NCBI GenBank assembly: GCA_017937385.1
Contig: JAGBDR010000002.1
Location: 1 to 38,187 of the forward strand
Reading direction: 5' to 3'
DNA from: Parabacteroides sp.
Lineage (GTDB): Bacteria > Bacteroidota > Bacteroidia > Bacteroidales > Tannerellaceae
Length of the DNA stretch: 38,187 nt
Shown here: in pieces, positions 1-38,187 of the stretch
Position numbering within the stretch: the stretch's first letter is position 1
How the letters are laid out: the number at the start of each line of letters is the position of its first letter
Notes under the pieces: generated by a model
What the model saw: only the letters and a program-made list of their open reading frames with translations
Told to the model about the DNA's origin: nothing
Databases searched by the model: none
Translations under genes and position numbers: made by a program

Positions 1-284
1 TCAAGTGCCTTTCAGTAAAGGCTGAAAATGAAAAATTAGTATTGTCACTGGTTGAAACGTCTTTTGCTGAAGTAAAAGAAAAATTGGTTGGTAAAGACGT
101 GTTGTCTGTATATACCGACAACGAGACCGAACCGGTGTTGGTTGAAGAACACTACGATTATGCCAAGGCGGACAGTCTGACATTCGACTTCGACAAAGAA
201 GCCTATGTGCTGACACTCCGCAAACTATCCAAAGTGGAAAAGGAATTGGCAGAACTGAAAGCGCTCATACTGGGTAAAGCGTAA
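1..284 (+). CDS. Phage-region hypothetical protein, 5' end cut by window
   Basis: The frame is open from base 3 to the TAA at 282-284, so this is the C-terminal part of a gene that begins before the window. An ATG at 28 is in another frame and hits a stop at once, and TTG at 42 is only an internal codon. The visible 93 residues are rich in Glu, Lys and Val and end in a short heptad-like helix (VEKELAELKALIL), a possible coiled coil. It lies 47 bp before a tail-tip gene on the same strand, so it is probably a late structural or assembly gene of the prophage. I do not recognise the family. Confidence 0.6.
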   Translation, partial: KCLSVKAENEKLVLSLVETSFAEVKEKLVGKDVLSVYTDNETEPVLVEEHYDYAKADSLTFDFDKEAYVLTLRKLSKVEKELAELKALILGKA

Positions 285-331
285 AAAGCATGCGTCCTTT
301 TTTCGAATAACATTCAAATACCAATCGAGCG

Positions 332-3300
332 ATGATCGTATATAATCAAAACGGTGAAACCCTCCTCGACCTCCCCGTCGATGACTCCAGCTACCGCTAC
401 CGGGCCATCCGGCAGGGCGACAAGGTGTATCTCTACTTCTCCCTCACGGAGCATGTGGAGATACCCGTCGGCAGCCATATCGAATACCAAGGGCAGCGCT
501 ATACCCTTTGGCGACCGGAAGATTTGACGAAACACGGTACGCGCAACCTCGAATACACTGCCACTTTCGGGGGATGGTGGGAGCAGCTTAGTACCGTCAA
601 GTACAAGCACCTTTCGGCCATCCCGATTAAACTGAAGTTCCAGCTTACCGGCAAACCGTTGTTCTTCCTGCAACTGTTGGTGGACAACATGAACCATACA
701 GGCGAAGGTGGCTGGTCGGTCGGCTCTTGTATCGACGCGCCGGAAAAGACGCTGGCATTCAGCCATGAGTTCTGTATAGATGTATTAAATAGAATGGCGG
801 ATGAGTGGGAAACGGAGTTTGAATTTGTCGGCAAGGTTATCAACTTCGGCAAGGTGGAACGGTTCAAGGACCATCCGCTTCCTCTCTCGTATGGACGTGG
901 CAACGGGTTCAAGACCGGTGTCGGACGGAAGAACCAAGGAGAAAAGCCGCCGACGTCCATCCTGTATGTGCAGGGTGGCGAGCGGAATATCGATCCGACC
1001 GTCTACGGGGCTTCCGCCTTATTGCTACCCAAATTCCAAGAACTGGAATATGAAGGCAGGCGGTACATGACTGACAAGGACGGAATGTTTGTCACCCGTG
1101 CCGACCGTCCGCTTGCGAACCACAACGAAGACAGCCTGGACTGTACCCATATCTACCCCTCACGGGTAGGTACGGTTTCCGAAGTGATCACCGTCGATAC
1201 GGAGAACCATTTGTACGATATTATAGACAGCTCCATCCCCGACAACCTGGATTATTCCGCTTGCCGCATACCGGGCGAGACGGCGACCCTCATCTTCCAG
1301 TCCGGCGTGATGACGGGCGAAGAGTTCGACATCGAGCAGACCTCGGAGGAGATGACCGGCTACGTTCATGCCGAACGGCGTTTCAAGCTGGTTCCGGTCG
1401 AGAAAGAGGGCGGCACGATCCCAAACGCAAACCGAAAGCCGGCTGTGGGCGACACATACGCTGTCTTCAACATCGCGCTGCCTCCGGCATACGTCTGCGA
1501 CGACGCGACGCAAACAGGTGCCTCGTGGGATATGTTCCGCGAAGCCGCTCGTAGCCTATATAATAAGGAAGAGGAGACCTTCTCTTTCACCGGCGAACTG
1601 GACGGTATTTGGGCGAAATCGCAATGGCTCGAAATAGGCGGACGGATGGTGCCGGGCAGTTATATCCTGTTTGACGATCCGCAGTTCCAGCCCGAAGGGG
1701 TACGGATCCGAATCACGGCAGTCAAGGACTACATCAACCGGCCTTACTCGCCGGAGCTGGAGCTGTCGAACGTGCCGGTGGCGGGCTTCGTCTCCTCCGA
1801 ACTATCCAAGATAGAGAGTAATGAGGTGAAAAACGACGACCGCTATTCCGGAGCCATGCACTACACCCGCCGCCGGTGGCGCGATGCGGTCGAAGCGCAG
1901 GAGATGCTGGAGAAGGCGATCAAAGACTATTCGGCAGGAATCGACCCGATATGGGTGCGGACGATGTCTTTGCTGGTCGGGCATGAGAACCTGCAATTCC
2001 GGTTTGTCAATTCAAAGACGAATCCCCGGAAGGTCGATCCGGATTTTATCTACGATAACTCGACACAGGTATTCACCGCCCCGCAATCCATCCTCCAGCA
2101 CATGACGCTCGGAATCTCCGAGATCAAAGGCGAGCACAAGGTATCGGAATACAAGTTCTGGGACCTGCCCCGGTATGTCAGCCCGCCATTGAGCGACTTC
2201 GGATGCCTCTACCTATATGCCAAATGCAGCAAGTCTTCTGAGGCGGGCGAGTTCGTTTTGTCCGAGGAACCGCACGACATGGAGGAAGGTGACTATTATT
2301 ACTTTCTGGTGGGCTTGTTAGGCAGCCAGTACGACGGGGCGCGGTCGTTCGTCACCTGTTACGGCTTTACGGAGGTGTTACCCGGACGCATCACGGTGGA
2401 ACGGATCGTCTCGACTGACGGGACCACCTACTTCAACTTAGGTATAGGTGAGATTGGCGGTGTGATCCGTTTTGCCAGCGGGACAACCGGCTACGAGAAC
2501 ATCACCGACAAGCCGGACCTGTCGAAGTATGGGACGGTTACGATGATCAACCAGATCAACCGGGATATCCTCGACATGCAGAACGAGATTGACGGGAAGA
2601 TTGATACCTACTACCAATCATCGAACCCCTGGAACGCATGGCCGTCGGGCACGGAACCGGGACATGTGGGCGACCTGTGGTACAACACCTCGACCGACGA
2701 ACTGAAGATGTATGTAGGTCCCTCTTCCAATATCTGGCAGGAGGTGACCAACAAGGAGGCCATCGATGCGGCACGGGCTGCCGCCAATGCTGCCGACGTG
2801 AAGGCGGACAGCAAGCGGCGCGTCTTCCTTTCCACCCCTTACCCGCCTTACGACGCGGGCGACCAGTGGATCGAATACAACGATTCCGGCAGTATGCGCG
2901 TCTGCGTGCAGGGCCGCCAGAGTGGACGTTACGTCGCTTCCGACTGGCAACTCTCATCGGCCGACGGCAACACGAAGGCCTCTATCGACCGGGGCGTTAT
3001 CTCGGCGGCTGGCTTCCTGACCTTCGGCGGTTCCGCCGGGTTGGTCGGTAGTGGCGACATACGGATCTGGTCAGGCGGCACCAATGCCAATGACGCGACG
3101 TTCAAGGTCTACAGCAATGGAAATGTCGATAGCAAAGGTAACATCTACATCACCAATGCCAACGGCAACAAACTCGCCGGTTTCTCCGGAGGGGGAACAT
3201 CCGGTGATTCGGTCCGTATTTGGGCCGGTGGAAGTACGCCGGAATCCGGGACGTTCCGGGTAACACAGGACGGAACATGCCATACCTCCAAGATAAACGC

Positions 3301-3742
3301 GACAGGCGGATTGATCGGTCGCTTCTCGATTGTCAACAACCGGCTCGTGTGGGACCAGTCGAATTACTTTGGCGGCACATCCCGTGCGCTCAAATTAGGA
3401 TATTCGACCGGCAATGATGGCGTGATCGATGTCGTCTTTGATGCGGCGACGGACGGGCGTTTCGGTGTAAAAGCGGTTGGACGTGCCCCCAACTCGGCTG
3501 CTATCTACGGATCCAGCAAATACTCCCCGTCTTATCCGACGGGGGACACTGTATGGGCTGGCTACTTCGATGGATATGTCTATGCCGACGGCTATTTCAC
3601 GAAAAGCAAGAAAGGAAACATCAAAGGCGGGATGAATGGTGCCGTCCGTATCGACGACAGCGACACATGGTTTGTCTTTGTCAATGGTATCTGCGTCGGT
3701 TATCGGAATCCGCGCCAATATGAGCCTGATGCTGACGCATAA
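332..3742 (+). CDS. Phage tail-tip / tail fibre protein (1136 aa)
   Basis: Large phage virion protein. The first ~450 residues look like the hub or endopeptidase-like tail-tip proteins of Bacteroidales siphophages: a beta-rich start, then YTATFGGWWEQL and long beta-strand stretches. Residues ~745-840 carry a linker with GHVGDLWYNTSTDELKMYVG, a pattern common in tail-fibre necks, and an Ala/Asp-rich helix. The C-terminal ~300 residues are Gly/Ser/Asn-rich and contain a duplicated unit (RIWSGGTNANDATFKVYSNG, then RIWAGGSTPESGTFRV), as expected of a fibre shaft or receptor-binding tip. The ATG at 332 is the first good start. By position and composition it probably binds the host surface (inference). 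No catalytic motif was identified and no signal peptide is present. Confidence 0.75.
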   Translation: MIVYNQNGETLLDLPVDDSSYRYRAIRQGDKVYLYFSLTEHVEIPVGSHIEYQGQRYTLWRPEDLTKHGTRNLEYTATFGGWWEQLSTVKYKHLSAIPIKLKFQLTGKPLFFLQLLVDNMNHTGEGGWSVGSCIDAPEKTLAFSHEFCIDVLNRMADEWETEFEFVGKVINFGKVERFKDHPLPLSYGRGNGFKTGVGRKNQGEKPPTSILYVQGGERNIDPTVYGASALLLPKFQELEYEGRRYMTDKDGMFVTRADRPLANHNEDSLDCTHIYPSRVGTVSEVITVDTENHLYDIIDSSIPDNLDYSACRIPGETATLIFQSGVMTGEEFDIEQTSEEMTGYVHAERRFKLVPVEKEGGTIPNANRKPAVGDTYAVFNIALPPAYVCDDATQTGASWDMFREAARSLYNKEEETFSFTGELDGIWAKSQWLEIGGRMVPGSYILFDDPQFQPEGVRIRITAVKDYINRPYSPELELSNVPVAGFVSSELSKIESNEVKNDDRYSGAMHYTRRRWRDAVEAQEMLEKAIKDYSAGIDPIWVRTMSLLVGHENLQFRFVNSKTNPRKVDPDFIYDNSTQVFTAPQSILQHMTLGISEIKGEHKVSEYKFWDLPRYVSPPLSDFGCLYLYAKCSKSSEAGEFVLSEEPHDMEEGDYYYFLVGLLGSQYDGARSFVTCYGFTEVLPGRITVERIVSTDGTTYFNLGIGEIGGVIRFASGTTGYENITDKPDLSKYGTVTMINQINRDILDMQNEIDGKIDTYYQSSNPWNAWPSGTEPGHVGDLWYNTSTDELKMYVGPSSNIWQEVTNKEAIDAARAAANAADVKADSKRRVFLSTPYPPYDAGDQWIEYNDSGSMRVCVQGRQSGRYVASDWQLSSADGNTKASIDRGVISAAGFLTFGGSAGLVGSGDIRIWSGGTNANDATFKVYSNGNVDSKGNIYITNANGNKLAGFSGGGTSGDSVRIWAGGSTPESGTFRVTQDGTCHTSKINATGGLIGRFSIVNNRLVWDQSNYFGGTSRALKLGYSTGNDGVIDVVFDAATDGRFGVKAVGRAPNSAAIYGSSKYSPSYPTGDTVWAGYFDGYVYADGYFTKSKKGNIKGGMNGAVRIDDSDTWFVFVNGICVGYRNPRQYEPDADA

Positions 3743-3775
3743 ACTCAAACATATAAACTTTAAATATTTGACAAC

Positions 3776-4141
3776 ATGAACTTGACATTAAAAGACAGAG
3801 TTTTAATACTCAACACGGTGTTACCCCAGTTTGACACCCGCAAAAACATGGAACTGAAAATCTCGATCGACAGCAAAATTGCCATCGTGGAATCCGACCA
3901 GAAGCGCATCGTCGTCAAAGACCTTGGCAGCGGCCAAATCAACATCGGCTTTACTGACGCTGCTGCAATCACCGATACAACGGACATTTCATTCACAGAC
4001 GAAGAACTGGCCTATCTTAAAAACCGGGTAGAATTTATCGACCGTAACGGTATGTTCTCCGAGTTCACGATGCCAACGTATGTCAAGATATTGGACGCAC
4101 CGTATAGTGATCCGGAATTTGGGAAGCTGAACAACCAGTAA
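3776..4141 (+). CDS. Hypothetical phage protein (121 aa)
   Basis: It starts at ATG 3776, 33 bp after the tail-tip gene and on the same strand, so it probably belongs to the same late transcript. The protein is acidic with mixed alpha and beta content. Residues ~30-60 (ISIDSKIAIVESDQKRIVVK) suggest beta strands, and residues ~75-90 (ISFTDEELAYLKNRVEF) an amphipathic helix. No signal peptide or membrane segment is visible. The position right after the tail tip suits a tail-associated or chaperone-like protein, but that is positional inference only. The gene is followed by a very strong stem-loop, which probably ends the late transcript. Confidence 0.6.
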   Translation: MNLTLKDRVLILNTVLPQFDTRKNMELKISIDSKIAIVESDQKRIVVKDLGSGQINIGFTDAAAITDTTDISFTDEELAYLKNRVEFIDRNGMFSEFTMPTYVKILDAPYSDPEFGKLNNQ

Positions 4142-4150
4142 TTGTGATAT

Positions 4151-4286
4151 CGGGGGAAGAAAAGAAAGCCCCCGGCTCGTTAGTAAAGACGCCAATCACA
4201 TACTAACAATAAAAATGCGAGACACCGCACGACCGGGGGCTGTAAGCCTTCAGTCGCGATGTCTCGTTTTTTATTATGTGATTGGC
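4151..4286. other. Long nested stem-loop, probable bidirectional terminator or structured RNA
   Basis: A perfect 12-bp inverted repeat (GCCAATCACATA at 4191-4202, TATGTGATTGGC at 4275-4286) encloses a second stem (4218-4228 with 4256-4266, 10 of 11 paired). An A-run on the left faces a six-T run on the right, so both strands read a U-tract after the inner stem. Upstream, AGCCCCCGG (4167-4175) can pair either with CGGGGG at 4151-4156 or with CCGGGGGCT (4233-4241) inside the loop, which would be a pseudoknot-like switch. The simplest reading is a terminator ending the phage late operon. Confidence 0.6.
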
Positions 4287-4315
4287 AACACAAAAATACT
4301 TCAAAATTAGGAAAT

Positions 4316-4558
4316 ATGACAGTCTTTGATGTCTTAAATTTATATCAAACACCATTTGAATGGATGTTGAACTCAGGTATCCATATAGAAGATGTATCAT
4401 ACGTAGGTCTGTATAAAGAATATATCCGGATGAAAAAGGAAGGTTACAAAATGACTTACATTGTCGTTTACCTGGCCGAGAAATACCGGATCAGTGAACG
4501 CAAGGTATATACCTTGCTCAAGCGGCTATCCCAAAATTGCGAGCCGCTTGAGCGTTGA
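4316..4558 (+). CDS. Small helix-turn-helix protein, possibly Mor-like
   Basis: An 80-residue protein starting at ATG 4316. An upstream in-frame ATG at 4259 lies inside the strong stem-loop and is a poor choice. The C-terminal half, YIVVYLAEKYRISERKVY followed by TLLKRL, has the spacing of a helix-turn-helix with recognition helix SERKVYTLLKRL. That form is seen in Mor/C-type activators of Mu-like phages and in many small phage regulators. No other domain is visible. In Mu, Mor switches on middle transcription; here the gene sits near the right end, ahead of the nucleotide and DNA modification genes, and may control them. The Mor assignment is tentative. Confidence 0.5.
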   Translation: MTVFDVLNLYQTPFEWMLNSGIHIEDVSYVGLYKEYIRMKKEGYKMTYIVVYLAEKYRISERKVYTLLKRLSQNCEPLER

Positions 4559-4641
4559 ATATATGCAAGGTGTTTGCAGTAAAGGGAAGAAATCTTTACA
4601 TATTTCTTTTTTGTTGTATGCTACCTTTATGCAGATAAAAA

Positions 4642-5289
4642 ATGTACACCATGAACAAATACCATCAACTATTGAACCGGATCATCATGTCCGGAAAAGA
4701 ACAAGAGAATAAAAAGGGCGGCATCCGTTATCTGTTGAACGAACGCTTGTGCCTTGCACCTGGTGACCTGTTGGAAATTTTCGAGGACCACAGTATCGCC
4801 CGAAAGAAATTACGTCAGGAACTCCGGCTGTTCATGCAAGGCGAGCGCAATGTGGAACGTTACCGGGAAGTCGGGATCTCTTGGTGGGATTACTGCGGAA
4901 CCACACTTATTAACAGCTATCCGACTTATCTGGAAAAGTTACCACCACTTATTGAACGTATCAATCGCGAAAAGCGCAACAGCAAAAACTACGTCTTGTT
5001 TCTTGGCTCTACCGATGCCGAAAGCAACCAAGCCCCCTGCCTGAGCCTCGTGCAGTTCCAAATAGACAGCGGAGAACTGGTCCTGTCGGCCTACCAGCGC
5101 AGCAGCGATGCCAATTTGGGGCTACCCGCTGATCTTTATCATCTCTATTTGATGGCCCGGCAAATCGACCTGCCTTTGAAATCCATTACCCTCAATTTAG
5201 GCAATGTCCACATCTACAAGAACAACTTGGAACGTACCAGTACCCTACTTGACGGAAAAGAAGGGGTACGTTTTGACCTCAATGTTTAA
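4642..5289 (+). CDS. Divergent thymidylate-synthase-fold protein, possibly dCMP-type
   Basis: This aligns by eye along most of the thymidylate synthase fold. KKLRQELRLFMQGERNVERY (55-74) matches the HELLWFLQG region with its Glu (E60). APC (131-133) carries the catalytic Cys. SAYQRSSDANLGLPADLYH matches YQRSxDxxLGLPFNIxxY, and GNVHIYKNN matches GDxHIYxNH. Differences: His after the catalytic Cys is Leu, the RTGTGT phosphate loop is KKGGI, the RR pair that contacts phosphate is missing, and the Asn that selects dUMP is Asp164. The same Asn-to-Asp change marks dCMP hydroxymethylases such as T4 gp42. Length is 215 against ~264 residues in E. coli ThyA. ATG 4651 is an alternative start. It may act on dCMP or be non-catalytic; family membership is much surer than substrate. 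Confidence 0.7.
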   Translation: MYTMNKYHQLLNRIIMSGKEQENKKGGIRYLLNERLCLAPGDLLEIFEDHSIARKKLRQELRLFMQGERNVERYREVGISWWDYCGTTLINSYPTYLEKLPPLIERINREKRNSKNYVLFLGSTDAESNQAPCLSLVQFQIDSGELVLSAYQRSSDANLGLPADLYHLYLMARQIDLPLKSITLNLGNVHIYKNNLERTSTLLDGKEGVRFDLNV

Positions 5290-5387
5290 GAAACACTGTA
5301 AAGCCGGTGCAGCATAGATTATAGTTTTTTCATAGCGAACAAGGAGAAAAGAAGGACTTTTGCAATCCTTTTTAAAAGTAAAAGCAA

Positions 5388-6245
5388 ATGAGGAAACAAT
5401 ATTTGTCTGCCCCGCTTCCGTTTGTGGGGCAAAAGAGAATGTTCGCAAAAGAGTTTATCAAAGTATTGGAGCGTTATCCGGACAATGCTCTGTTTGTCGA
5501 TCTGTTTGGTGGTTCCGGCCTGCTGTCACATATAACCAAGTGTCGAAAGCCGGATTCCACTGTTATCTATAACGATTACGACAACTATTGCCGTAGATTG
5601 GAGAACATTCCACATACCAACGCACTGCTTGCGCAAATCCGTCCGTTGGCGGCATTGGCACCCCGGCAAAAAGCTTTGCCTAAAGAGACAAAAGAAACGA
5701 TCCTGCGTCTGATTGAGCAAGAAGAACGTAGATATGGATATGTGGATTACATCACACTCTCATCTTCCCTGCTCTTTTCCATGAAGTATGCGACCAACTT
5801 GGAAGAACTACGGAAAGAAACTTTCTACAACACCGTTCGAAAATGTGATTACAACCCATGCCTCGACTATCTGGATGGATTGGAGATCGTTTCATGCGAT
5901 TACAAGAAACTATTCAACAAGTATAAGGATATGCCTGATGTCGTGTTCCTGATAGATCCTCCGTATCTATCTACCGAAGTAGGCACCTATACGATGAACT
6001 GGGGACTATCCGATTACTTGGACGTATTACAAACGCTTGTAGGTACAAACTACATCTATTTCACCTCAAACAAGTCATCCATCATCGAACTTTGTGACTG
6101 GATAGGCAAAAACAACGCCCTCGGAAACCCGTTTATCGGCAGTGAAAAAGTCGAGTTTAACGCCCACATGAACTATTCCGCCCATTACACGGACATCATG
6201 TTGTACAAAAAAACAGATGAATCACTCCATAGAGAAGCCGTCTAA
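5388..6245 (+). CDS. D12-class DNA adenine N6-methyltransferase
   Basis: A 285-residue Dam-family enzyme that transfers a methyl group from S-adenosylmethionine to adenine N6. Motif X is near the start (PFVGQKR, ~11-17) and motif I is DLFGGSG at 38-44. Motif IV DPPY is at 190-193 in FLIDPPYLSTEVG. The C-terminal YFTSNKSSIIELCDWI and the final FNAHMNYSAHYTDIMLYK fit the D12 fold. No cognate restriction enzyme is nearby, so it is an orphan phage methylase, likely protecting the phage genome or affecting regulation. It is the last gene before the prophage right end, the same position as the mom modification locus in phage Mu. Recognition sequence cannot be told from this view. Confidence 0.88.
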   Translation: MRKQYLSAPLPFVGQKRMFAKEFIKVLERYPDNALFVDLFGGSGLLSHITKCRKPDSTVIYNDYDNYCRRLENIPHTNALLAQIRPLAALAPRQKALPKETKETILRLIEQEERRYGYVDYITLSSSLLFSMKYATNLEELRKETFYNTVRKCDYNPCLDYLDGLEIVSCDYKKLFNKYKDMPDVVFLIDPPYLSTEVGTYTMNWGLSDYLDVLQTLVGTNYIYFTSNKSSIIELCDWIGKNNALGNPFIGSEKVEFNAHMNYSAHYTDIMLYKKTDESLHREAV

Positions 6246-6323
6246 CAACTATGTAAAGATACAAGTTTTTGCTGAATTATCAATGGATTTTCAATCTTAT
6301 TTTAGAAGAAAATCAAAAGAAAA

Positions 6324-6374
6324 AGCACCATTCAAATACCTTTTGAAAGCTGTTTGAATGGCGCTTATATTTTG
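6324..6374 (+). terminator. Terminator after the methyltransferase gene
   Basis: AGCACCATTCAAATA (6324-6338) pairs with TGTTTGAATGGCGCT (6351-6365) with few mismatches. It is preceded by an A-rich run and followed by TATATTTT. This is a plausible end of the prophage right-end transcript. Confidence 0.5.
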
Positions 6375-6389
6375 GTTGAACAACCCGAA

Positions 6390-6497
6390 CGAAAAGGTTA
6401 CTATTGGAACTTTTGAATCACTTTTCGTTTTTGCTCCAAAATGCGCGTTTCGTTTTTCACGACCAGCACATTTCGTTTTGCGGGATTTACTTTTACA
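6390..6497. mobile_element. Putative right end of a Mu-like transposable prophage
   Basis: Three same-direction copies of TTTCGTTTT lie at 6423, 6448 and 6471 (25 and 23 bp apart). An inverted CGAAAAG lies at 6390. Read on the minus strand, the direct copies are AAAACGAAA. In phage Mu the MuA sites are 22 bp with a CGAAA core, and the outermost core lies about 22-26 bp from the CA-3' terminus. Here the last TTTCG is 22 bp before ...TTTTACA at 6497. The terminus at 6497 is therefore an inference from spacing. The left end and the short target duplication are outside the window. Confidence 0.5.
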
Positions 6498-6529
6498 TAA
6501 TAAATGTAGGGGTAAAGTATTTTTTTTCA

Positions 6530-6621
6530 TACTTTTGCGAATTACATATTTAATACTTTTTTTACGACTAAGAGTGTTAGATTTACCACCGATCGGTGCG
6601 GGAACACCGATCGGTTTTTTT
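6530..6621 (+). ncRNA. Candidate ~80-nt small RNA between promoter and terminator
   Basis: A Bacteroidetes -7 box TACTTTTG at 6530-6537 is followed about 50 bp later by a perfect terminator hairpin. No ORF of note lies between them, so a transcript of about 80 nt is predicted. The -33 element is poor. It could also be the leftover promoter and terminator of a gene displaced by the phage insertion. Confidence 0.3.
6588..6621 (+). terminator. Perfect rho-independent terminator
   Basis: ACCGATCGGTG (6588-6598) pairs perfectly with CACCGATCGGT (6605-6615) around a CGGGAA loop, followed by a T run ending at 6621. The T run lies on the + strand only, so it ends + transcription. Confidence 0.8.
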
Positions 6622-6867
6622 ATCTATAAAAATTGCTTTCATTCAAATCATAGGCATCCTCTTTTTAGTTAGACATGTTTTCCCGGCATTTATCGTGCTT
6701 TTCCGGTATTTGTATGGTTAAACCCTTTACGGCGGGCATACCACTATAAAGCCTATTTGATTTAAATCTAATTAACACTTCTACCTTATTGCAAGATCTG
6801 TTTCAGGAAGTCCCAACGGTAGAAAGCCTGACGCGCACAAATAAACGCAGCCGGTCACGAAGCAGGC
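6622..6867. other. A/T-rich non-coding stretch
   Basis: No convincing ORF, tRNA or strong hairpin was seen. Two imperfect copies of TTTTCCCGGCATTT / TTTTCCGGTATTT lie near 6680-6710. This stretch is the 3' side of the GH88 gene and the host flank of the prophage. Confidence 0.5.
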
Positions 6868-8076
6868 TCATTTTTTATCCAACAACCGTTTCATGCGCAT
6901 CAAAGCCTCCACATAATAATAGTCGGCATACGTAAGCGGCACATCCACTTCTATATTTCCACGAAAATGACCGGTAGAGTGTTTCAAGGCGAAATTGCAA
7001 TTCTCTCCCGCCTCTGCCAGATAAGCCGAAGAAGTAAGCGAACGGACCTGTTGTTCCGCCATATCCCAACACTTTTGCCCGAACGTATCCCGATTGACCG
7101 TGCTCAACTCGACCAATGCCGAGGCGATAATGGCCGCCGCCGAAGCATCGCGCGTCGTATTGGGGATTTCCGGCATATCAAAATCCCAATATGGGACCTT
7201 GTCTTCCGGCATATTCGGATGATTCATCAGATAAGCGGCAATCTTATTGGCCAACCCGAGATATTCCTTCTTGCCTGTTTCGCGATACATCATAGTGTAG
7301 CCATACAAAGCCCAGGCCTGCCCTCTCGACCAGGCAGATTCGTCAGCCCAGCCTTGGTGCGTCTGCTTCACATGAGGCAATCCGCTTATGGTGTCGTACG
7401 ACACGACATGGTAACAGCTATAGTCCGGGCGGAAATGATGTTCCATTGTCTTATCGGCATGGCTGACCGCAATCTTCCGGAATGTGTCATCACCGGACAA
7501 ACGGGAAACGACGGTCAGAAATTCCAGGTTCATCATATTATCAATGATGACCGGATATTGCCACTTCTGTTTGTTGAAGTCCCAGGAACGGATCAGGCCG
7601 ATATGCTCTTTGTAGCGGGTTGCCAAAGAATGCGCCCCCGTCAGCATGACCTCCTTGTAAGCCGGGTTCTTCGTCAGCCGATATCCATTGCCGAAGCTGC
7701 AATTCAGCATGAAACCGACATCATGGTTATTGGTCACGTTCTTCGCCGATTCCACGCGGGCCGTATAGAGTTCGGCATATCGTTTCAATTCGGGTGTCGG
7801 CGTGTTCTCATACAAGTACCAAAGTTCGCCGGGATAAAATCCGGAACACCACCAGCCATACCCGCTCGTTTCCAACTGACCGTCTTTGATCGATTTCGGG
7901 AGTTTTCCCTCCTCCGTTTCCAACACTTTCGCCATCAACAAGGCCTGTTCCGTCGCTCTTGTCAACCCTTTTTCAATGACAACTTCAAGCGGCTCTTCTT
8001 TCATCCCGCAGGAAAAGAAGAGCATAGATACCACCGTCACGGCTGAAGCCATGACCTTACAACTCATGTTTCTCAT
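6868..8076 (-). CDS. GH88 unsaturated glucuronyl hydrolase lipoprotein
   Basis: It hydrates and removes the unsaturated uronic acid left at the non-reducing end of oligosaccharides after polysaccharide-lyase cleavage. A signal peptide with lipobox FFSCG (Cys23) makes it a lipoprotein. The (alpha/alpha)6-barrel family features are visible. HDVGF carries Asp119 and IIDNMMNLEF carries Asp179, matching the two catalytic Asp of GH88 (Asp88 and Asp149 in the Bacillus enzyme). The aromatic WW, SRGQAWALYGY and SAAAIIASAL segments are also typical. At 402 residues it is the usual length for the family. The start is 14 bp downstream of fecR, so it is probably co-transcribed with the sigma/FecR pair. 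No lyase or SusC/D pair is in view. The natural substrate cannot be decided here. Confidence 0.9.
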   Translation of the reverse strand: MRNMSCKVMASAVTVVSMLFFSCGMKEEPLEVVIEKGLTRATEQALLMAKVLETEEGKLPKSIKDGQLETSGYGWWCSGFYPGELWYLYENTPTPELKRYAELYTARVESAKNVTNNHDVGFMLNCSFGNGYRLTKNPAYKEVMLTGAHSLATRYKEHIGLIRSWDFNKQKWQYPVIIDNMMNLEFLTVVSRLSGDDTFRKIAVSHADKTMEHHFRPDYSCYHVVSYDTISGLPHVKQTHQGWADESAWSRGQAWALYGYTMMYRETGKKEYLGLANKIAAYLMNHPNMPEDKVPYWDFDMPEIPNTTRDASAAAIIASALVELSTVNRDTFGQKCWDMAEQQVRSLTSSAYLAEAGENCNFALKHSTGHFRGNIEVDVPLTYADYYYVEALMRMKRLLDKK

Positions 8077-8090
8077 GTTCTACTTATATT

Positions 8091-9056
8091 TTAATGTAAG
8101 ACAATCTGATTCTTCTCATCATCCTTCGTATACCTGAACGGATATACGATCTGGAGTTTCCGCAAGACGCTTTCCACGCCGTCGCGTTGCCTGAACTTGC
8201 CGGTGTAGCGGAAGTTTCCGAGTTTCGTGTTTTTCACGAGGATCGACACGTCGTAATAAAGCTCCAGTTTCTTGATGATATCCGTCAGCAACATATCGTC
8301 AAAGATAAAAATGCCCTCTTTCCAGGACATAAAATCGGTGTTCTCAAACGGGGAGACTTGGGAGGAATGGTCAGAGACAACGATTTGCTGACGGGGCTGC
8401 AAAGCATAGCTGCGGCTTCTGTCGTGCGCACAGGAAACGGAGACGGCACCTTCGACCAGTGAAGTGACAAAACAGTCTTCCGTGTCGTAGGCATTCACGT
8501 TGAACTTCGTCCCGGTGACTTGGATGTCCATTTTGTTTGTTTTGACCACAAACGGTTTCCCGGCGGCCTTTTCCACTTCAAAAAAGGCTTCGCCGTGCAG
8601 TTCGACTTCGCGCTTTTCCGGAGCGAAACGTTCGGGGTAGCGCAAGGTGGTGTTGGCGTTCAGCCAGACTTCCGTGCCATCGGCCAGCAAGACTTTGGCC
8701 CGCTGCCCGGCCGGAGTTGAAAACTCCTGATAGCGGACAAGCTCATCCGCTTTGCCTCCCGCATACGTCATCAACAGATAGGTCGACAGGACGGAAAAGA
8801 GCACAATCGCGGCATAGCCCGCCACTCTGCGCAAGCCGGACAGCCACACGCGCTTTTTCCGCATACCGACAAACGCGCGATATTGCCTGTCCGAAGCGGT
8901 TCCATCTTCATTCGCCATAGCGACAAGCGCCGACAGGTTTTGAATCCCGGCCGCCTCTTTCCGCAGCGTCTCATCTTCCTTCAGCTGCCGAAAAAGGATT
9001 CGCTTTTCTTCCGCCGAAATCTCTCCCGACAAATATTTTGATAACAGATCGTACAT
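8091..9056 (-). CDS. FecR-family anti-sigma factor
   Basis: A 321-residue inner-membrane regulator that holds an ECF sigma factor until a periplasmic signal arrives, usually from a TonB-dependent receptor. The first ~75 residues are the cytoplasmic sigma-binding helices (LSKYLSGEISAEEKRIL). A membrane helix spans ~77-98 (GYAAIVLFSVLSTYLLM). The FecR domain follows with FSTPAGQRAKVLLADGTEVW, LNANTTLRYPERF and GEAFFEVEK. The last ~70 residues match the DUF4974 domain (FIFDDMLLTDIIKKLELYYD). Its sigma partner is the ECF gene ending at 9943. The two would normally be adjacent but are separated here by an 813-bp unit. The GH88 gene follows 14 bp later, suggesting that it is a target or co-transcribed passenger. 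Confidence 0.93.
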   Translation of the reverse strand: MYDLLSKYLSGEISAEEKRILFRQLKEDETLRKEAAGIQNLSALVAMANEDGTASDRQYRAFVGMRKKRVWLSGLRRVAGYAAIVLFSVLSTYLLMTYAGGKADELVRYQEFSTPAGQRAKVLLADGTEVWLNANTTLRYPERFAPEKREVELHGEAFFEVEKAAGKPFVVKTNKMDIQVTGTKFNVNAYDTEDCFVTSLVEGAVSVSCAHDRSRSYALQPRQQIVVSDHSSQVSPFENTDFMSWKEGIFIFDDMLLTDIIKKLELYYDVSILVKNTKLGNFRYTGKFRQRDGVESVLRKLQIVYPFRYTKDDEKNQIVLH

Positions 9057-9122
9057 ATTTTCTTTTGCCTTTCTATCCAGTTAAACCCTCATCGCCCAAC
9101 AAACCACTATGCCACCGCCCAA

Positions 9123-9150
9123 ATAAACATTAATTAACCAGAAACAGCAA
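9123..9150. repeat. 28-bp direct repeat, copy 1 (fecR side)
   Basis: A perfect copy of 9936-9963. It begins ATAAACATTAATTAACCAGA and ends AACAGCAA. It contains the last codons of the sigma gene in non-coding form and lies 66 bp upstream of the fecR start. Confidence 0.93.
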
Positions 9151-9173
9151 TCGGAAAGCCGATGCACTTTCTG

Positions 9174-9695
9174 TCAGTCAAAATAGTCAAACTGTTCCAC
9201 AAAAAAGGATTCTATCTCTGCAATCAAACGCGGATTTTCACTTAGTGATATTCTATTGATAAGCATATAAGCACTTTTTCCGATATTCTCCTTGTGATAA
9301 AAATGTTCATCACTAAAATATGTAGCAATGAGCCTCGAATAAACCCGGTATCGCTTCGTACAACAAATATCCTCTTTAAATCCATTCGCACCAACAAACC
9401 CGAATGACGCTCTCGGATTGTCCCGGTATATTGAAAGCATGATGTTGATACAAGTATTTATGATCCGCCTGGGTTCATACGTATTGGTCATGATCCTATA
9501 TTTGTCTTTCGAAGCCGAATGATTTTTAGGATAAAACTTCACTGCATAAACATTATGCATATATTCTTCAACGCGAACAATGTATACTAATTTTGATTTT
9601 TCAGACTTGAACCGATATAACAAAACATACAAGAGGCCGCTTGAATCTCCCTTGTCCTTTTGAATGAAATGAAACGGATAGGCACTTTCAAGCAT
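9174..9695 (-). CDS. Unrecognised cassette protein (173 aa)
   Basis: I do not recognise the family with certainty. The protein is basic and rich in Tyr, Phe, Arg and Lys, with no signal peptide or membrane segment. The most distinctive stretch is residues ~95-130: a helix (INTCINIMLSIYRDNP), then ASFGFVGANG, then CCTKRYRVYSRLIATYF. This gives an alternation of strand, glycine turn and basic helix that could be a nucleic-acid or nucleotide-binding core. It starts at the A of a TAATG junction with the upstream 51-residue gene, so the two are translationally coupled. A toxin or defence effector paired with a small partner is possible, but only context suggests it. Confidence 0.7.
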   Translation of the reverse strand: MLESAYPFHFIQKDKGDSSGLLYVLLYRFKSEKSKLVYIVRVEEYMHNVYAVKFYPKNHSASKDKYRIMTNTYEPRRIINTCINIMLSIYRDNPRASFGFVGANGFKEDICCTKRYRVYSRLIATYFSDEHFYHKENIGKSAYMLINRISLSENPRLIAEIESFFVEQFDYFD

Positions 9696-9850
9696 TACAA
9701 CAGGTAAGAATATACAGGTATTCTTCTTCTTTGGAGTTCTTCTTTGGAGACATCCGACAAAACAAAATCCTTACTTGAGTCCAATTGCTTGGAATCAGCT
9801 TTATTCTTCCGTGAAGACCCGACCGGCTGTTTTAATCTAATGTTCCCCAT
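9695..9850 (-). CDS. Small cassette protein (51 aa), coupled to the 173-aa gene
   Basis: The ATG at 9850 is preferred over an in-frame TTG 30 bp upstream, because that TTG lies inside the promoter -7 box. The protein starts MGNIRLKQPVGSSRKNKADS and is hydrophilic and Lys/Ser-rich. It ends in a charged helix (SKEELQRRR) and IPVYSYLL. Its stop codon overlaps the start of the next gene (TAATG). The pattern of small first gene and larger coupled second gene resembles toxin-antitoxin pairs, but no known antitoxin motif is visible. It has its own promoter at 9878-9908. Confidence 0.6.
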   Translation of the reverse strand: MGNIRLKQPVGSSRKNKADSKQLDSSKDFVLSDVSKEELQRRRIPVYSYLL

Positions 9851-9877
9851 ATCGTTACACACCTTTGGTTGATGATG

Positions 9878-9908
9878 CAAATATACATCTTATTAATAGA
9901 TAAACAAA
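9878..9908 (-). promoter_or_regulatory. Near-perfect Bacteroidetes promoter for the cassette
   Basis: On the minus strand TTTG (9908-9905), then exactly 19 bp, then TATATTTG (9885-9878). This matches the Bacteroides consensus of -33 TTTG and -7 TAnnTTTG. Transcription should begin near 9870, about 20 nt before the ATG at 9850. Confidence 0.75.
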
Positions 9909-9935
9909 TGATATCAACACAAGACTTCCGTTTCC

Positions 9936-9963
9936 ATAAACATTAATTAACCAGAAACAGCAA
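9936..9963. repeat. 28-bp direct repeat, copy 2 (sigma 3' end)
   Basis: Identical to 9123-9150. On the minus strand it encodes the last residues LLFLVN of the sigma factor plus its TAA stop and the following bases. Confidence 0.93.
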
Positions 9964-10485
9964 CAGCGGCAAATAGTCTTTCAGTGCTACCCGCAATTTC
10001 TTCAGGGCGGTGACCATCTGGTTCTCGACCGTATTCACGGAGATTCCGAGCTCGTCTGAGATTTCCTTGTATTTGAGGCCTTCGATGCGGCTTTTGACAA
10101 AGACTTCGCGGCAACGCTCCGGCAAGGTGTCAAGTGCACGCCGGATGACGGCCTGCAACTCCTCTTCCGAGGGGTAGGAATAATCGAACGACTCCAACGC
10201 GTACAGCTTGAACCCCAGCTCCTCTTTCATCTGGTTGGTATATTCCTCTTCGACCAGCTTATGGCGCAGGAAGTTCAGGCAGCGGTTTTTCACCAACGTA
10301 AACAGATAAGTCGTCAGCATAAAGGAGATCTCGATCTCCTCCTTCCTTTCCCAAAGCGCCAGGAAGACATCTTGTACGATATTCTCCGCATCTTCATCTG
10401 CCGGCACATAGTTTTTGGCAAAGGCGAACATCTTCGGATAATACAACCGATACAGTTTCTCAAAATCTTCTTTCAGGTATAACAT
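9943..10485 (-). CDS. ECF RNA polymerase sigma factor (FecI-like)
   Basis: A 180-residue ECF sigma factor. Region 2 spans ~5-75: FEKLYRLYYPKMFAFAKNYV, then DAENIVQDVFLALWERKEE, then TTYLFTLVKNRCLNFLRHK. Region 4 spans ~112-165: LPERCREVFVKSRIEGLKYK, then EISDELGISVNTVENQMVTA, the helix-turn-helix that reads the -35 element. It ends LKDYLPLLLFLVN. In Bacteroidales such factors pair with FecR and turn on SusC/SusD or glycan-use genes. Its FecR partner is downstream beyond the inserted cassette, and the cassette leaves the sigma C-terminus intact. An HU-like gene lies 43 bp upstream on the same strand. Confidence 0.93.
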   Translation of the reverse strand: MLYLKEDFEKLYRLYYPKMFAFAKNYVPADEDAENIVQDVFLALWERKEEIEISFMLTTYLFTLVKNRCLNFLRHKLVEEEYTNQMKEELGFKLYALESFDYSYPSEEELQAVIRRALDTLPERCREVFVKSRIEGLKYKEISDELGISVNTVENQMVTALKKLRVALKDYLPLLLFLVN

Positions 10486-10528
10486 AGCAACCCCGTTTTA
10501 TCTGTTTAGCCTAAATCCCATACGCCGC

Positions 10529-11131
10529 TCATCCCTCGTCCACCGGGAGACGGAACAAATAGGCGTTCCCGACGAATGTCCGCACCAGTTTCCCCTCCAG
10601 CATCATCTTTTTCAGGTCGGCGGCCGCCTTTGTCTTCCCGCACCGGCAAAGGTTACGGTACTCCTTGCCGGTGATGTAAGGATGTGTCTTCAAGTATTCC
10701 AAGGTCCGCTGTTCACACACTTCCGGGGTGAACCCGACGGGGGCCTTTTCCGACGAACGTTCCAACTGCATCGTGCGCAGACGGTCACGCAGCTCTTTGG
10801 CTGAACGGAACGTCACATCCTGGAAGCGGATCGACTCGGCGCGTATCTCTTTCTCTTCCAGGACCGGACGGGATTTCAAAGAGATGCCGAACGTGCCGAT
10901 TCCCTCCAGCTCGATGCACTGCCCGAACTTCAAGGCATCGACGATCAGATCCTGAAGCAACTGCAACATGCCCTTGATATCCGCCGATGAAAAAGAGGAA
11001 CGCCCTTGCGCCATCTTCGCCAGGTCGTCCAGACGGACGGTGCGCCACGGTGCGAAACAAGGGTAAAGCGGTTGTTTTACGTCCGTTTTACCCATGCCCG
11101 GACGGCGCACTAACTTGTATTCTACTGACAT
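10529..11131 (-). CDS. HU-like DNA-binding protein with C-terminal winged helix
   Basis: The N-terminal ~125 residues are the Bacteroidetes HU-related type (HU-HIG). Examples are VEYKLVRRPG, the helix DDLAKMAQGRSSFSSADIKG, and the strand region IELEGIGTFGISLKSRPVLE. The last ~65 residues (RTLEYLKTHPYITGKEYRNL, then KTKAAADLKKMMLEGKLVRT) look like a winged helix. At 200 residues it is longer than classic HU (~90). It starts at ATG 11131. It probably binds DNA as a nucleoid or regulatory protein; its target is unknown. The 347-bp region upstream holds a nested palindromic repeat. Confidence 0.82.
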   Translation of the reverse strand: MSVEYKLVRRPGMGKTDVKQPLYPCFAPWRTVRLDDLAKMAQGRSSFSSADIKGMLQLLQDLIVDALKFGQCIELEGIGTFGISLKSRPVLEEKEIRAESIRFQDVTFRSAKELRDRLRTMQLERSSEKAPVGFTPEVCEQRTLEYLKTHPYITGKEYRNLCRCGKTKAAADLKKMMLEGKLVRTFVGNAYLFRLPVDEG

Positions 11132-11209
11132 ACTTTTACTTATTAGGTGTTTTCATATAATATGCTACCGCTTCCTTGCGCACCGATTCCGGTTTCCGCT
11201 TCGGTCCAT

Positions 11210-11303
11210 AAGTTGTCCGCTTGACGGCGGACGACCGTTCGCTTGCTGAAGGACGATCGTTCGCCACCAAGCGAACAACCGTTCACCGGCAAGCGGACGA
11301 CTT
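11210..11303. repeat. Nested palindromic repeat
   Basis: The outer arms AAGTTGTCCGCTTG (11210-11223) and CAAGCGGACGACTT (11290-11303) differ by one base when paired. The inner arms GTTCGCTTG (11237-11245) and CAAGCGAAC (11268-11276) are perfect. Variants of CCGTTCGC and GGACGA recur between them. It can fold as a large cruciform or hairpin. Confidence 0.7.
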
Positions 11304-11431
11304 ACGAATAGCGTCTAAAGATACAACAAATAAGGAGAAAAGACCTACTATATCAGAAGAAAAACGCAAATTCCCGATTTATTTTGTTTGAATACTTCCC
11401 TTATCATTCTCTTCAATTGCCGGGATTACTG

Positions 11432-11439
11432 TACCTTTG
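11432..11439 (+). promoter_or_regulatory. Promoter -7 box for purT
   Basis: TACCTTTG fits TAnnTTTG, with a predicted start near 11446 and a 5' leader of about 33 nt. The -33 element is weak. Confidence 0.5.
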
Positions 11440-11478
11440 TACGCACAAAGAAAACAAACAACGTAACATTCATATAAT

Positions 11479-12660
11479 ATGGTAACAATAGGAACACCGA
11501 AATCGGCTACCGCAACCAAGGTTTTGCTTTGCGGTTCCGGCGAGTTAGGCAAGGAGTTTGTAATCGAGCTGCAGCGTTACGGCGTGGAAGTGGTCGCGCT
11601 GGACAAATATGCGGATGCTCCTGCCATGCAGGTCGCCCACCGTTCGTATGTCATATCGATGCTAGACGGAAACGCTTTGCGCGAGATTGTAGAAAAAGAG
11701 AAACCGGATTACATCGTTCCCGAAGTGGAAGCCATCGCGACACCGACACTGATGGAGCTGGAAAAAGAAGGATTCCATGTCATCCCGACCGCCCGTGCGA
11801 CCTGGCTGACCATGAATCGTGAGGGCATTCGCCGCCTTGCCGCCGAAGAGCTGGGCCTGCCGACTTCGCCTTACCGCTTTGCCTCGACGGAAGAGGAGTT
11901 CATCAAGGCGGTCAGGGCCATCGGGATGCCGTGCGTCGTCAAGCCGATCATGAGTTCGAGCGGACACGGGCAGAGCGTGATCCGCAAAGAGGAAGACATC
12001 GACCGTGCCTGGCACTACGCGCAGGAAGGCGGGCGTGCCGGTGCCGGCAAAGTGATCGTGGAAGGGTTTGTCGATTTCGACTATGAGATCACCCAGCTGA
12101 CGGTCCGCCACATCGGAGGCACGTCATTCTTAGAACCGGTCGGACACGTACAGGTCGATGGCGACTACCGCGAGTCCTGGCAACCGCAGGTGATGAGCCC
12201 TGCCGCCAAAGAAAAGGCACGCGAGATTGCCGGTAAAATCACGGAAGCGCTTGGCGGACGCGGTATTTTCGGTGTCGAACTGTTTGTAAAGGGCGAAGAG
12301 GTCATCTTCAGCGAAGTGTCGCCTCGTCCGCATGACACGGGAATGGTCACGATGATCACGCAGGACCTTTCGCAATTCGCCCTGCACGCCCGTGCCGTAT
12401 TGGGCTTGCCGATCCCGAACATCGCGTTCCACGGTGCCGGCGCTTCACGTGCCGTCGTGGTCGAAGGAGACAGTAACCAGCTTGCGTTGGGCAACTTGGA
12501 CAAGGTACTGGAACAGCCGGACACCCAAATGCGCTTCTTCGGCAAACCGGAAGTCCACGGACACCGCCGCATGGCCGTACTGTTGGCCCGCGGGTCGGAT
12601 GTGGCCGATGCACGCCGGAAGACTGGGGTGATGATGGAACAGCTGGAGGTAAAGTTATAA
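11479..12660 (+). CDS. purT: Formate-dependent GAR transformylase PurT
   Basis: It makes formyl-GAR from glycinamide ribonucleotide, formate and ATP, a step of purine synthesis that bypasses the folate-dependent PurN reaction. The ATP-grasp fold is clear. The N-terminal nucleotide/GAR part is [23 protein letters not shown]-binding strands include [19 protein letters not shown] and [20 protein letters not shown]. The catalytic end is [20 protein letters not shown] followed by HDTGMVT. At 393 residues it is almost the same length as the E. coli enzyme (392). It stands alone, with its own promoter at 11432 and a large palindromic repeat downstream. No riboswitch was recognised in the short leader. 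Confidence 0.96.
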
Positions 12661-12678
12661 CAAGCAAAAGCGGAGTCA

Positions 12679-12895
12679 CGAAAAGGCACTGTAAGTGCCT
12701 CGCAAAATAGCCCCAGGTTTTAACCTGGGGAGAGGCGTATACCTCCCGCCAAGTTTGTACCCTGTAAGGGTACTGCAATGAATATAAGTTATTTACATAT
12801 TGCAGCACCCTTACAGGGTGTTAACGGGGTGAGGGAACATAAGTCCCGGGGTTGAAACCCCGGGCTATTATGCGAGGCGCCTACAGCGCCTTTCG
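12679..12895. repeat. 217-bp composite palindromic repeat (REP/BIME-like)
   Basis: The two outer parts are inverted relatives. The left has CGAAAAGGCACTGTAAGTGC and GCCCCAGGTTTTAACCTGGGG. The right, read in reverse, has CGAAAGGCGCTGTAGGCGCC and the hairpin CCCGGGGTTTCAACCCCGGG. The centre has a third pair, ACCCTGTAAGGGT near 12759 and ACCCTTACAGGGT near 12807. Each part can also fold on its own. It looks like a multi-hairpin intergenic repeat family; family copies elsewhere cannot be checked here. Confidence 0.75.
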
Positions 12896-13020
12896 ACACA
12901 CTTTCTTATAACCGGAACAAGGCGCACACCCCCTAAGGCTCCGAACATCTTGCATGATCTGTCGAAAAACCTATAAAGCCATATATTTGCACCTATTTCG
13001 CTTTTTTTTCAGGAAAATCA

Positions 13021-13050
13021 TTGTCTCTTGATAGATTCCTACTATATTTG
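13021..13050 (+). promoter_or_regulatory. Promoter of the ROK kinase gene
   Basis: TTG (13021-13023), 19 bp, then TATATTTG (13043-13050): a close match to the Bacteroides consensus. The predicted start is near 13057. Confidence 0.65.
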
Positions 13051-13092
13051 CTATTCAAAAAATGAACATTATTAATCTATAATATTAATTCC

Positions 13093-14055
13093 ATGGAGAA
13101 ATCTTATGTAGTAGGTATTGATATAGGTGGTACCAATACAGTTTTTGGTGTAGTAGACGCAAGAGGAACTATTTTATACAGCGGTTCCATTAAGACAGGC
13201 AAATACAGCGATATCGACGATTACGTCAGCGAACTTGCCAATGGCCTGAAATCAGTGATCGACCAAGCCGGCGGACCGGAAACAATAAAAGGTATAGGTG
13301 TGGGAGCTCCGAACGGCAACTTCTTCAACGGTTGCATCGAATTTGCCCCGAACCTTCCCTGGAAAAACAAGATTCCTTTGGCCCAGCTGATCAGCGAGAA
13401 ACTGGACGGAATCCCCGTTGCGTTGACAAACGACGCGAATGCCGCCGCTATCGGTGAAATGACGTATGGCGCAGCCCGCGGTATGAAAGACTTTATCGTG
13501 ATCACATTGGGAACCGGTGTCGGAAGCGGTATCGTAGTCGGCGGCAACTTGGTTTACGGACACGACGGATTTGCCGGCGAATTGGGTCACGTGATCATGC
13601 GCCGCAACAACGGACGTCCTTGCGGTTGTGGCCGTCAAGGTTGCCTGGAAGCCTACGCTTCTGCAACAGGTGTTGCCCGCACAGCACGCGAATTTCTGGA
13701 AATCCGCAAGGATGACAGCTTGCTCCGCGAACTGGATCCGGACGAAATCACATCCAAAGATGTGTATGACGCAGCGATGAAGAACGACAAGCTGGCGTTG
13801 GAAATTTTCGAATTCACCGGTAACATCTTGGGTGAAGCGTTTGCCGACTTCGTCGCATTCTCAAGCCCTGAAGCGATCATCCTGTTCGGCGGCCTGACGA
13901 AAGCCGGCGACCTGATCATGAATCCGATCAAACGTTCGATGGAAAAGAACATGCTGAAAGTGTTCGCAGGCAAGACCAAATTATTATTCTCCCAATTGAA
14001 AGAAAGCGACGCTGCCGTATTGGGCGCGAGCGCATTGGGTTGGGAAGTGAAATAA
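13093..14055 (+). CDS. ROK-family glucokinase
   Basis: Phosphorylates glucose (or a related hexose) with ATP at entry to glycolysis. The ATP-phosphate motif GIDIGGTNTVFGVVD is at ~8-22. The catalytic Asp region is VALTNDANAAAIGEMTYG, and a second phosphate loop is ITLGTGVGSGIVVGG. The ROK zinc site is GHVIMRRNNGRPCGCGRQGC followed by LEAY (CxCGxxGCxE). At 320 residues it is typical of bacterial ROK glucokinases. ROK kinases can also act on mannose, fructose or N-acetylated sugars, so glucose is the likely but unproven substrate. It is a single gene with its own promoter; the repeat tract after its stop runs to the Nudix gene. Confidence 0.92.
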   Translation: MEKSYVVGIDIGGTNTVFGVVDARGTILYSGSIKTGKYSDIDDYVSELANGLKSVIDQAGGPETIKGIGVGAPNGNFFNGCIEFAPNLPWKNKIPLAQLISEKLDGIPVALTNDANAAAIGEMTYGAARGMKDFIVITLGTGVGSGIVVGGNLVYGHDGFAGELGHVIMRRNNGRPCGCGRQGCLEAYASATGVARTAREFLEIRKDDSLLRELDPDEITSKDVYDAAMKNDKLALEIFEFTGNILGEAFADFVAFSSPEAIILFGGLTKAGDLIMNPIKRSMEKNMLKVFAGKTKLLFSQLKESDAAVLGASALGWEVK

Positions 14056-14170
14056 ATTGACAATGGACAATTGACAATTGACAATTTGGGGGAGAGAGAA
14101 ACAATATTCCTCCGATTGTCGGTTGTCAATTGTTTTAATTGTCGGTTGTCAATTATCAATTGTCAATTGT
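14056..14170. repeat. Inverted A/T-rich tracts of AATTGAC units
   Basis: Begins at the base after the glucokinase stop. Copies of ACAATTGACAATT on the left (14056-14086) face TGTCAATTGT / GTCGGTTGTCAATT units on the right (14114-14170), separated by ~30 bp. It runs to within a few bases of the Nudix start. Confidence 0.8.
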
Positions 14171-14173
14171 AAC

Positions 14174-14686
14174 GTGCATCCTTTCCATCAATTCAACTAT
14201 TGCCCGATATGCGGAGCCAAGGCTTTCGTAGAGCGTAATGAGAAGGCGAAACAATGTACGGCCTGTGGTTTCGTCTACTATTTCAATCCTTCTTCGGCGG
14301 TTGCCTGTTTCATCCGTAATCCGAAAGGGGAATTGCTATTGGTGCGTCGTGCCAAAGATCCCGCCAAAGGGACGCTCGACCTGCCGGGCGGCTTTGTCGA
14401 TATGCACGAATCGGCCGAAGAGGCTGCCATGCGGGAGGTGAAAGAGGAGACCGGGCTCGACATGACCGATTGCCGCTATCTTTTTTCCATTCCCAACATC
14501 TATCCTTATTGCGGCTTCGAAGTACACACGGTCGATATGTTCTTCGAATGCCTGACCGACTCTTTCGACGGAGCCAAGGCGGAAGACGATGCTGCCGAGA
14601 TTATTATCCTGCCTGCCGACAGGCTGAATCCGGATGATTTCGGATTGCAGTCCATCAAAAAAGCGGTAGAACGCTATATAAAGTAA
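14174..14686 (+). CDS. Zinc-ribbon Nudix hydrolase
   Basis: Hydrolyses a nucleoside diphosphate linked to another moiety, with Mg. GTG 14174 (VHPFHQFNYCPICG) is chosen because the longer in-frame reading from ATG 14078 would translate the AATTGAC repeat tract. The N-terminus is a zinc ribbon (CPICGAKAF, then CTACGFVYYFNP), as in NADH-pyrophosphatase-like Nudix proteins. The Nudix box is complete: GGFVDMHESAEEAAMREV, then KEETGLD. At 170 residues it is the size of stand-alone ADP-ribose or NUDIX pyrophosphatases. The substrate cannot be predicted from the box. It is transcribed with or after the kinase gene. Confidence 0.88.
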   Translation: MHPFHQFNYCPICGAKAFVERNEKAKQCTACGFVYYFNPSSAVACFIRNPKGELLLVRRAKDPAKGTLDLPGGFVDMHESAEEAAMREVKEETGLDMTDCRYLFSIPNIYPYCGFEVHTVDMFFECLTDSFDGAKAEDDAAEIIILPADRLNPDDFGLQSIKKAVERYIK

Positions 14687-14695
14687 TATATTTCT

Positions 14696-14703
14696 TATAT
14701 TTG
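14696..14703 (+). promoter_or_regulatory. Promoter -7 box for the TPR/barrel operon
   Basis: TATATTTG just after the Nudix stop, with a predicted start near 14710. No clear -33 box. Confidence 0.45.
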
Positions 14704-14767
14704 CAACTTAGAACCAACATATACGGTTATATAGGTATATATATCTGTATCAAAAAGCTAAGGAGTG

Positions 14768-17767
14768 ATGAAAAGAATACTGATTCCACTGTGCATAGTG
14801 GTGGGAAGTCATGTCGCATACGGGCAGCGGTCGTACCAATTCGAAGCGCCGGATCGCCTATTTGTAGAAGGCAAAGAATTGTTTAGTTTAAAAAATTATG
14901 CCGGTTGCATCGACAAGCTGGAAGCCTATAAGCAGCATTCCACCGATGCAGACCTGATCCAGGAGGCAGACTACATGCTGGTTTATGCCGCCTACGAACA
15001 GGGGCGTCCGAACGCAGACGAACTACTGAAGGACTATCTGGAAGCTTATCCGGCCTCCCGTCACAGTGATGTGATCAACTACATGATCGGTAGCGTGCAT
15101 TTCGAACGCGGAGAATACGAGAAAGCCCTCTTCTGGTTCAACGAGGCCAATATCGACATGCTAAGTTCCGAACAACAGGAGGCTTATTCTTTCCGCCTGG
15201 CTTATTCGCTGTTGCAGACCGGCGAGATGGAAAAGGCACGCGGCTACTTCGCCCGGATCCAGCAGATCGGAGACAAATACAAGGAGGCTTCGACCTATTA
15301 TGTCGCCTATATCGACTACGCGATGGGGAAATACAACAACGCCCTGACCGAGTTCTCCCGCCTGAAAGAGAGCCCGAAATACCGCGAACAGTCGCAATAC
15401 TACATCGCACAGATCTATTTCATCCAAAACAAATATGAAAAGGTGGTGAAAGAAGGAGAAGAACTTCTCTCCCGCTATCCCGACAGCCGGAACAACAACG
15501 AGATGTACCGGATTGTCGGCGATTCCTATTTCCATCTGGGCGACCAGGAAAAAGCGATCCAGATGTTGGGCAAATATGTTTCATCGACAGAAAACCCGCT
15601 CCGCAGCGACCTGTATATCTTGGGCGTATGCTACTTCAACAAAGGAAATTACAGCAGCGCCGCCAACGCCCTGAGCCGGACTGTACGCCAGAACGACGAG
15701 CTGACGCAGAACGCTTACCTCTATCTCGGGCAGTCTTACCTGAAACTGGGCGACAAGAACAACGCGCGTATGGCTTTCGAGGCAGCCGCCACCTCTTCAT
15801 TCGACAAACAGATCAAGGAGGTCGCGATGTACAACTACGCATTGCTGATCCACGAAACGGCCTTTACGGGATTTGGCGAGTCGGTGACAATCTTCGAGGA
15901 CTTCCTGAACGATTTCCCCAATTCGCAATATGCAGACAAGGTGAACGACTACCTGGTCGAAGTCTACCTGACGACCAAGAACTACGAAGCCGCCTTGAAG
16001 TCGATCAACAAAATCAAACAGCCGAGCACCAAGATACTGGAAGCCAAACAAGACATCCTTTTCCAACTCGGTACACAGGCCTTTACCAATGTCAAGCTCG
16101 ACGAAGCCGTCAACCTGTTCAGCCAGGCCATCCAACTCGGTTCCTACAATCAGGAAGCCCGCAACGACGCCTATTTCTGGCGCGGCGAGTCCTACTACCG
16201 CATGAACGAATATGAAAACGCGATAGCGGACTACCGCACTTACCTGAACAATACGCGCCAACGCAACACGGATATGTACGCTCTGGCCCATTATAACTTA
16301 GGTTACAGCTACTTCAAATTGCGGGATTACGACACCGCCCTGAGCCGTTTCCGCCAGTACGCCGACTTGGAAAACAACCGGCAGGCGGCCGCTTTGGCAG
16401 ATGCCTACAACCGCATCGGCGACTGCCTCTACCAGAACCGCCAGTTCAGTTTGGCGGAAGAGAACTATTCGCATGCCGCCCAGCTCTCTCCCTCCGCCGG
16501 CGATTACTCCATTTACCAGAAAGGATTCCTGTTGGGGTTGCAAAAAGATTACAGAGGCAAGATCAGCGCGATGGACCGCCTGATCAGCGAATATCCGGAA
16601 TCGCAATATGTGGACGATGCGTTGTTTGAGAAAGGGCGCACATACGTCTTGCTCGAAAACAACTCTTCCGCCGCACAGGCATTCGAAAAGCTGATCCGCG
16701 AATTTCCGCAGAGCAGCCTGGCACGCAAGGCGGGCATCCAGCTCGGCTTGCTCTACTACAACGACAACCAGCCGGAAAAGGCGCTCGCCGCCTACAAACA
16801 GGTCATCCATGATTACCCGGGCAGCGAAGAGGCCAAGATCGCTTTGCAGGACTTGAAATCCGTCTATATCGACCTCAACGATATCAACGCCTACGCCAAC
16901 TACGTGAACTCCATCGGCGGCAACATCCGCTTGGAGGTGAGCGAACAAGACTCGCTGACCTACATCGCGGCTGAAAAGCTCTTCATGCGGGGCGACAACG
17001 ACGGGGCGCGCCGCAGCTTGGTGAATTACCTGCAAACCTTCCCCGAAGGGGCGTTCAGCTCGAATGCCAACTTCTATTTAGGTAGCATCGCCTTTGCCAA
17101 GAAAGAGTTCGACGAAGCCCATCAACGGTTCAAGTCGGTCATTGCCAGCGGCGACACCAAGTTCCTGGAGGAATCGGTTGCCCGCACGGCCGAAATCGAA
17201 TATCTGGACCACGACTATCCAACCGCCTTGGAAAGCTTCAAGCGCTTGCAAACCGTTGCCGAGAACCCGGAAAACAGACAGGCAGCGCGTTTGGGAATCA
17301 TGCGCTGCGCTTTGCAAACCGGTCAGCAGAAAGAGGCGCTCCGGTCAGCGGAAGAATTGCTGAAAGAGCCGAAGTTATCGCCCGAACTGGATGCCGAAGC
17401 CCGCTATGTGCGCGCGAAAGCCTATATCGACCAGAAACAGGCAGACAAGGCACTCGCCGACCTGAAGATATTGAGCCAGGACACGCGGACGGTACATGGC
17501 GCGGAGGCCAAATACTTGTTGGCACAATTCTATTACGACAAGAATGACGACAAGAACGCGGAACAGGTATTGGAAGATTTCGCCAAGAACGGAACGCCGC
17601 ATCAATATTGGCTGGCACGCGGCTTCATCCTGTGGGCCGACATCTACATCCGCCAAGGGGATGATATGCAAGCACGGGCCTATCTGAACAACCTCCAGAA
17701 CAACTACAAAGGAGAAGACGATATCGCCGCTATGATAGAAAACAGATTGGGTAAACTTAAGAACTAA
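14768..17767 (+). CDS. Periplasmic TPR repeat protein (999 aa)
   Basis: A signal peptide (MKRILIPLCIVVGSHVAYG) is followed by tandem tetratricopeptide repeats over almost the whole length. Examples are YMIGSVHFERGEYEKALFWF, YYIAQIYFIQNKYEKVVKEG and HYNLGYSYFKLRDYDTALSR. Such proteins are scaffolds for complexes in the periplasm or at the outer membrane. ATG 14768 is chosen; the GTG at 14765 overlaps it, and AAGGAG just upstream is an unusual Shine-Dalgarno-like site here. The next gene, an outer-membrane barrel, begins 10 bp after the stop, so the two probably work together, for example in export or assembly of a surface component (inference). Confidence 0.88.
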   Translation: MKRILIPLCIVVGSHVAYGQRSYQFEAPDRLFVEGKELFSLKNYAGCIDKLEAYKQHSTDADLIQEADYMLVYAAYEQGRPNADELLKDYLEAYPASRHSDVINYMIGSVHFERGEYEKALFWFNEANIDMLSSEQQEAYSFRLAYSLLQTGEMEKARGYFARIQQIGDKYKEASTYYVAYIDYAMGKYNNALTEFSRLKESPKYREQSQYYIAQIYFIQNKYEKVVKEGEELLSRYPDSRNNNEMYRIVGDSYFHLGDQEKAIQMLGKYVSSTENPLRSDLYILGVCYFNKGNYSSAANALSRTVRQNDELTQNAYLYLGQSYLKLGDKNNARMAFEAAATSSFDKQIKEVAMYNYALLIHETAFTGFGESVTIFEDFLNDFPNSQYADKVNDYLVEVYLTTKNYEAALKSINKIKQPSTKILEAKQDILFQLGTQAFTNVKLDEAVNLFSQAIQLGSYNQEARNDAYFWRGESYYRMNEYENAIADYRTYLNNTRQRNTDMYALAHYNLGYSYFKLRDYDTALSRFRQYADLENNRQAAALADAYNRIGDCLYQNRQFSLAEENYSHAAQLSPSAGDYSIYQKGFLLGLQKDYRGKISAMDRLISEYPESQYVDDALFEKGRTYVLLENNSSAAQAFEKLIREFPQSSLARKAGIQLGLLYYNDNQPEKALAAYKQVIHDYPGSEEAKIALQDLKSVYIDLNDINAYANYVNSIGGNIRLEVSEQDSLTYIAAEKLFMRGDNDGARRSLVNYLQTFPEGAFSSNANFYLGSIAFAKKEFDEAHQRFKSVIASGDTKFLEESVARTAEIEYLDHDYPTALESFKRLQTVAENPENRQAARLGIMRCALQTGQQKEALRSAEELLKEPKLSPELDAEARYVRAKAYIDQKQADKALADLKILSQDTRTVHGAEAKYLLAQFYYDKNDDKNAEQVLEDFAKNGTPHQYWLARGFILWADIYIRQGDDMQARAYLNNLQNNYKGEDDIAAMIENRLGKLKN

Positions 17768-17776
17768 GAAGAAGCG

Positions 17777-19543
17777 ATGAAGACAAGATACAACATCAAA
17801 GCATTGTGCATGATCGCCCTGTTGGGAAGCACCGCAACCGTCAGCGCACAGGAAGACAAAACGAAAGAAAAAGACCTGAACCGGGAAATGACGCTCGAAC
17901 GCGAATATGACCCGACCGTACAGGACGCCAGCAAAGTGAACACGCTGCCGGTCATCAAAGAGCCGGTCGTCAAGAAGATGCCGATCGACTACGCCTCTTT
18001 CACCGTCCCGGCCGATCCGGAAAAGGAGATCAGCCTCCTGCCCTCCGGCAATATCATGACGGATATCCAGTACAACAAACGCCGCGGCTACTTCAACTTC
18101 GGCGGCGGCACCTATCTGAACCTGAACGGCGATTTGGGCTATCACATCCTGAGCACGGACAAGGACAAGCTGAACCTCTGGTTCTCCCATCGTTCGACGA
18201 ACGGGAAGGTGAAATATATGCAGGAAGTACCGGAAAACGAAGAAAAGGTCAAAGCCAAATTAAACGACAATATGGGTGGCTTGAACTTCAAGCATACGTT
18301 TAACAAGACCATACTGGATATGGGAATCAAATATGGTTATTCAGCTTTCAACTATTACGGGTTACCGCTTCTTAACGCATCACTCTTAGGATTCGATTTC
18401 GATTATGCCGACCGCGAAACCAATCAGGTGAACCAAACGATCCAGGCAAAGATAGGCTTCGAGTCGAAAGAAGACGCTCCTGTCGGCTATCTGTTGGATC
18501 TCGGATATACCAACTTCTCCCATAAATATGCGTTAAGCAAGGAACAAGATGGACCAACGGAACATACCTTCGATGTCAAGTTTGACCTGAACACCCGGTT
18601 CGGCGGTGAACAGCGCATCGGCTTAGGCGGAAACGTGGAATACTTCAATTACAGCCTGCCGACAATAGGCAGTGGGGATGAACTGGAGTTTGAGAACCAT
18701 GCCGAAGCGACACTTTCCCCTTACTACAAGGTAGCGGGAGACAACTGGAACCTGAAATTAGGCGCCAACGTCATGTTCGTGACCGGCGACAACAGCAAGT
18801 TCATGGCTTCTCCGAATATTGCGGCAGACGTGGAAGTGGCCGACAAGACCCAGCTCTACCTGGTTGCCGGCGGCAAGCTCTACTCCAACAGTATGTATGA
18901 CATCTCGCAGGTCAACCGCTATATCGACCCGACGAAGGAATTGCTTCCCTCCCGTAACTATCTGGATGGAACAGTCGGCCTCAGAAGCGGTGTCGCTCCT
19001 GGTTTCTGGTTCGATGTGTTCGGTGGTTACAAGATCACGAACGACGAAGTTTTCTTCACGCCGAATCTTCTTCTTACAAAAAAGTTCGCAAACACCAGCA
19101 ATGCTTTGCAGGCAAACACTAAACAGGCATTCGGAGGTGTCAGCTTAAAATATAGTTATCAACAACTCTTCGATATCACCCTGAAAGGCGTCTACAACAA
19201 CTGGAACGTGGAAAACAAGGAGGATGAAAACGGAACGTTTGACTACAAGGCATACGGGAAACCGGAAATGGAACTGAACGCCGGCATCACCGTCCGTCCG
19301 ATCAAGAACGTCTCCGCCTCGTTGGACTACTATCTGGCAACCGGACGCTACGCACTCGTCACCGGTGAAAACGAAAAGATGAACAACATCAACGAACTCA
19401 ACCTGACCGGCGCCTACACGCTGAACGACACTTTCGGATTGTATCTGAAACTAAACAACGTCCTGTGCCAGAAATATGAACTCTACTACGGATATCCGAT
19501 GCAGAGTTTCAGCGCGATGATCGGGGTGAATATTAATTTCTGA
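17777..19543 (+). CDS. Outer-membrane beta-barrel protein (588 aa)
   Basis: A signal peptide (KALCMIALLGSTATVSAQ) and a charged linker with LEREYDPTVQDASKVNTLPV lead into a barrel domain from about residue 95. The barrel has alternating hydrophobic strands such as RGYFNFGGGTYLNLNGDLGY, VGYLLDLGYTNFSHKY and FGLYLKLNNVL, and ends in SAMIGVNINF with a C-terminal Phe, the usual outer-membrane insertion signal. No TonB box or plug domain is obvious, so it is not a standard SusC receptor. It is 10 bp after the TPR gene and very likely in the same operon. The ligand or exported substrate is unknown. Confidence 0.85.
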   Translation: MKTRYNIKALCMIALLGSTATVSAQEDKTKEKDLNREMTLEREYDPTVQDASKVNTLPVIKEPVVKKMPIDYASFTVPADPEKEISLLPSGNIMTDIQYNKRRGYFNFGGGTYLNLNGDLGYHILSTDKDKLNLWFSHRSTNGKVKYMQEVPENEEKVKAKLNDNMGGLNFKHTFNKTILDMGIKYGYSAFNYYGLPLLNASLLGFDFDYADRETNQVNQTIQAKIGFESKEDAPVGYLLDLGYTNFSHKYALSKEQDGPTEHTFDVKFDLNTRFGGEQRIGLGGNVEYFNYSLPTIGSGDELEFENHAEATLSPYYKVAGDNWNLKLGANVMFVTGDNSKFMASPNIAADVEVADKTQLYLVAGGKLYSNSMYDISQVNRYIDPTKELLPSRNYLDGTVGLRSGVAPGFWFDVFGGYKITNDEVFFTPNLLLTKKFANTSNALQANTKQAFGGVSLKYSYQQLFDITLKGVYNNWNVENKEDENGTFDYKAYGKPEMELNAGITVRPIKNVSASLDYYLATGRYALVTGENEKMNNINELNLTGAYTLNDTFGLYLKLNNVLCQKYELYYGYPMQSFSAMIGVNINF

Positions 19544-19580
19544 TAATATCATTTTTACGCCCTCGCGGTCCCTTTCTGAC

Positions 19581-19658
19581 AATGCCCATTGTAAGGTTGT
19601 TACGATGGGCATTGTTATATCCTTACGATGGGCAGCGTAACAACCTTATATTGCCCAT
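19581..19658. repeat. Palindromic repeats at a convergent gene junction
   Basis: TAAGGTTGTTACG (19592-19604) and CGTAACAACCTTA (19636-19648) are a perfect 13-bp inverted pair. CGATGGGCA occurs twice (19604, 19626), and GCCCAT occurs at 19584 and 19653. It can fold several ways and may act as a terminator for the converging barrel and GNAT genes. Confidence 0.7.
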
Positions 19659-19666
19659 TCGAATAT

Positions 19667-20098
19667 TCATACCTCTTTCTCCATCGGAATACTGGCTATA
19701 CCATTATTAAACTCCTTCTCGCCTACCTTTTTGAAGCCTAATGACGCATAGAAAACTTCCGCATAGGTTGAAGAATGGACCGTTACATGAGTAAAATCAC
19801 AATCGCGCATCATATAGTCGAACAACGACTTCCCTATTCCCTGCCGATGATATGCCGGCAAGACAAAGAAAAGGGATATATGTTGCTTTTCCCGCTGCAC
19901 TCCGATTATTCCTACCAATGAATGATTGTCAAAAGCACCGTATATGTCAAGTGCATCCATCAACGACGCATTATACACAAAACTTTTAAAAGTTTCGATG
20001 CCTTCCGGGGTAAAGTCCTCCTTGCCGCATTCCAAACATACCAGACAGGACAAATCGGTAGCCTGGCTATATTCGTCTTTTACTAATTTACGGATCAT
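19667..20098 (-). CDS. GNAT-family N-acetyltransferase
   Basis: A 143-residue acetyl-CoA-dependent acetyltransferase. The start MIRKLVKDEYSQAT at 20098 is chosen because the promoter -7 box (20123-20130) places transcription just upstream, so an earlier in-frame ATG at 20125 would lie within the box. The acetyl-CoA site is ISLFFVLPAYHRQGIGKSLF (R/QxxGxG). The C-terminal STYAEVFYASLGFKKVGE is the usual GNAT end strand and helix. The acceptor substrate is not predictable. It is a single-gene unit facing the barrel gene. Confidence 0.88.
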   Translation of the reverse strand: MIRKLVKDEYSQATDLSCLVCLECGKEDFTPEGIETFKSFVYNASLMDALDIYGAFDNHSLVGIIGVQREKQHISLFFVLPAYHRQGIGKSLFDYMMRDCDFTHVTVHSSTYAEVFYASLGFKKVGEKEFNNGIASIPMEKEV

Positions 20099-20122
20099 AG
20101 CTATATGTTTAAATAATGTGGA

Positions 20123-20130
20123 CAAATATA
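20123..20130 (-). promoter_or_regulatory. Promoter -7 box for the GNAT gene
   Basis: TATATTTG on the minus strand; predicted start near 20116, about 18 nt before the chosen ATG. Confidence 0.5.
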
Positions 20131-20218
20131 GTAAAGATCTGCCAGGCCAATATCCTTTTGCCGCTGTAATCGGCCCATATCAAGGAGATTATCCCGCTTT
20201 TTTATAACTTTGTCAACG

Positions 20219-20390
20219 GATTTGGGCAACTCTTTCCAAAACATATTAGAAAAGAAAGAAGCGTTATACTTATCTTGTACTTGAAAACGTAGGAAACGAC
20301 AAGCTATTCAAGATCTAAAAAAAAGATGGAGCAGGTGTTTGGGTAAAAGCGGCCGGCATCTGCTTCGAAAAGGATGCCGACCGCTTTTTC
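20219..20390 (+). ncRNA. Candidate ~170-nt non-coding transcript
   Basis: A -7-like TAACTTTG at 20205-20212 precedes, and a strong terminator hairpin ends, a stretch without a plausible ORF. A CTTGT...ACAAG hairpin lies inside. The -33 box is poor, and the start could instead be near 20270. Only sequence layout supports it. Confidence 0.25.
20345..20390 (+). terminator. Strong hairpin with T run upstream of the MATE gene
   Basis: AAAAGCGGCCGGCATC (20345-20360) pairs with GATGCCGACCGCTTTT with one mismatch, followed by TTTTTC. No gene on + ends just before it, so it must end a non-coding transcript or act as an attenuator. Confidence 0.65.
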
Positions 20391-20494
20391 GTTAACCGCC
20401 GTTCCCTCCGGAAGGGAAAAATCATTTGTTGATATTTGGATACGGTTCCCCTGATCGGACGGCTCACCGACACCCTTTTCACAGGAAAACATCG

Positions 20495-20502
20495 TATCTT
20501 TG
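20495..20502 (+). promoter_or_regulatory. Promoter -7 box for the MATE gene
   Basis: TATCTTTG; predicted start near 20509, 17 nt before ATG 20526. This excludes the longer in-frame start near 20436. Confidence 0.55.
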
Positions 20503-20525
20503 CAGCGTTAATTAGTGAATCGAAT

Positions 20526-21854
20526 ATGCAAGGGACAAAAAATCTGACGGAAGGGCCGATAAAAAAGCAACTCTTCAATCTGGCGCTTCCTATCATGGGG
20601 ACTTCTTTCATTCAAATGGCCTACAGCCTTACCGACATGGCTTGGGTAGGACGTTTAGGGAGTGAAGCGGTAGCTGCCATCGGGGCGGTCGGCATCCTGA
20701 CCTGGATGACAACTTCGATCTCTTATCTGAACAAAGTGGGGTCGGAAGTCAGCGTGGCACAAAGTATCGGAGCCCGCGAGGAGGAGGATGCACGGGCTTT
20801 TGCTTCCCACAACCTGACGATCGCTTTCATCATTTCGCTCAGTTGGGGGCTGCTGTTGTTCGTCTTGGCCAATCCGGTTATCGGACTCTTCAAGCTCGAC
20901 ACCGAAATTTCCGCCACTGCCGTGTCTTACCTCCGGATCGTGGCGACCGGGTTCCCGTTTGTTTTCCTGTCGGCCGCCTGTACCGGAATCTACAATGCGG
21001 CAGGGTTGAGCAAGATCCCGTTCTACGTCAGCGGGAGCGGGCTGGTTTTAAACATGCTGCTCGACCCGTTGCTCATATTCGTATTCCAAATAGGTACAGA
21101 CGGGGCGGCTTGTGCGACCTGGTTGTCGGAAGCAACCGTGCTGGCCATCTTCATCTACTATTTAAAGAAGAAGAAACGGTTGTTCGGAGGGTTCCCGTTT
21201 CTCGTCCGCCTGCAAAAACGCCATAGCTGGCGAATCTTCCAGTTGGGACTTCCCGTTGCCTTGCTGAACAGCCTATTTGCCGTCATCAACCTGATCATGG
21301 CCCGTACGGCATCGGTCTACGGCGGACATATCGGCGTGACGGCGATGACAGCCAGCGGACAAATCGAAGCGATCGCCTGGAATACCTCACAGGGATTCAG
21401 CACGGCTTTAAGCACATTCGTGGCGCAGAACTTCGCCGCCCGGAAAAAAGAACGTGTCTTGGGAGCCTACCATACGACACTGAAGATGACCGCCCTGTTC
21501 GGAGTCTTCTGTACCCTGTTGTTCGTGTTTTACGGCAGCGAGCTGTTCTCGCTGATCATCCCGGAAAAGGAGGCCTACGAAGCCGGAGGCATCTCCCTTC
21601 GGATCGACGGCTACTCGATGTTGTTCATGATGCTGGAAATAACGATGCAAGGCCTGTTCTACGGCACAGGGCGCACCATTCCGCCGGCCATCATCAGCAT
21701 CACGTTCAACAGCCTGCGTATCCCAATGGCGATCGGACTGACAGCCATGGGCTTGGGCGTGGAGGGCGTCTGGTGGGCCATCAGCCTCAGTAGCATGATG
21801 AAAGGAATCGTCGCATTCGCCTGGTTCCGCATTTTACAGAAGAAGATATTGTGA
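20526..21854 (+). CDS. MATE-family efflux transporter
   Basis: A 442-residue inner-membrane Na+ or H+ driven antiporter that expels drugs or metabolites. It has about 12 membrane helices in two related halves. The MATE signatures are visible: GPIKKQLFNLALPIMGTSFI, then MAYSLTDMAWVGRLGSEAVA, then the second-half QLGLPVALLNSLFAVINLIM. ATG 20526 fits the promoter. It is a single gene, 64 bp before the sulfhydrylase gene that has its own promoter. The substrate is unknown. Confidence 0.93.
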   Translation: MQGTKNLTEGPIKKQLFNLALPIMGTSFIQMAYSLTDMAWVGRLGSEAVAAIGAVGILTWMTTSISYLNKVGSEVSVAQSIGAREEEDARAFASHNLTIAFIISLSWGLLLFVLANPVIGLFKLDTEISATAVSYLRIVATGFPFVFLSAACTGIYNAAGLSKIPFYVSGSGLVLNMLLDPLLIFVFQIGTDGAACATWLSEATVLAIFIYYLKKKKRLFGGFPFLVRLQKRHSWRIFQLGLPVALLNSLFAVINLIMARTASVYGGHIGVTAMTASGQIEAIAWNTSQGFSTALSTFVAQNFAARKKERVLGAYHTTLKMTALFGVFCTLLFVFYGSELFSLIIPEKEAYEAGGISLRIDGYSMLFMMLEITMQGLFYGTGRTIPPAIISITFNSLRIPMAIGLTAMGLGVEGVWWAISLSSMMKGIVAFAWFRILQKKIL

Positions 21855-21872
21855 TACAAACAAACTATTCCT

Positions 21873-21880
21873 TATTTTTG
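21873..21880 (+). promoter_or_regulatory. Promoter -7 box for the sulfhydrylase gene
   Basis: TATTTTTG; predicted start near 21887, about 31 nt before the ATG. Confidence 0.5.
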
Positions 21881-21917
21881 CCGGATAATAACAAATATAT
21901 AGTAAAACATTACCATA

Positions 21918-23195
21918 ATGAACAATTCATTAAAGCCGGAAACCCTCTGCGTGCAGGGAGGCTGGCAACCAAAAAAGGGAGAACCGCGTGTCCTGCCGAT
22001 CTATCAGAGCACGACATTCAAGTATGACACCAGCGAACAGATGGCCAAGCTCTTCGACCTCGAAGAAAGCGGATATTTCTATACCCGCCTGCAAAACCCG
22101 ACCAACGATGCTGTCGCAGCCAAGATCGCCGCTTTGGAAGGAGGCGTAGGCGCCATGCTGACGGCATCCGGACAGGCAGCCAATTTCTATGCCGTGTTCA
22201 ACATCTGCCAGGCAGGCGATCATTTGGTTTGCTCGTCCACAATCTACGGCGGGACATTCAACCTGTTTGGCGTAACCATGAAGAAACTGGGCATCGAAGT
22301 GACATTCATCGATCCGGATGCCTCGGAAGAAGAAATATCGGCCGCTTTCCGCCCGAACACCAAAGCGTTGTTTGGCGAAACCCTGTCCAATCCGGGTATG
22401 AACGTGCTCGACATCGAGAAGTTTGCCCGTATCGCCCACAGCCACGGGGTACCTCTGATCGTGGATAACACGTTCGCGACCCCGATCAACTGCCGTCCGT
22501 TTGAATGGGGAGCCGATATCGTGACGCATTCAACAACCAAGTATATGGACGGTCATGCGACAAGTGTCGGCGGCGTAGTCGTTGACAGCGGAAACTTCGA
22601 CTGGGACGCACATGCCGACAAATTCCCCGGCCTGACCACTCCGGACGAATCCTACCACGGCCTGACCTACACGAAAGCGTTCGGCAAGATGGCCTATATG
22701 ACAAAGGCGACGGCACAGTTAATGCGCGACTTGGGTTCTATCCAAGCTCCCATGAACGCATTCCTGTTGAATTTAGGATTGGAGACCTTGCACCTGCGTA
22801 TGCCGCAACATTGCAAGAATGCCCAACAGGTTGCCGAATGGCTGGAAGCCAACGAACAGGTTGCCTGGGTAAACTTCCCCGGATTGAAGAGCAACAAATA
22901 CTACGAACTGGCACAAAAATATATGCCGAACGGGACTTGCGGCGTAATCGCTTTCGGCCTGAAAGGCACTCGTGAAGATGCGATCCGCTTCATGGACAAC
23001 CTGAAAATGATCTGCATCGTGACCCACGTGGCAGATGCCCGGACCTGTGTGCTCCACCCTGCCAGCCATACACACCGCCAGCTGACAGACGAACAACTGA
23101 TCGAAGCCGGCGTAGCCCCCGACCTGATCCGCTTGTCCGTCGGTATCGAAAATGCCGGCGACATCATCGCGGATATCAAACAGGCGTTGAAATAA
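21918..23195 (+). CDS. metY: O-acetylhomoserine sulfhydrylase (PLP)
   Basis: Makes homocysteine from O-acetylhomoserine and sulfide in methionine synthesis; the family can also act on O-acetylserine. It is a Cys/Met-metabolism PLP enzyme of 425 residues, the length typical of MetY and longer than MetB/MetC (~390). Signatures are PIYQSTTFKYDTSEQMAKLF, YTRLQNPTNDAVAAKIAALE, then IVDNTFATPINCRPFEWGAD and HSTTKYMDGHATSVGGVVVD with the PLP Lys at 208. No S-adenosylmethionine riboswitch was recognised in the short leader. It is a single gene converging on the EF-G-like gene. Confidence 0.93.
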   Translation: MNNSLKPETLCVQGGWQPKKGEPRVLPIYQSTTFKYDTSEQMAKLFDLEESGYFYTRLQNPTNDAVAAKIAALEGGVGAMLTASGQAANFYAVFNICQAGDHLVCSSTIYGGTFNLFGVTMKKLGIEVTFIDPDASEEEISAAFRPNTKALFGETLSNPGMNVLDIEKFARIAHSHGVPLIVDNTFATPINCRPFEWGADIVTHSTTKYMDGHATSVGGVVVDSGNFDWDAHADKFPGLTTPDESYHGLTYTKAFGKMAYMTKATAQLMRDLGSIQAPMNAFLLNLGLETLHLRMPQHCKNAQQVAEWLEANEQVAWVNFPGLKSNKYYELAQKYMPNGTCGVIAFGLKGTREDAIRFMDNLKMICIVTHVADARTCVLHPASHTHRQLTDEQLIEAGVAPDLIRLSVGIENAGDIIADIKQALK

Positions 23196-23223
23196 TCCAA
23201 CGAAAAAGAACCGGGTTCATACA

Positions 23224-23257
23224 ATGAAGGCCACTCCTTCACAGGAGCAGCCTTCAT
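23224..23257. terminator. Hairpin between convergent genes
   Basis: ATGAAGG (23224) pairs with CCTTCAT (23257), and CTCC with GGAG, around a TTCACA loop with a small internal loop. It lies between two convergent stops. The T runs are weak, so it may act in both directions or only stabilise mRNA ends. Confidence 0.5.
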
Positions 23258-23277
23258 ACCCATATAAAAAGTCCAAA

Positions 23278-25434
23278 TCAATCTTCTGCCTGAGTTGCCT
23301 CGTAAGCTTTCAGCAACTTTTCCTGAACATCCGACGGAACCAGTTCATAGCTGGAGAACTTCATCGTAAAGGAAGCACGTCCGCCCGTGATGGAACTCAA
23401 AGAGGTCGAATACGAAGACATCTCTTTCAATGGCACTTTCGCCAACAGCTTCTCGTAGCCTTTCTCGCTATTCATACCCATGATGATGGCACGGCGTCCC
23501 TGCAAGTCGCTCATCACGTCGCCCAGATAATCGGCCGGAACCGAAACCTCCACATCATACACCGGTTCCAAAATCTTAGGACCAGCTTCTTTAAAGGCGG
23601 TACTGAAAGCATTACGGCCTGCCAGCATAAATGAGATTTCATTGCTGTCTACCGGGTGCATCTTTCCGTCATAAACAATGATACGCACGTCGCGGGCATA
23701 CGAACCCGTCAACGGTCCCTGTTCCATGCGGGCCATAATACCTTTCAGGATAGCCGGGAGGAAACGGGCATCGATGGCCCCGCCTACGATACTATTGATA
23801 AATACCAGCTTTCCACCCCAGTCCAAATCGACCGTCTGCGTATCCCGCACGCTGATCTTATATTCTTGTCCGCCAAAACGGTATGTATCCGGAGCCGGCA
23901 TACCTTCGTAGTACGGTTCGATAATCAGATGAACTTCGCCGAACTGCCCTGCGCCACCGGATTGTTTCTTATGACGGTAGTCGGCACGCGCCGCTTTCGT
24001 GATTGTTTCCCGATAGGGAATCTTCGGCTCATAGAACTCGATCGGCAATTTATCGTTGTTCTCGATCCGCCATTTCAATGTGCGGAGATGGAATTCTCCC
24101 TGGCCGGAAACGATTGTCTGTTTCAACTCTTTGGATTGCTCGATTACCCAAGTCGGATCTTCCTCGCGCATACGCATCAGGATTTCCATCATCTTTTCAG
24201 CGTCTGCCTCATTGACCGGTTTCACGGCACGGCGATATTTCGGGTCCGGATATTTGATAAAATCAAAACGATAATCGCATCCCTTGCCGTTCAACGTATT
24301 GCCCCGGCGAACGTCTTTCAGCTTGACAGTAGCCCCGATGTCACCGGCAACCATCTCAGTCACGGCGTTACGGGTTTGTCCGGCAACAGAGAACAACTGG
24401 GCGATACGCTCTTTCGAACCGCGATCGGCATTCAGCAAATCGTCTCCTTCCTTTACCTTACCTGATATCACTTTAAAATAGGAAACCTGGCCGATATGCG
24501 GTTCCACGGTTGTCTTGAAGAAGAACAAGCTGGTCGGCCCGTTAGCGTCGGGAGTCACTTCCACGCTTTCTGTCGTCACCGGACGCGGCATCTTATCCGT
24601 ACAAGGAACCACATTGCCCAAGAATTCAAGCGTACGGCGCACGCACATATCCCGGCCTGCACATACACAGAAGACCGGGAACATTCCCCGGATAACCAGA
24701 CCGGCACGGATACCGGCACGCATATCGTCTTCACTCAACGTACCTTCCTCAAAGAATTTTTCCATCAGCATATCGTCGTGTTCGGCAGCCGATTCGACCA
24801 AAGCTTTGTGAAGCTCCATCGCCTTGTCCATTTCTTCCTCCGGAATCTCCAACACATCGGGAACGCCCCCTTCCGGCTTCCAACGGTACATTTTCATCTT
24901 CAACACATCGACAACCGCATTGAAAGACGAACCGGTAGAGACCGGATACTGGATCGGAACAATCTTGCTTCCCCACTGGTCGCGCAGCTGGGCAATCGTC
25001 CCGTCATAATCCGCTTTGTCGTTGTCCAGTTGGTTCACAACGAAGATAACCGGCTTGTGGAATTGTTCTGTATACCGGAACTGGTTGATCGTACCGACTT
25101 CCACGCCATATTGCGCATTCAATACCATCAAGGCGGTATCTGTCACGTTCAATGCCGAAACTGCCCCCCCGATAAAATCGTCAGAGCCCGGACAATCGAT
25201 GAAATTCAATTTCCGATCCTGCCATTCCACACTGAAGACGGTCGAGAAAACCGAGTAACCATACTCCTTCTCAACCGGGAAATAATCGCTCACCGTATTT
25301 CCGGATTCTACACTTCCACGACGTTTTATAACTCCACCCTCGTAGAGCATGGCTTCCGCGAGAGTGGTTTTTCCAGCACCTGAACTTCCCAAGATAGAGA
25401 TGTTCTTAATTTCGTTTGTTTGGTATACTTTCAT
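23278..25434 (-). CDS. fusA2: EF-G paralogue (EF-G2 type) lacking the catalytic His
   Basis: A 718-residue translation factor of EF-G domain order. The P-loop is GSSGAGKTT (16-24). Switch II reads DCPGSDD with Ser84 where canonical EF-G has DTPGH, so the GTPase-activating His is missing. The switch I region EKEYGYSV replaces EKERGITI, and the G4 motif is NQLD (134-137), not NKMD. The remaining domains are intact (VHLIIEPYYEGMPAPDTYRF and SYSTSLSSITGGRASFTMKF). A Bacteroides EF-G2 that supports translation without GTP hydrolysis, under control of the regulator Cur, has been reported, and this looks like its orthologue (family knowledge). It starts at ATG 25434; a possible -7 box lies near 25504. 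Confidence 0.85.
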   Translation of the reverse strand: MKVYQTNEIKNISILGSSGAGKTTLAEAMLYEGGVIKRRGSVESGNTVSDYFPVEKEYGYSVFSTVFSVEWQDRKLNFIDCPGSDDFIGGAVSALNVTDTALMVLNAQYGVEVGTINQFRYTEQFHKPVIFVVNQLDNDKADYDGTIAQLRDQWGSKIVPIQYPVSTGSSFNAVVDVLKMKMYRWKPEGGVPDVLEIPEEEMDKAMELHKALVESAAEHDDMLMEKFFEEGTLSEDDMRAGIRAGLVIRGMFPVFCVCAGRDMCVRRTLEFLGNVVPCTDKMPRPVTTESVEVTPDANGPTSLFFFKTTVEPHIGQVSYFKVISGKVKEGDDLLNADRGSKERIAQLFSVAGQTRNAVTEMVAGDIGATVKLKDVRRGNTLNGKGCDYRFDFIKYPDPKYRRAVKPVNEADAEKMMEILMRMREEDPTWVIEQSKELKQTIVSGQGEFHLRTLKWRIENNDKLPIEFYEPKIPYRETITKAARADYRHKKQSGGAGQFGEVHLIIEPYYEGMPAPDTYRFGGQEYKISVRDTQTVDLDWGGKLVFINSIVGGAIDARFLPAILKGIMARMEQGPLTGSYARDVRIIVYDGKMHPVDSNEISFMLAGRNAFSTAFKEAGPKILEPVYDVEVSVPADYLGDVMSDLQGRRAIIMGMNSEKGYEKLLAKVPLKEMSSYSTSLSSITGGRASFTMKFSSYELVPSDVQEKLLKAYEATQAED

Positions 25435-25618
25435 GATATCAAGGTATTAATTTGTGTTTAACAATAAGATTGCCCCGCAAACCCTTTTCATTCACGGGAC
25501 CGCAAAATAAAGATTATGAAGGAGAAAAACAATTTTAGCCGTAGTGTTTGAGAACTATGTTCTTTAACAGTTTGCAGATAAAGAGCGGAAAGAAAGAGAG
25601 ATAGAGGCAAAAAGTTGC

Positions 25619-25626
25619 TATCTTTG
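25619..25626 (+). promoter_or_regulatory. Promoter -7 box for hemW
   Basis: TATCTTTG; predicted start near 25633, which favours the GTG at 25649 as the start codon. Confidence 0.5.
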
Positions 25627-25648
25627 TTTCATTAAATTGTTGAACAGA

Positions 25649-26776
25649 GTGGCAGGTTTATATATCCACATTCCTTTTTGCACCAAACGGTGCCTATACT
25701 GCGACTTCTTTTCCAATACGGATATGAAGTTCAAAGAACCGTATGTCAAAGCCGTGATCCGGGAGATGGAACTACGGCAGGAGTATATACAGGGAGAACC
25801 TCTTGAGACCATTTATTTCGGAGGCGGCACCCCCTCCCAACTTCAACGGCCGGACTTCGAACGGATCTTCGAAGCGGCGGACCGCCTGTTCGGTATACGC
25901 TCGTGCAAGGAAATCACCTTGGAAGCCAATCCGGACGACATGACACCGGAATATATGGCTTCCCTTCGCGACCTGCCTTTCAACCGCATCAGCATGGGCG
26001 TGCAAAGCTTCCAAGAAAAGGATCTCCGTTTCCTGAACCGGCGCCACGACCGCGAACAGGCGTTGCGTGCAGTCGGGCTTTGCAAAGAAAATGGCATTCC
26101 CAACATCAGCATCGACCTGATATACGGACTGCCCGGACAGACGTTGGAAGAGTGGCAAGAGAATCTGGATGAAGCGATCCGTCTGGATATTCCCCATATC
26201 TCAGCCTACCATTTAATATATGAAGAGGGGACCGCCCTGTACAGGTTGTTGGAAGCCGGGAAAGTGACGCCCGTAGACGAAGAGTTGAGCGTCACCCTTT
26301 TCTCTACCTTAATTCATAAGCTCTCCGAAGCCGGATACCTCCACTACGAGATTTCCAATTTTGCCCGTCCCGGCTACCTCTCCCGGCACAACAGCTCCTA
26401 CTGGACCGGCAAGCGCTATATCGGCATCGGCCCCTCCGCCCATTCCTACAACGGGGAGAGCCGGCAGTGGAACATCTCATCCCTCCCCCGCTACCTGCAA
26501 GGGATCGAGACCGGTACGCCCGATACAGAGAGAGAAGAGTTGGATATCCACACGAAATACAACGACTTTATCATCACCGGGCTACGCACCATGTGGGGAA
26601 TCCGGATCGCAGACATCCGGGAACAATTCGGGGAAGAAAAGCAAGCCTACCTCGAACGACAGGCGGCCACTTATTTGCGCCAAGGGTTACTAATCCGCCA
26701 AGACGGCACCTTGGCCCTTTCGGAAAAAGGCATTTTCATCTCCGACGGTATCATGAGCGACCTTTTATGGGTTTGA
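25649..26776 (+). CDS. hemW: Radical SAM heme chaperone HemW
   Basis: A 375-residue radical SAM protein that passes heme to respiratory enzymes; it was long annotated as a coproporphyrinogen oxidase (HemN-like). The [4Fe-4S] motif CTKRCLYC (Cys11, 15, 18) sits in GLYIHIPFCTKRCLYCDFFS. It is followed by TIYFGGGTPSQL, ISMGVQSFQEKDLRFLNRRH and the DLIYGLPGQTLEEW stretch. GTG 25649 gives the usual HemW start (VAGLYIHIPFC), fits the promoter, and is preferred to the TTG codons at 25637 and 25640. The C-terminal HemW domain (HTKYNDFIITGLRTMWGI) is present. It diverges from the EF-G paralogue gene. Confidence 0.9.
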   Translation: MAGLYIHIPFCTKRCLYCDFFSNTDMKFKEPYVKAVIREMELRQEYIQGEPLETIYFGGGTPSQLQRPDFERIFEAADRLFGIRSCKEITLEANPDDMTPEYMASLRDLPFNRISMGVQSFQEKDLRFLNRRHDREQALRAVGLCKENGIPNISIDLIYGLPGQTLEEWQENLDEAIRLDIPHISAYHLIYEEGTALYRLLEAGKVTPVDEELSVTLFSTLIHKLSEAGYLHYEISNFARPGYLSRHNSSYWTGKRYIGIGPSAHSYNGESRQWNISSLPRYLQGIETGTPDTEREELDIHTKYNDFIITGLRTMWGIRIADIREQFGEEKQAYLERQAATYLRQGLLIRQDGTLALSEKGIFISDGIMSDLLWV

Positions 26777-26920
26777 AAGCCCGGTTACGGTGCGTTGACA
26801 AAGCCTTTAAATTACACCAAACCGCCTGTTTTCACAACGAACCAAGGGATTCTCCGTACATTTTCTGCACATTTTCATTATTTTTGAGAACAAAATGCAC
26901 CAACATATTAAACTATTCTC

Positions 26921-26928
26921 TATATTTG
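26921..26928 (+). promoter_or_regulatory. Promoter -7 box for the Zeta-like kinase operon
   Basis: TATATTTG; predicted start near 26935, only ~16 nt before GTG 26951. Confidence 0.5.
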
Positions 26929-26950
26929 CCCCATCAAAAGACAGTAAGTA

Positions 26951-27526
26951 GTGCCATATTTATACATAATATCAGGATGCAACGGAGCAGGAAAGACGAC
27001 CGCTTCCTTCACAATTCTTCCGGAAATGCTGAAGTGTAAGGAGTTCGTTAATTCCGACGAGATTGCCAAGGGGCTTTCCCCTTTTAATTCAGATAGTATC
27101 GCGGTAGCTGTTGAAGCCAGTCGTATTATGTATAAACGCATCAAAGAACTGATCGCTTCAGGCGAGACGTTTGCCATGGAAACTACACTGGCTACCCGTT
27201 CAGGAGCTAAACTGATCCGGGAAGCACAAAGGGAAGGGTATTACGTGACATTGTTGTATTTCTGGCTGAACACGCCGGATCTGGCAGTGGAGCGAGTGAA
27301 AATGAGAGTGGCCGCCGGAGGGCACAACATTCCGGAGAATACGATCCGCCGTCGTTACGAAGCGGGTATTCACAATCTCTTTGAACTATATATCCCCATT
27401 TGTGACTATTGGATGATTGCAGACAACTCCATGTCGCCGATGGAAGTAATTGCCAAAGGTTTCAGGAGTGATAGAAAAGAGATATATAATTCGGATATTT
27501 ATACAAAACTCGAACATCATGAGTGA
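26951..27526 (+). CDS. Zeta-toxin-like P-loop kinase
   Basis: A 191-residue P-loop protein. Walker A is SGCNGAGKTTASF (8-20). The residues FVNSDEIAKGLSP match the substrate-Asp segment of Zeta/PezT kinases, and GETFAMETTLATRSGAKLIR and VKMRVAAGGHNIPENTIRRR match the later Zeta pattern. Zeta toxins phosphorylate UDP-N-acetylglucosamine and block wall synthesis. Chromosomal relatives of this short type may have other kinase roles. The start is GTG 26951. It overlaps the next small gene by 8 bp, so a two-gene unit is likely. No epsilon-type antitoxin is seen. The toxic role is not shown. Confidence 0.8.
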   Translation: MPYLYIISGCNGAGKTTASFTILPEMLKCKEFVNSDEIAKGLSPFNSDSIAVAVEASRIMYKRIKELIASGETFAMETTLATRSGAKLIREAQREGYYVTLLYFWLNTPDLAVERVKMRVAAGGHNIPENTIRRRYEAGIHNLFELYIPICDYWMIADNSMSPMEVIAKGFRSDRKEIYNSDIYTKLEHHE

Positions 27527-27689
27527 ACAAGAAGTTAGAGAATTTGAAGAGAATATAGTTAAAGGTGCCAATATCGCTTTCCAGCGATTAGTAAACCAGA
27601 AAAAGAAAGAAGACGGCGAATTAGTCTTCTCGCGTAATGGATATATCTTCCGCGTAAAAGCTGCAGATTTAGAAAAAGGGCTATTTTAA
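27519..27689 (+). CDS. 56-aa partner of the Zeta-like kinase
   Basis: It starts at ATG 27519 inside the last codons of the kinase gene (8-bp overlap), a sign of coupled translation. An earlier in-frame start at 27450 would lie deep in the kinase gene. The sequence begins MSEQEVREFEENIVKGANIA and includes LVFSRNGYIFRVKAADLE: a helix followed by a beta hairpin, with no signal peptide. It could be a small regulator or antitoxin for the kinase; it does not resemble epsilon or PezA. A bidirectional terminator follows. Confidence 0.7.
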   Translation: MSEQEVREFEENIVKGANIAFQRLVNQKKKEDGELVFSRNGYIFRVKAADLEKGLF

Positions 27690-27707
27690 CTATCCCATTG
27701 CATATAC

Positions 27708-27742
27708 AAAAAGGCTGATGAATCAGATTCATCGGCCTTTTT
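27708..27742. terminator. Bidirectional rho-independent terminator
   Basis: AAAAAGGCTGATGAAT pairs with ATTCATCGGCCTTTTT (one G-T pair) around CAG. T runs are present on both strands, so it ends the kinase operon on + and the CobD-like operon on -. Confidence 0.88.
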
Positions 27743-27818
27743 GGTTTCCGGATATCCCATCCGCAATCGAATGGCTTCATTTCATAGTCGGAGGTCAATG
27801 GGATCAGTTTCATACGCG

Positions 27819-27923
27819 TTACATTGTGACATTATACTTCTTGATAAACTCTTGATGCCGCCTTTCCACCTCTTCCCAGTTTTTCCGACGTTGTTCTTCA
27901 CTCATGTTTTCGACCTCTTCCAT
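27819..27923 (-). CDS. 34-aa helical small protein coupled to the CobD-like gene
   Basis: ATG at 27923 shares its A with the stop of the upstream aminotransferase (TGATG), a classic coupling junction. It encodes MEEVENMSEEQRRKNWEEVE, then RRHQEFIKKYNVTM: a highly charged single helix that is not what random DNA usually gives. Its function is unknown. It could also be a decayed C-terminal remnant. Confidence 0.45.
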   Translation of the reverse strand: MEEVENMSEEQRRKNWEEVERRHQEFIKKYNVTM

Positions 27924-28972
27924 CAGCCGTTCGAAGCGGCGGGCTGATTTTCCGTAAAGAATTCCCGTATCGCGTCGACAAGCACCTGGTTTTCGGAGGC
28001 AGTCTGGGCGGATATCCGGATGTAGGTTTCGTCCAGGCTGCGGAAATTGGAAGCGTCGCGGATCAACAGGCCGTGACGCTTCCACAGATCGTGTTTCAAT
28101 GCGGCGGCAGTTCCCCTTTTCAGGCGGGCCAGGAAGAAAGTCACGGATGTCGGAAACGCTTCCAGGTCGCCCAACTCATTCAGCCGGCCGATCAGGCAAG
28201 CCGTCTCGCGTTGCCATTCACGGAGGGGCAGGATGTATTGCTCCGGATGCGTCAGGACGTATTTGCCGGCCTCCACGGCGATTGCGTTGACCGACCAGGG
28301 GATGAGATAGCGGTTGATCTGCCCGACCTTTTCCGGAGAGGCGATCAGATAGCCGATGCGGAGCCCCGGTATATTATGCGCTTTCGAGATCGATTGGATC
28401 AGAATCAGATTGGGATGCCGGTGGATGTCCGAGGGTTCCAACAGCCTTTCCGTCGTGAAAGCGACATACGCCTGGTCGATGATGAAGACCGTCTGCCGGT
28501 TCGCCTCGATCAGCGACAAGAGTTCCGCCCGAGGGATCAGCCTGCCGTCCGGGTTGTTAGGGTTACAGATCCAACAGAAGTCCTGCCCCTCCAGCGAAAG
28601 CGAAGAGAGGTCGCACGTGGTCGGAAAGAAGCGAAGGGTATGCCCATGCAGGCGGCACGCATCTTCATACTCGGCAAAAGAGGGGACGGCAATGGCCGAC
28701 CTCGCCCCTTTCCAGGTCTGCGCCAAGAGATAGAAAGCGGTGATGGAGCCGTTCGTAACGACGATATTTTCTTCCCCTACCCCATGACACCGGGCGAGTA
28801 GCCGTTTCAGGGAGGAGGCGTCAGGTTCCGGATAGCGCGTCAGTTCGTAAAACTGCCTATGCAGATGTTCCCTGAGCGTGCGGAGATCGGCTCCGTGCCA
28901 AACGTTGGAACTGAAATTTATCTTTACCGCTTTCTGCGAGTTGTAATGGTCGTCACCGTGTCCGAAAAGCAT
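27923..28972 (-). CDS. CobD-like threonine-phosphate decarboxylase / aminotransferase
   Basis: A fold-type I PLP enzyme of 349 residues. VTNGSITAFYLLAQTWKG is the cofactor-binding region, CNPNNPDGRLIP the substrate loop, FIIDQAYVAF the PLP Asp strand, and SISKAHNIPGLRIGYLIASP carries the PLP Lys (K197). The order and size fit CobD, which makes (R)-1-amino-2-propanol phosphate for the cobalamin side chain. Histidinol-phosphate aminotransferase is the close alternative, since HisC shares these motifs, so the substrate is uncertain. No other cobalamin genes lie in view on either side. It is followed by a coupled 34-residue ORF and a bidirectional terminator. Confidence 0.75.
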   Translation of the reverse strand: MLFGHGDDHYNSQKAVKINFSSNVWHGADLRTLREHLHRQFYELTRYPEPDASSLKRLLARCHGVGEENIVVTNGSITAFYLLAQTWKGARSAIAVPSFAEYEDACRLHGHTLRFFPTTCDLSSLSLEGQDFCWICNPNNPDGRLIPRAELLSLIEANRQTVFIIDQAYVAFTTERLLEPSDIHRHPNLILIQSISKAHNIPGLRIGYLIASPEKVGQINRYLIPWSVNAIAVEAGKYVLTHPEQYILPLREWQRETACLIGRLNELGDLEAFPTSVTFFLARLKRGTAAALKHDLWKRHGLLIRDASNFRSLDETYIRISAQTASENQVLVDAIREFFTENQPAASNG

Positions 28973-28980
28973 GAGGGAGA

Positions 28981-29037
28981 TTTATGATTTTTGATTTATG
29001 ATTTATGAATGAATTGTCAATTCTCAATTGTCAATTG
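28981..29037. repeat. TGATTTA and AATTGTC tracts at the GH3 gene end
   Basis: Tandem TTTATGATTT-type copies at 28981-29008 are followed by AATTGTC copies at 29012-29037. The second tract reaches into the GH3 gene and provides its last codons (ATT GAC AAT TGA). Confidence 0.85.
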
Positions 29038-32008
29038 CTTTATAGATTGCGTCCTGTATGCGGGAGCGGATGTCCAGTGCGCTCAGCTTGCTGTTGGCGC
29101 GGGTGGGGTTCACTCGGTTGGACAGGAAGATGTAGAGCAAGTCGTTATCCGGGTCCACCCAGAAACAGGTGCCGGTAAATCCGGTGTGGCCATAGACGGA
29201 GGCGGGAGCCAGATTGCCGCAGGGAGAGGACTTGCCTCCGCCGGGAGCCGGCTTGTCGAAGCCTAAGCCGCGGCGACAGGTCGGACTCTTGCTTTGGGTG
29301 AAGAGGCGGCTGGTTTCTGGTGACAAATAGTCTTCGCCGCCATAGCGGCCTTGGTTCAGATAGAGTTGCAGCACTTTCGCCAGGTCGCCTGCATTGGAGA
29401 AAAGTCCGGCATTGCCCGAAACGCCACCTTGGAATGCCGCCGCCTCATCGTGTACATACCCACGCAGCAACTGGCGGCGGATGAAACCGTCGTACTCGGT
29501 CGGGACCACCTGCATCGTGTCGAGAATGTGCAGCGGGTTATAGCCCGTACGCCAGGCTCCCAGCCGGCTGAAGAATGTGTCATGCAACAGGCGGTCCATC
29601 GGCTGCCGCATCTGCCTTTCGACCATCATCTTCAACAGGATAAAGTTGATGCAGCTATATTTGTACTTGCCGCGCACACCGAGGCGCGAGTCTTTGATTT
29701 CCCGGATAATGGTATCTTTGAAAGAGTCGTGTAGATACAGATCGCGGGCCACTTCGGTCGTAAAGCCGGGCTTCTTCTTGTCCGACACCAATCCGGGAAG
29801 AAAGGTGAAGTCGTTGCGCACGTAGGTCTTGGCGTCGAAGCGGACCGGATGCGCCGGATTCTTCACATTGCTGTACAGGCTGCCTTTGTAGCTCTCCTTG
29901 TCGATCGCTTTCAGATAGAAGTTGATCGTCGGTGTCAGGCCGGACTGATGGTACAGGAGTTCTTTAACGGTCAGGTTCTTCTTGTCCGAGTCTTTCAGTT
30001 CGGGGATAAAATCGGAGATCTTGTTGTTCAGCGTGAACTTCTTCTCGTCATAGGCTTTCATGACAGCGAGCAAGGTGCCTGCCGCCTTGGAGGAAGAGGC
30101 CAGGTCGTAGACCGAGTTTTCGTCGACCGCCTGTTTCCGGTCGTAGTCGAAATAGCCGAACGACCGGTCATAGACCACCATCCCCCCTTTGGCCACAAGC
30201 ACCTGGCAACCCGGATAGGCCTTCTGTTCCAACCCCTCTTCCACGATCGAGGCGATCACCTCCAAGCGTTCGGGATTCAGCCCCACCTCTTCCGGTGCGT
30301 GATAGCCGAGGCGGGTCTTTTCGGTAGCGATACCGGTCCCGGCCGGATAGAGGGACGGGATGGAAACCGGCAGCTTTCCTCTGACCGCAATGCCACCGAA
30401 GAGGGCTTGTGCGGCATATTGTTGGGCAAGGGGCGTACCCTCGTAGGCCATGACGACCGCCCGGGCTTTTTGGATGGACGACTGATAGGACTTGCAGAAA
30501 TAGGGCAAGGTAAAGAAAACATAGACCAGCTCTTTCTTGGCCGCCAACTCGCGCAGGGCGGGATGTTCCGGGATGCGGACCGTATGTACGCCGCAGATGA
30601 CGACATCGTATTTCTCCAATTTCTTATACACACCCTGCACCTGGTCTGCCGTCGCATTCCGGCCGATGCTGAAACAGGCAACCGAGTCGTAGCGCCCCAA
30701 CATCTTCTGGAACTCGTTCCCCGTCCCGTCGCCGATAGAGAGGGCGGCAATCTTTTTCTTATCGAGCTGTTTCAACGGGAGGAGTCCGCCCTCGTTCTTC
30801 AAAAGGGTGATTGCTTCCTCATTCAGCTTGGCGGCCAGCCAGGCGGCATGGGGCGAGTTCAGCCGTCCGGACAGCCCTTTCGTGTCGACCGGCCGGTAGT
30901 TGTCCAGCCCGACGATGTATTTGTATTGCAGAATCTTGATCACCTTCGCTTCTATCTCTTCCTGATTCAGGATGCCATCCGCCAGGGCCTCTTTCACGGC
31001 TGCGAAATCTTGGATCGGTGACGCCGGAGCCAACAGGATGTCATTGCCCGCCAACAGGGCCTTTACGGAGGGATTGTCGGACTTACCGGTTGTGGCACCT
31101 TTCATCGCCAGCGCGTCGGTAAAACACAGTCCCCGAAAGCCGAACTCCTTTTGCAACAGGTCGGTGACGACGGCACGCGACAGGGACACCGGCCGGTTGC
31201 GCGACTTGTCCAGTGCCGGCACAAACAGATGTCCGGTCATCACGCCGGCATAGCCGTCATAGATGTACCGTCTGAAGGGCAACAGCTCCACGCTGTCCAG
31301 GCGTGCCCGATCCTGATAGACGGCAGGCAGCGTGTAGTGGGAATCCTCGGACGTATCGCCATGTCCGGGGAAATGCTTGGCAACCGACAGAATCCCCTGC
31401 CCCTCCAGTCCGCGGGCATACGCCAGCCCCTTTTCGGCTACCGCCTGCGGGTCCTCGCCGAAAGAGCGGAGGCCGATCACCGGATTGTCGGTATTGCTGT
31501 TCACATCCAGATCGGGTGCGAAATTGATGTGGATGCCCATCTCCTTGCACTGCCGGGCGACCTCCTTGCCATATTCGGTTATCAGCTTGTTGTCTTCGAT
31601 CGCCCCCAACATCATGTTCTTCGGGAAACGGGTCGTACCGGAGAGGCGCATCGAGAGCCCCCACTCGCCGTCCAGCGACACGAGCATCGGGACCCGGGAG
31701 GCCTTTTGCAGGCGGTTCGTCACCTCGGCCTGCATGACCGGATCGCCTTTATGGAACAGGATACCGCCGATCTTTATCTCATTGACGTAGCGCATCAGGC
31801 GTTGCATATTGCGGGTGTCGGACTTCGGGTTGGCGATGACCATGAAGAGCTGCCCGAGCCGTTCGTCGCTGCTCATCGCGTCGAAGACGGAGTCCACCCA
31901 GTGGTTCATCTTCGCCTCATCTACGGCGCGATAGAGGTTCGGTGTCGTCTGTGCGACAACGGAAAGAGCGGTCATGCAACTGCACAAAAGGATATATATT
32001 TTCTTCAT
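29024..32008 (-). CDS. GH3 N-acetylhexosaminidase fused to a class C serine hydrolase
   Basis: A 994-residue secreted protein (signal MKKIYILLCSCMTALSVVAQ). The first half is GH3: KHFPGHGDTSEDSHYTLP (211-228) is the NagZ-type His/Asp loop, and Asp298 in FTDALAMKGAT matches the nucleophile. The second half is a beta-lactamase-fold serine hydrolase with the SxxK motif at 638-641 (LASSSKAAGTLL), YSCINFILL near the second motif, and GHTGFTGTCFWVDP as the HTG motif. This two-domain pairing is known in Bacteroidetes and probably trims peptidoglycan: beta-N-acetylglucosaminidase plus peptide- or ester-acting hydrolase. Whether the second domain is active is not certain. The stop lies inside the AATTGTC repeat. 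Confidence 0.88.
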   Translation of the reverse strand: MKKIYILLCSCMTALSVVAQTTPNLYRAVDEAKMNHWVDSVFDAMSSDERLGQLFMVIANPKSDTRNMQRLMRYVNEIKIGGILFHKGDPVMQAEVTNRLQKASRVPMLVSLDGEWGLSMRLSGTTRFPKNMMLGAIEDNKLITEYGKEVARQCKEMGIHINFAPDLDVNSNTDNPVIGLRSFGEDPQAVAEKGLAYARGLEGQGILSVAKHFPGHGDTSEDSHYTLPAVYQDRARLDSVELLPFRRYIYDGYAGVMTGHLFVPALDKSRNRPVSLSRAVVTDLLQKEFGFRGLCFTDALAMKGATTGKSDNPSVKALLAGNDILLAPASPIQDFAAVKEALADGILNQEEIEAKVIKILQYKYIVGLDNYRPVDTKGLSGRLNSPHAAWLAAKLNEEAITLLKNEGGLLPLKQLDKKKIAALSIGDGTGNEFQKMLGRYDSVACFSIGRNATADQVQGVYKKLEKYDVVICGVHTVRIPEHPALRELAAKKELVYVFFTLPYFCKSYQSSIQKARAVVMAYEGTPLAQQYAAQALFGGIAVRGKLPVSIPSLYPAGTGIATEKTRLGYHAPEEVGLNPERLEVIASIVEEGLEQKAYPGCQVLVAKGGMVVYDRSFGYFDYDRKQAVDENSVYDLASSSKAAGTLLAVMKAYDEKKFTLNNKISDFIPELKDSDKKNLTVKELLYHQSGLTPTINFYLKAIDKESYKGSLYSNVKNPAHPVRFDAKTYVRNDFTFLPGLVSDKKKPGFTTEVARDLYLHDSFKDTIIREIKDSRLGVRGKYKYSCINFILLKMMVERQMRQPMDRLLHDTFFSRLGAWRTGYNPLHILDTMQVVPTEYDGFIRRQLLRGYVHDEAAAFQGGVSGNAGLFSNAGDLAKVLQLYLNQGRYGGEDYLSPETSRLFTQSKSPTCRRGLGFDKPAPGGGKSSPCGNLAPASVYGHTGFTGTCFWVDPDNDLLYIFLSNRVNPTRANSKLSALDIRSRIQDAIYKAIDN

Positions 32009-32017
32009 TGAAAGACT

Positions 32018-32045
32018 TCTGATTTATGATTTTTGATTTATGATT
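32018..32045. repeat. TGATTTATGAT tract at the GH3 gene start
   Basis: GATTTATGATTTTTGATTTA, then TGAT, repeated next to the GH3 start codon. Same family as 28981-29008 and 34063-34093. Confidence 0.8.
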
Positions 32046-32072
32046 CGGGATTTGCGGATCATAAAACCCGAA

Positions 32073-32080
32073 CAAAAGTA
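32073..32080 (-). promoter_or_regulatory. Promoter -7 box for the GH3 gene
   Basis: TACTTTTG on the minus strand, 65 bp before the start. A TTTG lies 15 bp upstream, not 19. Confidence 0.4.
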
Positions 32081-32214
32081 CGCAAATTACCCCGACAAAC
32101 GTAACCTTCGAAGCATTTCCCCTACATTTTATGTATATTTTCCCTCTTCCCTATGCAGCAATCCCGACCGAAACAACATCTTATCTATATGTAACATTCA
32201 AAAACTAAAACATC

Positions 32215-33021
32215 ATGAGAAACACGTACTTCAAAAGCCTTTGGCTTATCCTTTGCCTGTTAGGCTTGATGGCCTGCAACGACGAAAACGGGATCTATTT
32301 TACCCAGGATGAAATTGTAGAAGGAGACATCAACACCGGCAAACAAATCGGTTTGAAAGAAAACACCTTGGTCGTATACACCCACAGCGGAGGTAGCGTA
32401 AACGTGCAAGGGGCCAAAGGAGAAATCCGCGCAACCTCTTCGGACGAACAGATCGCAACCGTGCGGACGGCGCAGGAGGGGAAAAACAGCGCCATCGTGA
32501 CGGCTGTCGCCATCGGCAAAGCCCTCGTGACGGTGACCGATGCGGAAGGTGCGTCCGCCACTTTCTCGGTAGAGGTAAAAGACGAGGATGAATTGTGGAC
32601 ATCCAAACGGACCTACTCCATCGGCAAGGCGAAACAGTGCATCGTGGAAGGGGCCAGCCCCGCCGACTCCGCAGCCATCGCCGCCGATGCCCTCACCCTG
32701 ACAACCGAATCGCTCTGTGTCTTCAAAGCCCGCACCTTCCTACCCGGCGGAACCGCCCAACGCCTGTCTTTCTACAACGAAGCAAAAGAATTGCTCTACG
32801 AAGGGCTGATCACCCCGCTGGAGTCGATAGAAGAAGGGAGAGGGCGGTTCTCGCTCTATGCGTATGCAGACGAACAGGAATTGCTTGCTTCCTTTATCAT
32901 CGATACAAAAACATCCACACGCTTCCTGATAAAGGACCTGACCGAGGCATACAAAGCCCAACCGCGCTATTCGACGGTTTCAAAGGTATGGGTTTATTTG
33001 CCACTGACGACGTTGCTTTAA
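32215..33021 (+). CDS. Lipoprotein with a Big2-like domain
   Basis: A 268-residue lipoprotein. The signal ends in LGLMACND (lipobox with Cys). Residues ~45-122 look like a bacterial Ig-like (Big2) domain: LKENTLVVYTHSGGSVNVQG, then TSSDEQIATVRTAQEGKNSA, then KALVTVTDAEGASATFSVEV. The rest is a beta-rich C-terminal region of unknown type. It is probably outer-membrane anchored and could bind a glycan or be part of a surface structure. The last ~15 residues (STVSKVWVYLPLTTLL) are unusual; the next frame reads FDGFKGMGLFATDDVALIL over the same bases, so a small frameshift near 32970 is possible. It diverges from the GH3 gene. Confidence 0.75.
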   Translation: MRNTYFKSLWLILCLLGLMACNDENGIYFTQDEIVEGDINTGKQIGLKENTLVVYTHSGGSVNVQGAKGEIRATSSDEQIATVRTAQEGKNSAIVTAVAIGKALVTVTDAEGASATFSVEVKDEDELWTSKRTYSIGKAKQCIVEGASPADSAAIAADALTLTTESLCVFKARTFLPGGTAQRLSFYNEAKELLYEGLITPLESIEEGRGRFSLYAYADEQELLASFIIDTKTSTRFLIKDLTEAYKAQPRYSTVSKVWVYLPLTTLL

Positions 33022-33027
33022 TTTTGT

Positions 33028-33112
33028 GTTCCATGCCGATGGATTGTCCATTCCATGCCGATGGAACGCGCGTTCCCTGCCTATGGAATTTGTGTTTCAT
33101 AGGCAGGGGAAT
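33028..33112. repeat. Tandem and inverted TTCCATGCCGATGGAA repeats
   Basis: Two direct copies of TTCCATGCCGATGGA lie at 33029 and 33051. A third diverged pair, TTCCCTGCCTATGGAA (33073) and TTTCATAGGCAGGGGAA (33095), forms a hairpin followed by a short T run. It may serve as the lipoprotein gene terminator. Confidence 0.75.
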
Positions 33113-33163
33113 TTTAATGGAGTGATTTTCTTTTTTTCCTTTCCGGGCATACGCAAAAGATGC

Positions 33164-33281
33164 TATCTTTGTGTACGTCAAGATTACGAAGTTCGCATGG
33201 AGTCCCGGCTCTAACGGGGACGGACGGGTAGTCTTGCCGGTTTGTTTATGAACTTATTTTTCATTCTAATTCGATAGTACC
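33164..33281 (+). promoter_or_regulatory. Promoter and ~100-nt leader of the NIPSNAP/CE15 operon
   Basis: TATCTTTG at 33164-33171, start near 33178. The leader holds GTCCC...GGGAC arms near 33208-33228 and is longer than most here. No known riboswitch was recognised. Confidence 0.45.
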
Positions 33282-34055
33282 ATGCAAAGAAGACACTTTA
33301 TGAAGCTGACCGGCCTGTTGGCCACCCTCCCGGCTATCAAGGGGATAGCGGCAACCGCCGGCAGTACCGCTTCGGCCAAGAAGCAAGTTTACGAATGGCG
33401 CGTCTACACGCTGGAAGGCGACGGAAATGGCTTGGACGGCTTTTTCCGCGACACGCTGATTCCGGCCTACAACCGGCAGAAAATCAAGGTCGGTGCTTTC
33501 GCTCCCTATAAGAAAGAGGAAAAAGAACGCCGCCTGTTGCTGTTCGTCTATCCCGACATCACAACCTACCAACAGGTGAAACGGACCCTCTGGGACGACG
33601 CTGTCTTCCGGAAAGCGGCACAACCCTATTTCGACAAGACGGCTCCCGCCCCGGCCTACTTCAATTTCGAAAGCTACCTCTGCGAGGCGTTCGACAAGGT
33701 TCCCTCCCTCCTGATGCCCGACCAGAACCGGACGCTGTTCGAACTACGCACCTACCACAGCCCCAACGAAGAGGCCAACCGGCGGAAAGTCGCCATGTTC
33801 AACAAAGACGAGATCGCGGTTTTCGACCAGGTCGGCATCCACTCCGTCTGTTACGGGGAAATACTGGCTGGGCCTATCATGCCGGCGGTGATGTACCTCA
33901 CCTGGTACAAGGACGAGCCGACACGCAATGCTGCCTGGGACAAATTCCGGACACATCCGGACTGGTTGCGAATCAAGGAGTTACCGGAGTATGCGCATAC
34001 GGCCACGCGGAACACCAGCTTGTTCCTTTCGCCGTTGGAGTATTCGCAGATTTGA
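33282..34055 (+). CDS. Exported NIPSNAP-domain protein
   Basis: A 257-residue protein. It starts RRHFMKLTGLLATLPAIKGI, a twin-arginine-like or Sec signal, then two ferredoxin-like alpha/beta domains of the NIPSNAP type. The first begins VYEWRVYTLEGDGNG, and the second ELRTYHSPNEEANRRKVAMF and YLTWYKDEPTRNAAWDKFRT. Such proteins recur beside carbohydrate-active genes in Bacteroidetes, but their role is unclear. Here it precedes a CE15 esterase by 57 bp on the same strand, so a shared transcript is likely. ATG 33282 is the first start in frame. Confidence 0.8.
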   Translation: MQRRHFMKLTGLLATLPAIKGIAATAGSTASAKKQVYEWRVYTLEGDGNGLDGFFRDTLIPAYNRQKIKVGAFAPYKKEEKERRLLLFVYPDITTYQQVKRTLWDDAVFRKAAQPYFDKTAPAPAYFNFESYLCEAFDKVPSLLMPDQNRTLFELRTYHSPNEEANRRKVAMFNKDEIAVFDQVGIHSVCYGEILAGPIMPAVMYLTWYKDEPTRNAAWDKFRTHPDWLRIKELPEYAHTATRNTSLFLSPLEYSQI

Positions 34056-34062
34056 GGGAACG

Positions 34063-34093
34063 TATGATTTATGATTTGTGATTTATGATTTAT
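34063..34093. repeat. TGATTTA tandem tract between NIPSNAP and CE15
   Basis: TATGATTTATGATTTGTGAT followed by TTATGATTTA, the third copy of this repeat type in the window. Confidence 0.8.
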
Positions 34094-34112
34094 TCTTAAA
34101 AGATAGAAGGGA

Positions 34113-35348
34113 ATGAGATTGATTGGTTTTTTCTTGTGCCTTTGGGGATGCAGCCTGTTGACGGGGTATGCGCAGGAGGCGAATGAAGCGAACTACGACG
34201 AAGACAAAATACCGCCCTACACTTTGCCTGCCCTGTTAAAGACGGCCGATGGCGGGGAGGTGACGACCGTACAGCAATGGGAACAGGCCCGGCGTCCGGA
34301 ACTGTTGTCCCTCTTTTCCGAACAGGTCTATGGGAAAATGCCGGCAGACCAGGTGGAGGTGTCCTACAAGAAACTGGACGACTACCACAGTGCTGTCAAC
34401 GGCAGTGCCACCCGCAAACAGATCGAAATCACTTTCCGTCGCAACGGGGTGGAACGCAAGGCGCTGTTGCTGATGTACCTGCCGAATCACGTCAAGGTCA
34501 AAGTGCCTGTATTCCTGCATTTCAACTTTCAGGGAAACCAGACGGTTTCTTCCGACCCCGACATTATCCCGTCGCAGTATTCCGACCGTCCACGCGGAAA
34601 CCAGTCGTCGCGCTGGCCGGTGGAAAAGATCATCGATGCCGGCTACGGGCTTGCCACCGTCCACTACTTCGACTTCTTCCCCGACAGCCAGGAACGGTAT
34701 GCGGAAAGCATTCTCGCCCTTTTCGGCCGCTCATCGGAAGAGGAGATCCCGGCTGACGGCGGACAGGCGATCGCAGCCTGGGCCTGGGGATACAGCCGGA
34801 TACAGGACTACCTCGAAACAGACTGGCAGGTCGATGCCTCCAAAACAATCCTGATGGGCCATTCCCGCTTGGGCAAGACCGCTCTTTGGGCCGGTGCAGC
34901 CGATCCGCGTTTTGCCATCGTCATCTCCAACGAGTCCGGATGTGGCGGAGCCGCCCTGTCCAGACGGCAGGTGGGCGAGACGATCAACCGGATCAACCAG
35001 GCTTTCCCCCATTGGTTCTGCCGGAACTTCCGCCGGTACAGCCGGAAAGAGGACGAACTGCCGGTCGACCAGCATGAGCTTTTGGCACTCATCGCTCCCC
35101 GTCCCCTCTATGTGGCGAGTGCCGAGGAAGACCGTTGGTCTGACCCGAAAGGGGAGTTTCTTTCCACAGCATACGCCGGAGAGGTCTACCGGCTGTACGG
35201 CATGGAAGGGCTGGAAACGACCGTGATGCCGGCTGTCGACACGCCGATCATGAACCGCGCCGCCTATCACAACCGGACGGGCGTACACGATGTGACGGAT
35301 TTCGACTGGGAAAACTACATCCGGTTCGCCGATAAGTGGCTGAAGTAA
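34113..35348 (+). CDS. CE15 glucuronoyl esterase
   Basis: A 411-residue secreted alpha/beta-hydrolase that cleaves esters of 4-O-methyl-glucuronic acid in xylan-lignin links. Signal: MRLIGFFLCLWGCSLLTGYA. The nucleophile motif is MGHSRLGKTALWAG (Ser251), the GC/HSRxGK form of CE15. Glu274 lies in SNESGCGGAALSRR and His392 in NRTGVHDVTDF, giving the catalytic triad order Ser-Glu-His. The N-terminal FLHFNFQGNQTV and the YSRIQDYL segment match the family. Host-gut bacteria may act on other uronate esters. It is probably co-transcribed with the NIPSNAP gene and stands apart from the GH88 locus at 7 kb. Confidence 0.87.
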   Translation: MRLIGFFLCLWGCSLLTGYAQEANEANYDEDKIPPYTLPALLKTADGGEVTTVQQWEQARRPELLSLFSEQVYGKMPADQVEVSYKKLDDYHSAVNGSATRKQIEITFRRNGVERKALLLMYLPNHVKVKVPVFLHFNFQGNQTVSSDPDIIPSQYSDRPRGNQSSRWPVEKIIDAGYGLATVHYFDFFPDSQERYAESILALFGRSSEEEIPADGGQAIAAWAWGYSRIQDYLETDWQVDASKTILMGHSRLGKTALWAGAADPRFAIVISNESGCGGAALSRRQVGETINRINQAFPHWFCRNFRRYSRKEDELPVDQHELLALIAPRPLYVASAEEDRWSDPKGEFLSTAYAGEVYRLYGMEGLETTVMPAVDTPIMNRAAYHNRTGVHDVTDFDWENYIRFADKWLK

Positions 35349-35368
35349 AATTTATTTCCGGCTCCGGC

Positions 35369-35399
35369 TTGCGTATCAGATAATTATTTTGTTACTTTG
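35369..35399 (+). promoter_or_regulatory. Promoter of rplS
   Basis: TTG (35369-35371), 20 bp, then TTACTTTG (35392-35399). The start near 35406 gives an A/T-rich leader of about 78 nt. Confidence 0.5.
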
Positions 35400-35483
35400 C
35401 ACCCGCTTTACGTAATCTCTGTCGGGACAAGTAGCCCGTTATATTGCGTTTCATTAAAAATTATATTAAAAAGCTATAAAACA

Positions 35484-35831
35484 ATGGATTTAATTAAAGT
35501 TGTAAACGAAGCGTTTGCTACAAAGAAGGAATTTCCTGCATTCAAGAGCGGTGACACGATCACAGTTGCTTACCGTATCAAGGAAGGTAACAAAGAACGT
35601 ATCCAGCAGTACAGAGGTGTCGTAATCCGCATCTCCGGCCATGGTGACAAAAAACGCTTCACAGTGCGTAAGATGTCTGAAAACGTAGGTGTAGAACGTA
35701 TTTTCCCGATCGAATCTCCGTTTATCGAAAGCATCACGGTTAACAAGTTCGGTAAAGTGCGTCGCGCTAAATTGTATTACCTGCGTGCTCTCACTGGTAA
35801 GAAAGCAAGAATCAAAGAAAGAAGAGTGTAA
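35484..35831 (+). CDS. rplS: 50S ribosomal protein L19
   Basis: Subunit protein at the 30S-50S interface. ATG 35484 gives MDLIKVVNEAFATKKEFPAF, the normal L19 start; the longer reading from 35397 would include the leader. Motifs are FKSGDTITVAYRIKEGNKER, IQQYRGVVIRISGHGDKKRF, VGVERIFPIESPFIESITV and RRAKLYYLRALTGKKARIKE. At 115 residues it is the usual length. A strong terminator follows, so it is a single-gene transcript in this strain. Confidence 0.98.
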   Translation: MDLIKVVNEAFATKKEFPAFKSGDTITVAYRIKEGNKERIQQYRGVVIRISGHGDKKRFTVRKMSENVGVERIFPIESPFIESITVNKFGKVRRAKLYYLRALTGKKARIKERRV

Positions 35832-35856
35832 TCTCAGTGGTTCTATTGCCATACGG

Positions 35857-35890
35857 AAAAGCCGTCCGATTCATTTCGGGCGGCTTTTTT
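35857..35890 (+). terminator. rplS terminator
   Basis: AAAAGCCGTCCGA pairs with TCGGGCGGCTTTT (one G-T pair), then a T run to 35890. It overlaps the longer in-frame reading of the next gene, which is why a start at 35912 is chosen for it. Confidence 0.88.
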
Positions 35891-35911
35891 GTAGGAAACC
35901 TCTCTCTATTC

Positions 35912-38057
<2,146 letters not shown>

Positions 38058-38058
38058 C

Positions 38059-38066
38059 TATCTTTG
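38059..38066 (+). promoter_or_regulatory. Promoter -7 box for the last gene
   Basis: TATCTTTG; start near 38073, about 38 nt before ATG 38111. Confidence 0.5.
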
Positions 38067-38110
38067 TCTCACTATCCACTATCGGGTAGCAACCTAAAAC
38101 CTGTCACACT

Positions 38111-38187
38111 ATGAAATCAGACAAGTTTATCGATCCGAAATCGGATTATGCCTTTAAAAGGTTTTTCGGAACAGTGTCGAACAAGGA
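38111..38187 (+). CDS. Rpn/PD-(D/E)XK transposase-nuclease, 3' end cut by window
   Basis: Only the first 25 residues are visible: MKSDKFIDPKSDYAFKRFFG, then TVSNK. The opening FIDPKSDYAFKRFFG is the characteristic N-terminus of the Rpn/YhgA-like PD-(D/E)XK nuclease-transposase family, which is widespread and often multi-copy in Bacteroidales. Its catalytic residues lie beyond the window. Confidence 0.7.
   Translation, partial: MKSDKFIDPKSDYAFKRFFGTVSNK

Follow-up and report, generated by a model that had tools for sequence, protein, structure and literature searches.

Sites of the dif type are 28 bp long, and the dif modules of Acinetobacter carry toxin-antitoxin (TA) genes. Panacea antitoxins are described, in the portions of two reports consulted here, as pairing with many toxins (PMC8832971, PMC10440598). 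A term search of the accessible text of these reports returned no occurrence of "Bacteroid" in either, and none of "acetyltransferase" or "GNAT" in PMC8832971. The accessible portion of the literature on Bacteroides prophages, toxin-antitoxin systems, Panacea, capsule loci and morons yielded no description of the module reported below. Our literature searches also returned no 28-bp target site duplication in Bacteroides and no paper that mentions DUF6934. Here we describe a compact two-gene module that entered a sigma-fecR locus of Parabacteroides, and how it compares with these systems.

Results

Organization of the locus

The window analyzed here is the whole stretch of 38,187 bp from a Parabacteroides sp. 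(positions 1 to 38,187 of contig JAGBDR010000002.1, assembly GCA_017937385.1), and window coordinates refer to it. The original prediction, made from the letters of this DNA, held that perfect 28-bp repeats frame an 813-bp unit between an ECF sigma factor gene and its fecR gene, and we confirmed both copies. The features of the locus are as follows.

9943..10485, minus strand: ECF sigma factor gene of the host (TIGR02985), coding end intact
9936..9963, no strand assigned: left 28-bp repeat copy, made up of the sigma gene's final six sense codons, the stop and 7 bp
9151..9935, minus strand: unique insert, 785 bp, 36.8% G+C
9878..9908, minus strand: module promoter, TTTG-19 nt-TATATTTG, read from the sequence
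9695..9850, minus strand: ORF1, the first gene, 51 aa from MGNIR, putative antitoxin or regulator
9174..9695, minus strand: second gene, 173 aa, putative toxin or anti-phage effector, possibly a distant DUF6934 relative
9139..9173, minus strand: hairpin across the right junction, 3' arm mostly repeat copy, 5' arm insert
9123..9150, no strand assigned: right 28-bp repeat copy, continuing into the fecR leader
8091..9056, minus strand: fecR anti-sigma gene of the host (PF04773 and PF16344)

The two copies of the direct repeat, ATAAACATTAATTAACCAGAAACAGCAA, are 100% identical and spaced 813 bp apart. Against this exact repeat of 28, the maximum in 500 letter-shuffles of the 80-bp flanks was 11, and no third copy of the 28-mer with three or fewer mismatches is present in the host's own genome, which is 90.5% complete. 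The prediction placed 10 bp of duplicated sequence past the sigma gene's stop, which is correct if the stop itself is counted; otherwise, 7 bp follow it. Its account of an A/T-rich unit with its own promoter and two overlapping small genes agrees with what we find. The G+C content of the insert is 0.368 versus 0.486 for the sigma gene and 0.522 for fecR, TTTG-19-TATATTTG at 9878-9908 has what we take to be the Bacteroides promoter form, and ORF1 and the 173-aa gene overlap in TAATG at 9695. Beyond these two genes, the module strand of the insert holds no further ORF of 60 aa. A 13-bp tandem repeat at 9724-9749 was considered as a frameshifting duplication and rejected, since it is ordinary coding sequence in the alignment with two related copies (L004 and L005). 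A conserved leader (TAGTGG...GATGAGGGTTTAACT-like) at 9057-9122 precedes fecR and is also present in four relatives (L007-L010). Elsewhere in the window, an exact 25-bp repeat with GATTTATGATT-type units occurs at 28979-29003 and 32021-32045.

Empty sites in related genomes

Sigma homologues were sought in 59 genomes, and the module is absent between sigma and fecR in all five nearest (G013, G020, G023, G021 and G006). In the window the gap between the two genes is 886 bp, which falls to 73 bp after removal of one 813-bp unit. The corresponding gaps in G013, G020, G023 and G021 are 73, 77, 71 and 70 bp, each with a single copy of the site that differs from the window's 28-mer at 2, 2, 4 and 5 of 28 positions, respectively. 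In the fifth homologue, G006, the sigma end differs and fecR-like DNA begins about 135 bp further. The alignment with relatives lacking the unit, suggested with the original prediction, thus reveals an empty-site allele in four of the five nearest homologues, and the expectation that deleting one unit restores a normal sigma-fecR pair holds to within a few base pairs (73 bp, against 70-77 bp in relatives). The perfect repeat, taken with single-copy empty sites and their 70-77-bp gaps, identifies the locus as an insertion with a 28-bp target duplication. The inserted DNA is A+T-rich and foreign in composition.

The reverse history, in which the gene pair is ancestral at this position and relatives lost it through recombination between the repeats, would leave exactly the empty site observed. 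We nevertheless consider it very improbable, because four relatives are empty and their genomes (G013, G020, G023 and G021) contain no match to the 173-aa protein, and because the repeat copies are identical here though the sites of G013 and G020 each depart from them at 2 of 28 positions. By the same comparison of identical copies with diverged sites, the insertion appears to postdate the divergence from these two genomes.

Neither the left junction nor the empty site of one relative (L007) has a counterpart of the hairpin found at the right junction. Folded as DNA, this hairpin has a z score of -4.51 (0 of 200 shuffles as good), and as RNA a z score of -2.25 (6 of 200). Its inner stem is among 2 terminator-like sites in the 1.3-kb region, where 1.2 are expected, and the hairpin could be a terminator.

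Distribution and conservation of the gene pair

Homologues of the 173-aa protein were found in 6 of 38 genomes of the genus and, with a 14-row profile, in 20 of 395 genomes of the class, the host's own genome being counted in both. Relatives are also carried by two Bacteroides MAG contigs (L004 and L005), in which both copies are broken. The small partner gene is present in close relatives too. The other class loci number 19, and in 13 of them the second gene is preceded by an ORF of 50-80 aa that ends -4 to +25 bp before it. The figure becomes 11 of 19 when L142 and L144, which are among the weakest matches and have unlike ORFs, are discounted. As a control at the same loci, a comparable small upstream ORF precedes 1 of 16 other genes of at least 140 aa. 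The unpaired loci include one with a 213-aa ORF in the position (L128) and one that is broken (L133); in L140 and L141 an ORF of 61-62 aa lies 56-66 bp upstream of the second gene, and L136 and L143 have no clear small ORF before it. The genes are arranged as in type II TA systems, being small, adjacent and co-directional with a short gap or overlap and conserved pairing. The module is a widespread, unnamed pair of Bacteroidota and their phages, comprising a protein of approximately 50-80 aa followed by one of approximately 175 aa.

Both genes carry the mark of constraint. Comparison of the two window genes with the pieces in L004 and L005 gave pN of 0.09-0.17 and pS of 0.50-0.92, and comparison of the second gene between phage contigs L102 and L103 gave dN of 0.005 and dS of 0.233. 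That pN and dN lie far below pS and dS indicates purifying selection on the module genes. In two alignments of the second protein, one of 28 rows and one of 22, the residues R115 and Y119 are the same in every row. Searches of plasmids with two family members gave no match, while phage records gave two (29.6% identity, E values of 2e-11 and 1e-3), one of which was found again with the L102 query. Part of the family (L040, L105, L130, L134, L145 and L146) is preceded by a small ORF that contains a KGERLGW-like motif, and at L105 one such ORF has a 46-aa ORF1-type ORF behind it.

Genomic slots in phages and polysaccharide loci

Eight IMG/VR contigs contain the module (L102-L107, L116 and L123). 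In L105 it lies next to a portal gene, and in L107 next to an endopeptidase-tail gene region. Antirepressor or repressor-like HTH genes are nearby in L102, L103 and L116, and in L104 it adjoins two tyrosine integrase genes. In polysaccharide loci the module sits between a Polysacc_synt_2 gene and an Epimerase/Polysacc_synt_C gene, which are here called CapE and CapF. A co-linear CapF accompanies 17 of the 25 CapE-like matches found in 17 genomes; of the other eight, seven lack a CapF within reach and one is not co-linear. The module occupies two of the 17 co-linear slots, and two others have a PIN_3 protein together with an ORF of 72-73 aa. A lone DUF6364 protein and a 23S-IVP protein fill one slot each, and the remaining 11 contain no ORF of 40 aa. 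G001 (L039) was not counted, since its CapE is too distant; there, the module is preceded at a distance of 172 bp by a DUF6364-PIN_3 pair and followed by CapF.

A survey of antirepressor loci found 116, of which 80 were kept and 7 inspected, one being the L102 contig itself. These revealed a YafQ pair on the L102 contig, a Panacea pair in L157 and a HicAB pair at least 2.5 kb away in L158; by eye, nothing was recognized at the antirepressor locus of L154, L155, L156 or L159. The HicAB pair (L158, 6972-7597) and the YafQ-type toxins (L102, 2198-2476; L103, 2194-2475) lie in the same phage region.

Links to Panacea toxin-antitoxin systems

Two loci connect the module with Panacea. At L043 (G370, of a different family in the same order), a Panacea antitoxin gene (PF13274, E value 1.9e-17) is followed after 7 bp by a homologue of the 173-aa protein (28% identity over 150 aa, E value 3e-11), the sole homologue among 140 genomes of that bacterial family. 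In the prophage L157 (IMGVR_UViG_2857911608_000007), ORF1 and its upstream DNA are 96.7% identical to L103 over 390 bp, through the ORF1 stop. Beyond this point the second gene has been replaced (4702-5848) by a Panacea antitoxin (E value 2.9e-23) and a 156-aa ORF, leaving ORF1 intact, and homology with L103 returns 9 bp past the stop of the lost gene, for 50 bp at 98%. The 156-aa ORF has no similarity to the L043 homologue. In light of the Panacea neighbor and the replacement of the second gene, the 173-aa protein is best read as a toxin or an anti-phage effector. Speaking against this are the profile searches described below, which name neither window gene, the occurrence of a Panacea neighbor in a single case, and the persistence of ORF1 in L157 after loss of its partner. 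The suggestion in the original prediction of a defence or addiction module fits these observations, together with the phage cargo and the TA-like pairs found in the same slots.

It is possible, if rather doubtful, that the module is instead phage-derived exclusion or defence cargo outside the TA class. In that case ORF1 would serve the slot as a leader or regulator, and the second gene would encode an effector triggered by other phages. The location in phages, with some copies near repressor-like HTH and antirepressor genes, would suit such cargo, and L157 keeps ORF1 after losing the second gene, as expected of a leader or regulator. However, the replacement in L157 is itself a Panacea antitoxin pair, PIN_3 pairs occupy the same chromosomal slot as the module and the L043 homologue lies directly behind a Panacea antitoxin, all of which point toward a TA system.

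Domains and predicted fold

Neither window gene scored above cut-off in Pfam or NCBIfam, and no known TA domain was recognized in either by these searches. PADLOC likewise matched neither window gene, with one ORF1 relative reaching an E value of 0.013 to LmuA, and a PHROGs scan of the second gene gave no match. A fold comparison confined to folds ranked by Foldseek listed 50 PDB entries for the predicted model of the second protein; 41 are titled acetyltransferases, 28 of them p300 or CBP. The invariant R115 and Y119 lie on the helix after strand 5 in this model. The predicted fold resembles acetyltransferases only weakly. Searches with nine members gave no acetyltransferase family match at E values up to 1, and there was no PDB sequence match at E values up to 10.

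Membership of the second gene in DUF6934 (PF22028) was rejected, as its score of 17.4 bits falls short of the Pfam gathering cut-off of 27. The hhalign probability of a match was 2%, 41% and 77% with alignments of 9, 22 and 28 rows and so depends on the alignment used; a distant relationship to DUF6934 is possible. One genome, G526, has eight DUF6934 matches (L046, L062, L067 and L069-L073), two of them neighboring. An ORF of approximately 55 aa lies downstream in at least four of the seven G526 loci displayed, and some of the matches have genes nearby that appear TA-like by eye.

The route of insertion

The original prediction proposed a gene-end-targeted cassette mobilized in trans. We compared the flanks of 13 other module copies (L004, L005, L036-L039, L102-L105, L107, L116 and L123, with L106 and the class-level loci left out), using minimum repeat lengths of 12, 12, 15 and 13 nt in the searches, and none has a perfect flanking repeat; at L036, L103 and L116 the sequence ends close to the module on one side. 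The best imperfect pairs, at L039 (85% over 20 nt), L107 (82% over 22 A+T-rich nt) and L037 (81% over 16 nt), are counted as chance. A filled CapE-CapF slot (L087), compared by eye with an empty paralogue in the same genome (L094), displays no duplication. When up to three mismatches are allowed, three of the 38 genus genomes contain the 28-mer: the host genome has two copies, and G013 and G020 have one apiece, which is the empty site. The search for this repeat around other cargo, which had also been suggested, found none in the 38 genus genomes. The terminal inverted repeat of the insert is 5 bp, equaled or bettered in 88 of 5000 shuffles. Neither a transposon nor a MITE is supported, the longest terminal inverted repeat being these 5 bp. 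A scan for dif-like patterns gave matches not above its control, and the host's own dif was not located.

Mobilization in trans as originally predicted is therefore not supported: the 13 copies have no perfect repeats, the other copies are intergenic or phage-borne, and the inverted repeat is short. A non-autonomous cassette could still be moved by a recombinase supplied in trans. This might be a tyrosine integrase that targets the 3' end of the sigma gene, or the XerCD of the host if the 28 bp serve as a dif-like site, as in the dif modules of Acinetobacter. Such a cassette would account for a perfect 28-bp repeat at the 3' end of an intact gene and for an insert that holds just the two module genes, and the L104 phage copy has integrase genes beside it. 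Given the lack of perfect repeats at the 13 other copies, and given that the 28-mer is sigma coding end in relatives, we consider this route unlikely. Slightly less likely again is that the insert is the remnant of a larger prophage or mobilizable element, whose middle was deleted and whose att sites are the 28-bp repeats. Phages do carry homologues, in one case with two integrase genes alongside; however, the two module genes and their promoter fill the 785 bp. What the locus records is a single insertion event, and repeated mobility is unsupported by the copies examined.

Discussion

Our findings are best explained, with moderate confidence, by a compact TA-like two-gene module, in which ORF1 would be the antitoxin and the 173-aa protein the toxin or anti-phage effector, that entered this locus once and recently. 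In the proposed mechanism, the 51-aa ORF1 product would be translated first and, through the TAATG overlap, its translation would be coupled to that of the 173-aa protein, which may be an acetyltransferase-like enzyme. Toxicity, neutralisation and anti-phage use are, like enzyme activity and the insertion route, properties that we infer for this pair. Entry would have been a single recent event in which foreign A+T-rich DNA arrived at the sigma gene's end through a break or copy event. With the ends of the event 28 bp apart, a duplication of 28 bp would result, and neither the sigma coding end nor the fecR leader would be lost. The duplication may stem from a copy-and-return error at a break. 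If the return lay 28 bp upstream of the point of departure, no dedicated enzyme would be needed to produce the 28-bp duplication.

A more ambitious proposal is of a widespread, unnamed TA family of Bacteroidota that swaps antitoxins (the small partner or Panacea) as well as slots, whose toxin is a stripped-down acetyltransferase-like protein and whose 0.8-kb cassette is inserted by a dedicated trans-acting activity that leaves a 28-bp target duplication at gene ends. Taken as a whole, we regard this combination as improbable.

These results point to an unnamed two-gene family, probably of TA or anti-phage function, common to Bacteroides chromosomes, capsule-type loci and phages. The replacement of the second gene by a Panacea pair in L157 represents a natural and concrete case of cargo exchange, and the clean 28-bp duplication, in combination with the empty sites, informs how genes that lack mobility functions of their own reach new loci.

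The module shares features with four described systems. Like the dif or pdif modules moved by XerCD, it has 28-bp flanking sites, small cargo and no recombinase of its own, whereas the window's repeat is the end of a host sigma gene and no further copies were found. Its likeness to DUF6934 loci consists of similar size, a small neighboring gene and weak profile similarity over approximately 100 residues; in DUF6934 loci, by contrast, the small ORF (42-70 aa) is downstream in 15 of 21 cases judged by eye. With GNAT-type TA systems (AtaT, TacT and others), as described in the portion of that literature consulted, it shares the gene pairing, and the acetyltransferase-titled PDB matches of the predicted model would fit the same comparison. 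The window's ORF1, at 51 aa, differs from the Panacea antitoxins in having no Panacea domain and no Pfam match, yet the module resembles the Panacea systems (PanA-PanT, SocA-like PF13274) in its two adjacent small genes and in its occurrence in both phages and chromosomes.
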